A DNA stretch of 64,000 nt. Source: Methanomassiliicoccales archaeon (GTDB lineage Archaea > Thermoplasmatota > Thermoplasmata > Methanomassiliicoccales > UBA472). Location: NCBI GenBank assembly GCA_013415865.1, contig CP058896.1:1469957-1533956 (forward strand), read 5' to 3'. Below, piece by piece: positions 1-64,000 of this stretch (positions within the stretch are counted from its first letter, which is position 1; every line of letters begins with the position of its first letter). The notes below the pieces were generated by a model that had not been told where the DNA came from, made no database searches, and worked only from the letters and a program-made list of their open reading frames with translations. Both the position numbers and the translations under genes were made by a program.

Positions 1-750
1 AGGGACGCCTCGAAGGGGAAGGGCAGGGGGAGGGAGGTGCTTTCGGTGGTGCGGTCCGCCGATCTCATCCTGTTCGTCATGGACCCTTACGACACTAACA
101 TCCATGTCCTGGTGAGCGAGCTTGAGACGGCAGGCATACGGTTGAACACCCGCCCCCCCGATGTGGTCATAACTAGGAGGGACCAGGGGGGCATCGACGT
201 CAAGACGACGGTGGAGCTCACCAAGATGACAGAGGAATATGCCAAGGAGATCGTCATGGAATATGGCCATGTCAGCGCCGACGTCGTTATCAGGGAGGAT
301 ATAAACGTCGACCAGCTCATCGACGTGCTCGCTGGCAACAGGATATACATGAAGGCGATAATGGCGGTGAACAAGGTCGATACGGCGGACCCGGAATATC
401 TGGAACAGCTCAAGGTCAAGCTTCAGGAATGGCACCCCGTCTTCATCTCTGCGCAGGCAGGCATAGGGCTCGAGGAGCTGAAAGAGGCCATCTTCAAGCA
501 CATTGACCTCATACGCGTCTACCTGAAGAAACAAGGTCAGGAAGCGGACCTGAAAGAGCCGTTGATCGTGAGGAGGGACAGCACGGTAGGTGACGTCTGC
601 GATTCTCTGCACAGGGTCTTCAGGCAGAATTTCCGTTATGCGACCGTCTGGGGGAAAAGCGCCAAATTCCCAGGACAGATGGTGGGATTGGATCACGTGC
701 TACAGGACGGGGACATATTATCGATAATCATCAGACGCACGGGTGAATGA
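1..750 (+). CDS. DRG/Rbg-family GTP-binding protein, C-terminal part
   Basis: This is the C-terminal portion of a DRG-type (developmentally regulated GTP-binding, OBG superfamily) translational GTPase; the frame is open from the first base, so the gene begins upstream of the window. The first residues carry the KGKGRGREVLSVVR stretch that follows the G3 motif in this family. NKVD (G4) and an SAQAG (G5) follow, and the last 70 or so residues form a TGS domain. DRG proteins bind ribosomes with a DFRP partner in eukaryotes. The frame stays open upstream of the first possible internal start at 37, so that start is not used. The family is secure; the exact role in archaea is not. Confidence 0.93.
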   Translation, partial: RDASKGKGRGREVLSVVRSADLILFVMDPYDTNIHVLVSELETAGIRLNTRPPDVVITRRDQGGIDVKTTVELTKMTEEYAKEIVMEYGHVSADVVIREDINVDQLIDVLAGNRIYMKAIMAVNKVDTADPEYLEQLKVKLQEWHPVFISAQAGIGLEELKEAIFKHIDLIRVYLKKQGQEADLKEPLIVRRDSTVGDVCDSLHRVFRQNFRYATVWGKSAKFPGQMVGLDHVLQDGDILSIIIRRTGE

Positions 751-766
751 TGGTCGTTCCGAATGG

Positions 767-774
767 CATAAATG
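767..774 (+). promoter_or_regulatory. TATA box for the C-S lyase gene
   Basis: The octamer CATAAATG lies just after the stop of the GTPase gene and about 27 bp before the ATG at 797. That spacing is typical of an archaeal TATA box driving a leaderless transcript, and it supports 797 over the longer start that overlaps the GTPase gene. Read from sequence only. Confidence 0.45.
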
Positions 775-796
775 GATGTATGTTTTTCATCGGAGC

Positions 797-1972
797 ATGA
801 AGCGGAAGATGGGCCTCTCCACCCGATCGGTGGATGCTGGCGAGATCAAGGGCATAAAGGGATCTGTCAACACCCCTATCTTTCAAACATCCACATTCTT
901 CTATCCAACTGATGATGAGGAGACGTGGAAGGGCGGTCTCCCACCAGGCACATATATATACAGCAGGCATGGCAACCCCACTGTCCAGGCGGCGGAGGAC
1001 AAGATAGCTGCTTTGGAAGGGGCGGAGAGGGCATTGGTCTTCTCTTCGGGGATGGCCGCGACCTCAGCGACCGTGTTCTCGCTTTTGAGCAAAGGGGACC
1101 GCCTCGTCTCCATGGAGGACATCTATGGTGGCACATACAATCTGTTCAAGAACGACCTATCAAGGTTGGGCGTGACGACCGATTTTGTGCCTTCTGTCCA
1201 TACTGACGACATCATCGCCGCCCTGAAGCCCGGCACAAAGCTGCTCTGGCTCGAATGCCCGACCAACCCGTTGCTCAAGATCATCGACATCCCTGAGATA
1301 TGCAGGGCGGCGAAAGAGCAGGACGTGATGGTGGCGGTCGACAGCACATTCGCCTCGCCGTACAATATGAACCCCCTTGAGATGGGGGCGGACATAGTCA
1401 TGCATTCTTGCACTAAATATCTCAACGGCCATTCCGACCTGATAGCCGGGGCAGTTGCAGGGAGGCAGGAGATCATAAATGAGGTCTGGAAGAGAAGGAT
1501 AACGATGGGCGGCACATTGGACCCGATGGGCGCATTCCTGCTGTTAAGAGGGATGAAGACATTGGCGATACGCATGAGGCAGCATAACGAGAATGCGATG
1601 ACGTTGGCCACCTATCTGCTGGGGCACGAGAAGGTACAGAAGGTGCATTATCCTGGTCTTCCATGCCATCCGCAACATGAATTGGCCAAGAAGATGATGA
1701 GAGGCTTTGGAGGGATGGTATCGTTCGAGGTAAGAGGTGGGGTGAAAGCTGCGGAAAAGGTCATGAGGTCCTTCGAGCTTATCAACGTCGCGAGCAGCCT
1801 TGGGGGCGTGGAATCATTGGCAAGCATGCCGTTGAACACATCGCATACGGCATTCTCCGCGGAAGAAAGGAGGAAGCTCGGGATCGCGGACTCGATGATA
1901 AGGCTCTCTGTCGGTATCGAGGATGTCGAGGACCTAATCGACGACCTTGAACGTTCATTGGGACACATTTAA
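797..1972 (+). CDS. Trans-sulfuration PLP enzyme (cystathionine gamma-synthase/lyase family)
   Basis: PLP-dependent enzyme of the Cys/Met metabolism family, about 391 residues, the usual length. The N-terminal half has the YSRHGNPTV and FSSGMAA motifs. The PLP lysine sits in SCTKYLNGHSDL, and the C-terminal SLGGVESLASMP is the family's substrate loop. Members catalyse cystathionine synthesis, cystathionine gamma-cleavage or methionine gamma-cleavage; these cannot be separated by eye. The start at 797 is chosen because a TATA-like box lies 27 bp upstream, giving a leaderless mRNA; 809 is also possible. The gene follows the DRG GTPase directly but has its own promoter signal. Confidence 0.9.
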   Translation: MKRKMGLSTRSVDAGEIKGIKGSVNTPIFQTSTFFYPTDDEETWKGGLPPGTYIYSRHGNPTVQAAEDKIAALEGAERALVFSSGMAATSATVFSLLSKGDRLVSMEDIYGGTYNLFKNDLSRLGVTTDFVPSVHTDDIIAALKPGTKLLWLECPTNPLLKIIDIPEICRAAKEQDVMVAVDSTFASPYNMNPLEMGADIVMHSCTKYLNGHSDLIAGAVAGRQEIINEVWKRRITMGGTLDPMGAFLLLRGMKTLAIRMRQHNENAMTLATYLLGHEKVQKVHYPGLPCHPQHELAKKMMRGFGGMVSFEVRGGVKAAEKVMRSFELINVASSLGGVESLASMPLNTSHTAFSAEERRKLGIADSMIRLSVGIEDVEDLIDDLERSLGHI

Positions 1973-2038
1973 GACCAGCGATCGGATTGAATAAGCAAAA
2001 TAACCTATCATCAGCGGGCAAGGTAGAAAGGTGAGGAC

Positions 2039-2584
2039 ATGAGGACCAGGCATTTAGCGCTCTTGGTGGCCGCGGCAGGGGTCGCTATATTGTTGTTCGG
2101 CTTTATGACACCGACAACATCCGACGGAGGTGGCGGAATGAACAGTGGCGCCTCGGGGGAGAGGACCTCGTACTCCGTCAGCAATGGCCTTCTAATAATG
2201 GTAGGCTCGTTCATCGCAGCGACAGGGATCTCTTATTGGGCCTTCAAAGAGGATTATGTGCCTGTCCCCCGACCCCCCGTCGTAATGGTCCGAGAAGAAA
2301 AGGTAGAAGAAAAGGCGGATGAGGGACCGGTCGTCGAGGGGGCACATTCACCTATTGCGGGCGAGCATCTTCTCGTACTTCGTCTTCTTAACGGGGATGA
2401 AAGGTTCATGTTCCGGACCATCATCGACATGGGGGGCGAGGCGTTGCAGAAGGACCTCATCGCAAGGACGAAGATGTCCGATGCGAAGGTATCTAGGGTA
2501 ATCGACCGTCTGATCGAGAAGGGCCTGGTGACCAAGGAAAGATATGGGGTCACGAACAAGGTGAAGATCTCCGTAGAAAAATGA
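2039..2584 (+). CDS. Membrane protein with cytoplasmic winged-helix domain
   Basis: A 181-residue protein with one hydrophobic helix at residues 5-25 and a second at about 50-68, a short glycine/serine-rich loop between them, an acidic linker, and a C-terminal MarR-like winged helix (about residues 115-181). The winged helix includes ALQKDLIARTKMSDAKVSRV as the helix-turn-helix and a wing before the end. The layout, common in archaea, suggests a membrane-anchored transcription regulator that senses something outside or in the membrane. The signal and targets are unknown. The repeat cluster just downstream (2600-2659) could be a target but this is a guess. Confidence 0.75.
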   Translation: MRTRHLALLVAAAGVAILLFGFMTPTTSDGGGGMNSGASGERTSYSVSNGLLIMVGSFIAATGISYWAFKEDYVPVPRPPVVMVREEKVEEKADEGPVVEGAHSPIAGEHLLVLRLLNGDERFMFRTIIDMGGEALQKDLIARTKMSDAKVSRVIDRLIEKGLVTKERYGVTNKVKISVEK

Positions 2585-2599
2585 ACATAGACCATCCAG

Positions 2600-2659
2600 T
2601 TTTCACTTTTCAGCAAACTTTTCACCACTTTTCACATAGGGTTTTAATTATCTTTTCAC
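2600..2659 (+). repeat. Five direct repeats of TTTTCA(C/G)
   Basis: The heptamer TTTTCAC or TTTTCAG occurs at 2600, 2607, 2619, 2629 and 2653, all in the same orientation, inside 60 bp between the membrane winged-helix gene and the Cys-rich exported protein gene. Spacings are 7, 12, 10 and 24 bp. The TATA-like stretch TTTTAATTA (2642-2650) lies among them, about 60 bp before the start at 2715. They may be regulator half-sites or simple pyrimidine-rich repeats. Confidence 0.5.
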
Positions 2660-2714
2660 CCCTCGAGATCTATTCAGGCGCATCGGTCCGGTGCGCCTAG
2701 GAGGTGCGCATAGA

Positions 2715-3134
2715 ATGAACAAGAAAGTGATGATAGGGGCCGTTCTAGGAGCGGTCGTCCTGTTCGCTGTGGTAGCGTCCCTTGCTACAGCATTGCCCGG
2801 AAATGGCGATGCGGTCATTGCAGAGAAGGTTGGGGAAGACCCCAAAGGGCAAGGAGATTGTGACAGGACTCAGCAACAGCTCCGGGACAGGGACATGCTG
2901 AGAGACGGCTCGTGCTGCGATCAGGACGGCGACCGAGCCCTGAATCAAGAAAGGGAGAAGAAGAGGGATGGTACCTGTGGGGATGCTGCCGGCCCTGTGA
3001 GAGCGGGCGAGGCTGTCATGTATCAGGCGATGGAGCAGGTCCAGGAGCAGGTACAGACCTGTGCTGCGAACGGCAACTGCCCTGAAGGTTACGCCTATCA
3101 ATATCAGCATGCGAACCAGAACGGAAAAGCATGA
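2715..3134 (+). CDS. Small exported or membrane-anchored Cys/Gln-rich protein
   Basis: I do not recognise a family. The start at 2715 is fixed by a strong Shine-Dalgarno AGGAGGTG at 2699-2706, eight bases upstream. The 139-residue product has a positively charged N terminus and a hydrophobic segment (residues about 5-26) ending in ATA-like signal peptidase context. The rest is soluble and highly charged, with six cysteines (one GDC, one SCC pair, GTC, QTC, GNC) and Gln/Glu-rich runs such as EQVQEQVQ. It probably acts outside the membrane; paired cysteines could make disulfides or bind metal. The function is unknown. Confidence 0.7.
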   Translation: MNKKVMIGAVLGAVVLFAVVASLATALPGNGDAVIAEKVGEDPKGQGDCDRTQQQLRDRDMLRDGSCCDQDGDRALNQEREKKRDGTCGDAAGPVRAGEAVMYQAMEQVQEQVQTCAANGNCPEGYAYQYQHANQNGKA

Positions 3135-3150
3135 TGAACCCCCTTCGACA

Positions 3151-3171
3151 AACTTTTTATTTTTTTTATTA
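3151..3171 (+). terminator. T-rich transcription stop
   Basis: A run of 16 thymines broken only by single A residues (3154-3170) lies 20-35 bp after the stop of the exported-protein gene and before hisS. Archaeal RNA polymerase terminates at such T-tracts. No stem-loop is needed or seen. Confidence 0.5.
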
Positions 3172-3226
3172 GACGACCTGGCCTGGAGAGGAAAATGTTA
3201 AGATTGACAAGGTCATTGCTCGCCGC

Positions 3227-4471
3227 ATGATACAACGGCCGCGTGGAACCAGGGACTTCACCCCTGAGGAGATGGAGACGAGACGATCGTACGAATCAAT
3301 GATGAGGTCGGTCTCAATGTCCCACGGGTTCCGTGAGGTTCAGACACCGATATTCGAGCACACGGAGCTTTTTACCACGAAATCGGGACCTGGCATCGTG
3401 GAGGAGATGTATGCCTTCAAGGACAAGGGCGACAGGGAGATATGTCTCAGGCCCGAGCTCACGGCCTCGGTCATAAGGTTCTTCGTCAACGACCTTACCA
3501 ACTATCCAAGGCCTTTGAAGCTCTTCTATTTCGGGCCTTGTTTCAGGTATGAGAGGCCTCAGGCCGGTCGCTATAGAGAGTTCTATCAGTTCGGTGCAGA
3601 GATCATTGGTTCACCGACACCTGAGATGGACGCCGAGGTCATCGGTCTCGCCGCCTCGATATTGGAAAGGACCGGTCTCATTGATTATAAGATAAGAGTG
3701 GGGCACATAGGCCTTCTGAAAGGAATGCTCAAAGATGCTGGCGTGGAAGATGACAGGGCGTTGCCCATCCTTCAGAAGCTCGACAAAAAGAATTACGACG
3801 AGGCCCGGCCCTTGATGGAATCTGTTGGGATGGGAAGGGAGGACATAGAAAAGGTCATCGCCACGACGAAGGTCACGGGGCCAATATCGGTGCTGAAGGA
3901 TTATGAGGGCGAGGCGAGGGGATACCTTGAGGAAGTGTTCGAGATACTTGGTCACTATGGCCTCAAGAACCTCGAGGTGGACATGGGGGTCGTGAGAGGT
4001 CTGGCATATTATACCGGGATAGTCTTCGAGGTCGATGCCCCGAAACTAGGCGCGGAAAAGCAGATCTGTGGTGGCGGCTCATACTCCCTCAGCGAGCTGT
4101 TCGGAGGGGAGAAGGTATTCTCATCGGGGTTTGCGATCGGTTTCGACAGGACCTTGATAGCGCTGGAGAAGGAAGGGGTCAAACCGAAAAGGTTCAGGAT
4201 GAAGGCCTATGTCGTCCCTGTCAGCGATAACGTCAGGTCCAAGGCATATGAGATAACCGCGCTGCTCAGAAGGGCGGGCATCAGCGCCGACATGGACCTC
4301 ATGAGGAGGAACCTAGCAAAGAACTTCAAGTATGCCGATGCGATCGGCGTCGAGAACGTTGTGATAGTCGGTGAGAAAGAGATGACCTCTGGGGCTGTAA
4401 ATGTGAGGAACATGGCGAGCGGGGAGCAGAAGCTCGTCAAGATCGATGATCTTGTCTCTTATCTTGCTTGA
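3227..4471 (+). CDS. hisS: Histidyl-tRNA synthetase
   Basis: Class II aminoacyl-tRNA synthetase that charges tRNA-His, 414 residues, the normal archaeal length. Near the N terminus is the RGTRDFTPEEM signature. Next comes the RPELTASVIRFF stretch, then motif 2 (CFRYERPQAGRYREFYQFG). The two histidine-specific motifs are RGLAYYTGIVFEV and the GGGSYSLSELFGG loop, and motif 3 is FAIGFDR. A C-terminal anticodon-binding domain of about 90 residues follows. The gene runs convergently into the formyltransferase-family gene, overlapping it by about 13 bp at the 3' ends. Confidence 0.97.
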   Translation: MIQRPRGTRDFTPEEMETRRSYESMMRSVSMSHGFREVQTPIFEHTELFTTKSGPGIVEEMYAFKDKGDREICLRPELTASVIRFFVNDLTNYPRPLKLFYFGPCFRYERPQAGRYREFYQFGAEIIGSPTPEMDAEVIGLAASILERTGLIDYKIRVGHIGLLKGMLKDAGVEDDRALPILQKLDKKNYDEARPLMESVGMGREDIEKVIATTKVTGPISVLKDYEGEARGYLEEVFEILGHYGLKNLEVDMGVVRGLAYYTGIVFEVDAPKLGAEKQICGGGSYSLSELFGGEKVFSSGFAIGFDRTLIALEKEGVKPKRFRMKAYVVPVSDNVRSKAYEITALLRRAGISADMDLMRRNLAKNFKYADAIGVENVVIVGEKEMTSGAVNVRNMASGEQKLVKIDDLVSYLA

Positions 4472-5229
4472 ACAGATCGATCATCGGCCAATGCCGCTTC
4501 AATCTCCTTTGCGAGGCAGGGCGGCCTCTCGAGCTCCTTTCCTTCTCGGTCATAGACCTTTCCGCCCTTTATGACCAGGTCCCCGTTTACCATATGTTTG
4601 ATGACGCTCATCAGGAGATGCCCCTCCCTCCGGACGCCCTCCGCCCGGACCATCCTCCGAAGCTCATCATCGTCCCTTGCCAAGCTTCTCAGCCTCTCAA
4701 CATCGAACGAATCATATGCTATCGCGTCTCCACGGTCCAGATCGGGCGTGCAGACATGGACCGTCGCACCATAGGAGCGGTCCTTGTTCTCGACTACCTT
4801 CTCGATGACCTCCTCCCATGTCCCTTGATAAGTGCCAGGTAGGGCGGGATGCAGATTGATCATCACATATTCCATGCAGGTCTTTGGGTCCAATATGAGC
4901 ATATAGCCCGCAAGGACCCCGAAGTCCATCCGGTGAGGGGAGATGAGCTTCCTCATCTCTTTACCATATTCCTCCCTCCAGGCCTCGATGTCATTGGCCT
5001 TGAGCTCAGGCATGAAGCCGTCCGATGGTAGTATGATCACCGGGATACCCCGGTCCTTGGCCATTTGGACCATCTGCCGCCTGTTCTCATTACCCTTTAT
5101 GTCGCGATTGATGAACATGAACGCCAGCTCTACCTCTATCTCCTTGTCTTCGATCTTTTTCAAGATCGACCTGAACAGGTTCATCGAACCCTGGCCTCTA
5201 GCTGTTGTGAACCAACCTATCCTTTTCAT
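4459..5229 (-). CDS. Formyltransferase-family protein (PurN-like)
   Basis: A 256-residue protein of the folate-dependent formyltransferase fold. The catalytic set of PurN can be followed: Asn and His in INLHPALPGTYQG, and the Asp in TPDLDRGDAI after YGATVHV. PurN transfers a formyl group to glycinamide ribonucleotide in purine synthesis. This protein is longer than bacterial PurN and has a divergent N-terminal region (GWFTTARGQGSMN), so a different formyl acceptor is possible. The start at 5229 is chosen over 5268 because the Rossmann strand begins directly at MKRIGWFTT. It converges with hisS. Confidence 0.75.
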   Translation of the reverse strand: MKRIGWFTTARGQGSMNLFRSILKKIEDKEIEVELAFMFINRDIKGNENRRQMVQMAKDRGIPVIILPSDGFMPELKANDIEAWREEYGKEMRKLISPHRMDFGVLAGYMLILDPKTCMEYVMINLHPALPGTYQGTWEEVIEKVVENKDRSYGATVHVCTPDLDRGDAIAYDSFDVERLRSLARDDDELRRMVRAEGVRREGHLLMSVIKHMVNGDLVIKGGKVYDREGKELERPPCLAKEIEAALADDRSVQAR

Positions 5230-5455
5230 GCCATCACATCTCGATAATGTATCCAGACCGCCACTCATAATGTGCTGGCATGATAAAAAGGCTTGTCGAA
5301 GGATAATAAAGGGATGGGTGCGGGGCCGATGAAGATGGGGGGAATAAAAGCAACTCTTTTAGGAGGAGAGTTGAGCCACCGGCCCACCGCACCTATTATA
5401 CTGTTCTATGATTGTCTATTTATATTTATTTCAGCCCCGCTCGCTATTGGACGAA

Positions 5456-6286
5456 TTATAGCTTGGTCCTTTGTGACATCAGGTCCAGTTCGATATTTAC
5501 CAGTTCGTCGGCCTTGGAGATCATCGGATGCTCCCTCGGTGCATGCAAGATATCATATCTGCGGAAGCTTGAAAGCAGCCCTTGGACCGTGGCGAATAAC
5601 GGTTTTAGGTTCTCCGCTTTGATCTTGTACTCCCCTCTGACCTGCCTTACCACGAGCTCACTGTCCATTGTTATGGCGATCTCAAAGGCACCAAGCTCTT
5701 TCGCCTCTGTCAATGCGTCTATGAGACCATGGTACTCCGCCTCGTTGTTTGACATTATACCAAGGTACCTCGACCCTTTCTTCAGGATATCTCCGTCCTC
5801 GGAGCATATAATATAGGCGCATGCCGCTGGTCCGGGGTTATTCCTCGACCCTCCGTCGGAATAGACGATCAACCTTTGACCATCGGCGCGGAGATCTTTT
5901 TCTATAGGTGCCGTTGCGATCTTTGGCGAAGTATAAGAGATGTCCCTTAGGTACCTGTTCTTGTCATCGACCAATATGACCTTGGGAGCGATGGGCCGGT
6001 CAGTAAGCTCAAATGACATGATGATCACCTTGTCACCTTCCTTCACAAGGTGGGCGGCACCTCCATTGACCGAGACCGTCCCCGAGCCTGGAACCCCTTC
6101 GAAAATATACGTCTCGAATCTGGCACCATTGTCGGCATCAGAGACCAGGACCTTCTCTCCCGGCCATATGTCCGTATGTTTCAACAAAAGAGGGTCCACC
6201 ACGATGCTCCCGACATAGTCTGGATGCCTTTCTGTCACCGTAGCTCGGTGGATCTTGCCTCTGAGCACGAAACGCATGGTCGTCAA
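5456..6286 (-). CDS. panD: Fusion of pyruvoyl aspartate 1-decarboxylase (PanD) and RNase HI
   Basis: One unbroken 276-codon frame holds two enzymes. Residues 4-115 are PanD, which makes beta-alanine for pantothenate. The PanD residues are K11 and H13 (GKIHR), Y24, the self-cleavage site G26-S27 (YVGSI), R56, T59 and Y60 (NGARFETY), and N74 (SVNGGAAH). Residues 138-272 are an RNase HI with the full acidic set: D144 (YSDGGSRNNPGP), E184 (NEAEYHGL), D208 (TMDSEL) and D260 (KADELV). If PanD processes itself, the pyruvoyl alpha chain would carry the RNase H domain. The gene lies just downstream of the ABC importer operon on the same strand. A separate rnhB is at 33333-33977. Domain calls are firm; joint function is unknown. 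Confidence 0.92.
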   Translation of the reverse strand: MTTMRFVLRGKIHRATVTERHPDYVGSIVVDPLLLKHTDIWPGEKVLVSDADNGARFETYIFEGVPGSGTVSVNGGAAHLVKEGDKVIIMSFELTDRPIAPKVILVDDKNRYLRDISYTSPKIATAPIEKDLRADGQRLIVYSDGGSRNNPGPAACAYIICSEDGDILKKGSRYLGIMSNNEAEYHGLIDALTEAKELGAFEIAITMDSELVVRQVRGEYKIKAENLKPLFATVQGLLSSFRRYDILHAPREHPMISKADELVNIELDLMSQRTKL

Positions 6287-6339
6287 TCAATGCGACAGGT
6301 ATCTTCAATCTTTCCTATCGACAATCATAGGTCGTCTTA

Positions 6340-7137
6340 TCATTTCCTATTGGAATACGAGCCGAATATCTTGACGATGTTGGCCTTCAAGGTTTGGTCA
6401 TACTCCATCACCGCGTCGATGTTGAATACCTTCTGCATGTTCTCTCTTGTCAGGACCTGTTCCGGAGCACCGACCGCAAAGACCTTATGATCATGGATCA
6501 GAACGATCCTGTCGCAGTATTTGACCACCATAGGGAGGTCATGAGAGACGATCACGACCGTGAGCCCCTCATTCCTCGACAGGTCTCTCATAAGGTCGAG
6601 GGTATCGAACATGTGACAAACGTCCAGATGTAGGGTCGGCTCATCCAGAAGGACTATCTCAGGTCTTTGTGCGAGAGCCCTGGCGATGATGACCCTCTGC
6701 CTTTCACCGCCGCTCATAGTGTTGACATATCTTTCCGAGAGGTCTGAGATGTTGGTCTTCCTCATCGCATCCTCTACGATCCTCTCGTCCTCAATGGATT
6801 CGACCTGGAATCTTTCAAGAAAAGGCATCCTTCCCATCATTACTATATCCTTGACGGTGAAGGCGAAACGGATATCGTTGCTCTGCGGAACGACCGCTAT
6901 CTTCCGGGCTATCTGTTTTTTTGTGAGTTTTTCAAGATCAGAGCCTTCGAGCATCACCTTCCCCTTATCTGGGTGCAGGTCCTTGTTCAGGAGCTTCAAT
7001 AAAGTGGTCTTTCCACATCCATTGGGACCAAGGATACCTATTATCTCACCTTTTTTTATCTCGAGGTCAACCCCATCCAGCACGGGCCTCTCTCGATATT
7101 TGAAATGAAGGTTCTCCACGCTCAGCATCAGTCCCAC
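6340..7137 (-). CDS. ABC importer ATPase, iron/cobamide family
   Basis: ATP-binding subunit of a BtuCDF/FecBCDE-type importer, 265 residues. It has Walker A GPNGCGKTTL, a Q-loop in VVPQSNDI, the signature MSGGERQRV, Walker B IVLLDEPTLHLD and the switch His in IVSHDLP. It follows the permease gene with a 10-bp overlap, so the two are translationally coupled. Together with the binding protein upstream they form a complete importer. Substrates of this family are ferric siderophores, haem or corrinoids; the sequence does not say which. ATG codons at 7137 and 7128 are both possible starts. Confidence 0.92.
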   Translation of the reverse strand: MGLMLSVENLHFKYRERPVLDGVDLEIKKGEIIGILGPNGCGKTTLLKLLNKDLHPDKGKVMLEGSDLEKLTKKQIARKIAVVPQSNDIRFAFTVKDIVMMGRMPFLERFQVESIEDERIVEDAMRKTNISDLSERYVNTMSGGERQRVIIARALAQRPEIVLLDEPTLHLDVCHMFDTLDLMRDLSRNEGLTVVIVSHDLPMVVKYCDRIVLIHDHKVFAVGAPEQVLTRENMQKVFNIDAVMEYDQTLKANIVKIFGSYSNRK

Positions 7138-8153
7138 CCCACCTCATGCCTGCGTCTTCGCAACAGATATATGAAGTATGGCGCACCGATGAGAGCGGTC
7201 ACTATCCCGACAGGGAGTATCCCTATTCCTGGGGCGATGACCCTGGAGATGTAATCGCACATCATCAGGAACGATGCCCCCCCGATGAGCGAGGCCGGAA
7301 GCAGTGCTCGGTTGTCTGGCCCCATCAATATCCTTAGTATGTGGGGCACTACAAGGCCCACGAAACCTATGACGCCCACGAAAGCAACGGCCGCCGCGGT
7401 GACCAGGGCAGATGCGACCAATAATTGAAGCCTGACCTTCGGCACCTCGACCCCTAGGTCGAGAGCGTGGTTCCCACCCAGCATCATAGCGTTAAGGTCC
7501 CTGGAACTGGCGATCATCAGGATGCAGCCAGCAGCTATCAGAGGCGCAACTATCAGAATATTGTCCCAGGTTGCATTGGTCAGATTGCCCATGGTCCAAT
7601 ACACTATACCCTGCAACTGCTCGCCTGCGAGGTAGGTGAGAAGTGAGACCAATGCCGAAAGGAACGATCCAACCGCTATCCCGGCAAGAAGCAGGGTCTC
7701 GGTAGGCACCTTTCCACCCACCCTTGATATCGAGTAGACAAGGAACAGCGTTCCCATACAGGTAATGAACGCCAGCATCGGGATCATAAGCAATGATGGC
7801 AGCCAAGAGACCGTGAATGTGAGACCGATCGCGGCCCCCAAGGACGCACCTGATGACAATCCTAGTATGTATGGAGAGGCCATCGGGTTCCTGAACAGCG
7901 CCTGCATCACAGCGCCCGCGATCCCTAGGGCGGCCCCGACCAGACATGTCATGACGACCCTTGGAAGGTTCATCTTCTGGACTATGATGATATTTGTATC
8001 GGAGCCCACCCCGAACAACGCCCAGAAGGCCTCGGAGAACGACAAGGGTATAAATGCCTGGGTAAGGTCCAGGACCATGAATACGAACAGCAATGCGAAT
8101 AAGGCGATATAAACAGTTAGAACCCTCACCCGCCTTTTCCTGGATCCTTTCAT
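7128..8153 (-). CDS. ABC importer permease, BtuC/FecD family
   Basis: Integral membrane subunit of 341 residues with about ten hydrophobic segments. The family signatures GAALGIAGAVMQALFRNPMA and the cytoplasmic coupling region near GGNHALDLGVEV are easily seen, with GFVGLVVPHILRIL later on. It partners with the ATPase encoded next (10-bp overlap) and the binding protein encoded before it. It acts in the cytoplasmic membrane to move iron chelates, haem or cobamides inward. Confidence 0.94.
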   Translation of the reverse strand: MKGSRKRRVRVLTVYIALFALLFVFMVLDLTQAFIPLSFSEAFWALFGVGSDTNIIIVQKMNLPRVVMTCLVGAALGIAGAVMQALFRNPMASPYILGLSSGASLGAAIGLTFTVSWLPSLLMIPMLAFITCMGTLFLVYSISRVGGKVPTETLLLAGIAVGSFLSALVSLLTYLAGEQLQGIVYWTMGNLTNATWDNILIVAPLIAAGCILMIASSRDLNAMMLGGNHALDLGVEVPKVRLQLLVASALVTAAAVAFVGVIGFVGLVVPHILRILMGPDNRALLPASLIGGASFLMMCDYISRVIAPGIGILPVGIVTALIGAPYFIYLLRRRRHEVGWD

Positions 8154-8207
8154 GTGCTCGACCTCGTATCGAATTTTAAAATGGTTTACTGGCGAAGGGC
8201 ATTGCCT

Positions 8208-9278
8208 TCACCTCTTTCTTAATACGAACAAAGTTGCGACGGCCACTATGGCCACTCCTATACCGACCCCTACATACAGGACCATATCGTCACTCTCCGT
8301 GTTATCCGCCTGCACAGGTATCTCACCTGTGAAATATTCTGGATAGAACAGATTGGCAATGGCCCACAGACCGGTCATCGCATCTGGGCAATATGAGTTC
8401 CAGGTCTTGTTCAGCTTATAGACGACGATATCATCATCGCCTATAAGGCTCTTGAACTCATCAGCCGTGCCTGTATAATATCCATCTAGGAGGACAAACT
8501 CAGGCTCGAGCTGCAGGATCGCCGTGAAATCGGCCGAATAGGTAGGGACGGCCTTGGAGGTGTCATTGGCAACGTTGAATCCCCCGGCGGCGTTGATGAA
8601 ATCGACAGTTATCGACCCACCATTACCAAGCTTTAGAATGTTCGAGCTATAGCTGGCATACAGTGCCCTCACTTTCTCCGATGTTTCGTTTATACCATTC
8701 TCCTCAAGGGTCTCGGCAATGTAGGTCTTGACATAGGCCATTTGGTCCGATACATCATGCTCAGCACCGACCACGGTCTCTATGTCCTTCACGACCTGGA
8801 CGACCCCGTCATAGGACGTCGGATAGAAGGTCATCACTTTAAAGCCATACCCTTCAAGTTCTGTCCAGAGCTGGCTAAGATAACCGTAACCATATCCGAA
8901 TATCACATCCGTCGTCTTGTTCCATTCCCCATCGTCCACAAGTTTGAGCATATTTTGGATGACAGCGTCCTTGTTGCTGTTACTGACCGTGATGAACTTT
9001 TCAGATGATACGTTCTTGACCTCCATTATCCCGCTCTTCTCATAGGCAGAGGTCGCATCGAAGATGACAGCCTTATCGAGCTTCCCGATATCGACCAGGG
9101 TTTTGGTCGCAAAGGCCCCGAAAGCGGCCACATGGGTAGCTGGACCTGGTAGCACGATGGTCACGCCGCGCGAGTCTTTTATGACGATGTCGTGGCTCTC
9201 TTCCGCCGCAGTTATCGGTATCGTCCCTGTCAAAAGGGCCAATATTGCACAAATCGCTAGTATCTTCTTAGGTGTCAT
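8208..9278 (-). CDS. ABC importer substrate-binding protein, FecB/BtuF family, membrane anchored
   Basis: Periplasmic-binding-fold protein of the iron/cobamide class. It has an N-terminal signal segment (KKILAICAILALLTGTIPITAA) and a two-lobed solute-binding domain starting at DIVIKDSRGVTIVLPGPATH. A C-terminal hydrophobic helix with a terminal RKR (last 25 residues) should anchor it on the outer face of the membrane, as is usual in archaea. It is the first gene of the importer operon, 55 bp before the permease. Starts at 9302, 9284 and 9278 are possible; 9278 places the basic MTPKK directly before the hydrophobic core and has AGGT nine bases upstream. The substrate is not known. Confidence 0.88.
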   Translation of the reverse strand: MTPKKILAICAILALLTGTIPITAAEESHDIVIKDSRGVTIVLPGPATHVAAFGAFATKTLVDIGKLDKAVIFDATSAYEKSGIMEVKNVSSEKFITVSNSNKDAVIQNMLKLVDDGEWNKTTDVIFGYGYGYLSQLWTELEGYGFKVMTFYPTSYDGVVQVVKDIETVVGAEHDVSDQMAYVKTYIAETLEENGINETSEKVRALYASYSSNILKLGNGGSITVDFINAAGGFNVANDTSKAVPTYSADFTAILQLEPEFVLLDGYYTGTADEFKSLIGDDDIVVYKLNKTWNSYCPDAMTGLWAIANLFYPEYFTGEIPVQADNTESDDMVLYVGVGIGVAIVAVATLFVLRKR

Positions 9279-9410
9279 GGTCATACCTGTAAGAAGAAAC
9301 AATCAGTTATGCCATTGCATTATTTAACGATATTGAGATTTTCCTTTTGTGCCTCTTCCCTTTGATTCATCGACGACATTTTATCAGACACCGCCCCCTT
9401 ACTTCTGCCG

Positions 9411-9965
9411 ATGAGGATGAACAGGAGCGAATCATTATCGTTGGTCAGGGAACACGTGAAAAAGGAGGGCAACGTCAAGCACATGGTAGGTGTGGGGGCG
9501 GTCATGCACCATCTCGCTGAGAGATTGGGCGAAGACCCCGAGCTATGGGAGGTCGTTGGGATATTGCACGATATAGACTTTGAGATCTGTAAGGGAGCAG
9601 ACGATCATACCCTGAAGGCCAAGGAGATTTTGGAGGGCAGGGTCGATGACGGCATCATCGAGACCATTATGGCGCACAACCATGAACATACAAATATCAT
9701 GGTCGATACCAAGATAAAGAAGGCGCTGATCGCCAGCGACGCCGTCTCTGGACTTATCGTAGCATGCGCCCTGGTCATGCCCAGTAAAAAATTGGCGGAC
9801 GTGAGGCCCGAGTCCCTGATCAAGAAATTTAATTCAAAGGATTTTGCCAAAGGGGTCTCGAGGGAGAGGATCATGATGTGCAACGAACTAGAGGTCCCAT
9901 TGGAGGATTTCTTAAAGATCGCTTTGGAGGGGATGAGGTCCCGGTCTGAGGAGCTTGGTCTCTAA
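9411..9965 (+). CDS. HD-domain metal-dependent phosphohydrolase
   Basis: A 184-residue HD-superfamily protein of the archaeal HDIG-like type. The metal ligands can be traced as the His in GNVKHMVGV, the HD pair in GILHDIDFE, His residues in IMAHNHEH and the Asp in ALIASDAVSG. Such proteins hydrolyse phosphate esters of nucleotides or related small molecules, but the substrate of this subgroup is not known to me. The gene is divergent from the ABC importer. It starts at 9411 or at the second ATG at 9417. Confidence 0.85.
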   Translation: MRMNRSESLSLVREHVKKEGNVKHMVGVGAVMHHLAERLGEDPELWEVVGILHDIDFEICKGADDHTLKAKEILEGRVDDGIIETIMAHNHEHTNIMVDTKIKKALIASDAVSGLIVACALVMPSKKLADVRPESLIKKFNSKDFAKGVSRERIMMCNELEVPLEDFLKIALEGMRSRSEELGL

Positions 9966-10017
9966 GAGGGCCTTCGTTCATTATTTCTACCAACAACGCC
10001 TCTTCATCGTGATATAA

Positions 10018-10344
10018 ATGGTGACCAAGGTCAGGCTGAATACACCGATCTGCGATCATGGGACCGAGATAATCGCAAGGGCCATCGGAAGCGATACTTT
10101 GGTCGAGATCAGGTCAGATTGCAGATCCGTCCAGACGTATGCAGATAGGCTTGGAAGGGTCAGCATGGATGATATAATGGACCTAAAAGGCTCGAAGATC
10201 ATAGAACTTGCCAGCGATGTTGGCCTTACATCCACCTGTCTGGTGCCCGTCGCAGTTTATAATGCCTGTTGGGTCGAACATGGGATGATCTCGAGGAATC
10301 TAGCTCTTGCAAAGGAGAGATTATGCATCGAGTTCATCGAGTGA
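10018..10344 (+). CDS. DUF6951-like archaeal protein
   Basis: A 108-residue protein resembling a family seen in methanogens and relatives (DUF6951, my recollection). It has five cysteines (12, 35, 74, 84, 103); those in NTPICDHGTEI, SDCRS and TCLVPVAVYNACW look conserved and could bind a metal or cluster. There is no signal peptide or membrane segment. It sits between the HD hydrolase and the deacetylase, all on the same strand. The function is unknown. Confidence 0.65.
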   Translation: MVTKVRLNTPICDHGTEIIARAIGSDTLVEIRSDCRSVQTYADRLGRVSMDDIMDLKGSKIIELASDVGLTSTCLVPVAVYNACWVEHGMISRNLALAKERLCIEFIE

Positions 10345-10420
10345 ACGGTCCATTCTGCTTCCATCTCTTAGGTAACCGTTATCTAATCCCGCTCTCATCT
10401 GGATAAGGAGAATGAACTGA

Positions 10421-11500
10421 ATGTCTGGTAGGACCGCGTTCTTCTACTCGGATACGATGCTCAAGTATTACTTCGGACCCGAACATCCGTTCCAGCCGAT
10501 AAGATACCGGCGCATCTTCGATACCCTGACCGAGATCGGGGCCTTTGGTCCTAACCTGGTCCATCTAGACCCACCGATGGGCACCAGGGAATCGTTGAGG
10601 CTCGTTCATACTGACGAATACATCAATAGGATCGAAGAGGTCTGTCAAAGAGGGACTGGTTACCTAGATGGAGGAGATACGCCAATAACCGAGACACTTT
10701 TTGAGGGGGCCCTTGCTGTTACAGGCGCGACCGTTGCCTGCGTAGAGGCGGTCGAGAGCGGGGAGTTCCAACACGCCATGAATCCAGCCGGGGGCATGCA
10801 CCATGCAATGCCCGAAAGGGCCTCGGGCTTCTGCGTGTTCAATGATACGGCGATAGCTGCCAGGACAGCTCAAAAGAAATATGGGACCAAACGGATCGCG
10901 ATCATCGACATCGATGCCCATCACGGTGACGGTACCCAGGAGATATTTTACAATGAGGCCGTGCTCAAGATATCTTTCCACAGGTTTGGACAATATTTCT
11001 ATCCCAGGACCGGTGGGAGGGAGGACATCGGAAAGGGGAAAGGGAGGGGATATAACATAAACGTCCCTTTGCCCGGAGGAACACAGGACGACGTCTATCT
11101 TCGTGCATATGACAAGGTCGTCAAGGCCGCGCTGGACGCCTATAGACCTGAACTGATAATACACCAGTTCGGCACGGACGCCCATTTCGGTGACTGCTTG
11201 GTCGACCTGGGCCTTACCACAAAGGCCTATGAGAGGATCGCGGAGATGACCCACGACCTCGCCCACAAGCATAGTGATGGCAACTATGTCGTGACGGGAG
11301 GAGGGGGCTACAACATCGAGGCGGTGAGGAGGACCTGGGCCATCGTGGCTTGCACGGTATCGGGCGCCTATCCGTATGACCCAGAGGCCCTACATCATCT
11401 ACAGGACTCTCAGATAAACCAGAGGTCCAATTATCATAGGGAAGAGGTAGAAGAGGTCGTCGATTATATCCTGAGGGAGGTCATCCCCCTTATCAAATGA
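10421..11500 (+). CDS. Histone-deacetylase-family protein (AcuC/HDAC-like)
   Basis: A 359-residue arginase-fold deacetylase. The class I HDAC charge-relay histidines are H127 and H128 (GGMHHAMP). Zinc ligands are D165 and H167 (DIDAHHGD) and D253 (FGTDAHFGD). The transition-state tyrosine is Y297 in TGGGGYN. Members deacetylate lysines (for example acetyl-CoA synthetase regulation by AcuC) or small polyamines; in archaea targets may include Alba-type chromatin proteins. No cognate acetyltransferase or histone gene is in the window. The catalytic set is complete, so activity is expected. Confidence 0.93.
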   Translation: MSGRTAFFYSDTMLKYYFGPEHPFQPIRYRRIFDTLTEIGAFGPNLVHLDPPMGTRESLRLVHTDEYINRIEEVCQRGTGYLDGGDTPITETLFEGALAVTGATVACVEAVESGEFQHAMNPAGGMHHAMPERASGFCVFNDTAIAARTAQKKYGTKRIAIIDIDAHHGDGTQEIFYNEAVLKISFHRFGQYFYPRTGGREDIGKGKGRGYNINVPLPGGTQDDVYLRAYDKVVKAALDAYRPELIIHQFGTDAHFGDCLVDLGLTTKAYERIAEMTHDLAHKHSDGNYVVTGGGGYNIEAVRRTWAIVACTVSGAYPYDPEALHHLQDSQINQRSNYHREEVEEVVDYILREVIPLIK

Positions 11501-12121
11501 TCATCGTGCCTTTTCAGTTCTGTCGATCCAGTCTCTTACCGTCTCACCCTCTTTCGTCAAGACCATCTTACCGACCCCCTCCTCGAACTTGATGAGGCCC
11601 AAGGTCTTAAGAGCTAGGAGCGCAGACTTAAGCTCGGTATCCTTCTTTGAGGAGGGGTCGATCCTTGAAGGCTCTATTCCGCTCCCTACGATCTTCAGTG
11701 CCTCCTTTTGCCTTGATGTCAGCCGTTCGCCGATCGTGACGTTCTTTAGCACAGGGAGTTTCATCACCTTTTCATCGACATAATATGATACAACTCCTTC
11801 ATTGAACGCTGCCAGCAGGGCCGCATCGCTCAGCAATGGAAGCCCTCCGCTTATGTTCATTTGGACTTCGTTGCCTTTGCTTCTCAGTTCACGGATCAGA
11901 GCGATCATCGTCTCGAAGCTCTTCGCAAAATTGAAGACATCGATGGTTATGGTGCGCACAGGGGTCCTGAGAGCGTTACAAATCTCGACAAGCCTCAGAT
12001 AAGCGTCCAGCTGGGTATTGTCAACGCCGGTGACGATTATCATCTCATCATGATTTATGGATCGCATGGCGTCGATGATCTTCCGGTCATCGAAGCCGAA
12101 GGTACAAATCAGCGAGCGCAT
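11501..12121 (-). CDS. CARF-like domain plus winged helix, second of a tandem pair
   Basis: A 206-residue protein. The N-terminal 120 residues form a Rossmann-like CARF domain: strand-loop LICTFGFDDR at the start and the ligand-loop motif MNISGGLPLLSDAALL at about 93. The C-terminal 75 residues are a winged-helix domain (LTSRQKEALKIV onwards). The architecture is that of Csa3-type regulators, which respond to cyclic oligoadenylates in type III CRISPR systems. Its start lies one base after the stop of the upstream paralogue, so the two are coupled. No cas gene or array lies in the window, so the ligand may differ. Confidence 0.8.
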   Translation of the reverse strand: MRSLICTFGFDDRKIIDAMRSINHDEMIIVTGVDNTQLDAYLRLVEICNALRTPVRTITIDVFNFAKSFETMIALIRELRSKGNEVQMNISGGLPLLSDAALLAAFNEGVVSYYVDEKVMKLPVLKNVTIGERLTSRQKEALKIVGSGIEPSRIDPSSKKDTELKSALLALKTLGLIKFEEGVGKMVLTKEGETVRDWIDRTEKAR

Positions 12122-12122
12122 C

Positions 12123-12764
12123 TCATCGCCTCAACAGGAGCTCCATCGATTCATCAGCTCTGATCACTTTTTCCCTACTGTCATCTTTTTTTGTTTCCAG
12201 GCGCACAGCTCCCTTTTCCAATAAATTCTTAATGTGATGGTTTATCGTCGCCTTGTGCATCCTGAGCTCCTTTGACAGATCCGCTTGTGTCAATTCCCGG
12301 TCCTTGTTCGCCAGCAAATGATCGAGAAGCTTCTTCTGCACATCGGTCAGCATGTCAGAGTATCTTATCTGGAGCATCGGAAGAGGAATTTCTTCCATAG
12401 TATTATCATGGACATAGACGGCATTCAGACCTTCCAGCGTACAGACGAGCAATGCAGAGGCGCTCATTATCCTCGTCCCGCCAGCGATATTGAAGACCCA
12501 TATGTTGTCCCCGGCCCCTCTGATCTCTAAGATCTCATCTTGAATGGCCCTTGCGACCATAATGAAATCATATGCGTTCGGGATCTCCCTGTCCACGAAC
12601 TTCACGCTCATGGCCTCACATAACGCACAGACCTCGGTCGCAGCACCCCTTGACCTCTCATGATCACTATGGAAAACCACCACTTTATCCAGGCTTTTCG
12701 TGGACCTTATCGTCGGTATTAGCGTCTCTGGTCGGAATCCTAGCGTTCCCAAAACGACTACCAT
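12123..12764 (-). CDS. CARF-domain winged-helix regulator (Csa3-like), first of a tandem pair
   Basis: A 213-residue protein with an N-terminal CARF domain (VVVLGTLGFRPETL; ligand loop FNIAGGTRIMSASALL) and a C-terminal winged helix. The recognition region AELTQ-like segment reads LTQADLSKELRMHKATINHH. CARF domains bind cyclic oligonucleotides; the fused DNA-binding domain implies transcriptional control. A GGGG Shine-Dalgarno-like run lies 4-5 bases before the ATG and a TATA-like stretch at 12822-12836. It is co-transcribed with its paralogue and sits just downstream of tRNA-Asp. Confidence 0.85.
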   Translation of the reverse strand: MVVVLGTLGFRPETLIPTIRSTKSLDKVVVFHSDHERSRGAATEVCALCEAMSVKFVDREIPNAYDFIMVARAIQDEILEIRGAGDNIWVFNIAGGTRIMSASALLVCTLEGLNAVYVHDNTMEEIPLPMLQIRYSDMLTDVQKKLLDHLLANKDRELTQADLSKELRMHKATINHHIKNLLEKGAVRLETKKDDSREKVIRADESMELLLRR

Positions 12765-12821
12765 TTTTCCCCCTACGGGATAATCATGAGCTCAGTTAAT
12801 TGATTTTGTTCAGACGGTATC

Positions 12822-12870
12822 AAAAAATATAATATCGTAGAAATTCGAGACACATACAACAAAAACATAC
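12822..12870 (-). promoter_or_regulatory. Promoter region of the CARF pair with repeated ACATAC
   Basis: Read on the minus strand, GATATTATATTTTTT (12822-12836) is a good TATA candidate for the gene starting at 12764, implying a leader of about 30-40 bases. Upstream, the hexamer ACATAC occurs twice at 12852-12857 and 12865-12870, 13 bp apart in direct orientation, between this promoter and the 3' end of tRNA-Asp. It could be an operator for the encoded winged-helix proteins; this is inference. Confidence 0.35.
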
Positions 12871-12882
12871 AAATGGACATTG

Positions 12883-12958
12883 TGGCGCCCTGGTCGGGAT
12901 TTGAACCCGAGTCGAAGCCTCGACAGGGCTTCATGATAGGCCGCTACACTACCAGGGC
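12883..12958 (-). tRNA. tRNA-Asp (GTC), CCA encoded
   Basis: On the minus strand the acceptor GCCCTGG (12952-12958) pairs with CCAGGGC (12887-12893). The anticodon stem AAGCC/GGCTT encloses the loop CTGTCGA with anticodon GTC. The T-arm loop GTTCAAATC is present, and discriminator G plus CCA are encoded (12883-12886). No intron is seen. A TATA-like ATATATA at 12985-12995 lies about 30 bp upstream. Asp and, through GatCAB chemistry elsewhere, related tRNAs connect to aspS and gatCAB in this window. Confidence 0.97.
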
Positions 12959-13057
12959 AGTTGCTTTTCACCCCAACATGATTCTGATATATATGACTTA
13001 AGGTTTTGAAAGAAAAAAACAGTCCCCCTATCATTGACCGTAGGTCATCCAGAAAGG

Positions 13058-13065
13058 TATTTATC
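13058..13065 (+). promoter_or_regulatory. TATA box of the CBS-ParB gene
   Basis: TATTTATC lies about 50 bp before the ATG at 13110, so transcription should begin near 13085-13090 with a leader of roughly 20-25 bases. It is separate from the divergent tRNA-Asp promoter at 12985-12995. Confidence 0.4.
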
Positions 13066-13109
13066 TACACCCTGCTTCAACATAATGCCCCTAGCGCCCG
13101 GGGCGAGCG

Positions 13110-13949
13110 ATGGTAAGGATGGTCGAGAGGAAACCAAAGGTCGAGGACTATATGGTGAGGGACGTTCAGTATATCCCCTGCAACTACACAGTGAAACAGG
13201 CGATCGAGCGGTTGATCTCGACCGAGTTCCATGGGATGCCAGTATGTGATGATGGGATCCTTGTTGGCTTCATCACGTCCAAAGAGCTCCTCAGGGCAGC
13301 AAACAGACCTGATGACCTGGTGTTCGACATCATGAGGAAGGGAACGTACACGGTAACTCCGGAGATGGACCTTGATGATGCGGCCAGGATATTGTTCAGA
13401 TACGGACTGAGGAATGTACCAGTCATTGATCCGGAAGGGCGCCTGATCGGTATAATTTCAAATCTGGATATCGTAAGGTCGCATATCGAAAGAGCGACAC
13501 CGAACAAAGTGGCGATGATCAAGAACTTCCTAGAGGCAAAGCATGGCATAACCATTACGGTCAGACGGAGGGTGATACCAGTCGAGGCCTTGAGGCCCAC
13601 CCAGCATGAAGTATATGCCGACGAGCTCCTGGGTAGGAAGGAGGAGATCAAACGGGGACTGGTGGAGCCTTTGATAGTCATAGATAAAGGCAAATATTTT
13701 GTTCTTGTAGACGGTCATCATCGAGCATTGGCATCGAAGCAGATGGGCGTGCGTCAATTTTCCGCCTTCGTACTTGAATTGAGCAAGGACATCGACCTTG
13801 GGATGGAGAAGGTCGCGGATGAGCTTGGACTGAGGACCTTGGACGATGTCAGGATCATCGAGGGTTCTCATCACCCTCTGGTTGAAATAACTACAAGGCT
13901 GTTGAAGGATGAAAAGAAAAAGATAGAGGACAGGGTCAACGGTCATTGA
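13110..13949 (+). CDS. CBS-pair protein fused to a ParB-like domain
   Basis: A 279-residue protein. Residues 5-130 are two CBS motifs (VEDYMVRDV...MPVCDDGILVGFIT and YTVTPEMDLDDAARI...IGIISNLD), an adenosyl-ligand-binding module. Residues about 150-235 resemble the ParB/Srx nuclease-like domain, with VIPVEALRPTQHE, EEIKRGLVEPLIV and the signature VDGHHRALA. ParB domains of this type bind or hydrolyse CTP; the CBS module could make that respond to AMP, ATP or SAM. There is no ParA partner or parS-like repeat nearby, so plasmid-style partition is unlikely. The start is 13110 or 13119. Confidence 0.85.
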   Translation: MVRMVERKPKVEDYMVRDVQYIPCNYTVKQAIERLISTEFHGMPVCDDGILVGFITSKELLRAANRPDDLVFDIMRKGTYTVTPEMDLDDAARILFRYGLRNVPVIDPEGRLIGIISNLDIVRSHIERATPNKVAMIKNFLEAKHGITITVRRRVIPVEALRPTQHEVYADELLGRKEEIKRGLVEPLIVIDKGKYFVLVDGHHRALASKQMGVRQFSAFVLELSKDIDLGMEKVADELGLRTLDDVRIIEGSHHPLVEITTRLLKDEKKKIEDRVNGH

Positions 13950-14025
13950 GGTCATCAAAGGAAATACATTATGAATAATTATATATCATTATTATAAAAA
14001 TTATAAAAATATTATAAAAAGGATT

Positions 14026-16338
14026 TTAAAGGTTCTTCCTGGCACCCTCGAGCAATATACGCTGTTCTGCTGATGCGATGATGGAGATCGTATCGATCAC
14101 CGAGTCGGGGTTGAGGCTTATCGTGTCGATCCCTGCCTTAACTAGGAACTCGGAGAACTCAGGGTATACAGAAGGTGCCTGGCCGCATATTCCGACCGTC
14201 CTCCCCTTCTTATGCGCGGCGTCTATCAGGATCTTGATGGCCCTTTTGATCGCCTCGTTCCTCTCATCGAAGTAGCCCATCTTGCCGAGCACCTCGGAGT
14301 CCCGGTCCGCCCCCATCGTCAACTGCGTCAGATCGTTACTTCCGATGCTGAAACCGTCGCACCAATCAGAGAACTCCTCGGCCATGAATATATTGCATGG
14401 GATCTCCGCCATCAGATATAATTTGAAATCGCGGTTGCGCTCCAGTCCGACATCCGACATAATGGCCGTTATCTTCTTCAGCTCTTCGATCGTCCTAACG
14501 AATGGAAGCATGATGTGGACGTTCTTGAGACCCATCTCCTCCCGGACCTTCTTTATCGCTTTCAGCTCCTGTTTGAAAGCCTCTTTGTAGGAATCAGACA
14601 CATACCTCGAGCAACCTCTCCAGCCGATCATTGGGTTCTGCTCTTTCGGCTCATACTTCTCGCCGCCCTTCATGTCCCTGTATTCATTTGTTTTGAAATC
14701 CGAGGTCCGAAGGATCACGGGCCTTGGATAGAACTCCTTTGCCACCATCGCGATCCCGTCGGCGAGCTTATCGACAAGCTCTTGCTGCCTCCCTTTTTCA
14801 ATAAGGGCACATGGATGCTCTTGGATATATGATGTGAACAAGAACTCTATGCGCATGAGGCCGACCCCAGACACAGGGAGCTTGGCATACTCTGCCGCCT
14901 TGTGTGGTACTCCTATATTGACATAGATCTTCGTTCCGGTCACTGGCACGGCCCTTCCCACCGGGACCACGACCTTTTCCTTTTTCTCCTCCACAGGTTT
15001 TTCCTCAGCGCCCTCAAAGACGACCCCTGTGCTTCCATCGACGGTGACGATAGTGCCATCCTTCACCTTGTGCGTAATATCGCCCGTACCGACGATGCAA
15101 GGGATGCCCAGCTCCCTCGCGACAATTGCTGCATGGCATGTCATCCCACCCTCGTCCGTGATGATGGCCGAAGCCCTTGTCATCGCTGGGACCATGTCCG
15201 GTGATGTCATGACGGTGACCATGACATCACCGTTCTTGACAACCTCAAGGTTCATCTCGTCCGAGACTATCTTCACAGCTCCACTGGCCTTGCCTGGACT
15301 TGCTGCAAGACCCTTGGCAATTATCTTGAGCCCTTTTTTCAGCTCGGCCTCATCTTTTTGTTTGGGGGCTTTCCCCCCGTTCCCCTTCAATGTCGTGACA
15401 GGCCTGGCCTGGACGATGAAAAACTCCCCATCCTCATAACACCATTCTATGTCCATTGGCTTATCGTAATGAACCTCGATCTCATTCCCGATCCTGGCAA
15501 GGTCCAGGATTTGCTCGTCGTTGAGCTTTTGCTCGTTCCAAAGCTTCTCTGGAATGTTCTCTTTGACAGTATCCCCGACCTTCCCCCTCACATATTTCCA
15601 GGTCTGCTTGGACACCTTCTTACTGATCAGCTTATTATGGAACTTATCGACCACGTAGGTGTCTGGTGTTACCTTTCCCCCGACAATGGCCTCCCCAAGT
15701 CCATATCCCGCTTCTATGATGATGTGTGGCATCTCTGAGTTAGGGTCGACCGTGAACATTATGCCAGAGACCTCAGAGTTAACCATCTTTTGGACCACTA
15801 CGGCCAACTTTACCTTCGAATGCTCGAAACCCTTGCTCACGCGATATGATATCGCGCGAGGGGTGAAGAGCGAGGACCAGCATTTCTTGACCTTGTCGAT
15901 CAGCTCATCTTCAGAGTGCACATTGAGATACGTGTCCTGTTGACCAGCGAAGCTGGCCGTGGGCAAATCTTCAGCTGTCGCACTGGACCTGACCGCCACA
16001 AGTCCGGGCTTCTTCCCCTTCCACATCTTTTGATAACTTGTCCTTATCTCCGAGACCAGGTCATCCGGTATCGGCACTTCCTCGAAGAGCCTCCGTATTG
16101 CTTGCGATGCATTCTGTAAGGAGCTCTCAGAGCTAACATCCACCTGGTCCATTATCTCATGGACCTTCTTCTCGATCCCGCTTGTCTGCAGAAAATAATC
16201 ATATGATTCTGTTGTCAGAACAAATCCTGGAGGCACATTGAACCCGGCAGTAACAAGCTCGCCCAGGTTGGCCCCCTTGCCACCAGCGATCGGGATATCG
16301 TCCTTGCTCAGTTCAGAGATCTCAACTATCCTGTTCAT
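14026..16338 (-). CDS. ppsA: Phosphoenolpyruvate synthase
   Basis: A 770-residue enzyme that converts pyruvate, ATP and water to PEP, AMP and phosphate, feeding gluconeogenesis. The N-terminal ATP-grasp domain starts at GGKGANLGEL and includes AVRSSATAEDLPTASFAGQQ. The swivelling phosphohistidine domain contains GGMTCHAAIVAREL. The C-terminal TIM-barrel PEP-binding domain ends with SIGSNDLTQLTMGADRDS and the catalytic Cys in GICGQAPS. The length is normal. It is transcribed away from porGDAB, whose product makes pyruvate, so the two divergent units form a C2-C3 entry node. A TATA-like box at about 16418-16428 is on this strand. Confidence 0.97.
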   Translation of the reverse strand: MNRIVEISELSKDDIPIAGGKGANLGELVTAGFNVPPGFVLTTESYDYFLQTSGIEKKVHEIMDQVDVSSESSLQNASQAIRRLFEEVPIPDDLVSEIRTSYQKMWKGKKPGLVAVRSSATAEDLPTASFAGQQDTYLNVHSEDELIDKVKKCWSSLFTPRAISYRVSKGFEHSKVKLAVVVQKMVNSEVSGIMFTVDPNSEMPHIIIEAGYGLGEAIVGGKVTPDTYVVDKFHNKLISKKVSKQTWKYVRGKVGDTVKENIPEKLWNEQKLNDEQILDLARIGNEIEVHYDKPMDIEWCYEDGEFFIVQARPVTTLKGNGGKAPKQKDEAELKKGLKIIAKGLAASPGKASGAVKIVSDEMNLEVVKNGDVMVTVMTSPDMVPAMTRASAIITDEGGMTCHAAIVARELGIPCIVGTGDITHKVKDGTIVTVDGSTGVVFEGAEEKPVEEKKEKVVVPVGRAVPVTGTKIYVNIGVPHKAAEYAKLPVSGVGLMRIEFLFTSYIQEHPCALIEKGRQQELVDKLADGIAMVAKEFYPRPVILRTSDFKTNEYRDMKGGEKYEPKEQNPMIGWRGCSRYVSDSYKEAFKQELKAIKKVREEMGLKNVHIMLPFVRTIEELKKITAIMSDVGLERNRDFKLYLMAEIPCNIFMAEEFSDWCDGFSIGSNDLTQLTMGADRDSEVLGKMGYFDERNEAIKRAIKILIDAAHKKGRTVGICGQAPSVYPEFSEFLVKAGIDTISLNPDSVIDTISIIASAEQRILLEGARKNL

Positions 16339-16716
16339 CCATCCATCTCCCCATCTGAATCGGTCCCCAAGACAATTGCGACATCCATTGGGGGGCCCTG
16401 TTTCCCAATTTGCACGATAGTAAATAAGCTTTCTTGATTTGTAGTTACATATTTTTGTTGTTGCTCAATCAGTATGATTATCTATCTGGTGATAGTGACC
16501 AATATTATATTGATAGGACAGTTCATGGTTCAATGCTAGCCTTTGTCAGGCAAGGTCGCAGAAATAATCCGAATTCACAGGCGCTCATCATAAAATGTTA
16601 TCTTATCCCCATTATTTCTATTGTTATTCGTAAAATATGTTAAAAAATTCGTAAAGAAATTAATGGAAATATTATATATGATGACCTTTTTCTGGTTGGA
16701 TATACGGTGGATTCCT
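16339..16716. other. AT-rich intergenic region between ppsA and porGDAB
   Basis: A 378-base gap carrying two divergent promoters. On the minus strand TTATTTACTAT near 16420 fits ppsA. On the plus strand ATTATATATG at 16671-16680 fits porG. Short frames exist but none has coding-like composition or a ribosome site. I see no RNA gene in it. Confidence 0.5.
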
Positions 16717-17277
16717 TTGACCACGATAGAAATACGTTGGCATGGAAGAGGCGGCCAGGGCGTTGTTACTGCGAACGAGCTCTTGGCTGGTGCCGCGCTC
16801 AAGGAAGGTAAATACATCAAGGCCTTCCCTGAGTTCGGTCCTGAGCGCATGGGCGCCCCCATCAGGGCGTTCACAAGATTATCGGACACCCCGATCCAGG
16901 TCCATAGTCAGGTCTATTATCCCGATATGGTCGTCGTGATCGATCCCACGCTCTTGAAGCAAACAAGCATAATGGAGGGGTTGAAGGAAGAAGGGATGCT
17001 TGTGGCGAATTTCGCAGATGGGAAGGATAAACTGTCGAAGATTGTTGGAAAAGAAAAGAACGTTCATGCCGTCAATGCAACGGCGATCGCAATGGAAGAG
17101 ATCGGAAGGCCGACCACAAACACGGCCATGCTAGGGGCCGTCGTAAAGGTCCTAAACTATGTGCGCCTTGAATCTGTCCTAGAGGAGCTGGAGGCCAAGT
17201 TCTCGGGCAAGTTCTCAAAAGAGGTGGTGGCGAAGAACATCAAGGCGGTTCGGCGAGCCTATGAGGAGGTGGACTGA
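16717..17277 (+). CDS. porG: Pyruvate:ferredoxin oxidoreductase, gamma subunit
   Basis: Gamma subunit of the four-subunit 2-oxoacid:ferredoxin oxidoreductase, about 186 residues. The family opening EIRWHGRGGQGVVTANELLA and FPEFGPERMGAPI are present. The start is a TTG at 16717, chosen because GGTGG at 16706-16710 lies six bases upstream and the conserved sequence begins at once; upstream in-frame codons to 16621 look non-coding. First gene of porGDAB, overlapping porD by one base (TGATG). It works with the alpha and beta chains in the cytoplasm to make acetyl-CoA from pyruvate or the reverse. Confidence 0.93.
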   Translation: MTTIEIRWHGRGGQGVVTANELLAGAALKEGKYIKAFPEFGPERMGAPIRAFTRLSDTPIQVHSQVYYPDMVVVIDPTLLKQTSIMEGLKEEGMLVANFADGKDKLSKIVGKEKNVHAVNATAIAMEEIGRPTTNTAMLGAVVKVLNYVRLESVLEELEAKFSGKFSKEVVAKNIKAVRRAYEEVD

Positions 17278-17558
17278 TGTCTGAGAAGAGGTCCAAGGAG
17301 CTCCCACCAGGGGCGATGATCATCGAGGCAGGTAACGCCAGGAATTATGAGACAGGCAGCTGGAGGTCTTCAAGGCCGATCGTTGACAAGGAGAAGTGTA
17401 CGGATTGTCTGATCTGTTGGATCTATTGCCCTGACAACAGTATCATCGTCGAGGGTGAGAAGATGAAGGGGTTCAAGCTGACGCATTGCAAAGGATGCGG
17501 GATATGTGCTAACCAGTGCCCAGCTAAAGCAATAACGATGAAAGAGGAGGGAGCGTAA
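17277..17558 (+). CDS. porD: Pyruvate:ferredoxin oxidoreductase, delta (ferredoxin) subunit
   Basis: A 93-residue ferredoxin-like subunit with two [4Fe-4S] motifs: CTDCLICWIYCP and CKGCGICANQCP. It passes electrons from the TPP/cluster centre in PorB to external ferredoxin. It overlaps porG and porA by one base each, giving tight translational coupling in porGDAB. Confidence 0.95.
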   Translation: MSEKRSKELPPGAMIIEAGNARNYETGSWRSSRPIVDKEKCTDCLICWIYCPDNSIIVEGEKMKGFKLTHCKGCGICANQCPAKAITMKEEGA

Positions 17559-18721
17559 TGGCAGAGCAACTTGTATGCAACGGCGACCAGGCGATAGCGT
17601 ATTCATGGAAACAGGTCAACCCTGACGTCGTGGCGGCCTATCCAATAACGCCCCAGACGATAATCGTCGAAAATTTTTCGGAGTTCGTCGCGAATGGCGA
17701 GGTCAGTACAGAATATGTCTGTGCTGAATCAGAACATAGTGCGATGTCGATATGCATCGGCTCTTCGGCAGCGGGGGCCAGGGTCGCCACTGCGACCGCC
17801 TCAGCAGGGCTTGCTTTCATGTGGGAGGTACTTTGGATAGCATCTGCTATGAGGTTGCCGATAGTGATGTCTGTTGCGAACAGGGCCCTCAGCGGTCCGA
17901 TTAACATCCATTGCGACCATTCTGATGCCATGGGCGCTAGAGATGCAGGGTGGGTCCAGTTGTTCGGAGAAAATGTCCAAGAGGCCTATGATGACTCTTT
18001 GATGTCTTTCAAGATAGCAGAGAACATGAAGGTCAGGCTCCCCGTCATGAACTGCATCGATGGGTTCATTATAACACATGCGCTCGAGAAGTTCCTTCCG
18101 ATGGAGGATGATGAGGTCAAGAGATATGTTGGAGAGTTCAAACCGATCAGGCCATTACTGGATTGGAAGAACCCGACCACATACGGACCGTTCACTGGTA
18201 CGGACTATTACTTCGAGCACAAATATCAGATCGTCGAGGCCATGAGAGAGGCGAAAAACGTCGTAAAGGACACCTTACAGGAGTTCGGGCGCCTCACTGG
18301 TAGGAAGTATGACATGATAGAGGGTTATCATCTAGAGGATGCTGATTATGTGGTAATGGCGATAGGCTCCACAGCTGGGACCTTGAGGTATGTTGTCGAC
18401 CAATTGCGGGCAGAAGGGAAAAAGGTCGGGTCTCTAAAATTACGTCTGTTCCGCCCGTTCCCATCGGCCGAGGTCGCCAAGGCTCTTGAGGGCAAGAAGG
18501 CGGTGGCTATCATGGACAGGGCGATCAGCATGGGCTCTACTGGACCGATGTTCCCGGAGGTCTGCGCGTCGCTCTACAACTCTAAGGACAGGCCTAGGCT
18601 TTGCAACTACATCTACGGCCTGGGAGGAAGGGATGTGAGGCCACAGGAGCTTGCTGGCGTCTTCGATCAGTTGATAAATGGCACGTGTAAGGAAATGAAC
18701 TTCATGGGGGTGCGGATATGA
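17558..18721 (+). CDS. porA: Pyruvate:ferredoxin oxidoreductase, alpha subunit
   Basis: A 387-residue alpha chain. Conserved features are AAYPITPQTIIVE (pyrimidine-binding domain), ESEHSAMSICIGSSAAGARV, and the C-terminal LRLFRPFPSAEV with MDRAISMGSTGP. With PorB it forms the TPP-dependent active site that cleaves pyruvate to acetyl-CoA and CO2, or fixes CO2. The sequence matches the pyruvate subgroup (PorA) better than ketoisovalerate or oxoglutarate enzymes. It overlaps porB by four bases. Confidence 0.94.
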   Translation: MAEQLVCNGDQAIAYSWKQVNPDVVAAYPITPQTIIVENFSEFVANGEVSTEYVCAESEHSAMSICIGSSAAGARVATATASAGLAFMWEVLWIASAMRLPIVMSVANRALSGPINIHCDHSDAMGARDAGWVQLFGENVQEAYDDSLMSFKIAENMKVRLPVMNCIDGFIITHALEKFLPMEDDEVKRYVGEFKPIRPLLDWKNPTTYGPFTGTDYYFEHKYQIVEAMREAKNVVKDTLQEFGRLTGRKYDMIEGYHLEDADYVVMAIGSTAGTLRYVVDQLRAEGKKVGSLKLRLFRPFPSAEVAKALEGKKAVAIMDRAISMGSTGPMFPEVCASLYNSKDRPRLCNYIYGLGGRDVRPQELAGVFDQLINGTCKEMNFMGVRI

Positions 18722-19662
18722 GCGTCTCATTGAAAGAGCTCTCGAAATTGGAACCCAGGTATACCGAGGGTCACAGACTTTGCGCCGGATGCGCAGAGCC
18801 GATCATCGCACGACAGGTGCTTATGGCGACCAACAAGCCCATCGTCGTGTCGAATGCGACCGGATGCTTCGAGGTATCGTCAACGGTCTATCCATTCACG
18901 TCTTGGACAGTTCCTTGGATACATAGCGCCTTCGAGAACGCAGCCCCCACAATAACAGGCGTGGAGTCCGCATACGTAGCATTGAAGAGGAAAGGAAAGA
19001 TAACCGATGACATACGCTTCGTGTCGTTCGGTGGGGACGGTGCTACCTACGATATCGGTTTTCAGGCGCTGTCAGGGGCGATAGAGAGAGGGCACAGGTT
19101 CATGTACGTTTGCCTGAACAACGAAGCATATATGAACACCGGCATCCAGAGATCAGGTGCTACTGGAAGGGGGGCCCAGACGACAACCTGCCCTGCGGGC
19201 TCCTGCATTCCAGGGAAGAGGGAGTACCCGAAAGACCTGACAAGGATCGTCATAGCTCATGACATCCCGTACGCGGCCCAAGCATCCCCCCATAATTATA
19301 GGGACCTTATGGAGAAGGCGAGAAAAGGTTTCGATGCAAATGGACCAGCGTTCCTCAACGTCATCGCCCCTTGCCCGAGAGGCTGGAGACACGATTCATC
19401 CAAGACCGTGGAGATGGCAAAGCTCGCTGTCGAGACGTGCGTCTGGCCATTATATGAATATGAGAATGGGAAATATTCATTGACGGGTGAGAGCAAGAGG
19501 ATAGCGGAGGGAGCGAAGGAGAAGAGGCCCGTCTCAGACTGGCTCAAGGCGCAGGGAAGATTTGGGCACCTCATGAAACCTCAATGGTCGTCCATCGCGG
19601 AAGAGATACAACACAACATCGACAAGAGATGGAACGAATTGTTGAAGCTATGCCAGATCTAA
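18718..19662 (+). CDS. porB: Pyruvate:ferredoxin oxidoreductase, beta subunit (TPP-binding)
   Basis: A 314-residue beta chain carrying thiamine diphosphate and a [4Fe-4S] cluster. Cluster cysteines appear in HRLCAGCAEP and later at TTCPAGSC. The TPP motif is GGDGATYDIGFQALSGA...LNNEAY, followed by the PorB marker NTGIQRSGATGRGAQT. It ends the porGDAB operon. A T-rich stretch follows at 19680-19692 before the convergent radical SAM gene. Confidence 0.95.
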   Translation: MSVSLKELSKLEPRYTEGHRLCAGCAEPIIARQVLMATNKPIVVSNATGCFEVSSTVYPFTSWTVPWIHSAFENAAPTITGVESAYVALKRKGKITDDIRFVSFGGDGATYDIGFQALSGAIERGHRFMYVCLNNEAYMNTGIQRSGATGRGAQTTTCPAGSCIPGKREYPKDLTRIVIAHDIPYAAQASPHNYRDLMEKARKGFDANGPAFLNVIAPCPRGWRHDSSKTVEMAKLAVETCVWPLYEYENGKYSLTGESKRIAEGAKEKRPVSDWLKAQGRFGHLMKPQWSSIAEEIQHNIDKRWNELLKLCQI

Positions 19663-19698
19663 ACCATTTATCAAACATTCTTTTATTATTCTTGAATA

Positions 19699-20409
19699 TC
19701 AATCGATATCATCATCGAAGATCGTCCTTACTTTGAAGGACCTGAAATATCTGGAAAGATCTATGATATCCCTTTTGGTCAGGTCCTGACCTTCGATCTT
19801 GATCGGAGTGGACAGATACACCATCTCCACACCGATATCCTCACATGTCCTTGCGATCTCCTCTGCCTGATACATGTTCGCCTGTACAAAAGTGACCTGG
19901 ACCCGTATATCGCACCTGTTCTCTGCCTTGACCTTTATTGCCCCTTTGACGATATCATCGAACCTGATGGAGCTGTGGGGCCTGTTCATCAAATAGAAAC
20001 CTTTTTCATCGGACGCATCTAGCTTGACGATAACGACATCAAAGTCCTCGAGCTCGTCCATGACATCTTTTCTTTGCAACATCGAGCCGTTCGTGATGAC
20101 GCATATCGGGACATCGGTCAATGCCCGCAATGATCTGGCCATCATACCTAGGTTCCTTGCTAAAAAAGGCTCACCAGTCCCACGGATCTCGACCGCGTCG
20201 ACATCTTCTTCATTCAAGATCTCTCTGGCCTCTTCGACGACCTGTTTCTCGTCTACGAACCTGCAACGGTCCGTGATCATCATCCCACCATGTCCCAACC
20301 TACAATAGACGCACTTAAGGTTACAGACCTTGGGCTGCCTACATATCGGGTCCACACCTAAGGCAGCACCTACACGCCAAGACCTGATCGGACCATAAAC
20401 TGACTTCAT
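19699..20409 (-). CDS. Radical SAM protein, COG0731-like
   Basis: A 236-residue radical SAM enzyme. It opens with MKSVYGPIRSWRVG and DPICRQPKVCNLKCVYCRLG, giving the CxxxCxxC cluster motif. The SAM-binding region ELRGTGEP-like segment reads AVEIRGTGEPFLA. It resembles the group related to TYW1 but is much shorter than wyosine synthase and lacks a flavodoxin or extra cluster domain, so its substrate is unknown. The ATG at 20409 overlaps the stop of a short upstream frame by four bases. It converges on porB. Confidence 0.85.
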   Translation of the reverse strand: MKSVYGPIRSWRVGAALGVDPICRQPKVCNLKCVYCRLGHGGMMITDRCRFVDEKQVVEEAREILNEEDVDAVEIRGTGEPFLARNLGMMARSLRALTDVPICVITNGSMLQRKDVMDELEDFDVVIVKLDASDEKGFYLMNRPHSSIRFDDIVKGAIKVKAENRCDIRVQVTFVQANMYQAEEIARTCEDIGVEMVYLSTPIKIEGQDLTKRDIIDLSRYFRSFKVRTIFDDDID

Positions 20410-20486
20410 CCCCTCACCATCTCAATGATATTTTCTGAGGGCACCAGTCCACAAGTGATCCCTATCACCGGTCGCTCAAACGGCAT
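20406..20486 (-). CDS. Possible 26-codon leader frame before the radical SAM gene
   Basis: A short frame starts at 20486 about 30-40 bp after a TATA-like box (20521-20528). It reads MPFERPVIGITCG and on, and its TGA overlaps the radical SAM ATG. The overlap suggests translational coupling or a leaderless mini-gene. PVIGIT resembles the start of glutamine amidotransferase-like proteins, but nothing else of such a gene remains. Low confidence. Confidence 0.25.
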   Translation of the reverse strand: MPFERPVIGITCGLVPSENIIEMVRG

Positions 20487-20595
20487 CACATGATCGTCGG
20501 GAATAGGGCAACGCCTCAAGCATATACCTTTCGCAGCTCGACCAATAAGAAATGTGATAAAAGGTCGCTGGTCGAGCGTGTATGGTCGCATTTCA

Positions 20596-20826
20596 TCATG
20601 CTGGTTCTTGCGACGATTGTCCTAGCATCTCTTCCCAGAGCTTTATCGTTTCTTTCGCTTCCTCCTCATCGACGACCTGGATGGCGAAGCCGGCATGGAT
20701 TATAACATAGCTTCCCACCTTGGCATCCACCATCGATATGTTCGTCTCACGGATGACGCCCCCAAAATCTACCTGGGCGTTCTTCCCTTCAATTGAAACG
20801 ATCTTTCCAGGAACCGCTAAGCACAT
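20596..20826 (-). CDS. hypC: Hydrogenase maturation chaperone HypC
   Basis: A 76-residue HypC/HupF protein beginning MCLAVPGKI, with the essential Cys at position 2. It delivers the Fe(CN)2CO group with HypD to [NiFe]-hydrogenase large subunits. The ATG at 20826 has a GAGGT site eight bases upstream and follows nac by 11 bases, so an earlier TTG in frame is unlikely. No other hyp or hydrogenase gene lies in this window. Confidence 0.93.
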   Translation of the reverse strand: MCLAVPGKIVSIEGKNAQVDFGGVIRETNISMVDAKVGSYVIIHAGFAIQVVDEEEAKETIKLWEEMLGQSSQEPA

Positions 20827-20837
20827 GTTCTCAGACC

Positions 20838-21221
20838 TCAAGATGACATCAATTTTAATATGGCCTCGGCAGGCTGACCTTCAGCAGCTTTGAGCGCCTC
20901 GATGGCCCTCTCCCGCGAGCAACCGGTCTGTCCCATCACAAGCTCCACATCCTCCTCAGGGATCTCGGCCCTTTCGGGTTTTGCATCGACTATAGAACTC
21001 TTGGCCCTCTCATTAACCTCTCCGACGATCTGGAACGTCTTTTGTCCTTGCATGGTCATTATAGAGACCTGGGGATTCGAGATGACCATCTCAGAGCCTT
21101 TTCTTTTTATGACCACTTCTTCGACATCATTCAGCTCTTCGGCCGAAATCCCTAGGCGCTTCATCGCCTGCTTCATCTGCCTGGGGTTAACCCTTCCCAT
21201 TCCTGGCATCATGACGGTCAT
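20838..21221 (-). CDS. nac: Nascent polypeptide-associated complex protein
   Basis: Archaeal homodimeric NAC, 127 residues: a NAC beta-barrel domain (VEEVVIKRKGSEMVISNPQV, QTFQIVGE-like segment) and a C-terminal UBA domain (VELVMGQTGCSRERAIEALK). It binds at the ribosomal exit tunnel and shields new chains. A TATA box on this strand at 21239-21247 lies about 30 bp upstream of the ATG cluster (21221, 21212, 21209), consistent with a leaderless message and a start at any of the three. It is followed closely by hypC. Confidence 0.95.
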   Translation of the reverse strand: MTVMMPGMGRVNPRQMKQAMKRLGISAEELNDVEEVVIKRKGSEMVISNPQVSIMTMQGQKTFQIVGEVNERAKSSIVDAKPERAEIPEEDVELVMGQTGCSRERAIEALKAAEGQPAEAILKLMSS

Positions 21222-21320
21222 GGAGTGATTATTCCCAATATATATAGCATTTTCAAAGCACCACGTTGTACCGGAATAATAAAAATGAAACCGTTAAATG
21301 GTTTGAACCAAGGTAATCCC

Positions 21321-22664
21321 TTAAAGGGCCTGAAGATAACGGTCGATCTCCCAATCGGATACCCACTTCCTATAATCGTCCCATTCCTGCCCCTTGATGT
21401 ATAGGTAGTTGTTCATGATGTGGTCTCCAAGGCATTCTCTCATGACCTTGCTCTTGGCCAGGCACTCCAATGCCTCTCCAAGGTTCATAGGCAGGCTCTC
21501 GATGCCATACTTCTTTCTCTCATCCTTGCTCATATGGTAGATATCCTTCTCCACCGGTTCAGGAGGTTTAATATTGGACCTTATACCATCAAGGCCTGCA
21601 GCGAGCATGACGGCGAACTGCAGGTAGGGATTTCCTGCCGGGTCCGGGTTCCTGAGCTCGACCCTCGTCCTGCCGCCTCTACCGGCAGGTACGCGGACCA
21701 GAGCACTCCTATTCATATTGGCCCAGGATATATAGCAGGGAGCTTCGTATCCTGGGACCAGGCGCTTGTATGAATTGACATAGGAGGCCAGGATCGCACA
21801 GTTGTCCCTTGCGTGCGCCAGCAGTCCGCCGATGTATTTCATCGCTATGTTGCTAAGCCCGAACTCACCGTTCGGGTCATCGAAGGCGTTCTTTTCCTTT
21901 GACGCCAATGATTGATGTACGTGCATCCCCGACCCAGATATACCATATATCGGCTTGGGCATGAAGGTGGCATGCATTCCATACTGCATCGCTATCGTCT
22001 TAATACCATATTTCAGGGTCAGGACACGGTCTGCCATCGTCAGCGCATCCTGATACCTCATGTCGACCTCAACCTGTCCAGGTGCCACCTCGTGATGTGA
22101 TGCCTCCATCTCATACTGAAGTTCATCGAACATCAGCATGATGTGCTTCCTCGCCATCTCGCCCGCGTCCATAGGCATCAGATCGAAATAACCGCCAGTA
22201 TCCGCCGGTTTCCTTATGGCCTTTCCATTTTCATCCACGGGGAAAAGGAAGAACTCGAACTCTGGACCGACATTGAAATTATAGCCCATCTCTTTGACCT
22301 TTGCCACCATCTTCTCGAGGACCCATCTAGGGTCGCCTTTGAACCTGTTACCGCTGTGGTCAAAAATTGTGCACATGAACCTTGCGGTCTTCATGTTGTC
22401 ATCCATTGTCCATGGATATATCTGGAAAGAATCCAGTATCGGCTTTGCCCTCATATCCGATTCTTCTATCGTGGCATATCCAAGGATAGATGAGCCATCG
22501 ATGAAAACACCGTCATCGATGACGCTCTCGATCCTGCTGGTAGGGATCGTTACGCTTTTCACAGTTCCCAAAATATCGGAGAACTGCATCTCGATGAACT
22601 TTACGTTCTCTTTTTTTACCCTCGAGAGGATGTTCTCTTTCAATTCATACTCGTTTAGCGCCAT
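21321..22664 (-). CDS. glnA: Glutamine synthetase, type I-alpha
   Basis: A 447-residue glutamine synthetase that makes glutamine from glutamate, ammonia and ATP. Motifs in order are FIDGSSILGY, EFEFFLF, EVAPGQVEVDMRY, the histidine loop SGSGMHVHQS, and AGRGGRTRVELRNPDP. The YHMSKDERKKYGI segment is seen where GSI-beta enzymes have the adenylylation tyrosine, so this is the unmodified GSI-alpha form. A TATA-like element is at 22684-22697 (minus strand), 20-33 bp before the ATG, so the leader is very short or absent. Two direct repeats lie farther upstream. Confidence 0.97.
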   Translation of the reverse strand: MALNEYELKENILSRVKKENVKFIEMQFSDILGTVKSVTIPTSRIESVIDDGVFIDGSSILGYATIEESDMRAKPILDSFQIYPWTMDDNMKTARFMCTIFDHSGNRFKGDPRWVLEKMVAKVKEMGYNFNVGPEFEFFLFPVDENGKAIRKPADTGGYFDLMPMDAGEMARKHIMLMFDELQYEMEASHHEVAPGQVEVDMRYQDALTMADRVLTLKYGIKTIAMQYGMHATFMPKPIYGISGSGMHVHQSLASKEKNAFDDPNGEFGLSNIAMKYIGGLLAHARDNCAILASYVNSYKRLVPGYEAPCYISWANMNRSALVRVPAGRGGRTRVELRNPDPAGNPYLQFAVMLAAGLDGIRSNIKPPEPVEKDIYHMSKDERKKYGIESLPMNLGEALECLAKSKVMRECLGDHIMNNYLYIKGQEWDDYRKWVSDWEIDRYLQAL

Positions 22665-22683
22665 GAATGCATAGAAAAACAGA

Positions 22684-22697
22684 TTACTAAAAATACC
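22684..22697 (-). promoter_or_regulatory. glnA TATA box
   Basis: On the minus strand the sequence reads GGTATTTTTAGTAA and lies 20-33 bp upstream of the glnA ATG at 22664. It is the only well-placed TATA element here and sits between the ATG and the upstream direct repeats. Confidence 0.5.
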
Positions 22698-22713
22698 TTT
22701 GCATTCAATACAT

Positions 22714-22772
22714 TCATCTAATAATATTTTTAATAATGTACAATCATCTAATAAAATTTCATTATTATGTAC
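22714..22772. repeat. Imperfect 28-bp direct repeat upstream of glnA
   Basis: Two copies run 22714-22741 and 22745-22772, with a 31-bp period. Both begin CATCTAATAA, have an A/T core and end ATGTAC. Each has an internally near-symmetrical TAATAAT...ATTATTA-like core. They lie 50-108 bp upstream of glnA, before its TATA box, which suits an activator or a nitrogen-responsive regulator. The known NrpR operator (GGAA-N8-TTCC) is not present. Confidence 0.55.
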
Positions 22773-22808
22773 GAATAAAGCACCACCCCTTACAAAACGT
22801 CGGTGAGA

Positions 22809-24002
22809 TTAGACGTTTGTCTCGCTGAGCGCTCTCTTAACGTTCTCAAGGACATCCTCGACCTTTGCTCCGGATTCGATAGCGCCCGTCGCAAATGTGC
22901 TATTCCCCCCACCTTTACCTCCGAGAGGTTCCAAACATTTTTTAAGTATAATGTTTGCATCCTTGCCCGACCGTTTTCCAGACGCGATCACAATTGTCGT
23001 CCTCTCGCCCCTATCAAGAAGTATGCAGACCGACCTTCCGTCCTGCACCTTTTTCGTAGCTTCCTCGGATAATGTTCTTCTGTCGGCACCCCTTGATATC
23101 ATATGATATACTGGCACACCACCGATAATCTCTGGTTCAAGGTCCTCGACCGCTTGTTTAACATAGGACCTCAAAGCATCCTTTGCCATGGTCGCTTCAG
23201 TTCTAAGGTTCTCAAGGGCGCTCACCACGTCCTCTGGGCCAGATCCAAGGATGGCTGCAGACTTCAGTGCTATCGTCTTAAAGCTCAAGGCCTTTTGTAC
23301 CGCTATGGGACCTACATCGAACTCTATCTCGAAGTCACCTTGAGGTTTTGCCGAAACCAGCCTTTCAACGAGGAGCATCCCTATCTCAGAAGTGTTTTTA
23401 ACATGTATCCCAGAGCAAGCGGCGAGATCGACATCACCGATCCTTATCAGTCTGATCTTATCACCATATATCCTTTCCAACTTTACCCTGGCATCCAAGA
23501 CCTTCGGGTCGTCCCTGTTTACAATCTCCTCTTTGATGTTAAGACCTGACGCTATTGCACTGTTGACAAATTTTTCCGCTTCCGACACTATGTCCAGATT
23601 CAATTCTCCTCTCACTATGAGGCTCTTCTTCGCAGGAGTTATTGATATTTTGACGAGCTCAAGGTCAGGGACCAACCTGTTCAATGCCGAGAAAAGGAGA
23701 TGTTCACCGGTGTGCGCTCTCATCAGGTCCAATCGACGCTCCATGTCCACAGTGCCCTGCACCTCCTGACCGATTGTAAAAGCGTTGCCAGGCACCTTAT
23801 GCAAAACGACCCCGTCCTTCTGCCGCACCTCGACGACAGGGCATCCCTGGAGCATTCCGGAATCTGGGTCTTGACCGCCGCCACCAGGATAAAAGGCAGT
23901 CCTATCGAGTATGACAAGGTCGCCATCAACATCAATGACCTTTGCGAAGAATTGCGACGTGTAGGCCTCCTTCTCATAGACCTTCTCGGTGTGAGAGCTC
24001 AT
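22809..24002 (-). CDS. Alanyl-tRNA editing protein AlaX, long form with DHHA1 domain
   Basis: A 397-residue free-standing editing protein that removes Ser or Gly from mischarged tRNA-Ala. It has the N-terminal GGGGQDPDSG loop, the zinc/catalytic motifs HTGEHLLF and CSGIHV, and a C-terminal DHHA1-like domain ending in the glycine-rich LGGKGGGN segment. This is the AlaX-L layout, resembling the C half of AlaRS. The start at 24002 (MSSHTEK) is chosen because the conserved domain begins there; the longer frame to 24110 has poor composition. It is divergent from the Lrp gene. Confidence 0.9.
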   Translation of the reverse strand: MSSHTEKVYEKEAYTSQFFAKVIDVDGDLVILDRTAFYPGGGGQDPDSGMLQGCPVVEVRQKDGVVLHKVPGNAFTIGQEVQGTVDMERRLDLMRAHTGEHLLFSALNRLVPDLELVKISITPAKKSLIVRGELNLDIVSEAEKFVNSAIASGLNIKEEIVNRDDPKVLDARVKLERIYGDKIRLIRIGDVDLAACSGIHVKNTSEIGMLLVERLVSAKPQGDFEIEFDVGPIAVQKALSFKTIALKSAAILGSGPEDVVSALENLRTEATMAKDALRSYVKQAVEDLEPEIIGGVPVYHMISRGADRRTLSEEATKKVQDGRSVCILLDRGERTTIVIASGKRSGKDANIILKKCLEPLGGKGGGNSTFATGAIESGAKVEDVLENVKRALSETNV

Positions 24003-24162
24003 CGGACATTTGTATCCCGGAACATAATGAAAAATGATTCCATATCGTGGTGAGTTTATTAACTCAAACAAATAGATAAATGTATGACTAATCGATACCT
24101 CACAAGACATATATCTATCAATCTATTGCCTGTAAGGTGGGCCATAAGTTGGAGGGATACCA

Positions 24163-24636
24163 ATGATCGATGAACTGGACAAAAAGATAGTACAAGAGAT
24201 CTGTAAATCTAGCCAAGGTTCTTACAGGCAGATCGCGAAGCGCCTGGGAATACATCCGACAACATTGATCCAGAGGATCAAGCATTTAGAGGAACAGGGC
24301 GTCATAAAAGGATACAGGGCGAACGTTGACTATATGAAGCTGGGCTATGAGTTCATGGCCATTGTTCACATATATGTCGAGGGAGACCTGATGGAGGTCG
24401 AAAAGAAGGTCATGCAGCTATCGAACGTAGTTGCTGTGTTTGATGTGACCGGTGAATGCGACTCGATCGCATGGGTGGCTTGCAGGAGCAGAGAGGAGTT
24501 CAGCTCAGTTGTCAAGGGAATGTTGACCATCCCTGGTGTAAAGAAGACCAATACCTATGTCATCCTTAATATGATAAAGGACCCCTTCAAGTTCTTGCCA
24601 GATTTCTCAGAGACCGTCCATGACGGGTCTGATTGA
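24163..24636 (+). CDS. Lrp/AsnC-family transcription regulator
   Basis: A 157-residue protein with an N-terminal winged helix (LDKKIVQEICKSSQGSYRQI, then the recognition helix around HPTTLIQRIKHLE) and a C-terminal RAM ligand-binding domain (GYEFMAIVHIYVEG to PGVKKTNTYVILN). Members sense amino acids and control amino-acid metabolism. GGAGGG about ten bases before the ATG marks the start. glnA and its repeats lie 1.5 kb away; the link is only suggestive. A long inverted repeat follows the gene. Confidence 0.93.
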   Translation: MIDELDKKIVQEICKSSQGSYRQIAKRLGIHPTTLIQRIKHLEEQGVIKGYRANVDYMKLGYEFMAIVHIYVEGDLMEVEKKVMQLSNVVAVFDVTGECDSIAWVACRSREEFSSVVKGMLTIPGVKKTNTYVILNMIKDPFKFLPDFSETVHDGSD

Positions 24637-24686
24637 TATCGAGCAGTGGCGTTCCTCGGCACATTTACCGCTTTCCTGATGTCGAG

Positions 24687-24731
24687 TTGACAATAAGGTG
24701 TATTATAATGAAATATCTGACATATTGTCAA
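24687..24731. repeat. Inverted repeat TTGACAAT ... ATTGTCAA
   Basis: Perfect 8-bp arms at 24687-24694 and 24724-24731, separated by 29 bp that include TATTATAATG. It lies between the Lrp gene and aspS, 120-160 bp before aspS. It could be a paired operator or a structured 3' end of the lrp message. Confidence 0.4.
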
Positions 24732-24849
24732 ATAATATGCCGTACATTGAATTATATGCGCTCAATGTCGGGGCCAAGCTGGAAAAGGGTTTAATATCCT
24801 CTCTCCATTAGCTCGGCCCTACGAAACACAAAGCCCAGAGGCAATCGAT

Positions 24850-26676
24850 ATGATGAAGACACACGACTGCGGAGCCCTCAGGTCGAAGGACATAGGCCAG
24901 AGGGTAAGGCTTGCGGGCTGGGTACGCTTCTATCGGGACCATGGCGGGGTGCGTTTCTATGACCTTGCCGACACCTTCGGCTCCACCCAGGTGGTCTATG
25001 ACCCTGAAGCATACCAGTCAAATGTCAACGTGGTTGGAATCGGTCAGCTTCTGAATAATATCGGGCGTGAGTATGTCCTAGCAGTAAAGGGCGTTGTCAG
25101 AGAAAGGGTCCCGGGGACAGAGGACGAGAGGAACCCGACAGGCAAGGTCGAGGTGCTCATCGACGAGGTCGAGATCCTCAACACTTCAAAAATAATCCCT
25201 TTCGAGATAGCGGAGCAGAAGAACTCACTTTTGCCAAGTGAGGACCTCCGACTGAAATATAGATATCTGGACCTAAGAAGGACAGAAATGGCCAACAACC
25301 TGAGGTTCAGGCATAGGCTATTGTCCTCTGCAAGACGCTTTCTGGACAGCAAAGGTTTCATCGAGGTGGAGACCCCGACCCTTACCCGAAGTTCTCAGGA
25401 AGGGGCGCGAGATTTCCTGGTCCCATCAAGGACCATGCCTGGAACATTTTATGCTCTTCCTCAATCTCCACAGCTCTATAAACAAATGCTGATGGTCGGA
25501 GGGGTCGAGAGGTATTACCAGATCGCAAGATGCTATAGGGATGAGGATTCTCGTGCTGATAGACAACCGGAGTTCACGCAGCTGGACATGGAGATGTCCT
25601 TTGTCGACATGGAAGATATTTTCCATACAATAGAGTCCCTTTACGCGTTCATTTGGAAGGAGATCTTTGATACCGATCTTAAGACACCGTTCCCAAGGAT
25701 ATCATTGGAAGAGGCCTTGAGCAAATATGGGACCGACGCACCGGACATCAGGTTCGGTCTGCACCTCGTTGATGTGACCGAAATAGCGAAATGTTCAAGC
25801 TATGACATATTCCAGAAGGTCCTTTCTAAATCAGGGTCCGCGGTAATCGGTATCAATCTGAAATCCTCTTTGGTGAAAGAGAAAACCTTGGATGCCAACG
25901 TGGGTCGAAAAGAGGTCGACAGGCTCATAGAATGGGCAAAGCAGCAGGGTATGGGCGGCCTGACCTGGATGAGGATGACGGATGAGGGCCTGAGCTCTAA
26001 CATTGTCAAATATTTCTCGAAAGAGGTGTTGATGAGCCTCGAGGAGAAGATGGATGCTGAAAAGGGAGACCTTTTACTCTTCCTCGCCGGCCCTAGGCAT
26101 CTAGCTCTGAAGGCAGGAGGCCAGCTCAGATTGAAGCTTGCACGCGACAATGGTCTTCTTGAAGGAAAAGGCCATCAGTTCGTATGGTTGGTGGACTGTC
26201 CCCTGTTCCAGTCAGACCCGGTCACAGGTAAGCTGACATCGTTCCACCACCCATTCGTGAGGCCGGTCTCCGGCGATATCGACATGGAGGGAGACCTTCT
26301 AAGTCAAAAGGGATGCTCATATGACCTGGTGCTCGATGGGAATGAGATCGGTTCGGGCTCTCTTCGTAACCATCGTCCTGAGGTCCAGAGAAGGATGTTC
26401 AGCGTCCTCGGGATGTCAGAGAAGAGGATGCAGGAGGAGTTCGATTTCTTCTTGGAGGCCTTGGAATATGGCGCGCCGCCTCATGGCGGTATCGGCATGG
26501 GCATCGACAGGCTCTGCGCGATATTGCTGGGCTGCGAGAGCATCCGCGACGTCATCGCGTTCCCGAAGAATAAAAAGTTCCAATCATTGGTAGACAGCTC
26601 GCCCACGAAGGTCGACCAGGCCAAGCTCGACGAGCTGCAGCTGATGTCATTGGTGGACGATGATGAGCAGAAATGA
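24850..26676 (+). CDS. aspS: Aspartyl-tRNA synthetase, bacterial type with GAD domain
   Basis: A 608-residue class II synthetase. Its length and signatures are those of the bacterial AspRS, not the roughly 430-residue archaeal enzyme: LRLKYRYLDLRR, SSQEGARDFLVPSR, the motif 2 loop YQIARCYRDEDSRADRQPEFTQLD, and a GAD insertion (around LLFLAGPRHLALKAGGQLR). Motif 3 is GIGMGIDRLC. GatCAB is encoded on the facing strand 14 bases beyond its stop, so it may be non-discriminating and also make Asp-tRNA-Asn for amidation. A TATA-like TTTAATATCC lies about 60 bp before the ATG. Horizontal acquisition from bacteria is the likely origin. Confidence 0.95.
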   Translation: MMKTHDCGALRSKDIGQRVRLAGWVRFYRDHGGVRFYDLADTFGSTQVVYDPEAYQSNVNVVGIGQLLNNIGREYVLAVKGVVRERVPGTEDERNPTGKVEVLIDEVEILNTSKIIPFEIAEQKNSLLPSEDLRLKYRYLDLRRTEMANNLRFRHRLLSSARRFLDSKGFIEVETPTLTRSSQEGARDFLVPSRTMPGTFYALPQSPQLYKQMLMVGGVERYYQIARCYRDEDSRADRQPEFTQLDMEMSFVDMEDIFHTIESLYAFIWKEIFDTDLKTPFPRISLEEALSKYGTDAPDIRFGLHLVDVTEIAKCSSYDIFQKVLSKSGSAVIGINLKSSLVKEKTLDANVGRKEVDRLIEWAKQQGMGGLTWMRMTDEGLSSNIVKYFSKEVLMSLEEKMDAEKGDLLLFLAGPRHLALKAGGQLRLKLARDNGLLEGKGHQFVWLVDCPLFQSDPVTGKLTSFHHPFVRPVSGDIDMEGDLLSQKGCSYDLVLDGNEIGSGSLRNHRPEVQRRMFSVLGMSEKRMQEEFDFFLEALEYGAPPHGGIGMGIDRLCAILLGCESIRDVIAFPKNKKFQSLVDSSPTKVDQAKLDELQLMSLVDDDEQK

Positions 26677-26690
26677 TGATAGGTCAAGGA

Positions 26691-28040
26691 TCAAACCCTT
26701 TTCGCCATCTCCTTATTGACGCATTCCACGATATCTTTGGACGAATACCTGCCTTTCGTCCCTTTCATGACGAACCCGATGACGGAGTTCACCGCCCTCG
26801 GGTTGCTCCGGTAGTCCTTTACCACCTCGGGATGCGCATCAAGGAACTCTTTGACCATCAATGCCATATCAGTTTCGCCAGAACACGTTTCCTCTTTTCC
26901 TGCGTTGGCTCCCGTCAGGGTCTGGATCCTCATCCTGGCCTCACTGTCGGTGATCCTTCCCTCTGCCTCGGCCCTTATGATCTCGATCAGACCTCTGCCA
27001 TTATCAGCCTCCACCAATGGTGCAAGGGCAGACCAGTTCGAGCTGATCGGCCCAAGGGTCCAACTTATCGCCTTCTCCTTCGGGACGATGGTGCAGAGCA
27101 GTTCCAAGAGGTCGGCGAGCTCCCTCGAGGTGACCACGACCTGTCTGGCGGTCTGCATTGGTATGTCAAGAGCATTTGACAACCTCTCCGCCCTCATATT
27201 GGTGGTCTCTTTCAATCTCAACTCCCTGGCAATAGGTCCGATCACATATTCCCCCAGGTCCGGTTCGCCGATGTAGCCATAATCTTCCTCGAACTCCTTC
27301 TCTCTCGCAGGAAGGGTTATCTTCCGTTCTTCGTCATAACGTCTGGTCTCTCGGACCACGTGTTTTCCGGCCTCCAGGACCTTCGTCTGCCTCGTGGCCT
27401 CGTACCTCAACGCCCTCTCCAGGTTCTTGAGGCCTTGGACGTTCTTGACCTCCACCCTTTCTTCTCCCACCGATATGTTTGCATCGACCCTTACCGAGGT
27501 CTCATCTTGGACAGTGATGTCGATAAGATCTTTGAGCTCGGCCACAAGCCTGTCGATGAACTCCCGGGCCTGGGCGGGCCCATCGATGTCAGGTGCGGTC
27601 ACGATCTCCACCAGCGGTATCCCGCTCCTGTTATAGTCGATGAGGCTGACCTCCTCTCCGGGACGTCCGACCCGCTTGATCCGGCCTGGGTCCTCTTCGA
27701 TGTGAACACGCCAGATCCCTATCCGCCGGTCATCCAGCATATAATGACCGTCGGTGCCGACCGGGGATTCATATTGCGTTATCTGGAAATGTTTTGGTAG
27801 ATCTGGATAGAAATAGGTCTTCCTTGAGAACCATATCTTCTCGTTGATCTTACAGTTAAGGAACTTGGCGATCATTATCCCAAGTTCCAGCGCTCTTCGA
27901 TTGAGCACAGGCCGTGAACCAGGGAGCCCTAGGCATGTCGGGCACACGGAGGTGTTCGGCCCTTCTCCATTGGTAGGGCAGGAACAGAACAGCTTGGACC
28001 GTGTGGGCAGCTGCAGATGTATCTCCAGACCTATTTTCAT
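26691..28040 (-). CDS. gatB: Asp/Glu-tRNA amidotransferase subunit B
   Basis: A 449-residue GatB that binds misacylated tRNA and activates the Asp or Glu side chain. It begins MKIGLEIHLQLPTRSKLFC and has the zinc ligands CSC...CPTC, the RKTYFYPDLPKHFQITQYE region, and a C-terminal YqeY-like tail domain. The start at 28040 overlaps the gatA stop by four bases; codons farther upstream in frame lie inside gatA and are ignored. It is the last gene of gatCAB, converging on aspS. Confidence 0.96.
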   Translation of the reverse strand: MKIGLEIHLQLPTRSKLFCSCPTNGEGPNTSVCPTCLGLPGSRPVLNRRALELGIMIAKFLNCKINEKIWFSRKTYFYPDLPKHFQITQYESPVGTDGHYMLDDRRIGIWRVHIEEDPGRIKRVGRPGEEVSLIDYNRSGIPLVEIVTAPDIDGPAQAREFIDRLVAELKDLIDITVQDETSVRVDANISVGEERVEVKNVQGLKNLERALRYEATRQTKVLEAGKHVVRETRRYDEERKITLPAREKEFEEDYGYIGEPDLGEYVIGPIARELRLKETTNMRAERLSNALDIPMQTARQVVVTSRELADLLELLCTIVPKEKAISWTLGPISSNWSALAPLVEADNGRGLIEIIRAEAEGRITDSEARMRIQTLTGANAGKEETCSGETDMALMVKEFLDAHPEVVKDYRSNPRAVNSVIGFVMKGTKGRYSSKDIVECVNKEMAKRV

Positions 28041-29356
28041 GCCTTCACCTCTGGGGCCGCATAATCGAACCACGATTCCCACCTTTTGCCGAAGTGGATG
28101 AGCGCCCCCTCTTCCCAATGGGGCGCGACTGCCTGCATACCAATAGGTAGGCCCGATGCATAGCCACAAGGTATCGATAGATGGGGCAGTCCCGTCAGGT
28201 TCGGAGGTATCGTGAGAAAGTCAGCACTGTACATCTCCACAGGCCTCATCTTGGCTATCATGTCGAAACGAGGGGCGATGAAAGGCATCGTAGGGGACAG
28301 GACCAATGAATGCCCCTCGAAGATCATTTCATATTCTTTCATGACCGCCTGCCTGACGCTGAGCGCCTTCAGGTAGTACTTGTCCCTGAAACCGACCATC
28401 CTGCAGAAGGTACCAAGCAATATCCTTCTCTTCGCTTCATCCCCAAAGCTCTTTGACCGCGTTGTCGCAAAGTAATCGTTGAAATGCTGATGGTACTCCT
28501 TTTCTGAGACACCGAACCTCATTCCACAGTACCTTGCAAGGTTGGTAGAGGCTTCGGCCGTTGCCAAAACATAATATGCTGGCATCGAGAATCGTAGACT
28601 GGGCATGTCCACTTCCTCTACCTCATATCCCATATCCCTTAGGCCCAGGACCGACCGGTCGAAGGCCTCTTTGACCGTCCTGTCAAGACCGATGAGGCAC
28701 TCCTTTGGGACGGCCAATGGACCCTTCCTGACCTTCGAGAGATCGAGCGATGGGGCACAGCAAGATGTAGGGTCTTTGGGATCACGGCCCGAGATGACAG
28801 GCAGCAGCCTCTCGATATCTATTATTGTCCTTGAGATGAGCCCCACCTTGTCCAGTGAGTTCCCGTAATCGATCAGCCCATATCGTGACACCCTTCCATA
28901 GGTGGGTGTCAGTCCTACAACCCCGCAGAAAGAAGCTGGACAAGATATCGATCCCCCGGTAGATACCCCAAGGGCAACATGCCCGGGGATTAGCGCGGCC
29001 GCACAGGCAGCCCCACCACTGGAACCGCCGCACGCACGTTCGATGTCAAACGGGTTCTTCGGAACCCCGAAACCGCTGTGGGTGCTAAAAGTGCCAAAAC
29101 CGAACTCGTCCATGTTGGTCTTGCCTATCAGAACTCCTCCAGCCTCCCTCAATCTACGGACCGGCGTGGCGTCGAAGGGGGGCCTATATCCATCAAGAAT
29201 CTTTGAACCGGCCCTTGCCTGGAAACCTTTGGCGCACAGGTTGTCCTTGGCGGAGAAGGTGAAGGGAGCATCTTGAGGAAGAACATCTGTAATTTCACTG
29301 AAAGCCTCATATCGCTGATTCAGCCGCTTGATCGCTCCAATATCAAGCGCGCTCAC
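28037..29356 (-). CDS. gatA: Asp/Glu-tRNA amidotransferase subunit A (amidase)
   Basis: A 439-residue amidase-signature subunit that releases ammonia from glutamine. The Lys-cisSer-Ser triad is visible: the lysine in FSAKDNLCAKG, the cis-serine in STGGSISCPASFCG and the nucleophile serine region GGSSGGAACAAA. It is coupled to gatC and gatB by four-base overlaps. The product works as GatCAB to make Asn-tRNA or Gln-tRNA; archaea normally use it for Asn-tRNA because GatDE handles Gln. Confidence 0.96.
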   Translation of the reverse strand: MSALDIGAIKRLNQRYEAFSEITDVLPQDAPFTFSAKDNLCAKGFQARAGSKILDGYRPPFDATPVRRLREAGGVLIGKTNMDEFGFGTFSTHSGFGVPKNPFDIERACGGSSGGAACAAALIPGHVALGVSTGGSISCPASFCGVVGLTPTYGRVSRYGLIDYGNSLDKVGLISRTIIDIERLLPVISGRDPKDPTSCCAPSLDLSKVRKGPLAVPKECLIGLDRTVKEAFDRSVLGLRDMGYEVEEVDMPSLRFSMPAYYVLATAEASTNLARYCGMRFGVSEKEYHQHFNDYFATTRSKSFGDEAKRRILLGTFCRMVGFRDKYYLKALSVRQAVMKEYEMIFEGHSLVLSPTMPFIAPRFDMIAKMRPVEMYSADFLTIPPNLTGLPHLSIPCGYASGLPIGMQAVAPHWEEGALIHFGKRWESWFDYAAPEVKA

Positions 29357-29625
29357 GAGAGCTTAGGCCCCCTTACGTAACCTTCATAGGTGTCCATCGG
29401 TCCCATGAGCTCTTCAGGGTCAATATCTATTGAAGCTTCATCCTCCCTGAGAACGTCCATGATGGGGACCGGGTTGAAGTCATAGCTTTCCGACGACGGG
29501 GCAGAGCTGAGGACCTCAAAGCTTGAAAGGATGTCCTCCAGGTCTTGTCCATATCTCAAGATCTCTTCCTCGCTGAGGCGGAGCCGGGCGAGCTTTGCCA
29601 CCCTGACCACGGTTTCTCTGTCCAT
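29353..29625 (-). CDS. gatC: Asp/Glu-tRNA amidotransferase subunit C
   Basis: A 90-residue GatC that wraps around and stabilises GatA. It has the N-terminal VVRVAKLARLRLSEEEI helix region and the central DILSSFEVL segment. First gene of gatCAB, overlapping gatA by four bases. It is transcribed divergently from the TPR gene. Confidence 0.9.
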   Translation of the reverse strand: MDRETVVRVAKLARLRLSEEEILRYGQDLEDILSSFEVLSSAPSSESYDFNPVPIMDVLREDEASIDIDPEELMGPMDTYEGYVRGPKLS

Positions 29626-29762
29626 ATGAATCTCCCTTGCTTCGGCACGTCACCAAATGCAGGAAGACTAACTGAATCTTTCGTTTGTGCGACACTTACC
29701 CTCGACCCCTTGAGTTCAAAATGTTTATGAACATCAAGCTGTTACTCAGCACAAGTGATCTG

Positions 29763-30257
29763 ATGTCTGAGGAATTCGATAAGCTGATGAAGCAAGGGTT
29801 CCAGCTCATGAGCGAGGGAGAGTACCAATCGGCCCTTTCCAAGTTCGACAAGGCAATAAAGGTCGACCCAAAGAACGCTGAGGCTTACCTTGCCAAGGCA
29901 GACGCCGCGGTCCTTGTCCCGAAGGTCTCTCAAGAGGAGATAGAAGCGCTCTACAAGAAGGCCATCGAGCTACAGCCCGATAATCCCTTCATGTACCAGT
30001 CGTATGCAGCGTTCTGCATGGATGTGGGTAAGTTCAATGAGGCAGAAAGTGCTTATCTTAAAGCTGCGGAGGTCGACCCTGAGAACGCACCATATTATTA
30101 CTCTGAGTTCGGGGTGGAGTATTATAAAAAGGCCCCGGTCGTGTACGAGCAGCACCTGGATGAAAAGACCAAGGAGATCATTGCAAGGAAGTCTTTGAAA
30201 TATCTTCTTAAGTCCATAGGGCTCGATGAGGCCGCAGCCAAAAAGCTATTGCAATGA
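29763..30257 (+). CDS. TPR-repeat protein
   Basis: A 164-residue helical-repeat protein. About three TPR units are visible: LMSEGEYQSALSKFDKAI with KVDPKNAEAYLAKA, then KKAIELQPDNPFMYQSYA, then VGKFNEAESAYLKAAEVDP. It probably scaffolds protein-protein contacts in the cytoplasm. The start at 29763 (MSEEFDK) is preferred; upstream in-frame ATGs at 29721 and 29727 overlap a probable TATA element near 29720-29728. The product partner is unknown. Confidence 0.75.
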   Translation: MSEEFDKLMKQGFQLMSEGEYQSALSKFDKAIKVDPKNAEAYLAKADAAVLVPKVSQEEIEALYKKAIELQPDNPFMYQSYAAFCMDVGKFNEAESAYLKAAEVDPENAPYYYSEFGVEYYKKAPVVYEQHLDEKTKEIIARKSLKYLLKSIGLDEAAAKKLLQ

Positions 30258-30265
30258 TCTTCAGA

Positions 30266-30445
30266 TCACATCGACGAAGGTCCCTTGGATGGTGGTCTGT
30301 CCTGGGACCTTCTGGGTCCGCACCGTGAGCATGCCCCCGACCGGGGGTCCATATGCTCCTTGCACGTAGGCTGGCCGCAGATCGAGCACATGGCAACGGC
30401 CATTTCTCCGCATATGCTGCAGGGGTCGGGCCTGAGCACTTTCAT
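30266..30445 (-). CDS. 59-residue zinc-finger protein (HIT/B-box-like)
   Basis: A small gene four bases downstream of the phosphatase stop and eight bases from the convergent TPR gene. The 59-residue product has eight ordered metal-ligand candidates: C9-x2-C12, C20-x2-C23, C28-x2-H31 and C39-x2-C42, suggesting two zinc sites in a cross-brace like HIT or B-box fingers. It then ends in a basic, proline-rich tail. Codon use is like its neighbours. It could bind RNA or protein; the function is unknown. Confidence 0.7.
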   Translation of the reverse strand: MKVLRPDPCSICGEMAVAMCSICGQPTCKEHMDPRSGACSRCGPRRSQDRPPSKGPSSM

Positions 30446-30449
30446 GTCA

Positions 30450-31157
30450 TCAGCATTGGCGGCCCGGACATTTACATGTTATGATTCCTAGATAGCACAG
30501 CCCTTCAGCGACCCCTTGGGCATGCTTTGCCAGTGCCACATAGTCCGCGGCGGCCTTCGCTGCCGGAGAAGCGTTTCCCACAGCGATCCCGAACCCGCAT
30601 TCCTTCAGCATCCTCACATCGTTGTCCGCATCACCGATGGCGACCACCTCCTCTAGGTCGATCCCTAACAATTCGCAGGCTTTTCTGATGCCGGACATCT
30701 TACTATGCCCCTTTTCCATGATGTGGATTGCAAATCCCGTTGCTTCTATTTCCACATCCCACCCTTCCAAGGCCCTTCGGACCGATTCAAGGTCGTTGGA
30801 CCTTTTCAGACCTACCTCCGTCTCCCTCCAATTGTCAGTGAAGAGCCGCTCGGGAGCGGGGATAATTTTTTTCAGATGATCATATGCCCGTTCCGGAAGC
30901 TCTGACGAATGGATCTTGTAGATCTTCTCGTTATACGAAACAATGCCACCGTTCTCTGCGATGACAGGGCCGTTCAGCCCGATAAATGCAGACAATCCAT
31001 AGGCCACAGGAAGGACGTTCCCCGAGGCCAACATGACACACAGACCTGATTCTTGCACCTCTCGCAACGTCTCGATGCCCAAGGTCTGGATCCTCTTCTG
31101 GGGGTCGGTTATCGTCCCATCGACGTCGCAGACCACCGCCTTATATCTTCTTGTCAT
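30450..31157 (-). CDS. Phosphoglycolate phosphatase, archaeal HAD type
   Basis: A 235-residue HAD-superfamily phosphatase of the Cof/archaeal PGP type. Motif I is VCDVDGTITD, motif II is MLASGN, motif III Lys is near HSKMSGIRKAC, and motif IV is AIGDADNDVRML. It hydrolyses 2-phosphoglycolate or a similar sugar phosphate. An ATG at 31166 directly after the mptA stop is also possible; 31157 fits the family start. It lies in an mptA-pgp-zinc finger operon. Confidence 0.88.
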   Translation of the reverse strand: MTRRYKAVVCDVDGTITDPQKRIQTLGIETLREVQESGLCVMLASGNVLPVAYGLSAFIGLNGPVIAENGGIVSYNEKIYKIHSSELPERAYDHLKKIIPAPERLFTDNWRETEVGLKRSNDLESVRRALEGWDVEIEATGFAIHIMEKGHSKMSGIRKACELLGIDLEEVVAIGDADNDVRMLKECGFGIAVGNASPAAKAAADYVALAKHAQGVAEGLCYLGIITCKCPGRQC

Positions 31158-31166
31158 CCAGATCAT

Positions 31167-32042
31167 TCATTCCTGTTCTCTGAGCTCGCCCAGGGTGGTC
31201 ACCCTCTCAGCAAAGGCGTTGTGTTTGTGGATAGACTCCTGGCTCTCGCTTCTCACGGTGACGATCGTAGAGTCAGGAAGGTCTTTGTATCTTTCAACGA
31301 TCTTAGTAAGGTTTGACCTCACGACGTCCTCAACGAACTTTGGGTTCTCATGGGCCACGATTACAACCTGGGCCTCCTCAGCTCTTTTAAGTATCTCGAA
31401 GGTTGGTGAACTGAAAGACCTCTCAACTATGTCAATAAGGTCGTTCGCCTCCACAGAATAATCTCCGGGGACCTCCATGAGAATAGTGGTCACATTCCTC
31501 TGGTTATGCGTGATATTGGGGTGGAACTCCTCCCTGTCCCTCAGGTTGCCCTTCTGAAGGTCTCTGACCGTCTCCATGGCGCATGGACATGCGGTCATGC
31601 CGATCACCTCGACCCCTATCATCTTCTTGAGGCCGTTGCCCCGCTTGTCAACGGCCCTCGCAAGAAGCTTGTAGGACTCCATTGTCTTCCTTCCCGATGG
31701 AACTGTCCTTTCTAAAAAGTACTCGGCCATGACGTTCGCCTCAGAATACGTGGCGTACTCATGACGTTTCAGGAGGTCCATCGCGATGTTCGCTGCCAGG
31801 TCCTCCAGGCCATTGACAGGTTCTGACAGGCTCTGGTCGACAGCCTCTGATATGACCTCAAGGTTCCTTGACAGATGGGAGCCCTTTTGGCTTGAAGGAA
31901 GGTCGACGAACACATCGATCGTGCAGATCAAAGTAACTGTTTTTCCCCCCCGGCATACCTGTACAGGCTTCTTTACCCCCGTGACCCCCACCCGGGACAA
32001 CATGAACCCGTTGGTCAGTCTCCTCCCCTGCACATCGCTCAA
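31167..32042 (-). CDS. mptA: GTP cyclohydrolase MptA (type IB)
   Basis: A 291-residue GCYH-IB (FolE2) enzyme that opens GTP for methanopterin-type pterin synthesis. It has the family start RLTNGFMLSRVGVTGVKKPV, the metal-binding CPCAME motif with the following histidines (THNQR, ENPKFVEDVVR), and the T-fold tail. Found in archaea that make methanopterin or tetrahydrofolate. It is coupled to the downstream phosphatase, which starts right after its stop. Confidence 0.94.
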   Translation of the reverse strand: MSDVQGRRLTNGFMLSRVGVTGVKKPVQVCRGGKTVTLICTIDVFVDLPSSQKGSHLSRNLEVISEAVDQSLSEPVNGLEDLAANIAMDLLKRHEYATYSEANVMAEYFLERTVPSGRKTMESYKLLARAVDKRGNGLKKMIGVEVIGMTACPCAMETVRDLQKGNLRDREEFHPNITHNQRNVTTILMEVPGDYSVEANDLIDIVERSFSSPTFEILKRAEEAQVVIVAHENPKFVEDVVRSNLTKIVERYKDLPDSTIVTVRSESQESIHKHNAFAERVTTLGELREQE

Positions 32043-32133
32043 AGTAATATTATCACCGCTCCTTCATTCCAGGACCCTTTTTAAACAATGACCTTTCAAC
32101 AAAAAAAATAGTTAAAGATCACGTTATTGGTAA

Positions 32134-33243
32134 CTACTTGACCGTCACCAACCTATATTCTCTCTTCCCTAGGCCTAGCTCCTCTGCATATTCCAACTGG
32201 TGCTCCCAATTTATGTTCGTCAAGGCCTTCACCTTGTCCTCACCTCGTCCTCGCCCTTTTTCCAGGGCCGTGCCCTCTGGCCCTTGCTGAGCGTTCACGA
32301 GGTCGCATGCTGCCTGGTCTATCGCCACAATATCTTTTGACATCAATATGCCTATATCGGGCACAACGCTAACATCGTTCCAGGGCGCACAATCACAATA
32401 AGGGACCACATCCATAACGAAGGTGACGAACCCGAACTTCTCATGGCGCCCCCTCATTATCCCGTAGCAGTACTCGACAATCTTTTCCTGTAGGGCCATA
32501 TTGTCGGAGGACCAATCCTTTGCTTCCATGGCCTGATGAAGACATATGACCACGCACTCACCGCAGCCAATGCAGGCACCCTTGTCGATATGCGCCTTCC
32601 CATCAATGATCTCGATGGCCTTACCTGGACACCGAGGGACACAATAGCCGCATCCCCTACATCGTCCCTTGTTCACCTCTGGCCCCATCCCACAATGCAT
32701 CTCCAATTTCCCCGCCCTTGACCCGAACCCCATGCCAAGGTTCTTCATGGCCCCACCGAACCCCGTCGCGATGTGCCCTTTATAATGGCTGACACAGATC
32801 ACCGAGTCGGCGTGCATGGCGGCCGCTCCAACCTTCACCGTCCTACACCTTTTGAGCCCGACCTCGACCTCGACCTCCTCCTTACCTTTAAGCCCATCCG
32901 CTATTATCACAGGTGCATTGACAGAAGGATAGACGAACCCATGCCTCGCGGCCGTCCATAGATGGTCGACCGCGTTGGACCTGGATCCTACATATAATGT
33001 ATTGCTGTCCGTGAGGAATGGCCTTCCCCCAACAGCAACTACCAGGTCCACTATCTTTGATATGAACTGAGGTCTGAGGAATGCTGTGTTCCCCATCTCT
33101 CCAAAGTGGGTCTTTATGGCCACAAGGTCCCCTTTTGTGACGATCTCCCCGAACTTTGCCCTCTTGAACATTCGGGCCAACTTGTTCTGGACATTATCCC
33201 GCTCCATAAAGGCCCTTAGGTCTGTGAAGAATACATCAGACAT
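32134..33243 (-). CDS. DUF362 iron-sulfur protein with two ferredoxin motifs
   Basis: A 369-residue DUF362 protein. The N-terminal domain has IKTHFGEMGNTAFLRP, the central GGAMKNLGMGFGSRAGK and then two [4Fe-4S] motifs, CRGCGYCVPRCP and CIGCGECVVICL. Members are soluble ferredoxin-like oxidoreductases of unknown reaction. The start at 33243 (MSDVFFTDLRAF) is preferred over 33273 because homologous sequence begins there. The stop is TAG. It is divergent from rnhB. Confidence 0.88.
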   Translation of the reverse strand: MSDVFFTDLRAFMERDNVQNKLARMFKRAKFGEIVTKGDLVAIKTHFGEMGNTAFLRPQFISKIVDLVVAVGGRPFLTDSNTLYVGSRSNAVDHLWTAARHGFVYPSVNAPVIIADGLKGKEEVEVEVGLKRCRTVKVGAAAMHADSVICVSHYKGHIATGFGGAMKNLGMGFGSRAGKLEMHCGMGPEVNKGRCRGCGYCVPRCPGKAIEIIDGKAHIDKGACIGCGECVVICLHQAMEAKDWSSDNMALQEKIVEYCYGIMRGRHEKFGFVTFVMDVVPYCDCAPWNDVSVVPDIGILMSKDIVAIDQAACDLVNAQQGPEGTALEKGRGRGEDKVKALTNINWEHQLEYAEELGLGKREYRLVTVK

Positions 33244-33332
33244 CAATATCAGTACCATTATATGACCTATCAATTATCTTTCTTCCTCCCATGCGTCATC
33301 GATTTATAGGCACCATGGCCTTCTGACATCAC

Positions 33333-33977
33333 GTGAGATGTGGATTGGACGAGGCGGGACGAGGGCCTGTCATCGGGCCGTTGGTCATCGCTGCGGTCAT
33401 GGTCGATAATGAATCAGAACTAAGGAAAATGGGCGTCAAGGACTCAAAGAGGTTGATGCCATCTAAAAGGTCTGAGCTTGCAAAGAAGATCAAGGAGATC
33501 GCCGAGGTCAACGTCTGTATCATCGATGTCGCCGAGATAGATTCTCGCGGGGATGAGAGGTCGCTGAACGAGCTCGAGATAGAGAAGTTCGCCGAGCTGA
33601 TTGTAAAGATGCGGCCCAAGGAGGTCTTCATAGATGCCTGCGACCCGGTTGAGGAGAACTTCCGACGGTCAATAATGGAAAGGCTTGACTATTCGCCTGA
33701 CATGGTCTGTGAACATAAGGCGGACCAGACCTACCCGGTCGTTTCCGCGGCATCGATCGTTGCTAAAGTGACCAGGGATGAGCTTGTTAAAGAGATCGGG
33801 GCATCTTTAGGTTGCCAGGTAGGAAGTGGATATCCTGGAGATGATGTGACCATAGAATTCATAAAAAGTTGGATAAAGGAGAAGGGGGATTTACCGCCAC
33901 ATACCCGTAGGTCTTGGGAGACGTCTCGAAGGCTTCTGAGCGAGTCCAAGATCCGGAAGTTAACATATTGGGAGTAA
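33333..33977 (+). CDS. rnhB: Ribonuclease HII
   Basis: A 214-residue RNase HII that cuts RNA of RNA-DNA hybrids and single ribonucleotides in DNA. The catalytic acids lie in GLDEAGRGPVIGP (Asp-Glu), the FIDACDP segment and KADQTYPVVSAASIVAK. The start is GTG at 33333, directly before the conserved RCGLDEAGRG. It is the second RNase H in this window, the other being fused to PanD. Confidence 0.95.
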   Translation: MRCGLDEAGRGPVIGPLVIAAVMVDNESELRKMGVKDSKRLMPSKRSELAKKIKEIAEVNVCIIDVAEIDSRGDERSLNELEIEKFAELIVKMRPKEVFIDACDPVEENFRRSIMERLDYSPDMVCEHKADQTYPVVSAASIVAKVTRDELVKEIGASLGCQVGSGYPGDDVTIEFIKSWIKEKGDLPPHTRRSWETSRRLLSESKIRKLTYWE

Positions 33978-33984
33978 GATCTGG

Positions 33985-34320
33985 ATGTCATCATGTAAGC
34001 CGATATTCGAGGAGCTTGTCGCTCAGTTCGACAACAAGGTCGCCAAGGATGCGAACCTACAGAAGGAGCTCGAGTGCCTCACAAAGAAGGTGAACATCGA
34101 TCTGGGCACAGAGAAATATTCTTTTATCCTTGATAATAAAAAGGTGACGAACTTCAGCGAATGCCTCCTTCCCTGCGCAGATATCGTCGTCATTTCAGAC
34201 CCTCAGACGATCAAAGACCTATATAGTGGTAAAATGAAGATGATGAAGGCCTGGGCCTTGAAGAAGATATGTGTCAAGGGGTCTCTGGAGGATGTTCTGA
34301 GGCTCAGAAAATTCTTTTAG
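33985..34320 (+). CDS. SCP2-like sterol-carrier-fold protein
   Basis: A 111-residue protein with the SCP2 fold pattern: IDLGTEKYSFILDNKKVT, then ADIVVISDPQTIKDLYSGKMKMMKAWALKKICVKGS. The motif before the end (lipid-pocket helix) is typical. It binds a hydrophobic ligand; archaeal ligands are unknown. It is eight bases downstream of rnhB and probably co-transcribed. The stop is TAG. Confidence 0.7.
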   Translation: MSSCKPIFEELVAQFDNKVAKDANLQKELECLTKKVNIDLGTEKYSFILDNKKVTNFSECLLPCADIVVISDPQTIKDLYSGKMKMMKAWALKKICVKGSLEDVLRLRKFF

Positions 34321-34426
34321 GTCTTCGATTTGGCCAGACCATCGACATCTGGCCGACCTCATGATCATCGATCTGACCCCTGCTGTTCAGAGTTCTCTAA
34401 TACTCATCTAAACGAGCATAAGGGTC

Positions 34427-34657
34427 TTGCAGTCCCAGGTCATCAACAGATCGATGGCCGGGCCGACCTTGCTGACCGATAAGGTGCATGAAACCTTCAA
34501 GGTCATCAGCAGATCGACCAAGGACCGTATCGATCAGAAGGCCTACGAACGAACTTGGAAGTATGAGGGACGGACGATATGGTGTCGGATAAGAGCAAAT
34601 GACGGTTCCAAGCCGGGACATATTTTTTTTAAACCAACGTGGTGTCCTGCCCCCTGA
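34427..34657 (+). CDS. Possible small basic protein, unrecognised
   Basis: A 76-codon frame from a TTG with an AAGGG site just upstream. Its third codon positions are G/C-rich like the neighbours, and the product is basic (GPTLLTDKVHETFKVISRS, then KYEGRTIWCRIRAND) with two cysteines. It contains a repeated VI(N/S)RS element encoded by an 18-bp repeat 63 bp apart. No family is recognised; it may be a genuine gene or a remnant. Confidence 0.3.
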   Translation: MQSQVINRSMAGPTLLTDKVHETFKVISRSTKDRIDQKAYERTWKYEGRTIWCRIRANDGSKPGHIFFKPTWCPAP

Positions 34658-34763
34658 TATGCGCTTCAACACTACTCAGAGGACCGAAATATACAATGTC
34701 AACCCTCGCTGGTATGGAAGGAGGTAGGTCTGAATGACCCTCCAATTCCTGACTGTCCAAGAA

Positions 34764-34770
34764 TATAAAT
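34764..34770 (+). promoter_or_regulatory. TATA box of tRNA-Met
   Basis: TATAAAT, within GAATATAAATAAC, lies about 31-37 bp upstream of the mature tRNA start, a good archaeal TATA element. Confidence 0.5.
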
Positions 34771-34800
34771 AACAAATCCCCATTAGCATATTTTCATCAT

Positions 34801-34878
34801 AGCGGGGTAGGGTAGCCAGGACATCCCGTCGGGCTCATAACCCGGAGACCGGTCGTTCAAATCGACCCCCCGCTACCA
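34801..34878 (+). tRNA. Initiator tRNA-Met (CAT), CCA encoded
   Basis: Acceptor AGCGGGG pairs with CCCCGCT, so the first pair is A-U, an archaeal initiator mark. The anticodon stem CGGG/CCCG encloses CTCATAA with anticodon CAT and three G-C pairs next to the loop. The T-loop GTTCAAATC is present, followed by discriminator A and CCA (34876-34878). No intron. Confidence 0.95.
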
Positions 34879-34946
34879 TCATATATTTTATCATCGCCTC
34901 CCATATCGAGGACCAGGGCCAGCTGTTCCATCTAAAAGGTGTTGCA

Positions 34947-36506
34947 TTGCGCGTAGATGTTCTGATCATAGGCGGGGGGGCCACGGGCGTAGGGATTGCC
35001 AGGGACCTGTCCATGAGGGGGGTCGATGTCCTCCTTCTCGAGAAAAGCGATTTCGGTTCTGGTAGTTCAGGGGGGAACCATGGCCTTCTCCATAGCGGGG
35101 CAAGATATGTCATCAACGACCCCATTTCCGCAAAGGAATGTGCGGCGGAATCCAAGATATTGAAAAAGGTGGCATGGAACTGCATCGATGACACCGGCGG
35201 GCTCTTTGTCGGCCTGAAGGGGGACGATCCTGAGCACGGGTCAAGGTTTGAGGGCTCATGTAGGTCTTTAAGGATCAATGTTCATCACGTCGGCAAGGAT
35301 GAGATATGGGAGCTCGAGCCCAACATCTCAAAAGATGCTGAGGAGGGCTATCTGGTCGAGGATGCGGCGATAGACCCTTTTCGATTGGTCCTCACGAATG
35401 TCGATGATGCTCGTAGAAACGGCGCGACGCTCAGGAACCATTGCGAGGTCATTGACGTCGAGACGACAGGGGAAGAGGTGAGGGCGGTCAGATTCCGCGA
35501 TATGAGGAATGGGGATGTTGATGAGGTCTATCCTGAGATAGTGGTCAACGCGGCGGGCCCTCAGGCGGCGGCCGTCGCTAAAATGGCAGGCATCAACCTA
35601 GGTCTTACAAGGGATTTCGGGACATTGCTGGTGTATAACGGGAGGACCGTGCGCAGGGTGATAAACCGATTAAGACCCCCCTCGGACGGGGACATCATCG
35701 TCCCGAGCCATACCTCCATGGTGGCAGGTACCACATCGAGGAGGCTCAGGCCTTCTGAGAACGGTTGTCCGACCAGGGCCGATGTCGAGAAGATATCGAA
35801 GGAAGCATCAGCTCTGGTACCATCACTCGAAACCATGAGGGTCATCAGGGCATATGGGTCGTCCAGGCCTCTGATATCCTCTGAGGGGGGCAGAACGGCA
35901 TCAAGGGGGTATAAGGTCATAGACCATGCCACGGATGGTGTGGAAGGCATGATCAGCATTATAGGGGGAAAGCTGACCACTTACAGGCTCATGGCCGAAT
36001 CGGTCTCTGACCTGGTATGCCGAAAGCTTGGCGTCAGGGCGGATTGTAGGACGGCGACAGAGGTCATGGTGGAGAAAAGGGTCGGCTTGAACTTTCCTTC
36101 CACGAAGGCGGTCAAAGATAGCATCTCAAGGAGATATGGTAATGCACAGAACGCTCACCTCTGGATAGAAAGCAATGGCACAGGTATGGACCTGGCGTGC
36201 AGCTGTGAGGGTGTCCTGCAGACCGAGCTTGAACGTTTTTCGGCCTCAGGCGACATCTTGAACCTGACAGACCTGATGAGAAGGACAAGGGCGGGGATGG
36301 GCTATTGCCAAGGCACAGGATGCATGTGGCGGATGGTGGCGGCCTTATCCAAAGGAGACGATGTCCAAGAACTGGTCGAGGATTTCATAAGGGAAAGGAG
36401 AGCTGCCATGGAAAGCGTGCTTGAAGGTGACCAGTTGCGTCAAGAGATCTTCAGGTCGCACATTCTATGGAACTATCTCAGCGAGAAGGATGAGAGGGAG
36501 ACATGA
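34947..36506 (+). CDS. glpA: Anaerobic glycerol-3-phosphate dehydrogenase subunit A
   Basis: A 519-residue FAD enzyme that oxidises glycerol-3-phosphate to dihydroxyacetone phosphate. It has the FAD motif VLIIGGGATGVGIARDL, the DAO-fold GSSGGNHGLLHSGARY and GGKLTTYR, and a C-terminal bfd-like [2Fe-2S] domain with cysteines in CSCEGV and GYCQGTGCMWR. The start is TTG at 34947 with AGGTG five bases upstream. First of glpABC, overlapping glpB by four bases. The enzyme passes electrons through GlpC to membrane quinone-type carriers. Confidence 0.93.
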   Translation: MRVDVLIIGGGATGVGIARDLSMRGVDVLLLEKSDFGSGSSGGNHGLLHSGARYVINDPISAKECAAESKILKKVAWNCIDDTGGLFVGLKGDDPEHGSRFEGSCRSLRINVHHVGKDEIWELEPNISKDAEEGYLVEDAAIDPFRLVLTNVDDARRNGATLRNHCEVIDVETTGEEVRAVRFRDMRNGDVDEVYPEIVVNAAGPQAAAVAKMAGINLGLTRDFGTLLVYNGRTVRRVINRLRPPSDGDIIVPSHTSMVAGTTSRRLRPSENGCPTRADVEKISKEASALVPSLETMRVIRAYGSSRPLISSEGGRTASRGYKVIDHATDGVEGMISIIGGKLTTYRLMAESVSDLVCRKLGVRADCRTATEVMVEKRVGLNFPSTKAVKDSISRRYGNAQNAHLWIESNGTGMDLACSCEGVLQTELERFSASGDILNLTDLMRRTRAGMGYCQGTGCMWRMVAALSKGDDVQELVEDFIRERRAAMESVLEGDQLRQEIFRSHILWNYLSEKDERET

Positions 36507-37630
36507 TGAGAACGTCTCTCCCCCTCAATGTGGAAGTGGCGGTCATTGGCAACGGTGCCGCTGGACAGGCATGTGCGTGGAACCTTGCGAAGAAAGGGAT
36601 GGATGTAGCGGTCATAGGTAGAGGGACCTCGGCCACGGAGATGTCAACCGGATGTGCGCTCTTCGGCGGAAATCTTAAGATGGGCAGCTTCCCTGAGTGG
36701 AGCCAGGCCTGTGATAGGGTCGAAGAGCTGGTGCTGGGGGAACTGCCATCGGTAGGGCTCGAGATGGAAGGTAGGGCCAGGAAGGAAAGCCTACTTATTA
36801 CCGCTGAAGGTACCTTGATAAGAGAACACCTGGTCCAAAAGATCATATTCAATGGGAGAGCTGAAGCGATAGGTCGCCTCAAGGTCGGTGTTATCGGGCC
36901 CTCCACAGGGGGTCCCTTTGACATACGGTTGCTCACCAAGGCCCTATCGTCAAAAGGGATCTGCATACAGAAAATGGAGGTCTCCCCAAAAAAGCTGACA
37001 CAGGACCCTTTGACGGCCCTCTCCGAGGCGGCCTCAGGTCTGAGCGCTGATGTGGTCTTCATCCCTCCGTTCCTCAAGTTGCACGAGATTGCTGAAGGGA
37101 CCGTCAAGATGGAAAAGAGCACTGGTAGAAAATTCGCTGAGCCGGTCATCCCGCTCGGGGAGGCGGGAAAAAGGTTTTCAGACGCTCTTGGTCGTGTAGC
37201 GTCCAATAATGGCGTTAGGCAGCTATCGCATACATATGTGGACCGGATCGATCCAAACGGAAAGGACATCTGCCTCCGTTTATCATCGGGGCATACCGTG
37301 AGGAATTTGTATTGCAAGGCCGCGGTCATCTGCGGTGGTGGCATAGTTGGAGGCGGGCTTGGGGTGACCGGAAGGGACGTCATCGACCCTTTGGGCCTCA
37401 TGGACATATATACCCCTGAAGGGGCAACGGGCGTGATCGAGAGGGCACTTGCCTCTGGCATCAGGACAGGTCAAGACCTTGCCGTCCATGTCAAGGGCGT
37501 CAAGATGAAGAACATGTTCGCCGCAGGCGCCTGCCTCCCTGGATGCAACGTAGTCATGGGAGCAGGGATCGGTACGGCGATGGCCTTAGGGGTCATCGCC
37601 TCCGAAAAGGCCGTGGAGGCGATAAGATGA
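36503..37630 (+). CDS. glpB: Anaerobic glycerol-3-phosphate dehydrogenase subunit B
   Basis: A 375-residue GlpB with an N-terminal FAD-binding Rossmann motif (VAVIGNGAAGQACAWNLAKKG), the STGCALFGGNL loop, and the C-terminal FAD contact GAGIGTAMALG. GlpB joins the catalytic GlpA to the membrane-facing GlpC. It overlaps both neighbours by four bases. Confidence 0.9.
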   Translation: MMRTSLPLNVEVAVIGNGAAGQACAWNLAKKGMDVAVIGRGTSATEMSTGCALFGGNLKMGSFPEWSQACDRVEELVLGELPSVGLEMEGRARKESLLITAEGTLIREHLVQKIIFNGRAEAIGRLKVGVIGPSTGGPFDIRLLTKALSSKGICIQKMEVSPKKLTQDPLTALSEAASGLSADVVFIPPFLKLHEIAEGTVKMEKSTGRKFAEPVIPLGEAGKRFSDALGRVASNNGVRQLSHTYVDRIDPNGKDICLRLSSGHTVRNLYCKAAVICGGGIVGGGLGVTGRDVIDPLGLMDIYTPEGATGVIERALASGIRTGQDLAVHVKGVKMKNMFAAGACLPGCNVVMGAGIGTAMALGVIASEKAVEAIR

Positions 37631-38655
37631 GGGAGCTTGACCATTGTATCAAATGTAATAGCTGCATGAGAGCATGTCCAGTGGTCAGGAACGTAGGAGA
37701 AGGCGTTTTTCCAGGCCCAAGGTCTTTGGCAGTAGATGAAGCGAGACATGCCGCGACATCCTCATCAGAGGAGCTCTTGAAATGTTCGATGTGCCTCAGC
37801 TGCCGTGATGCATGCCCATCAATGATAGACCTTCCAAGGGCCATCTTAACATTGAGAGGATCCAACAAGGGCGAGCCCCTTCCTGGACATGCAAGGATGC
37901 TGGCCAACATAGATGCTTATGGATACTCAGTACGGCCAGATGCTAAAAATATTGTTTCATACCACAAGGGCAGTGAAAATGGCACATGCCTTTTCCCGGG
38001 CTGCATCGCCACTTGGCGGTTACCGGATATGGCCACATCGGCGATAGGGCTTCTCGGATGGTTCGGCAATGACATCTCCGTCCCAGAAGGGCTTTGCTGT
38101 TGTGGTTCCCCACTTGAAAAGATCGGTGACCGCGAGAGGCTCAAGAAGCTCCTTGAGAGGAACAAGGCAGTTCTCGAAGTCTATGAGAGCATAGTGACGA
38201 TCTGTCCCGGCTGCACGGGACAGCTGAATGAGAAGTATGGCATCGAATCGCTACATATCGTGGAGTATATCTATGAAGTGGTGGGTCTGGACAAATTAAA
38301 GGGATCGATGGATGGAAAAGGGATGACAGTGGTGGTGCACATGCCATGTCATCTTGCGAGAGGTGTCGGGCGTCATGCGGAGGAATATCTTTATCAGATA
38401 TTGTCCTCTGTTCCAAACCTCAGGATGACCGAGGACCCTTATGGCGACGAATGCTGTGGCGCCGGGGGCGGACTTCTCTCTGGGTTCCCTGAGATAGCTT
38501 CTACCTTGGCACTGAGAAGATCGGAGAAACTTGCAAGGAGCAAGGCCGATCTGGCCGTGACCGCATGTCCATTCTGTGTTCTTACCTTAGATGGAGCAGG
38601 CCGTATGAGGACCTTGGACCTGACTATTTTATTGAATAGCCTTATACATCGTTGA
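37627..38655 (+). CDS. glpC: Anaerobic glycerol-3-phosphate dehydrogenase subunit C
   Basis: A 342-residue electron-transfer subunit. Two [4Fe-4S] motifs are near the N terminus (CIKCNSCMRACP, CSMCLSCRDACP), followed by two cysteine-rich CCG domains (GLCCCGSPL and DECCGAGGGL). It passes electrons to a membrane carrier. The start at 37627 overlaps the glpB stop (ATGA); the longer frame upstream is inside glpB and ignored. It completes glpABC, a unit more typical of bacteria and haloarchaea. Confidence 0.92.
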   Translation: MRELDHCIKCNSCMRACPVVRNVGEGVFPGPRSLAVDEARHAATSSSEELLKCSMCLSCRDACPSMIDLPRAILTLRGSNKGEPLPGHARMLANIDAYGYSVRPDAKNIVSYHKGSENGTCLFPGCIATWRLPDMATSAIGLLGWFGNDISVPEGLCCCGSPLEKIGDRERLKKLLERNKAVLEVYESIVTICPGCTGQLNEKYGIESLHIVEYIYEVVGLDKLKGSMDGKGMTVVVHMPCHLARGVGRHAEEYLYQILSSVPNLRMTEDPYGDECCGAGGGLLSGFPEIASTLALRRSEKLARSKADLAVTACPFCVLTLDGAGRMRTLDLTILLNSLIHR

Positions 38656-38701
38656 AAGTTTACGACAGGATAAAATACCATGAGCATGTCTTTCGGGACG
38701 A

Positions 38702-38914
38702 ATGACCTCGAAGCCCCTATGTTTTTCATGTCTCCACAGGGAGAACCGTCCTGAGCTAGGAGTGAATGACCAGCTGATATATTGCAGGAAGAAGGACCTT
38801 GTTGTCAGACCGAAAATCGAATGCAATCTTTATTCTAGGGCAACTCAACAATCGATAAAGGAGCTCCATAAGGCCATTTATGGCGTGATCGAGGACGAGG
38901 GAGAAGAGATCTGA
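38702..38914 (+). CDS. Small Cys-containing protein
   Basis: A 70-residue protein, probably real because composition matches its neighbours and it ends two bases before the convergent ATPase gene. Cysteines at 7, 10, 28 and 41 (CFSC then single C) could bind one metal ion. The C-terminal half is helical and ends acidic. No family is recognised. Confidence 0.5.
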   Translation: MTSKPLCFSCLHRENRPELGVNDQLIYCRKKDLVVRPKIECNLYSRATQQSIKELHKAIYGVIEDEGEEI

Positions 38915-38915
38915 G

Positions 38916-39602
38916 CTAATGCTCCCACCTTAATTGGCTGCACTCCATCCCTGCGGCCCAATGTATCTCGAATGGTACCCATTGGTTCATTGAAGGCATG
39001 CCCCGCATATGTCTTATCCTCATCATCCTGTTCAGGTCATAATCGAACTTCAGCTCTATGACACCATCAACGAGCGCCATCAGGTGGTTGGTCGTTCTTT
39101 CATCATGTACGCCGTCATGAAGGGAGTAGATCACGGTCCCGAACTCGTCCCTTATCCGAGATGAGGATATCTGGAAGAACTTGAGGACAACATTTGCCTG
39201 ATTATAGAGGAACAAGGTCGAGATGGCATAGATGAAGACCCTTACGGGCCGGCCATGCTCTTTGGCTATCGCCGCGATATTGAACATTATTCCCTCGATA
39301 TCGCTGACCTGTTTAACCTTCCTTTTATCAAAATCAGTTGTGGCATCGGCGGTACCTAAAAGGCAGGAGTGATAGTCGATGATGAATAGATTCTTACCTA
39401 ACGCCACATCTGTATCGATCCCAAAGACCTTCATCACTCCTAGAACATCGGACGGCAGAGCATCCAAAGAGACGAATATCACCCTTTCATCGTCCTCCAG
39501 ATATTCCTTGACCAAACCTATGTTGAACTCGAGGAGGCCGATCCCTGGAGCCCCCATCAAAAGGACCGACGCCTTATCTGGAATGAAGTTACGGACCATC
39601 AT
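38916..39602 (-). CDS. RecA/KaiC-superfamily protein with decayed P-loop
   Basis: A 228-residue KaiC/RAD55-like protein. The Walker A position reads MGAPGIGLLEF: the glycines stay but the lysine and Thr/Ser are gone. The core strands (VIFVSLDALP, RVFIYAISTL in the Walker B region, IELKFDYD) follow the KaiC pattern. It probably cannot hydrolyse ATP alone and may pair with the ATPase encoded seven bases upstream. The stop is TAG. Confidence 0.7.
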   Translation of the reverse strand: MMVRNFIPDKASVLLMGAPGIGLLEFNIGLVKEYLEDDERVIFVSLDALPSDVLGVMKVFGIDTDVALGKNLFIIDYHSCLLGTADATTDFDKRKVKQVSDIEGIMFNIAAIAKEHGRPVRVFIYAISTLFLYNQANVVLKFFQISSSRIRDEFGTVIYSLHDGVHDERTTNHLMALVDGVIELKFDYDLNRMMRIRHMRGMPSMNQWVPFEIHWAAGMECSQLRWEH

Positions 39603-39608
39603 GTCTCT

Positions 39609-41069
39609 TCACACCACCTGGGTCAGGACAACCTTGGTCTTATGGCCATCAGATTGGAATGTGACCGCATTGCATTCAGTGAACGGCCTAATGCCATACA
39701 TGATGGTGGTCCCACCGATCTTATCTAGTTTCACATGAACATAGGCCATGTCCGCCAAACGATCCTTCGAAACGGTTGAAGATGATGCCACGCATAGACA
39801 GACCCCGTTGTTCTTCTTCATAGCACCCAGATGGTCCATGATCTGGTCTACGACCTTCTCACCGTATATGGACTCCAGCGTATCGAACCCCAGCACCGAC
39901 AAGTACGGTTGCTCCCCATTGCTGAGCATATAGGACACACTCCTCCATTTAAGATCGGTCCCGGCGTTCGTACCCTCGACAGGCATGATATATGGGGCTG
40001 AGATCTCCACCTGAGAGGCGACCTCGGGAATTCTGACCTGTCTGTCGAAGATCTCTTTGGGGACAAGTTCCAACATCTGTGACCTGATCGACTCGGCACT
40101 GGACCTTCTCGAAGGGAACCAAAGGACACCTCTCCCAAGGGAGACAAAGTTGGCAACGAAGGACCTCTCCAATTGCTCGGCCACTCGGAGAGGTACATTG
40201 TGCCCGATCTCGATCAATATGATCGACCCCCTCTCGATGCCACCTCCGACCATCCGGTCTACATCGGCCATCCCAGTTGACATTTTCCCATCGGAGTCCT
40301 TGATCGGGGACCAGGGGCCGATAATGTTCGCCCTCTCCGTCATCTTTTCATCAAAGGTCAACATCTGGCCCCCCTTCAAGGTAAAGAGGTAACGAGGTCT
40401 CAGTATCTCACAGCCCCTGAGCTTCACGAGCTCGATCTCTCTGACCCTTCTTTTATCAAGTTCGGAAGCGCTTATGACGACCACACCATCTCCAAGATAG
40501 TCCAATAGTTGCTCAGGGCTCTCGAGGACGTAAAGGACGTTCTGACCATATCCTTCCACCAGATCCTTTTGCAGAGAGGCGATGAGCATTGCCTGGTCGA
40601 GCCCATATTTTTCAGCCATAGCGTCCACGCTGTCGATCACAAAGAGCATCCTTTTGATGCGGTCCGCCTCGACCAGCTGATATATGCATTCCAGGTCCGT
40701 CAATTGCCTGCCTATCGAGATGGACATCTCTTTGGTCTGGCCGGTCTGATAGTCAATATTGATGCCCTTTAGTTTGGCCAACCCAGACCTTTTCTTACCG
40801 CTCATCACATGTTCATCCCTTCTCACTGGGTCATAGATCAACCGTTCCTTTAACCAAGGGAACTGGGTCAACAAGGATCGGTCAGAGACCCTGGTGGACA
40901 GATAATAACCGACCGTCTCCCTGGAGAGGTCCTCTATGACCTGGAGCGCAAAGGTCGTCTTGCCAGTGCCAGCACCTCCCCTTACTATCAGAGAATGACC
41001 GCCAGGTGCATTGAAGAACCTGAATATCTCTGAGGGGATCCTCAAGCCAAGCGACGGTTCAACGGTCAA
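39609..41069 (-). CDS. Double KaiC-like ATPase (GvpD-type P-loop)
   Basis: A 486-residue protein with two RecA/KaiC-like halves. The first has an intact Walker A (GGAGTGKTTF, residues 31-40) and Walker B region MLFVIDSVDAM. The second starts near GMADVDRMVGGGIERGSII and its P-loop is decayed (IEIGHNVPLRV). It resembles proteins often labelled GvpD-like, but no gas vesicle genes are present. The start is TTG at 41069; no good ATG is near. It is followed by a smaller relative with a decayed P-loop, suggesting a hetero-complex that signals or remodels. Confidence 0.75.
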   Translation of the reverse strand: MTVEPSLGLRIPSEIFRFFNAPGGHSLIVRGGAGTGKTTFALQVIEDLSRETVGYYLSTRVSDRSLLTQFPWLKERLIYDPVRRDEHVMSGKKRSGLAKLKGINIDYQTGQTKEMSISIGRQLTDLECIYQLVEADRIKRMLFVIDSVDAMAEKYGLDQAMLIASLQKDLVEGYGQNVLYVLESPEQLLDYLGDGVVVISASELDKRRVREIELVKLRGCEILRPRYLFTLKGGQMLTFDEKMTERANIIGPWSPIKDSDGKMSTGMADVDRMVGGGIERGSIILIEIGHNVPLRVAEQLERSFVANFVSLGRGVLWFPSRRSSAESIRSQMLELVPKEIFDRQVRIPEVASQVEISAPYIMPVEGTNAGTDLKWRSVSYMLSNGEQPYLSVLGFDTLESIYGEKVVDQIMDHLGAMKKNNGVCLCVASSSTVSKDRLADMAYVHVKLDKIGGTTIMYGIRPFTECNAVTFQSDGHKTKVVLTQVV

Positions 41070-41235
41070 AACGGCACACCCTTAAATCACATACTTATGC
41101 AGACTATTAACAATCTTTTCATTTGCTTATCATTTTTTATAGCAGCTTAAGGACGTTGCTATGGAATCAAGGATGAGGGCCATGATGAAACCTTTAAATC
41201 AGCATTATTGAATCAAGCAAAGAGAGGTCGATCTA

Positions 41236-42426
41236 GTGCAGGCGGTCGTTCTGGCAGCAGGGGAAGGAACAAGGTTGAGACCGTTCACTCTAGCACGGCC
41301 AAAGGTGATGATACCGATCGGGAACAAGCCCATACTTGAATTTGTCGTCGAGGCATTGGTGGCGAACGGCATCAAGGACATCGTGATGGTTGTCGGATAC
41401 AAGAAGGAAAGGATCATGTCGTTCTTCGGTGACGGCTCCAGGTTCGGTGCGCAGATCACCTATATAATTCAGGACAAGCAGCTGGGAACGGCCCACGCGA
41501 TGACATATCTGAAAGATAAGATCAAAGGAAGGTTCCTGGTGCTGCCGGGGGACAACATCATAGACAAGGAGATGGTGGCGTCGCTCCTGGCACTGAAGGA
41601 AGGCAATAGCATCCTGGTCACCGAGAGCGACGAGCCCTCTAAGTATGGTGTTGTCAGCATCCAGGACGAAAGGATAAGGTCTTTGGAGGAGAAGCCTATA
41701 GATGGGGCAGGGAACATAATCAGCACCGGGCTCTATAATTTCGAACCATCAATGTTGGGGCTGATCGAGCAGGGCGTAAGGAATGGAAAGTATGGTATAT
41801 CGGATGTGCTAAAGTCGTTATTGGGCCAAGTGGAGATAAAGGCCATCTTTGGAAACGGTCAGTGGGATGATGCCGTCTACCCTTGGGACCTTATCAGGCT
41901 CAATGAGATCGCGCTCGGCGGGAAAGGTCAGGCCGTTCAAGGGATAATCGAGCAAGGTGTAATCCTAAAGGGATCGGTGTCCATCGGTCGTGGAACGAGG
42001 ATAAGGTCAGGCACCTACATCGAAGGGCCGGTGGTGATCGGTGAAGGATGTGATATCGGTCCTATGACGGCAATTTTCCCATCGACAAGCATCGGCGAGG
42101 GCGTCAACATCGGTCCGTTCACGTCATTGGCCAATAGCATAATTATGTCGAATGTGACCATCGGCTCACATGTGCACATTTCACAGAGCATCATCGATGA
42201 TAATGTCAAGATCGGACCGAGCTTCTCGATATCGAGCGGACAGGCCACTGTCAAGGTCGAGGGAAAGTATCACACGGTAAAGAAGATCGGGATAATGGTG
42301 GGCGAGGAGACCGTGATCGGGTCCAGGGTGGTGGCCAGCTCCGGAACGGTCATAGGTTCCTTTTGCTCCATTGGAGACGGGACAACGGTCTCAGGGAACA
42401 TTGAGAACAGGAGCATAGTGATCTGA
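41236..42426 (+). CDS. glmU: Sugar-1-phosphate nucleotidyltransferase with left-handed beta-helix (archaeal GlmU-like)
   Basis: A 396-residue two-domain enzyme. The nucleotidyltransferase domain has LAAGEGTRLRPFT and RPKVMIPIGNKPILE. The C-terminal hexapeptide beta-helix (from about residue 245) has many [IV]G-x4 repeats such as SIGRGTRIRSGTYIEGPVVIGEG. Next to glmS it most likely makes UDP-GlcNAc from GlcN-1-P (acetyl plus uridyl transfer). The start is GTG at 41236 with AGGTCG nearby; a TATA element CTTTAAAT lies about 45 bp upstream. Confidence 0.88.
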   Translation: MQAVVLAAGEGTRLRPFTLARPKVMIPIGNKPILEFVVEALVANGIKDIVMVVGYKKERIMSFFGDGSRFGAQITYIIQDKQLGTAHAMTYLKDKIKGRFLVLPGDNIIDKEMVASLLALKEGNSILVTESDEPSKYGVVSIQDERIRSLEEKPIDGAGNIISTGLYNFEPSMLGLIEQGVRNGKYGISDVLKSLLGQVEIKAIFGNGQWDDAVYPWDLIRLNEIALGGKGQAVQGIIEQGVILKGSVSIGRGTRIRSGTYIEGPVVIGEGCDIGPMTAIFPSTSIGEGVNIGPFTSLANSIIMSNVTIGSHVHISQSIIDDNVKIGPSFSISSGQATVKVEGKYHTVKKIGIMVGEETVIGSRVVASSGTVIGSFCSIGDGTTVSGNIENRSIVI

Positions 42427-42427
42427 G

Positions 42428-44221
42428 ATGTGCGGTATAATCGGTTACACTGGTTATCGCCAGGCCACAGAAGTGCTCATGGAGTCGTTGAAAAGGCTCG
42501 AGTATAGGGGATATGATTCTGCTGGTATAGCCATCATGGCGCCCAATCTGACGATACACAAACAGAAGGGGGAGCTCGACAGGTTGAGGTCGAGCCTCCC
42601 AAAGCTGGAAGGGAATGTTGGGATAGGACATACCAGATGGGCGACCTGCGGAAGACCCTCGGACGAGAACGCCCATCCCTTTATCGATTGCACGGGCCGC
42701 ATCTCCATAGTCCATAATGGGATCATTGAGAACTATATGCATCTGAAGGAGGGTCTGTTGAAGGAGGGCCATAGGTTCACCTCTCAAACGGATACGGAGG
42801 TGCTCGTCCATCTCGTAGAAAAATATTACAAGGATGACCTGATGGACGCGGTAAGGTCGGCATTGAACGAGATAAAAGGGACATATGCGATGGCGGCCGT
42901 GGTACAGGGGAGTGACCAGATAGTGGCCGCAAGGAAGGAGAACCCCCTTGTGGTCGGCGTCGGGGTCAACGAGAACTTCATCTCTTCCGACGTAACAGCC
43001 CTTCTCAATTACACAAACAAAGTAAAGTATGTGATGGAAGGTGAGATAGTCTCCCTGACCCCCAGGTCCATCGTCATCTGGGACGGGAATGGGGACGTGG
43101 TCGAGAGAGAGGTCCAGACGGTGAATTGGAACGCCGAGGATGCTCAAAAGGGAGGATTCCCACACTTCATGTTGAAGGAGATATTCGAGGAGCCTCAGGC
43201 CATACATAACTCACTGTTGGGCGCGTTGGACCTGATAGAGAATGGAGATATCCTTCCTAATGTCCAGTTCAATTCGGTCAAGATCATCGCATGCGGTTCA
43301 TCATTCCATGCGGCCATGGTCGGCAAGTATGTGATGGAGGAGCTGGCAAAGATACCTGTCACCCTTGAGCTGGCCTCAGAATATCGATATTCCCCTGGTG
43401 CGAAAGAGTTCCCGCTTGTGATATTGATATCGCAGAGCGGTGAGACCGCCGACACGCTTGCCGCTGCCAGGGAGGCAAAGAGGAGAGGGTGCAGGACTTT
43501 GGGCATCACCAATGTTATCGGGTCGACCTTGACCAGAGAGGTCGATGAGGTCGTCTACACCCGTGCAGGGCCCGAGATAGGGATTGCAGCGACCAAGACC
43601 TTCATGACACAGCTCATAGCGCTCTATATCGTGGCCATCAGGATAGGATATGCAAAGAGGTCCCTGAGCCATGACGGCATGTGGAGCAATCTTAAAGAAC
43701 TGAGGAAGATGCCTGGAGTGGTGCAGGCGGTCCTGGACAAGGACCCTGAGATCGAAAAGGCAAGCGAGATGATCGCTACAGCAAGAGACGTCTTCTTCAT
43801 TGGAAGGAACATCAACTACCCAACCATGCTCGAGGGGGCACTGAAGCTCAAGGAAATATCATACATCCATGCCGAAGGATTTGCGGCCGGAGAGCTTAAG
43901 CATGGTCCCCTGGCATTATTGGACTCGAAGACACCAGTGATCGCGGTCGCGATGCAAAAGGACCACACATATGAAAAAATGCTGGCCAACATCTCAGAGG
44001 TAGCTGCAAGGGAGAGCCCAATATTGGCCATAGGATGCGAAGGGGACCGCGAGCTTGCGCAGATCTCTGACATATGCATCAACGTCCCCTGCGTCCATCC
44101 ATTGTTCTCCCCGATACCCGTGACCGTCGTCCTTCAGTTGATAGCGTATCATGCAGCGAACAAGCGGGGCTGCTCGATCGACAAGCCGAAGAACCTAGCG
44201 AAGAGCGTCACAGTGGAGTGA
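42428..44221 (+). CDS. glmS: Glucosamine-6-phosphate synthase (isomerizing)
   Basis: A 597-residue enzyme that makes glucosamine-6-P from fructose-6-P and glutamine. The N-terminal glutaminase has catalytic Cys2 (MCGIIGYTGY), GHTRWATCG and HNGIIENY. Two SIS sugar-isomerase domains follow, with SQSGETADTL and EGALKLKEISYIHAEGF. It is one base after the glmU-like gene and co-transcribed, supplying its substrate. Confidence 0.96.
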   Translation: MCGIIGYTGYRQATEVLMESLKRLEYRGYDSAGIAIMAPNLTIHKQKGELDRLRSSLPKLEGNVGIGHTRWATCGRPSDENAHPFIDCTGRISIVHNGIIENYMHLKEGLLKEGHRFTSQTDTEVLVHLVEKYYKDDLMDAVRSALNEIKGTYAMAAVVQGSDQIVAARKENPLVVGVGVNENFISSDVTALLNYTNKVKYVMEGEIVSLTPRSIVIWDGNGDVVEREVQTVNWNAEDAQKGGFPHFMLKEIFEEPQAIHNSLLGALDLIENGDILPNVQFNSVKIIACGSSFHAAMVGKYVMEELAKIPVTLELASEYRYSPGAKEFPLVILISQSGETADTLAAAREAKRRGCRTLGITNVIGSTLTREVDEVVYTRAGPEIGIAATKTFMTQLIALYIVAIRIGYAKRSLSHDGMWSNLKELRKMPGVVQAVLDKDPEIEKASEMIATARDVFFIGRNINYPTMLEGALKLKEISYIHAEGFAAGELKHGPLALLDSKTPVIAVAMQKDHTYEKMLANISEVAARESPILAIGCEGDRELAQISDICINVPCVHPLFSPIPVTVVLQLIAYHAANKRGCSIDKPKNLAKSVTVE

Positions 44222-44226
44222 TCACT

Positions 44227-45204
44227 TTACAATCTCTCAGGGCAATCTTCACGTCTCGAGCACGAATTGCATTTTCCTGGACGATTATGGTTCCTGTGCG
44301 CCTCACCGGATGATGCGACCATCCTCATCTCATCAAGCTTTGAGACGACGATTTCTTTGAGCCCATCATCGAAATCTATCTCGACCTCGTGCTCCCCATA
44401 TTTTAAAATCCCTCTGCTGACCTTTTTTCCTTGGTCTGTTAGAATGAGACAATATGCTGCCAATTGCACGATATGGGAGAACAACGGTCCTTTCGGCCTT
44501 CTACCGCTCTTCATCTCCACTGGGACCAGCTCTCCGTTCTCCTCGAGGATATAGTCGGGGCGACCGGTGAGCCCATATTTATCAGACCTAAGTAGCTCTG
44601 AACTGTCAGTCCCGATGTAACATACCGTAGCTGACAAATGGTTCTGCCCTTTCCTGATCTCAGATTCCCTTTTGGAGGAAAGGGACATATGAAGGGCCAT
44701 ACTGGTCCCGATAAGCCAAAGGAGGGACAGCACCATGCAGATCTGTGCTATCTCTGGGGGCACATTGAATATGATTATGAGATTGAGCACAATAAAAACG
44801 GACACGATGCTGACCAGTGCCAATGCCCTTTCCGTTCCGAACTTCTTTTCGACGTCCTCCCTCCCTGACCGATAAACGAGATAAAGGATCAGGCCGATCC
44901 AGAGCACAGAAGGAATGGAGCTCAGCCAGATCGTTTCTCTGGACATCTGCATGTTGAATATGAACAGACCGATCAATGCGAGTATCGTCGCGATCAATGA
45001 AAACCAAAGCACCATCCTTTCCCAGATCAACGCCTTTTTTTCGCTCTCTATGATCATCATGAGCTCGGTACTGAGGTCACTGTGCTTTTTATCCCCCTGG
45101 TGAAGCGTCTCAGAGCTCACCTCGCGGCCTCGGCTCAACCACCAGCTCAGCGGGCAATAGCAGAACCGCTCTAGCTCGCTCGCTGAGATGATCGGCGCGA
45201 CCAT
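44227..45204 (-). CDS. Cas4-like PD-(D/E)XK nuclease with four-helix membrane insertion
   Basis: A 325-residue protein (numbered from 45204). Cas4 hallmarks are split by membrane helices: N-terminal C15/C17 in FCYCPLSWW, then four hydrophobic helices (about 64-86, 92-111, 127-147, 152-173). The nuclease core follows, with GRPD (D217), VEMKSG (E230, K232) and VQLAAY (Q247), and the iron-sulfur cysteines C312, C315 and C321 (CNSCSRREDC) are at the end. It should be a membrane-bound RecB-family nuclease. An ATG at 45261 overlapping the upstream nuclease gene is the alternative start. No cas genes are nearby. Confidence 0.8.
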   Translation of the reverse strand: MVAPIISASELERFCYCPLSWWLSRGREVSSETLHQGDKKHSDLSTELMMIIESEKKALIWERMVLWFSLIATILALIGLFIFNMQMSRETIWLSSIPSVLWIGLILYLVYRSGREDVEKKFGTERALALVSIVSVFIVLNLIIIFNVPPEIAQICMVLSLLWLIGTSMALHMSLSSKRESEIRKGQNHLSATVCYIGTDSSELLRSDKYGLTGRPDYILEENGELVPVEMKSGRRPKGPLFSHIVQLAAYCLILTDQGKKVSRGILKYGEHEVEIDFDDGLKEIVVSKLDEMRMVASSGEAHRNHNRPGKCNSCSRREDCPERL

Positions 45205-45254
45205 GCGTATAAGAAAGACATTCCCCGATAATATGATTGGCGGTTGATGGCCCT

Positions 45255-46040
45255 TCAACATTGGTCAGCATAATTGCATGCATGGTCGGTCAAAGTACCA
45301 TCGACAATGTTGACCCCATCAGGAAGCTGGACATCATCGATGTAACCAAACCAATAGACGACGAGCCCTCTCCCGAACATATCCAGATAAGGGGCCAACT
45401 GCTTCTTTAAATTCTTATTCACCTCGGTCCTGTCCCCGAATGTGGCCTTCGACTCGATCCAGTTGATCTTCCATCCATTAACGGTAATAGGCCTATCAAA
45501 GAGACAGTCAGGCGTCTTCGTGAACTCCCCTCTGAGGTCCTTTTCGGTCCTGAAGCTGATGTTATGCTCCTTTAACCAGGTCTGCAGCTTGTTCTCTCCC
45601 CAGGCGCCCCTTTTATATTGCTGCTCGGTCGCCCATGGTGAATAAACATAATCCGCTGCCGTGATCTCTATTATCTCCTTCTTTAGGCGGGCGTTCGGGA
45701 TCATGTCTGGATCCCTTACATAGCTCCAGAACTCCTTGCGTCCCTTGCCCATCTCTTTGAACATCAAAAGGCCGGTCAGGATGGGCGAGAACTCGGCCTT
45801 TTCGGAGATCTGAAGGATCGACATTCCTCGATGCCAGTCCCTGAGCATGTCCTTGGCGTACCTCTCGACCCTATAATAGGCACGAGTTGTCTCTCTTACC
45901 GTCCGTTGTGTGTAGATGACATTCAGGAGCTCTCTGTCGAGGCCTGTACTCTCCGCAAGGATATCGATATCACACGGTCTCTTAAGTTGGTTGTAAAGAT
46001 TTTTAAAATCCTCATATTTCATTATTTTCTCACTTTTCAC
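45255..46040 (-). CDS. TPD-domain nuclease, archaeal CDIN1 (C15orf41) homologue
   Basis: A 261-residue protein with two N-terminal helix-turn-helix-like regions (about 20-60 and 70-100) and a C-terminal PD-(D/E)XK nuclease. The nuclease core is E149 in RGAWGENKLQ, the name-giving TPD at 176-178 and ESK at 196-198 (WIESKATFGD). Human CDIN1 has the same layout and is linked to dyserythropoietic anaemia through its partner codanin-1; the archaeal role is unknown. It overlaps the start region of the Cas4-like gene, so the two nucleases are made together. An alternative start is at 46022. Confidence 0.85.
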   Translation of the reverse strand: MKSEKIMKYEDFKNLYNQLKRPCDIDILAESTGLDRELLNVIYTQRTVRETTRAYYRVERYAKDMLRDWHRGMSILQISEKAEFSPILTGLLMFKEMGKGRKEFWSYVRDPDMIPNARLKKEIIEITAADYVYSPWATEQQYKRGAWGENKLQTWLKEHNISFRTEKDLRGEFTKTPDCLFDRPITVNGWKINWIESKATFGDRTEVNKNLKKQLAPYLDMFGRGLVVYWFGYIDDVQLPDGVNIVDGTLTDHACNYADQC

Positions 46041-46161
46041 ATTGTTTGGCTATAGAGAGGGGGCATAATATTTCAACATATCGTACCCTGTATCATTCAT
46101 CATGATGACTGGCCTTTCCCATGCACTTGGCCTTGACCGGGCCGAACATGGACATCTTTTT

Positions 46162-46178
46162 TATAGGGCGCGCCTATA
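46162..46178. promoter_or_regulatory. Palindrome TATAGG-N5-CCTATA before a promoter
   Basis: Perfect six-base arms with a GCGCG centre, immediately upstream of the TATA-like TTTTAAAT (46183-46190) that serves the membrane zinc-ribbon gene. The placement at the BRE position suggests a repressor or activator site. Only the symmetry is seen. Confidence 0.4.
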
Positions 46179-46230
46179 TCCCTTTTAAATCCCCAGTCAA
46201 GGGCTGGGGAGGATGGAGATGGGATAGGTT

Positions 46231-46842
46231 ATGAAGTTCGATGATATTCCTTTCATGCCAAAGGAGGCCGGGGCACCATGGCTTCCGGCGAGCGTGGCTG
46301 ATGCGAGAAAGTTCGCTTATTACGGGGTCGTCGCTGCATTGATCATACTTGTTGTTGAGATAGTGTTCCTGCTGTTCTCGCTTTTCGGGGGGCCAGGGCT
46401 TTTCCTCTATTCAGGGGCCTCAGGCTTCATCATCGGGATATTGATCGTCGTACTGTCCAAGCCCACCTTGTTCGACCCGCTCGACCAAGGCAAGTTCAAG
46501 GATGCCAACATCATGTTCCTGATATGGGGCATACTCGGACTTATTGTAATGATAGTGCCTGGAATACTCATCTTGATCGGTTTTGTAAGGCTGCAGGATG
46601 TCTTTTCGCCTCAATACCAGCAGTACAAACCCCAACAAGGCCAGGTTGCCAAGGAGCAACAAAATCAACCCGCACAGGAGCAGCAGCCTCCAGCCCCTCC
46701 TCAGCAAGAAATGCCCGCGGCCTCTGAGGAACAAACGGCCAAACAAGGGTCTCCGAAGGTAGAGATGGTGAAATGCAAGAAATGTGGGGTACAATATCCC
46801 GCTTTCATGCATCACTGTCCAAACTGTAACGAGCCTCGGTGA
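46231..46842 (+). CDS. Membrane protein with Gln/Pro-rich linker and zinc ribbon
   Basis: A 203-residue protein with about three hydrophobic segments (30-55, 58-77, 92-115), a long Q/P-rich flexible linker (about 128-175) and a C-terminal zinc ribbon, CKKCGVQYPAFMHHCPNC. The ribbon should lie in the cytoplasm and may recruit partners. No named family is recognised. GGAGG-like sequences precede the ATG. Confidence 0.8.
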   Translation: MKFDDIPFMPKEAGAPWLPASVADARKFAYYGVVAALIILVVEIVFLLFSLFGGPGLFLYSGASGFIIGILIVVLSKPTLFDPLDQGKFKDANIMFLIWGILGLIVMIVPGILILIGFVRLQDVFSPQYQQYKPQQGQVAKEQQNQPAQEQQPPAPPQQEMPAASEEQTAKQGSPKVEMVKCKKCGVQYPAFMHHCPNCNEPR

Positions 46843-46860
46843 AAGGACCTGTGAAACATC

Positions 46861-47094
46861 TTACCCATCTTTTCCAAATAACAAATGACCCCTGAACCTG
46901 ATCTTCACGATCCTATGATATGGGATGCTCGAGTCAAGTGTTTCAAAGAATGAGCGCCCCAGGGATATGATCTCCCCTCCGCTGACCGTTCTAACATCTC
47001 CAGGCGCTCCCCTATGGATATATGTGATCTCTGCTTCATTCAAGGCCCCGTATCTCCATTTGATCTCATTGAGGACCTCTCTCGGATAGACCAT
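46861..47094 (-). CDS. DUF504 protein
   Basis: A 77-residue archaeal protein with the DUF504 pattern: YPREVLNEIKWRYG, EITYIHRGAPGDVR, SFFETLDSSIPYHRIVKIRF. Its compact beta fold suggests RNA or nucleotide binding; the function is unknown. It is divergent from ade by about 60 bases. Confidence 0.88.
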   Translation of the reverse strand: MVYPREVLNEIKWRYGALNEAEITYIHRGAPGDVRTVSGGEIISLGRSFFETLDSSIPYHRIVKIRFRGHLLFGKDG

Positions 47095-47157
47095 ACATAT
47101 TGATTGCGACCTTCACTTTCAAAAGCCTTTTTACTTGGTCGTGCGCTAGTTTCATTC

Positions 47158-48792
47158 ATGGAACGATCGATTGAAGGGAATCTGGTGGACGTGGTCAACG
47201 GCAAGATATTCCCTGCCCGGGTCAGGTTCTCAGATGGAAAGGTCACTAAGATCGACACGTTGGATGAGGCACCAGGCGTCTATATCCTTCCCGGTTTCAT
47301 AGATGCCCACATCCATATCGAATCATCACAGCTCTGCCCATCTAGGTTTGCGGAGGAGGCCGTCGCGCATGGCACCACGAGCGTGGTCTGCGACCCCCAC
47401 GAGATCGCGAACGTCCTTGGCATGGAAGGGGTGATGTATATGGTCGAGGATGCGAAGGGCGTCCCCCTCAGGATATATTTCACCGCCCCTTCCTGCGTTC
47501 CTGCGACCAAGTTCGAGACGTCAGGGTCCAGGTTGGGCGTTGACGAGGTCGAGAAGCTATTGGCGATGAAGGAGTTCGTCGGTCTCGGGGAGGTCATGGA
47601 CTATAAGGGCGTGTTGGCGAAGGAGCCTGAGCTCCTAGGGAAGATCAAGGCCGCAAAGTTTTTTTGGAAACAGGTCGACGGGCACTGTCCCGGCCTGACC
47701 GGAAGAGAACTGGTCGACTATATAGGTGCAGGCATAACCAGCGACCATGAATGTATCACATCGGACGAGGCCGAGGAGAAGTTCCATATGGGCATGTGGA
47801 TAATGGCCAGGGAGGGAAGCGGCCATAAGAATCTCCGGGCCTTGCTTCCCTTCGTAAAATCCAACGAATGTTTCCTTGTGTCCGACGACCTTCAGGCGGT
47901 CGACCTGGCCGAGGGCCATTTGGATATGTTGTTGAGGAAAGCGGTCCTGATGGGGGTGGACCCCATGCATGCGATAAGGGCTGTGACGGCCTGGCCATCT
48001 TGGCATTATTTTCTCCCTTCTGGCGTTATCGGTCCAGGAAAGAACGCTGATATCGTTGTCGTCCAAGACCTTCGCCTCTTCAAGGTCTTGGAGGTCTATA
48101 TCGGAGGCGAGCTCGTAGCGAGGGATGGAAAAGCCCTGTTCGAGGCGAGGCCAAGGAAGATGGACCGAAGGACCAGAGAGCTCAGCATCAGGCCAGAGGA
48201 CCTTGCGATCAGATGCGAAGGAAGATGGGCGGAGGTCAGGGTCATCAAGGCCGAGAAGAACGAGATCGAATCCTCGGGGACCATAAGAAAGGTCCCGGTC
48301 ATCGATGGGAGGATCAATGCCGACCTTGACCAGGACGTCCTTCATCTCGCCGTTGTCAATAGGTACATGGATGCACCACCAGCGTTGGGCTTCGTCACCG
48401 GATTTCGATTAAGGAGAGGAGCCGCCGCTTCGACCGTTTCGCACGATTCTCACAACATCATAGCGGTCGGAGCAGAACTGGGGAGCATGGCAAAGGCCAT
48501 CAATATGGCATCAAGTTATGGGGGCTATCATGTCGTGGACGGAGACAAAGCAACCTCTCTCGTTCTGGACATCGCAGGCCTGATGTCGACAGCGCCCTGC
48601 TCCAAGGTCATCGAGGACGAACGAAGGACGATCGAGGCATTGAGAGAGATGGGATGCGACCTCCCTTCTCCCTTCGCCACCCTTTCGTTCCTGAGCCTGT
48701 TGGTGGTCCCGGAGCTCAAATTGAGCGACAAAGGACTGTTCGACACCCGGTCCCAAAGATTTGTCGATGTGGTCGTTAAGGTTGAAAAGTGA
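47158..48792 (+). CDS. ade: Adenine deaminase
   Basis: A 544-residue amidohydrolase that converts adenine to hypoxanthine and ammonia. The metal motif is GFIDAHIHIESS, and DPHEIANVLG, DGHCPGL and SDHECITSDEA follow in order. The C-terminal domain has SHDSHNIIAVG. The start at 47158 is preferred: a TATA-like TTTTTAC lies 27-30 bp upstream and the conserved sequence begins there. First gene of a purine salvage cluster with two phosphoribosyltransferases. Confidence 0.95.
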   Translation: MERSIEGNLVDVVNGKIFPARVRFSDGKVTKIDTLDEAPGVYILPGFIDAHIHIESSQLCPSRFAEEAVAHGTTSVVCDPHEIANVLGMEGVMYMVEDAKGVPLRIYFTAPSCVPATKFETSGSRLGVDEVEKLLAMKEFVGLGEVMDYKGVLAKEPELLGKIKAAKFFWKQVDGHCPGLTGRELVDYIGAGITSDHECITSDEAEEKFHMGMWIMAREGSGHKNLRALLPFVKSNECFLVSDDLQAVDLAEGHLDMLLRKAVLMGVDPMHAIRAVTAWPSWHYFLPSGVIGPGKNADIVVVQDLRLFKVLEVYIGGELVARDGKALFEARPRKMDRRTRELSIRPEDLAIRCEGRWAEVRVIKAEKNEIESSGTIRKVPVIDGRINADLDQDVLHLAVVNRYMDAPPALGFVTGFRLRRGAAASTVSHDSHNIIAVGAELGSMAKAINMASSYGGYHVVDGDKATSLVLDIAGLMSTAPCSKVIEDERRTIEALREMGCDLPSPFATLSFLSLLVVPELKLSDKGLFDTRSQRFVDVVVKVEK

Positions 48793-48840
48793 AAAGAAAT
48801 ATCATCGATCAAAGCATCTCCGTTGCATCAAAATCTTTGG

Positions 48841-49512
48841 ATGATGACCGATATGACCGAGATCGAGAGCTTTAGGTGCAAGATAGTTACGTTCGAGGAG
48901 ATATCAAAGTGGACGCTCGATGTTTCCAGGCAGGTCGGGGACAGCGGGTATAGCCCTACGGTCATCATTGGCCTCACCCGAGGGGGATGGGTCCCGGCAA
49001 GATTGCTCTGCGACCACCTCCAGGTAAAGAAGCTCTACGCAGTGAAGACCGAGCATTGGGGCGTCACAGCGAACCAGAATGGAAAAGCTCTATTGACACA
49101 GGAGCTCAATGCGAGCATAGAGAACGAGAACGTCCTGATAGTGGATGACATCACTGACACTGGGGAGAGCTTGGAACTGGCCACATCCCACGTCAGGGCG
49201 ATGGGGCCTAAGGAGATCAAGACCTGCACCTTGTTGCACATCACGCATTCAAGGACCGAGCCAGATTTTTATTCCGTAAAGGTACCTAAGGAGGTATGGA
49301 CATGGTTCATCTTCCCATGGAACCTCCATGAGGACATGAGGACCCTCCTCCCGAAGACATTGTATCAGGGAAGGACCGAACAAGAGATAGTGACGGCCTT
49401 CAAAGACCAATTCCAAATAGACATATCGGAGGATCTGGCGAGGACGACATTGAAGGACCTAGAGGCCATCGGCAAGGTCAAAAGGACCGGAAGATATTGG
49501 GTGAAGACCTGA
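48841..49512 (+). CDS. Purine phosphoribosyltransferase with C-terminal winged-helix-like tail
   Basis: A type I phosphoribosyltransferase (COG2236-like), about 223 residues. The PRPP loop is VLIVDDITDTGES and the hood contains IIGLTRGGWVPARLL. The last 50 residues (TEQEIVTAF to GRYWVKT) look like a small winged helix. It should use guanine, xanthine or hypoxanthine, taking the product of Ade. ATGs at 48841, 48844 and 48853 are all possible. Confidence 0.85.
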   Translation: MMTDMTEIESFRCKIVTFEEISKWTLDVSRQVGDSGYSPTVIIGLTRGGWVPARLLCDHLQVKKLYAVKTEHWGVTANQNGKALLTQELNASIENENVLIVDDITDTGESLELATSHVRAMGPKEIKTCTLLHITHSRTEPDFYSVKVPKEVWTWFIFPWNLHEDMRTLLPKTLYQGRTEQEIVTAFKDQFQIDISEDLARTTLKDLEAIGKVKRTGRYWVKT

Positions 49513-49578
49513 AAACCCCGTATCAAGGCAAGTATGCGAGGGACAATGATTATCGTCCCTGTCGTCATTTATATCCCG

Positions 49579-50133
49579 ATGATGAAGCTATTGGCTAGCC
49601 TCGAGTCATCACCTGTCATCAAGAGAGGCGACTATGATTACTTTGTACATCCCGTGACCGATGGTATCCCAAGGATGCCATCAGAGATCCTGGAAGAGAT
49701 AGTCGAAGGATTCATGAGGATAGGCGACCTGAACTGTGACGTCATCGTCGGACCTGAGGCGATGGGCATACCTCTGGCCGCTGCACTCTCGTTAAGAACG
49801 AAGATACCGTATAATGTTGTGCGGAAAAGGAGGTATGGTCTACCAGGTGAGACGGTCGTCCAGCAGTCCACAGGTTATTCGAAGGGAGAGATGTACGTCA
49901 ATGGCCTTTCAAGAGGTGAAAGGGTCGTCCTGGTCGACGATGTGGTTTCGACCGGCGGCACGATTGCTGGCATAATCAGGACCTTCAGGTCGATGGGCGT
50001 AGAGGTCGTAGATGTGCTGGTCGCCATTGAGAAAGGTGCTGGAAGGGCGACGGTCGAGCGTGAGCTGGGGATCAAAATAAAGACGCTCGTCAAGATCGAG
50101 GTCAAGGATGGGAGGGTCCGCATCATTACTTGA
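49579..50133 (+). CDS. hpt: Hypoxanthine/adenine-type phosphoribosyltransferase (archaeal HPRT)
   Basis: A 184-residue type I PRTase with PVIKRGDYDYFVHPVTDGIP, the VIVGPEAMGIPLAAAL segment and the PRPP motif VVLVDDVVSTGGT. The archaeal Hpt family salvages hypoxanthine or adenine. The start at 49579 is the position matching the family; an upstream ATG at 49534 is less likely. It converges with the ABC exporter operon, overlapping the permease stop by about 8 bp. Confidence 0.9.
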   Translation: MMKLLASLESSPVIKRGDYDYFVHPVTDGIPRMPSEILEEIVEGFMRIGDLNCDVIVGPEAMGIPLAAALSLRTKIPYNVVRKRRYGLPGETVVQQSTGYSKGEMYVNGLSRGERVVLVDDVVSTGGTIAGIIRTFRSMGVEVVDVLVAIEKGAGRATVERELGIKIKTLVKIEVKDGRVRIIT

Positions 50134-50905
50134 TGAGCCTCCTCTTCATCAGATGGATCGAAGAGAAGAACGTCAGTGTCGTAAGTACTGAGATATAAAG
50201 CAACGCCGCTCCATCCATGATGTCAATATGATTGAAGCACAGGTCCCTGACAAGTATAGATACATGTGTAAGTGGCAATGTCAGGGCAACAGCCTCGGCC
50301 CATCCGGGGAGCACATACAATGGGAAGAAGGTCCCGCTGAACAGGAACATAGGGGTGATCAATAGGAAGAAAGGCCAGTTGAACGAGTCCATGTTCGGCG
50401 TAACAGAAGTGAACAGCATGGCGATAGATGCGAACATCAGCCCACCCAGGAATGCAACCAAAGGGACAAGGAGAAGCCCAGGAAGGCTTGCGAGGCCGAA
50501 CAGGGATATGACAAGAAGGACTATGCTCGCGTTCAGGAAGCTCTTGGTCGCACCCCAAAGCATCTCGCCAACGATGACATCCTCTATCGAAAGGGGGGTC
50601 GCTATCATAGCATCGAACGTCTTCTGATAATGCATCCTCACGAAAGATCCATATGTGCACTCGAAAAAGGCCCCGTACATGATCGAGATGGCAATGAGGC
50701 CTGGAGCTAGGAACTCAATATACCCCACCTCCATATCGTGGAACCTTAGGTCGGAGCTGATAAGGACGCCAAAGCCCATGCCCATGGCGAGGAGATAGAG
50801 CACAGGTTCGAGGAAGGATGGCAGGAAGTTCGTCTTCCAGGTCCTGAGGAATACATCCCTGTTCCTTCTCCAGACCGCGAGCGACCTCCAGCTGATGTTG
50901 TCCAT
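50126..50905 (-). CDS. ABC-2 exporter permease (NodJ/DrrB-like)
   Basis: A 259-residue permease with about six hydrophobic helices and the family motifs EPVLYLLAMGMGFG, FFECTYGSFVRMHYQKTFDAM (a typical ABC-2 loop) and PMFLFSGTFFPL. It forms an exporter with the ATPase encoded upstream. The ATG at 50905 is preferred to a TTG at 50914. The substrate (drug, lipid or polymer) is unknown. Confidence 0.88.
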   Translation of the reverse strand: MDNISWRSLAVWRRNRDVFLRTWKTNFLPSFLEPVLYLLAMGMGFGVLISSDLRFHDMEVGYIEFLAPGLIAISIMYGAFFECTYGSFVRMHYQKTFDAMIATPLSIEDVIVGEMLWGATKSFLNASIVLLVISLFGLASLPGLLLVPLVAFLGGLMFASIAMLFTSVTPNMDSFNWPFFLLITPMFLFSGTFFPLYVLPGWAEAVALTLPLTHVSILVRDLCFNHIDIMDGAALLYISVLTTLTFFSSIHLMKRRLIK

Positions 50906-50910
50906 TATGT

Positions 50911-51822
50911 TCAATCAACCAGCCCCCTTCCTGTAAGCCTGAGGAACACATCCTCAAGCGTCGCTCTCCTGATGGTGATGGTGACGGGCCCAAACCTCTC
51001 CTTTACCTGGGATGCGATGTCCTCGCAACAATTGGCATAGATCAAAAGACGGTCTGCCGTCCTCTCATGGTCCCATCCCCTTTCTATGACGAATCTCTCC
51101 ATATCATCGTTCGGCTCATCGATCTCAACGACCTCGCTGCCGACCTCGTCTGCGATAAGCTTCGATGGCGCGCCCTCTGCAACGATCCTTCCCTTATCCA
51201 TGATCACCAGTCGGTCGCAAAGCTTCTCCGCCTCGTCCATGTAATGCGTGGTAAGAAGCACAGTGACCCCTTTTTTCTTTAATTCCCTTATCCTTTCCCA
51301 GATCAGGTGCCTTGCCTGAGGGTCCAGGCCTGTGGTGGGCTCGTCCAGTATGAGGACCTTTGGGTCGTTCATCAAGGCCCTTGCTATGATGAGCCTCCTT
51401 TTCATCCCTCCAGATAAATGCTGGACGTTGACATCGCGCTTTTCAATGAGCTGCATGAACTCAAGCAGCTCATCTGCCTTGTACGACGCCGAACGCTTGT
51501 CAATATTGAAGTATCTGGCATAGACGGTCAGGTTCTTATGTACTGTGAAGTCGGGGTCGAGATTGTTGTCCTGAGGCGCGACGCCTATCGCCGCCTTGAT
51601 CTCGCGGGGCATCTTTTTAACATCCATGCCAAGCACCCTGAGCTCACCTGATGTGATTGGCGAGGCGCAATGGATCATCTTCATCGTCGTGCTCTTGCCT
51701 GCACCATTGGGGCCTAGGAATCCGAAACACTCCCCACTTATTACATCGAGATCAATATTGTCGACCGCCAGGAAATCATCAAATCGTTTGACAAGACCCC
51801 TAGCCTTTATTACGTCGCTCAT
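50911..51822 (-). CDS. ABC exporter ATPase (NodI/DrrA-like)
   Basis: A 303-residue ATPase. Walker A is GPNGAGKSTT, the signature LSGGMKRRL, Walker B VLILDEPTTGLD and switch His TTHYMDEAEKLCDR. The extended C-terminal region (from about residue 225) is typical of DrrA/NodI types. It pairs with the ABC-2 permease directly downstream. Confidence 0.92.
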   Translation of the reverse strand: MSDVIKARGLVKRFDDFLAVDNIDLDVISGECFGFLGPNGAGKSTTMKMIHCASPITSGELRVLGMDVKKMPREIKAAIGVAPQDNNLDPDFTVHKNLTVYARYFNIDKRSASYKADELLEFMQLIEKRDVNVQHLSGGMKRRLIIARALMNDPKVLILDEPTTGLDPQARHLIWERIRELKKKGVTVLLTTHYMDEAEKLCDRLVIMDKGRIVAEGAPSKLIADEVGSEVVEIDEPNDDMERFVIERGWDHERTADRLLIYANCCEDIASQVKERFGPVTITIRRATLEDVFLRLTGRGLVD

Positions 51823-51914
51823 CTTCCATTGTAACGGTACGGTGTTATTTCTCTATATGCCGTATGCTTCAATTAATGGAAATCCCGTGAATTAGCCACA
51901 TCATCCATGACCCC

Positions 51915-53492
51915 ATGCAGATCGAGGTCGTTCTGATGATCATCAATCTCGCCCTCGTTGGTGCGGCACTGGGGGCTTTCACAGGGGTGGCTCCAGGCAT
52001 ACATGTCAATACATTGGCCCAGTTGGTGTTACTGTTATCACCTGTCCTCTTAGGCTGCATCTCCGTCGCGCTCGCTGCGGTCGGTCTGGACGCCAGCATC
52101 GCCCCTATGCTTTTGGCCTGCATGCTCGTCTCGGCGGCGATCGTCCATAGTTTCCTTGATTTCATCCCGTCCGCGCTATTCGGGGCGCCTGAGGAACAAG
52201 AGTCCCTATCCGCGCTTCCAGCTCACAAACTCCTCCTTTCAGGTAGGTCGATGGAGGCGATCACCTGTGCAGCCTCTGGCTCCTTGACAGGAGCATTGGT
52301 GGCCATCTTGATCAGCGTACCCCTTGTTCTAACATTTAGCACATTCCCTTATTTGGCGGGGCGCATCGACCCATTCATCCCTGGCCTTCTCCTTTGCACA
52401 GCGGTCCTGCTCATCGTCACCCAACCGAAAGGCGATGGCGCTGAATGGTCCATCCTTGTACATAGGTGTGATGATGCCACGATTGACATCAGGAGGCCCA
52501 TACCGGTCGACGGCCAGCAGGTGACGGTCACCGGACATGTCGTGCGGGACGGGCCTTTTTCAAAGAGGATCTTGGTCAAGGGCAACTCATGGAGGCTTCA
52601 GGGGAGGACCAAGGTCGAAGGGATGGTCACCGTCCACGGTGTATGGAAGGTCCGAAGAAGGAGATGGGTACCGATGGCCCACGCCTTTTTTTGCTTCATG
52701 CTCTCTGGTGCTATAGGGGTGGTGGCGATGGACGGAAGACCTCCAGGGTCCGATCTCTTTGCCGGACTCGATGGCAATCTTCTGTTTCCTATGTTGACAG
52801 GCCTCTTCGCCATGCCTGCACTGATCGTTTCCTCTTCGGCCTCCAAAGTCCCCCTACAGGACCTCGATTCCTTCCAGATGGCGGACCGCAGATCCTCTTT
52901 TAAAGGCGTATGGGCAGGTCTATTTTCGGCCTGGGTGCCAGGGGTGACCGCTACCGCAGGTACGGTCCTCGGGGAGCTGCTGGGCAACGGAAGAATGGTC
53001 CAGGAAGATGCTGACATCAGGTTCATCTCGATGACGGCATCCATCGGGACGGCGGCCACCGTGTTCGGCATAGTGGCCATGACAGCGACAGGAAGCGGCG
53101 GCACTGGGGTGCTTATCGCTGTCGGGGAGATCGCCCCGATGGGACGGCCCAGCTCGCTGGACATGCCCACGGCGCTCCTTCTGGCAGCCCTGGTCGCTTC
53201 ATTGGTCGGATATGAACTGACCATCTTCAGCGGCAGGAGGCTGGCCGCCAGGATATCAGGTACGGACGCCTCAAGGTCTTCCAAGGCCATCATTCTCTTC
53301 GAGCTCATCTTGATCGGGGCCTTCACAGGGCTCCCTGGCCTCATTATGCTGGCGGCGTCAACGTTGGTAGGTATGGTCCCACCAGCTGTAGGAGTCAGCA
53401 GGGTCAGCATGACGGGATGCCTTATCCTCCCCTTGCTGCTCTCCTATTTTCATCTCTCCCATCAGGTGCTCTATCTTCTAGGGGGCTTATGA
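51915..53492 (+). CDS. TctA-like tripartite tricarboxylate transporter permease with soluble insertion
   Basis: A 525-residue membrane protein matching the archaeal TctA (COG1784-like) family. The first half has GAFTGVAPGIHVNTLAQ and the second GVWAGLFSAWVPGVTATAGT, the repeated motifs of a two-fold pseudo-symmetric permease. Residues about 172-250 form a soluble insert rich in beta strands (VTVTGHVVRDGP, VEGMVTVHGVW), OB-like. No TctB or TctC partner is present. The DUF457 gene follows by one base. Confidence 0.78.
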   Translation: MQIEVVLMIINLALVGAALGAFTGVAPGIHVNTLAQLVLLLSPVLLGCISVALAAVGLDASIAPMLLACMLVSAAIVHSFLDFIPSALFGAPEEQESLSALPAHKLLLSGRSMEAITCAASGSLTGALVAILISVPLVLTFSTFPYLAGRIDPFIPGLLLCTAVLLIVTQPKGDGAEWSILVHRCDDATIDIRRPIPVDGQQVTVTGHVVRDGPFSKRILVKGNSWRLQGRTKVEGMVTVHGVWKVRRRRWVPMAHAFFCFMLSGAIGVVAMDGRPPGSDLFAGLDGNLLFPMLTGLFAMPALIVSSSASKVPLQDLDSFQMADRRSSFKGVWAGLFSAWVPGVTATAGTVLGELLGNGRMVQEDADIRFISMTASIGTAATVFGIVAMTATGSGGTGVLIAVGEIAPMGRPSSLDMPTALLLAALVASLVGYELTIFSGRRLAARISGTDASRSSKAIILFELILIGAFTGLPGLIMLAASTLVGMVPPAVGVSRVSMTGCLILPLLLSYFHLSHQVLYLLGGL

Positions 53493-53493
53493 G

Positions 53494-53913
53494 ATGAGCA
53501 ACCCTCTGGCCCATGCATCCTTCGCATTCATGGTAGCTGCTCCTTACGCGGCCCTCTCTGGCGTCGGGAAAGAGATGGCCTTCATAGCGGCCATAGCATC
53601 GATGCTTCTTGACCTGGACGCCGTCATCTCACCGTCCAATAGGTATGAACATGCACTTCATTCGCCGACCGTGCTGGCCATCTCCTTGGTCGCTCCCTTG
53701 GTGGCCATGCTCATCAGTATCGGTCCCTTCATCCCATGTTTGCTATCTTTGGCGGTCACCTCACATCTTGTACAGGACGTCCTCCAAGGAGAGATCGGGC
53801 TCGAAAATGGCATTTTCCTCGGCCGGGGGAACACCCTGTTCCATCCAAAGATCGCCAACGTCATCGATCTGGCGAGCATCCCTGTCTCACTTGTCTTCAT
53901 GATGCTGTTCTAG
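53494..53913 (+). CDS. DUF457/YdjM-like membrane-bound metal hydrolase
   Basis: A 139-residue membrane protein with about four hydrophobic helices. Conserved polar residues occur as NPLAHASFAF, LLDLDAVIS, HALHSPT and SHLVQDVL, typical of the DUF457/YdjM group that probably binds metal in the membrane. The reaction is unknown. It starts one base after the TctA-like gene. It converges with the polymerase gene, overlapping its end by four bases (TAG on each side). Confidence 0.75.
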   Translation: MSNPLAHASFAFMVAAPYAALSGVGKEMAFIAAIASMLLDLDAVISPSNRYEHALHSPTVLAISLVAPLVAMLISIGPFIPCLLSLAVTSHLVQDVLQGEIGLENGIFLGRGNTLFHPKIANVIDLASIPVSLVFMMLF

Positions 53914-56063
53914 GGAATCTCATCTCCCATTCTAATGATGTCATGATCAAAGGGTGACAGGAGCTCGCTCGCTGCCCTCCGTACAAGGTCGACATATCGC
54001 TCAGCGTCATACGCCTCGTCCCCGTCCAGGAGCTGTGAGGGCTTCGCCTTCCCTTCCCCGGAAAGGATGACGTATCCCAACATCTCCCCCGGCGGGACCC
54101 GGAATCCAGATGCCTTCAGGGCCCTGAGGGCCTCTAAGGTCTCACTGCGCCTCGGGGCGTATTCCTCCAGCTCCCTGGAGACCCTCTTGGTGATGACGAG
54201 CTTCTGCAATGGGACGGTCCCCGCCCTGAGCTCTTCCACGAAATGTCTGGCGACAGCGATGACATCAGGCAACCGCTCCCTGAGCTCCATGGACCCGCCG
54301 CAGGAGGCCATCACACTGAGCATACCTTCTTGCATCTCACGGACAACGATGGGCGTGTCGCCCTTCCTCAGGGCTATTCCCCTAAGCTTCATCTCTCCAT
54401 TCTCGAACAGTCCATAGTATCTGTTCAGCGCCCCGATACCTGTCGTCACGCTCGGAAGGAACACTATCCATCTGTATCTCCCTTCTAGCTGGAGCGGTAT
54501 ACCGACCCTCCTCGACACATCAGCGCAGAACGCGGCGGCATCACCCTCGCCCTTCAGCCAAAGAGAGTCGACTATGCCGTGCAGTATCCTGAACCCCCTT
54601 TCCTCGGCCATCTCCGACGTGCGCAGCATGATCTCTCTCCCATAGGCGTTTATGGCCTCGTGGCACTCGATGCGGCCGAACCGGGCGTTCCGGTAACCGG
54701 TGTAGCCAAAGCACGTCACGAGAACCCATTTGAGGGCCTTGGCCATCTGGGAGTAGGCGCCCTTCCTACGTCCCCCCTCCTTTGCCAGACGCTTCAAGGC
54801 GAGACGCCTCTTTATGATGGGCCTGAGCACCGTCGGGAGAAGCCCCTCCCTCCTCTCACATATATGGTATCCTATGCCGGGGACCATTTTCCTAGAGTCA
54901 GGGCAACATGTGCATTTGAGCGTCTCAGGAGAGATGTTGTGAACGACCATGATGCTAGGATAAAGAGAGGCGAAGTCGACCTCAAAGACACCGTCATGGA
55001 TACCGACCTTGGGCTCGTATATGAAACCGCCCCGGTCGGAGAGGAGCAGGTCCCCTGCGGTCTTGAAATCTTCAGGAAGGTTCTTCTTCCAGAGCACAAG
55101 CGTGCCCTGTCTCAGGGCCTCGTTGACCTGCATGGAGCTTATCGCCGTTCCAGGGGAATTCCGGGACATCTCCTGCAAAGGCATCTTCGAAAGCCTGCTG
55201 AGGTCTATTATGCCGTTCAGACCCGCCTCGTCATACATGAAAGAGCCTGCGGCATCGATATGCACCCTTCCGCGCATTTTATGGGCCGGGGCCTTGTAGA
55301 CCATGCGTCCATAGGTGAAATAGCTCTTTCCCTTTGAACGCCTCATGCCCGTGTCCCGACCGAGCTCCAACCCAATTCCATGCAACGAGGCCCGACAGGA
55401 GAGATAGTCCAGGTAGAAGCCATCCCCGCCGTCGCTCACGATGATGTCAGGGTCTTGCGAACGGATGGAGATAGAAAGACGGTCGAGGATGCTGGCCTCA
55501 TCCCCTTCCATGACATCATCGCCGAGAACGACACGCTCCAGAGGATCAGCGGGCGTGGGTATGCGGTTCTTCGCCCGGACATCGACCTTAAGCTCGGCGA
55601 CCTTCAGCTCAGGCAGGGGGTAGTCGAGGCGCCAAGGCGTGTCCAGGTGGTGGAAGTGGCCATTGTACTCCAGCAGCCCCATCGGGAACAGTCCGTGCGA
55701 CATGAAATAGCGAAGGTCCATGCGCAGGTCGACGTTGAATAGCATATAATCGCGATAGAGCCCCCATCGGTCGATGCTGCGCGCCATCGGAATGAGATCG
55801 TGGTAGGACGGAGGGACGATGCGCAGCACCCTTCTCTCCTTGTCACCGAGCCAGATCCTTCTCCTCTCCTCGGTCACACCGTCGAAACCGGACATCCGGA
55901 GCGCAGAACGAAGCTCCTCTTCCCGCTCCTTCGGGGCCCAGACGTAGAATGCGGGCCTGAAGCTATTGTCAACGATCTTCTCAGTGCCGTTCCTTGTCCT
56001 CAGCCAGATGACCATCGAGTCGTTGGTGTTGTCCGGGTAGCAGTCAATGATCCATCCTCTCAT
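53910..56063 (-). CDS. Family-B DNA polymerase, PolB2-like with altered motifs
   Basis: A 717-residue B-family polymerase (numbered from 56063). Motif A is intact (DFASLYPSI, D363) and motif B is seen (KALKWVLVTCFGYTGY, 442-457). Motif C reads HGIVDSL (495-501) instead of YGDTDS, so the first Asp is replaced by I497 and only D499 remains. Exonuclease motifs are lost: no DxE at Exo I, and Exo II reads DPDIIVSDGGDGFYLDY. This resembles archaeal PolB2, once thought inactive but reported, as I recall, to act in damage-induced mutagenesis in Sulfolobales. The start at 56063 overlaps the upstream small gene; the frame farther up is inside it. The stop is TAG. Confidence 0.87.
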   Translation of the reverse strand: MRGWIIDCYPDNTNDSMVIWLRTRNGTEKIVDNSFRPAFYVWAPKEREEELRSALRMSGFDGVTEERRRIWLGDKERRVLRIVPPSYHDLIPMARSIDRWGLYRDYMLFNVDLRMDLRYFMSHGLFPMGLLEYNGHFHHLDTPWRLDYPLPELKVAELKVDVRAKNRIPTPADPLERVVLGDDVMEGDEASILDRLSISIRSQDPDIIVSDGGDGFYLDYLSCRASLHGIGLELGRDTGMRRSKGKSYFTYGRMVYKAPAHKMRGRVHIDAAGSFMYDEAGLNGIIDLSRLSKMPLQEMSRNSPGTAISSMQVNEALRQGTLVLWKKNLPEDFKTAGDLLLSDRGGFIYEPKVGIHDGVFEVDFASLYPSIMVVHNISPETLKCTCCPDSRKMVPGIGYHICERREGLLPTVLRPIIKRRLALKRLAKEGGRRKGAYSQMAKALKWVLVTCFGYTGYRNARFGRIECHEAINAYGREIMLRTSEMAEERGFRILHGIVDSLWLKGEGDAAAFCADVSRRVGIPLQLEGRYRWIVFLPSVTTGIGALNRYYGLFENGEMKLRGIALRKGDTPIVVREMQEGMLSVMASCGGSMELRERLPDVIAVARHFVEELRAGTVPLQKLVITKRVSRELEEYAPRRSETLEALRALKASGFRVPPGEMLGYVILSGEGKAKPSQLLDGDEAYDAERYVDLVRRAASELLSPFDHDIIRMGDEIP

Positions 56064-56304
56064 ATGGACCTGCCCTCCTGAGCTTGGCCAGCTCCTTTTC
56101 CTGCTCAAGGAGCATCGATAGGACCGCGCCCTCGAAGGGATCGTTGAAGGCCGCATAGGTCGAGGCGGAGGCGTGCATGCGGACCTTGTTCATCATCTGG
56201 TCGAAGATCTCCCGGTCCTCCTTTGGGAGGGCCCTCCTGAACTCATTCCAGCTCTGGATCATCGTCTCGGCGGTGTTGCGGTATGTGGGGACGGTCCTAC
56301 CCAT
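56044..56304 (-). CDS. Small helical protein between RecA-like and PolB2-like genes
   Basis: An 86-residue, mostly helical protein overlapping the RecA-like gene (8 bp) and the polymerase gene (20 bp). It has SWNEFRRALPKEDREIFDQM, then a conserved-looking ASASTYAAFNDPFEGAVLSM and a basic/acidic C-terminal coil. I know no family. Its strict position suggests it is a third subunit of the polymerase system. Confidence 0.7.
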   Translation of the reverse strand: MGRTVPTYRNTAETMIQSWNEFRRALPKEDREIFDQMMNKVRMHASASTYAAFNDPFEGAVLSMLLEQEKELAKLRRAGPYERMDH

Positions 56305-57052
56305 CGACCTCGCCCCCGTACTCGTCCAACGTGGTCTGGTTCCTCGGCACCGGGCGATATAGGGTCCCCACCCCTTCCTTGGGGAGCACGAGCTTCACCC
56401 AGGTCCCCCTCCCTTCGACGCGGACGACGCGGTCTGCACTGTCATAGAGGAGCGGCCTGAGCCCTTTCTTGGTGAGCATCTTCGACAGTCCGTAGTTCGT
56501 CACGACCGTGACCAGTTCGTTCTCATCGGTCAACTGTCGGAGCTTCCCCATCGCCCTCCTCATCAGCTGTAGGGACTCTGCCCAGTTCATGTCAGCGTCC
56601 TGAAAAAGGTCTGGGAAGCAGGAGATGACCACCAGACCTGTGCCGATCCGCCTAACCTCAGGGTCCAGCATGTCCTCGATGAGCGTGGACATCTGATAGG
56701 CGGTGAACGCTCTCGAGACGGTGATGTTATGCAGAACCTCCTCAGGGTCCACGCGATACCTCTTACATATGGCGCTCAGCTCATATGGGTTGACGGAGTT
56801 CCCACCATCGATCCAGATCACCTGTTCATGCATCTCGGTGACGGCGTTGAAGCAGTAAAGGTTGACGAGATCGAAGACCATGCGGTCGGAACTGTCGATG
56901 AAGGTGATGGTGCCTGGTTCCAGGCCACCGAGCAACGCATCCACGGGCGGGAGGGAGGTGCAAAGTGTCCGACATCGGTATGTCCTGTCCACCACCCCTA
57001 TGCGGGGCCGGCCCTCGGTCTCCATATAAGCGAATTCCATAGTGCTCACCAT
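56297..57052 (-). CDS. RecA-fold protein lacking Walker A (RadB/ImuA-like)
   Basis: A 251-residue RecA/RadB-like protein. The pre-loop GGLEPGTITFID is kept, but the Walker A position reads DSSDRMVFDL, with no GK(S/T). The Walker B strand is TGLVVISCFPDLF and the last strands (VRVEGRGTWVKLVLPKEG) match RadB. First gene of the polB2-like operon, in the position of ImuA in bacterial mutasomes. GGAG lies four bases before the ATG and a TATA box is at 57068-57081. The stop is TAG. Confidence 0.75.
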   Translation of the reverse strand: MVSTMEFAYMETEGRPRIGVVDRTYRCRTLCTSLPPVDALLGGLEPGTITFIDSSDRMVFDLVNLYCFNAVTEMHEQVIWIDGGNSVNPYELSAICKRYRVDPEEVLHNITVSRAFTAYQMSTLIEDMLDPEVRRIGTGLVVISCFPDLFQDADMNWAESLQLMRRAMGKLRQLTDENELVTVVTNYGLSKMLTKKGLRPLLYDSADRVVRVEGRGTWVKLVLPKEGVGTLYRPVPRNQTTLDEYGGEVDG

Positions 57053-57067
57053 ACACTCCTTGGCCTA

Positions 57068-57081
57068 TCGATATAAAGCGG
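57068..57081 (-). promoter_or_regulatory. TATA box of the polB2-like operon
   Basis: On the minus strand CTTTATATCGATA lies 16-29 bp upstream of the ATG at 57052, with GGAG between the two. It is 40-60 bp from the palindromes at 57124-57143. Confidence 0.45.
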
Positions 57082-57123
57082 TGAAGGTGAGGGGTCCCCG
57101 AAAGTATGCCAGTCATAGGCCAG

Positions 57124-57143
57124 CAACAGTGTTGTTAGACAAC
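57124..57143. promoter_or_regulatory. Two overlapping palindromes in a divergent promoter
   Basis: CAACA-G-TGTTG (57124-57134) and GTTGT-TAG-ACAAC (57131-57143) are perfect palindromes sharing TGTTG-type half-sites. They end three bases before the TATA-like TTTTGTATAT (57144-57153) of the beta-lactamase-fold gene and lie about 45 bp behind the TATA of the polB2-like operon, so one regulator could control both. Confidence 0.5.
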
Positions 57144-57176
57144 TTTTGTATATCCGCCGAGCAATAGGCGGTCCTC

Positions 57177-58208
57177 ATGGAAGGGGATGCGCTCACCGTA
57201 AAGGTCGGTAACGGTGTAGAGGTGTCAGCGGCAGGGTTCGCATGTCATCTCGATCCAAGGAGCCTGTCCTCGAAGGACGCCCTTCCAGGAAGCGTTTTCT
57301 GCACGTCCCATGCGCATTCTGACCACATACCCACGAAGTATGAGAGGAAGGGAGAGAACAGGATCGTCAGCACGGACTTCACAAGGAGGTTCATATCAGA
57401 GGTCAAGGGAAAGGACCTTCTCCCACAGGAACACCCGAAAGTGACGATGTACAACGCGGGACATGTGACAGGATCGGTGATGTTCGAGATCGAGATCGAT
57501 GAGCAGAAGGTGCTCTATACAGGTGATTTCTGCACAAGGGACCGCTTCAGGATAGAGGGAGCGAGGCCGAGGAAGGTCGACTATCTGATCATGGAGGCGA
57601 CATATGGCCGACCTGAATATGTGTTCCCGCCCACCGACCGTATGTTCGGGATCATGAAGGATTGGATAGAGGACAGCTTGGCCCAGAACTACTCCGTGGT
57701 CCTCTTCACCTCTTCGAACCTGGGCAAGACGCACGAGCTGATACATGCGTTGAGGGACTTTGGCCCTCACGTCCACGGGACGATCTCTAGCACGAGCAGG
57801 GTCCTTAAGAAATGTGGATTAGAGCTTGATTACGTTGAAGAGGGGGACAGCTGTGGGGATGGCCCCTTTGTCCTTATAGGTGCGAACAATCAACGCGCCT
57901 TCGCGGAGATAATGCAGAGGCACAGAGGGGTAAGGAAAATGAGGAGGGCCACGGTCACGGGCTGGGCCGCTGGAAGGCGCGGCGGCCTCGATCGGGGCCG
58001 CAACTACGGCATCGACGAGGCATTCGCGATATCGGACCATTGTGACTACAATGAGCTGATGGCCTTCGTCAAGGCATGCTCCCCAAAGAAGGTGTTCCTG
58101 GAGCATGGGTATTCCCTGGAACTGGCAGAGAGCATCAGAAGAGAGACAGGCATCGAGGCATGTCCCGTCCCCAACCCCAAGGGCCAACAATCGTTGATGA
58201 GCTATTGA
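57177..58208 (+). CDS. Metallo-beta-lactamase-fold nuclease (COG1236-like)
   Basis: A 343-residue MBL-fold hydrolase. Metal motifs are CTSHAHSDHI, AGHVTGSVMFEI, YTGDFCTRD and the late AISDHCDYNEL with FLEHGY. It resembles short COG1236 proteins (CPSF-like RNA nucleases and SNM1/ligase-associated DNA exonucleases). A TATA-like GTATAT sits about 27 bp before the ATG, implying a leaderless mRNA. It is divergent from the polymerase operon and may be a repair exonuclease of that system. Confidence 0.85.
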   Translation: MEGDALTVKVGNGVEVSAAGFACHLDPRSLSSKDALPGSVFCTSHAHSDHIPTKYERKGENRIVSTDFTRRFISEVKGKDLLPQEHPKVTMYNAGHVTGSVMFEIEIDEQKVLYTGDFCTRDRFRIEGARPRKVDYLIMEATYGRPEYVFPPTDRMFGIMKDWIEDSLAQNYSVVLFTSSNLGKTHELIHALRDFGPHVHGTISSTSRVLKKCGLELDYVEEGDSCGDGPFVLIGANNQRAFAEIMQRHRGVRKMRRATVTGWAAGRRGGLDRGRNYGIDEAFAISDHCDYNELMAFVKACSPKKVFLEHGYSLELAESIRRETGIEACPVPNPKGQQSLMSY

Positions 58209-59173
58209 GCCGTCCCCTTTCCCCAGACCGATGGATACACCCCTGTAGGCATCAGCACCCTGTCGGTCCTGACCACGACCCCCTCATCCATCTTGACCAT
58301 GTCCTGTGCTGATACCAGTGCCACGCCAAGTGCAACGCACTCACCCTTCTGGGTCATCAATGCGGTCAATCCTCCTTTGGACAGGGACTCGTCCACGCTG
58401 ATGACGCCCGGCGCGGCGAGGCTCGCCCCGTGGCAAAGCGCGTCCACGGCCCCGTCCTTCACCACGGTCTTAGGCAGAGGCTCGACAAGCACCTCCAAGG
58501 GGCGTATCATGGTCCTGAGCCATTCTTTGTCCGAGCCATCCCTGTACATGACCACGGCATCCTTGAGGTCGTGCAATTTGACGGAGGAATCCTCGGTCAT
58601 GCTACCAGACCTGGTCCGGCGCAATGATTCCATGTTCGCCCCTACGCCCAAAGCCTCACCGATGTCCACGCACAAAGTCCTGATGTATGTCCCGGCATCG
58701 CAATCGACCCTGAAAAGAGCGTCCCTGCCATCGATCTCCAGGATGTCTATGGAATGTACCCGCCTTATGCGCATCTGCCGTTTCACGGCCGCCCTCACTG
58801 GGGGGGTTTGATAGATATCGCCGACAAAGGTCCTGATGACCTCTTCCACCTTATCTGCTGGGCGGTCCCGGTGCAGCTTCAGATGACAGACGTATTGTTT
58901 GTCAGAACGTAGGACAAGGTCCGTCAATCTTGTCGCTCTGCCCAATGCGACCGGAAGGACCCCGCTGACCTGCGGGTCCAGGGTCCCACCATGGCCTATC
59001 CTCTTGACCTTGAGGATGTCCTTCACCCACGCCGTGACCTGGTGCGAAGTAGGTCCCTGTACTTTGTCCAGATTGATGACCCCTGCCTGAAGGAGCTCGT
59101 CGACCGTCCGCTCCTCTGGCATTTTGCCATGCCCAAGGTCCTTGGGCGACCTGTCCTTGACCAACCGGGCCAT
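58202..59173 (-). CDS. truB: tRNA/rRNA pseudouridine synthase, Cbf5 type
   Basis: A 323-residue TruB-family enzyme that makes Psi55 in tRNA and, in H/ACA particles, guided Psi in rRNA. It has INLDKVQGPTSHQV, the catalytic Asp in GHGGTLDPQVSGVLPVALG, the thumb LYQTPPVRAAVKRQMR-like segment and a C-terminal PUA domain. It closes the ribosomal operon after cmk (six-base gap). The stop is TAG. Confidence 0.95.
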   Translation of the reverse strand: MARLVKDRSPKDLGHGKMPEERTVDELLQAGVINLDKVQGPTSHQVTAWVKDILKVKRIGHGGTLDPQVSGVLPVALGRATRLTDLVLRSDKQYVCHLKLHRDRPADKVEEVIRTFVGDIYQTPPVRAAVKRQMRIRRVHSIDILEIDGRDALFRVDCDAGTYIRTLCVDIGEALGVGANMESLRRTRSGSMTEDSSVKLHDLKDAVVMYRDGSDKEWLRTMIRPLEVLVEPLPKTVVKDGAVDALCHGASLAAPGVISVDESLSKGGLTALMTQKGECVALGVALVSAQDMVKMDEGVVVRTDRVLMPTGVYPSVWGKGTAQ

Positions 59174-59179
59174 GCGACA

Positions 59180-59704
59180 CTACCTCATTGCCTCTATGAT
59201 GCGGTCGACCACCTGCTCGGGCGTCAATTCTCCGGTGTCGACTATGAGGTCATAAATGCTCTTGTCCCTAATATCGATGCCGTAGTACTGACGGTAGCGG
59301 ACCGCCTCGCACTCCTCCCTTTCCAAAAGGTCGGCCTTGGCCTTTTCAAGATCGCCACCATCCCTTTCCATCACGCGCATGACCCTTGTCAAAAGAGGTG
59401 CATCAAGATATACCTTCAATGCAGGGATCCCGTTCCTGCTCAACATGTGCGCGACCAACCGCCCCTCCAGGATCACATCCTCGTTGGCCTTTGCGGTCTC
59501 CACCATCTGCTCATCGAGCATCCTGTCGAACCTTGGGTCGGACTCAGCAAGACGGCCGAACTCAGCAAGGGAGAGCCCTTGCTCCTCGGCCATCTGCCTG
59601 AATATCCTGCCTGAGATGACACATCTGATGCCCAACCTGTTGGACAGGAGGGTGCAGACCGTTGTCTTCCCAGAGCCGATGGGCCCGCTGATCGTGATCC
59701 TCAT
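59180..59704 (-). CDS. cmk: Cytidylate kinase, archaeal type
   Basis: A 174-residue NMP kinase phosphorylating CMP and dCMP. Walker A is ISGPIGSGKTTV, followed by SGRIFRQMAEEQG and a RVMERDGGDLEKAKADLLERE lid. The start at 59704 overlaps the stop of the DUF106 gene (ATGA); longer frames upstream lie inside that gene. Archaeal ribosomal operons often carry cmk here. Confidence 0.93.
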   Translation of the reverse strand: MRITISGPIGSGKTTVCTLLSNRLGIRCVISGRIFRQMAEEQGLSLAEFGRLAESDPRFDRMLDEQMVETAKANEDVILEGRLVAHMLSRNGIPALKVYLDAPLLTRVMRVMERDGGDLEKAKADLLEREECEAVRYRQYYGIDIRDKSIYDLIVDTGELTPEQVVDRIIEAMR

Positions 59705-60375
59705 TTTCCCTGCGCCGCCAGCTCCTTCAAGCGCTTCTTGAACGAGTAATATCTCATCGATCTTGCCAGGACCTGTCCGAAAGGTATCGTCACGCAGGAG
59801 TAGACCAGTATCCATGCCGGTAGGACATAGGTCTGATGGAAGTCCGCGCTGTCGGACCATGGGACCGCGAACTTGGAGGACTCCAGGTCCCCCACGAACA
59901 CGGCAAGCCAAGCGAAGATCGGTATGATGATCAACATGCTGATGGGCATCAGCTTGAACTGGCTCTTCGTCTGCTCCAAGGACTTCTCCATGATCTTGGG
60001 CTGAAGCTCCAGCAGCTTCTTTATCTTGTACATGTTGTTCTCTTTCCGGGCCTGGCGCAGCTCCTTGTTATAAGCCCCCACGATCTTTTGGCTCTCAGCC
60101 TGCTTCACATAGTCCGTGAACAGAGGCCGCAATGCCGTGGTAAGGGAGGTCATGATAAGGCCTGCAAGGACCAGGGTCAGGATAGGATAATCATATCCGA
60201 ACCCGATGATCGGCTGGAACACGAACCCTACCGCCCCTCCAAGCGCGGACCTCAGATCATTATCAAGAAGCACGATCAATGCCAGCCCCAACATGAAGAT
60301 GGTCATGAAGGTGGAGCTGTTGGGCTTGGGCGGGTTGACCGGTGGGACCTGTGACGCGGGCACCTTATCTGCCAT
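59701..60375 (-). CDS. DUF106 membrane insertase (EMC3/TMCO1/YidC superfamily)
   Basis: A 224-residue membrane protein with three main hydrophobic segments, TTALRPLFTDYVKQ after the first pair, and a cytoplasmic coiled coil (KKLLELQPKIMEKSLEQTKSQFK) as in the Oxa1/EMC3 group. It helps insert membrane proteins. It sits between secY (four-base gap) and cmk. Confidence 0.9.
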   Translation of the reverse strand: MADKVPASQVPPVNPPKPNSSTFMTIFMLGLALIVLLDNDLRSALGGAVGFVFQPIIGFGYDYPILTLVLAGLIMTSLTTALRPLFTDYVKQAESQKIVGAYNKELRQARKENNMYKIKKLLELQPKIMEKSLEQTKSQFKLMPISMLIIIPIFAWLAVFVGDLESSKFAVPWSDSADFHQTYVLPAWILVYSCVTIPFGQVLARSMRYYSFKKRLKELAAQGK

Positions 60376-60378
60376 CTA

Positions 60379-61965
60379 TCACTCGCCTCCGAAGAAACCG
60401 CGCAGAACAGGATGCATCTCCATCATCTGTTCTCGTCCAATGGCCTCGTAAAGTTGTATCATGATGCCTACCGCTAGAAGCACACCAGTGCCTGAAGCGT
60501 TCCCTACGGTCCCTATGAGGTCCGCGCCCGCTGAAAGGGCGCCGACGGTGAACCCGCTTATCACGGTTACGATCGGGATATATCTCTCGAGCACCCTCTT
60601 GAGCACCCTCGGGTCCCGTCTGAAGCCAGGTATCTGCAGTCCGGACGACTCGATCTGTCTTGCGACCTGTTCAGGGCCCATGTTGGTGGTCATGATCCAG
60701 AACTTTGCGAAGAGTATGGAACCTATCACCATCACGCTGAAGAACACTATTACCCTCACGATGATCTGGATGGAACCATGGTCCGCAGCGAGATACCCAT
60801 AGGAATCTGGATTTATGATCGGCAATAACCAGCTGTACAATCCCTGGGGGGAGGAGACATACCATGCCAGTCCCGCCTCCGGGGTGTTTGTGCCAGGCGG
60901 GTAATATCCTAGCATCCAATTGCCCCCTATCAGAGGTATGTTCTTCAGGGAGTCGTTCGTATAGAGCAAAAGTGTTATCATCTGGACATTGGCCAGTAGG
61001 GCCGCCATCAAGATGACCGGGATGTTGGATGCGTAGATGAGCTTGATCGGGTATCTGCCCCTGGCACCTCTGGCGGTCCCATGGGCCAGCGGCAGCTCGA
61101 TCCTGACGGACTCGATCCAAGCAACGAACATGAATATGGCTATCGTCCCCACCAAGGCCACGATCGGGTTCGGAGGCTGGAACAAGATCTGCTCATAGCC
61201 CCCGTTGACCAGGCCTGCCGAGGACGTGTTCTGGATGATGTAAAGGGTTTTAGGTATCGCTCCGGCGGGAAGGTTGGAAGTGCTCACATCTTTGGTGGGG
61301 TCGGTCGGTTCCCAATTGATGGTACCTGTGACCAATGCCTGTGCGACCCCCGCTGCAATGAAGAGCGATATCCCGCTCCCGATGCCCCATTTGGACACGA
61401 CCTCGTCCATCAGGAACACTATGTAGGAGCCAGCGAAGAGCTGTGCGATGATTATGATCCTCGCCAGGGCAAGGCCGTCGAACCACCCGTCACTTCCGAC
61501 GAGGCCGTTCATCCCATTGACGAAAGTATCGGAAGGCACAAGGTAACCGAACACCTGTGGTACAGCTTCGACCAATATCATCACGATGACAAGGAACTTC
61601 TGTGTGGACTGGTATACCGCCTTGTCCTCCTTGTTCGTCAGGTCCAGCTTGATTATCTGGGCCCCCACGAACAGCTGCATGATGATGGACGCGGTGACGA
61701 TCGGGCCGATGCCAAGCTGCATCAGCGAACCTGACGCCCCTGCCAATATCGCACGGTATTGTGCGAACAGGTCGATCGTCTCTCCTTGGTCGAGCCCGTA
61801 AAGATACACATTGGTCATCACGAAGTACAGGACGAGTATGGCGATGACCCACAGCATCTTGGTCCTGAAGTGGACGTGGCCCTCCGGCTTTTTGACGGCC
61901 GGGAGCCTGTCGGTGAACGGTTTAAGCTTATAGAGCCTGCTCTTCCTCTCTTCCGCCATCTCCAT
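60379..61965 (-). CDS. secY: Preprotein translocase subunit SecY
   Basis: The Sec channel, 528 residues, longer than the common 450-480 because of extended outer loops (for example after VTGTINWEPTD and around GGNWMLGYYPPG). Ten membrane helices, the plug region GASGSLMQLGIGPIVTASII and the cytoplasmic loop ARGARGRYPIKL are visible. It follows rpl15 by six bases. ATGs at 61965 and 61959 both work as starts. Confidence 0.96.
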   Translation of the reverse strand: MEMAEERKSRLYKLKPFTDRLPAVKKPEGHVHFRTKMLWVIAILVLYFVMTNVYLYGLDQGETIDLFAQYRAILAGASGSLMQLGIGPIVTASIIMQLFVGAQIIKLDLTNKEDKAVYQSTQKFLVIVMILVEAVPQVFGYLVPSDTFVNGMNGLVGSDGWFDGLALARIIIIAQLFAGSYIVFLMDEVVSKWGIGSGISLFIAAGVAQALVTGTINWEPTDPTKDVSTSNLPAGAIPKTLYIIQNTSSAGLVNGGYEQILFQPPNPIVALVGTIAIFMFVAWIESVRIELPLAHGTARGARGRYPIKLIYASNIPVILMAALLANVQMITLLLYTNDSLKNIPLIGGNWMLGYYPPGTNTPEAGLAWYVSSPQGLYSWLLPIINPDSYGYLAADHGSIQIIVRVIVFFSVMVIGSILFAKFWIMTTNMGPEQVARQIESSGLQIPGFRRDPRVLKRVLERYIPIVTVISGFTVGALSAGADLIGTVGNASGTGVLLAVGIMIQLYEAIGREQMMEMHPVLRGFFGGE

Positions 61966-61971
61966 CCCTTA

Positions 61972-62400
61972 TTACTGTGGCTGGAGGATATGCCCGCCTG
62001 ATTCTTCAACCTTCTGTTTGGCCGTCTCTGTGAACTCTGCGACCGTCACGTCGACCGCGACAGTGATCTGCCCCGAGCCGAGGAGCTTGTCGACGCCCAT
62101 CTTGACCAGGTCGACCTTTATGGTCCCCCCCTCTTTGACGGCGAAACCATCCCTCATCATCGACTCAAGGTTCTCCTGCAGGTCGCTGACGTTCATCGTT
62201 ATCTTCGCGGAGACGACCTTCTGCGGGCGCTTGAACCCATGGCGGCCAAAGTGGTCTGGCATGTACTTCAGCATGTGCATGGACTTGTGCTTGTGCAGAC
62301 CGGCGTTGCCGGTACCCCCATGCTTGCCTGCGCCACGCCCGCTCTTCTTGCCGCGCCCGTGGGTCCTGGTGCCCCTGAACTTGTTGGTCCTGCTAACCAT
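61972..62400 (-). CDS. rpl15: Large ribosomal subunit protein uL15
   Basis: A 142-residue uL15 with the basic glycine-rich N terminus (THGRGKKSGRGAGKHGGTGN) and the conserved HFGRHGFKRP. The ATG at 62400 is preferred; AGGTGA lies just before, and the GTG at 62409 belongs to that site. Part of the spc-type operon. Confidence 0.96.
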   Translation of the reverse strand: MVSRTNKFRGTRTHGRGKKSGRGAGKHGGTGNAGLHKHKSMHMLKYMPDHFGRHGFKRPQKVVSAKITMNVSDLQENLESMMRDGFAVKEGGTIKVDLVKMGVDKLLGSGQITVAVDVTVAEFTETAKQKVEESGGHILQPQ

Positions 62401-62422
62401 TATCTTCACCTGTCGTTCAGTC

Positions 62423-62887
62423 TCACATCATCCTCTGGATGAGGTCGTTTATCTTCTCGCCTCGGTATCCAAGGGCCCCGCCGTTCTGGAAGGACCTCTT
62501 GTTCCCCTCATATCCTTTGCGGGGCGGAGTGAGCCTGAAGATAGGCTTCACGTCCTTCAGCTCCGAATACCTCACCTCTCCTCTGTTCACCGCTTTGGCG
62601 AAAGAGATGATCGAGGTGTACTTGCTCCCTGCCTTCACGACCTCATCATCGATCGGCCTGTCGCCGATGAGCCTGCCCCTGAACTTGATCATCTTGGCGA
62701 GGGTCTCGTCCGAGATCTCCCCCCAGGTGACATAGTCCTTGGTCTTCTGGAGCATTCCCTTTATCGAGTCGGTCTCAGGGAGGACGACACAATGGTTGAT
62801 GCGGTTTAGCTTCAGCAGCTGCATCGTGTCCTCGATATCCTGGTTGACACCGGAGTGCCCCCTTACCCTAATTATCGCGTATGCCAT
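62423..62887 (-). CDS. rpl30: Large ribosomal subunit protein uL30
   Basis: A 154-residue archaeal-length uL30 starting MAYAIIRVRGHSGVNQDIEDT, with LLKLNRINHCVVLP and the C-terminal LTPPRKGYEGNKR. Four bases separate its start from the rps5 stop. Confidence 0.96.
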   Translation of the reverse strand: MAYAIIRVRGHSGVNQDIEDTMQLLKLNRINHCVVLPETDSIKGMLQKTKDYVTWGEISDETLAKMIKFRGRLIGDRPIDDEVVKAGSKYTSIISFAKAVNRGEVRYSELKDVKPIFRLTPPRKGYEGNKRSFQNGGALGYRGEKINDLIQRMM

Positions 62888-62891
62888 GGGA

Positions 62892-63575
62892 TCACTCCTC
62901 CTTCTTAACGTCCGCAGGTACCTGTTCCGCGATGTGGACCATCACCGGTCCTGACACGATCTTGAGCCTGCGCTCCTGCTCTTCGGTGACCCGGAACTCT
63001 GACGTCGCCTTCAGGGCATTGAACGTGGCGTAGGCGTAGTTGACCGTGGTCTTCGTGTGGCCTCCGACGTATCCCCAGCTGTCCTTTATGCCTGCAAGGG
63101 TCAGGATGCTCTTTGCGACATCCCCTACCGCAAGGGACACACCGCGCGGGGCCGGTTTCAATGTGACCTCGACGCTGCCTGCCTTGCCAGTGACCTCGAA
63201 GGGCACTGAGTGCGGTGTGCCGCACCCACATTCCCAGGAGCCGCAGCCACGCTTGATCTCGATCATATGCAGCTTCGCATTATCGATCGCCTTCCTTATG
63301 GAGGGACCGACCTCCTTGCCTTTCGCCCTTCCGATCCCTACGAACCCGTCGCCGTTGCCGACGACCACGGTGATACGGAACTTGACCCTCCTTCCAGAAT
63401 CGGTCATGCGCTGGACGATGTTGACGTCTATGACCTCGTCCTTGAGGTCCGGCAGGAGGATGTCCACGATCTCAGGCTCCCTGAGGGGGAGCTTTGTTGC
63501 CAGGGCCTGGCTCATCGAGGTGACCTCTCCATTGAGGACCATCCTGCCCAATCTCGTCTTCGGGACCCAATCCAT
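62892..63575 (-). CDS. rps5: Small ribosomal subunit protein uS5
   Basis: A 227-residue uS5 with the [13 protein letters not shown]-like archaeal N-terminal extension, the S5 double-stranded-RNA-binding motif ([13 protein letters not shown]-like [14 protein letters not shown]) and [14 protein letters not shown]. It contains a CGSWECGCG cysteine cluster. The start at 63575 has GGAGG nine bases upstream and lies one base after the rpl18 stop; the longer frame is inside rpl18. Confidence 0.96.
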
Positions 63576-63576
63576 C

Positions 63577-64000
63577 TTAGTCAGCCTCCATGCGGTTCTT
63601 AACGTCATTAACGAGTTTCTCCACATCGTCTCCGATGTGTTTTCCCATGAGCCTGTCCTTTGAGGGGATCACTTCTTCCCCATGCGGTATCTCGACGCCC
63701 GCATCGAGCAACCCCTTCAGGGCCGCGAAGACGCCCGACCCGTTCGCGGGCACCTTGAGCCCTATATCAAGGACGGCCTCGTCTATGCCCTTCTCCTTGG
63801 CCCTCTTCCCGGCCAGGTATCCGGTGAGGTATGCTGCTGGCAGGTTCCCACAGGCCTTGTCCCATCCCTTCTCGACGAGCTCGCGAGAGTGGGCGGTGGC
63901 CAGGACCCTGTCCCCCTTCGGGTCATAATCGACTATCTGAACGCTGACGTTCCTCAGGCTGATGCGCACCACCGCCCTTGGCACACGTGCACGGAGCAGC
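63577..64000 (-). CDS. rpl18: Large ribosomal subunit protein uL18, partial
   Basis: The C-terminal 141 or so residues of uL18, which binds 5S rRNA. The frame is open to the window edge and gene start lies beyond 64000, so the GTG at 63984 is internal. Conserved are [31 protein letters not shown] and [17 protein letters not shown]. First seen gene of the spc-type cluster here. Confidence 0.95.

Follow-up and report, generated by a model that had tools for sequence, protein, structure and literature searches.

In actinobacteria, a ribonuclease HI (RNase HI) is found fused to CobC. The domains of one such protein, MSMEG_4305, are functionally dissociated in vivo and its linker is highly variable; the authors of that work favour fixation by drift (PMC7466739). 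Aspartate 1-decarboxylase (PanD) carries in Mycobacterium tuberculosis a C-terminal tail that acts as a ClpC1 degradation tag (PMC7125159), and a few archaeal PanD homologues had already been noted in an earlier survey (PMC4537548). Translational coupling is described, in archaea and bacteria alike, for genes with overlaps of −4 and −1 nt (PMC10666635). The preliminary description of the locus analysed here knew of no described PanD–RNase HI fusion, and our search of the literature likewise found no PanD–RNase H fusion; the main text of a survey of archaeal gene fusion and fission mentions neither RNase H nor aspartate (PMC11237513). PanD–RNase HI thus seems to be a domain combination undescribed in the literature searched, a new pairing of two ordinary enzymes. 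We analysed it in a 64,000-nt stretch of the genome of a methanogenic archaeon of the order Methanomassiliicoccales (hereafter the window).

One continuous open frame of 276 codons occupies positions 5456 to 6286 of the window on the minus strand. The fusion gene likely starts at the ATG at 6277: the N-terminus of PanD (MRFVLRGKIHRA) sets in at this codon, and its homologues align with it and start at the equivalent position. On the evidence of the open frame, Pfam, NCBIfam and individual residues, the panD-rnhA gene would then run from 5456 to 6277 (minus strand; stop codon at 5456–5458) and encode 273 amino acids. The PanD part (residues about 1–115; 5933–6277, minus strand) is defined by PDB relatives, residues, a fold match and a PF02261 match over residues 5–111 (5.5e-36; 123.4 bits against a curated cut-off of 25), and TIGR00223 gives 103.4 bits on this part, slightly below its whole-protein cut-off of 106. 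Within the RNase HI part (RVT_3/halophile/Rv2228c type; residues about 134–273; 5456–5878, minus strand), residues 138–253 match PF13456 (7.5e-17) and PF00075 (3.7e-08), both above the curated cut-offs; its assignment also draws on PDB relatives, residues and fold, and the nearest NCBIfam models are those of halophile RNase HI and of the Rv2228c type, with scores below their whole-protein cut-offs.

The PanD Gly-Ser processing site and the active-site Lys, His, Tyr, Arg, Thr, Tyr and Asn form a complete set in the fusion protein, and the RNase HI acidic set D/E/D/D is intact. K11, H13, Y24, G26-S27, R56, Y60 and N74 of PanD and D144, E184, D208 and D260 of RNase HI each lie where the preliminary description had placed them. 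T59, in the same numbering, is also present in the PanD part; it matches T57 in the numbering of the Escherichia coli enzyme. Self-cleavage is predicted between the Gly and Ser of the motif DYVGSI (G26-S27). The central claim of the preliminary description, that one frame fuses a complete PanD to a complete RNase HI, is borne out by the frame, by Pfam and by a second species.

A structure predicted with AlphaFold from 73 aligned sequences, taken from the window and the loci, has a mean pLDDT of 92.2 and a pTM of 0.55. Residues 117–130 (5888–5929, minus strand) fall below a pLDDT of 50 and, having also low identity to the corresponding stretch in the second species, were assigned as a disordered linker. 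A low pTM despite confident domains is what two confidently modelled domains on a flexible 14-residue tether would give. When the halves were matched separately to the PDB with Foldseek, RNase HI retrieved 3hst and 4e19 and PanD retrieved 4cs0, 4crz and 2c45; the PDB relatives are PanD of M. tuberculosis and E. coli, and RNase H1 of LC11, Rv2228c and Halobacterium.

The fusion recurs. A second species of the genus (G001), in its own assembly, carries it at 70% protein identity to the source genome of the window (G000), with 84% identity in PanD, 64% in RNase HI and 40% in the linker. Substitutions between the two genes at first, second and third codon positions number 9/10/60 in PanD and 31/31/80 in RNase HI, falling mainly on third positions in both. 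In a further species of the genus (G002), the genes are unfused, with a 4-nt ATGA overlap. The same domain architecture is found in G072, a distant genus of another family, as a fusion of its own: the linker is a Pro/Ala sequence (DPEPAPAPAGEGK), and compared with its neighbours the junction has gained about 31 nt net. Fused rows do not form one group in a tree of 105 concatenated PanD and RNase HI rows, on which the fusion state needs at least two changes, counting starred branches only. By this phylogeny, panD and rnhA have fused at least twice in Methanomassiliicoccales, the G072 case being a long branch from a single draft assembly.

Two genes might have been merged by an error of sequencing or assembly; a sequencing error of this kind was named in the preliminary description as a possible refutation. 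Such an error would agree with the genes being separate in most relatives and with the indels that metagenome assemblies can carry. We assign it a negligible probability, however: G000 is a one-contig genome of 1.8 Mb, the independent G001 assembly has the homologous linker in a protein of 70% identity, and the junctions contain numerous additional codons, not an indel of one base. Because the same architecture occurs in G001 and G072, neither chance nor faulty assembly can account for it in the genus; sequencing error was likewise rejected on the second species and the independent second fusion.

The G000 genome (1,818,080 bases; 99.8% complete) holds no PF02261 or PF13456 (RVT_3) match other than the two parts of the fusion. 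RNase HII is encoded separately, at 33339–33923 on the plus strand of the window. Upstream of the fusion gene lie, in a conserved neighbourhood, FecCD/BtuCD-type ABC transporter genes for an ATPase, a permease and a binding protein (6340–9302, minus strand). On the other side is the convergent hisS (3227–4471, plus strand), identified by Pfam and neighbourhood comparison and conserved beside rnhA across most of Methanomassiliicoccales. A gene for a PurN-like formyltransferase (4459–5268, minus strand), which scores well below the PurN cut-off, separates hisS from the fusion gene; it has a counterpart at the same place in G001 (locus L092, 9105–9887, plus strand), and no match was found at the corresponding place in G002.

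Across the order, the two genes are usually separate, yet not always, as a second possible refutation would have had it: of 105 loci with both, 102 have them as separate neighbours and 3 are fused. The RNase HI core lies within 25 nt of the panD stop in 89 of the 105, and the gap is 26–200 nt in 13. Among separate pairs the stop/start arrangements aTGA (ATGA) and TGAtg (TGATG) dominate. Most relatives have the overlapping or near-overlapping stop and start of a coupled pair, the window gene itself being fused. The ancestral panD and rnhA were adjacent, overlapping and probably translationally coupled. Since the genes are separate, adjacent and mostly overlapping in nearly all of the order, gene order indicates that the fusion is a local event in which two genes long packed tightly together were merged.

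As a separate observation, in several relatives a panD frame without the usual stop runs about 60–220 nt out of frame into rnhA, and the resulting PanD proteins end in unrelated tails whose coding sequence lies over the RNase HI gene (loci L127 of G119, L118 of G070, L087 of G042, L128 of G110, L135 of G106, L140 of G105, L151 of G117 and L154 of G120).

The pair is not always kept together. panD was found alone in 14 loci, 10 of them in genus g2 and the others in G026, G116, one of the copies of G048, and G064, where the locus is a contig end. In the 10 sampled species of g2, panD and rnhA are apart; panD stays by the ABC transporter genes, and rnhA lies elsewhere, beside hisS in 7 of 7 species checked. 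G026 (99% complete; locus L048) keeps panD, directly adjoining hisS, and had no RNase HI match to our query. More generally, convergent hisS adjoins rnhA in 71 of the 98 loci with room for it, and an ABC gene adjoins panD in 56 of 94. Adjacency alone is thus weak evidence of joint function, because the pair belongs to a conserved block with hisS and the ABC genes. Beyond the order, no RNase HI was found beside panD within the flanks examined of 24 bacterial loci, a thin sample of bacteria, or in 8 loci from other classes of Thermoplasmatota. A match in locus L072 that extends to residue 182 was considered and rejected, as it was not an RNase H.

These distributions bear on functional coupling, in which PanD tetramerisation or pyruvoyl processing would activate, array or localise RNase HI, or PanD would be under the control of its RNase H moiety, so that CoA supply and the removal of hybrids would be connected. 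The convergent fusion of the same pair and the long-kept adjacency across the order speak for such coupling, but the separation in g2, the failure to find an RNase HI match in G026 although panD is kept there, the extension of the adjacency to a block with hisS and ABC genes, the divergent and disordered linker, and the bacterial and other Thermoplasmatota loci all speak against it, and we regard it as distinctly unlikely. Very unlikely, in our estimate, is a selected device in which a PanD tetramer holds four RNase HI domains in an array, or PanD processing controls how active the RNase H is, so that CoA supply is tied to the removal of RNA–DNA hybrids. If it were true, its mark would be the second, convergent fusion, that of G072; and if the domains influence each other, a vitamin pathway would be linked to R-loop removal. 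The preliminary description had proposed that beta-alanine and CoA supply are coupled to nucleic-acid processing, a metabolic interpretation that is weakly supported at best, given separate neighbours in the rest of the order, genes far apart in one genus and a genome that lacks an RNase HI match. Its alternative, a convenience with no metabolic link, fits better than coupling.

Free RNase HI might still be made, either through internal initiation or because proteases cut the exposed linker. In both G000 and G001 a TTG codon precedes the first catalytic Asp by five residues, the linker is predicted to be disordered, and the ClpC1 tag shows that proteases can reach tails beyond PanD (PMC7125159). 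This TTG, however, encodes a leucine that is conserved at the N-terminus of RNase HI, and may be no more than a leucine codon; no clear Shine–Dalgarno sequence is visible by eye, and the reading frame is kept across the linker in both species. We consider free RNase HI unlikely.

The archaeal phosphopantothenate synthetase family PF02006 occurs in G000. TIGR03812 (MfnA/ADC, the archaeal PLP-type tyrosine/aspartate decarboxylase) exceeds its cut-off in 1 of 61 genomes searched; G000 has no above-cut-off match, only weak partial ones, which makes PanD the probable supplier of its beta-alanine. In some relatives the PLP decarboxylase matches are longer, though still under the cut-off. Of 283 genomes of the class Thermoplasmata that are at least 85% complete, 92 have a PF02261 match, all 92 in Methanomassiliicoccales; outside this class, PanD is present in some further classes of Thermoplasmatota. 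The simplest reading would be a horizontal gain of panD by the ancestor of Methanomassiliicoccales, an order whose beta-alanine seems to come from a bacterial-type PanD. Within Thermoplasmata, PanD was found in this order alone, where MfnA/ADC is nearly absent; PanD has apparently replaced it there as the beta-alanine enzyme. G048, the sole genome of the 61 with an above-cut-off MfnA-type decarboxylase, has two panD copies (L050 and L051), one of which alone has rnhA after it.

We put the probability at about 80% that adjacent, overlapping panD and rnhA merged into a two-domain protein whose parts are independent, the merger being near-neutral or favoured by co-expression. The most likely route would be loss of the panD stop together with an in-frame insert at the old gene junction. 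The pro-protein would fold, assemble through PanD and, judged by its motif, cleave itself at Gly-Ser into a short beta chain of about 24 residues and an alpha chain that bears RNase HI at its C-terminal end; because the cleavage site is near the N-terminus, RNase HI would not be released. The PanD half would form the usual tetramer and convert aspartate to beta-alanine for CoA synthesis. We infer that both enzymes are active and act independently, with no cross-talk between them. The fusion may be near-neutral, or favoured only for co-expression, a possible small benefit; the near-neutral or drift reading is taken over from MSMEG_4305 and probably holds here by analogy. Complete domains, the third-position bias, packed ancestral pairs, the predicted flexible linker, genus g2, G026 and the MSMEG_4305 precedent count for the merger; at least two fusions and long togetherness count against it, in that they could hint at some benefit. 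The locus offers a well-resolved case of an overlapping pair with no obvious metabolic link becoming a fusion protein, since a single archaeal order shows the genes overlapping, spaced, far apart and fused, and a warning that domain fusion is not proof of functional partnership.

Among known systems, panD and rnhA of other Methanomassiliicoccales share genes, order and neighbourhood with the fusion but encode separate proteins, usually with overlapping stop and start or short gaps. With bacterial PanD (PF02261), the fusion shares all processing and active-site residues and a fold that matches the E. coli and M. tuberculosis (2c45) enzymes, and its PanD part is expected to be of the class II, PanM-independent type; it differs in that its alpha chain ends in an RNase HI and that its host is an archaeon. 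RNase HI of the halophile/Rv2228c/LC11 type (4e19, 3hst, 3u3g) is about 38–40% identical to the RNase HI part, with an rmsd of about 1–1.5 Å and the four acidic residues in common, the difference being that the N-terminal partner here is PanD. The Rv2228c family model NF005567 scored 107.8 bits against a cut-off of 326, on the RNase H part only, and no C-terminal CobC-type phosphatase was found. The actinobacterial RNase HI–CobC proteins (Rv2228c, MSMEG_4305) likewise combine this RNase HI subtype with an enzyme of cofactor biosynthesis across a variable linker within one lineage (PMC7466739), but there RNase HI is N-terminal and its partner is a phosphatase of B12 synthesis.
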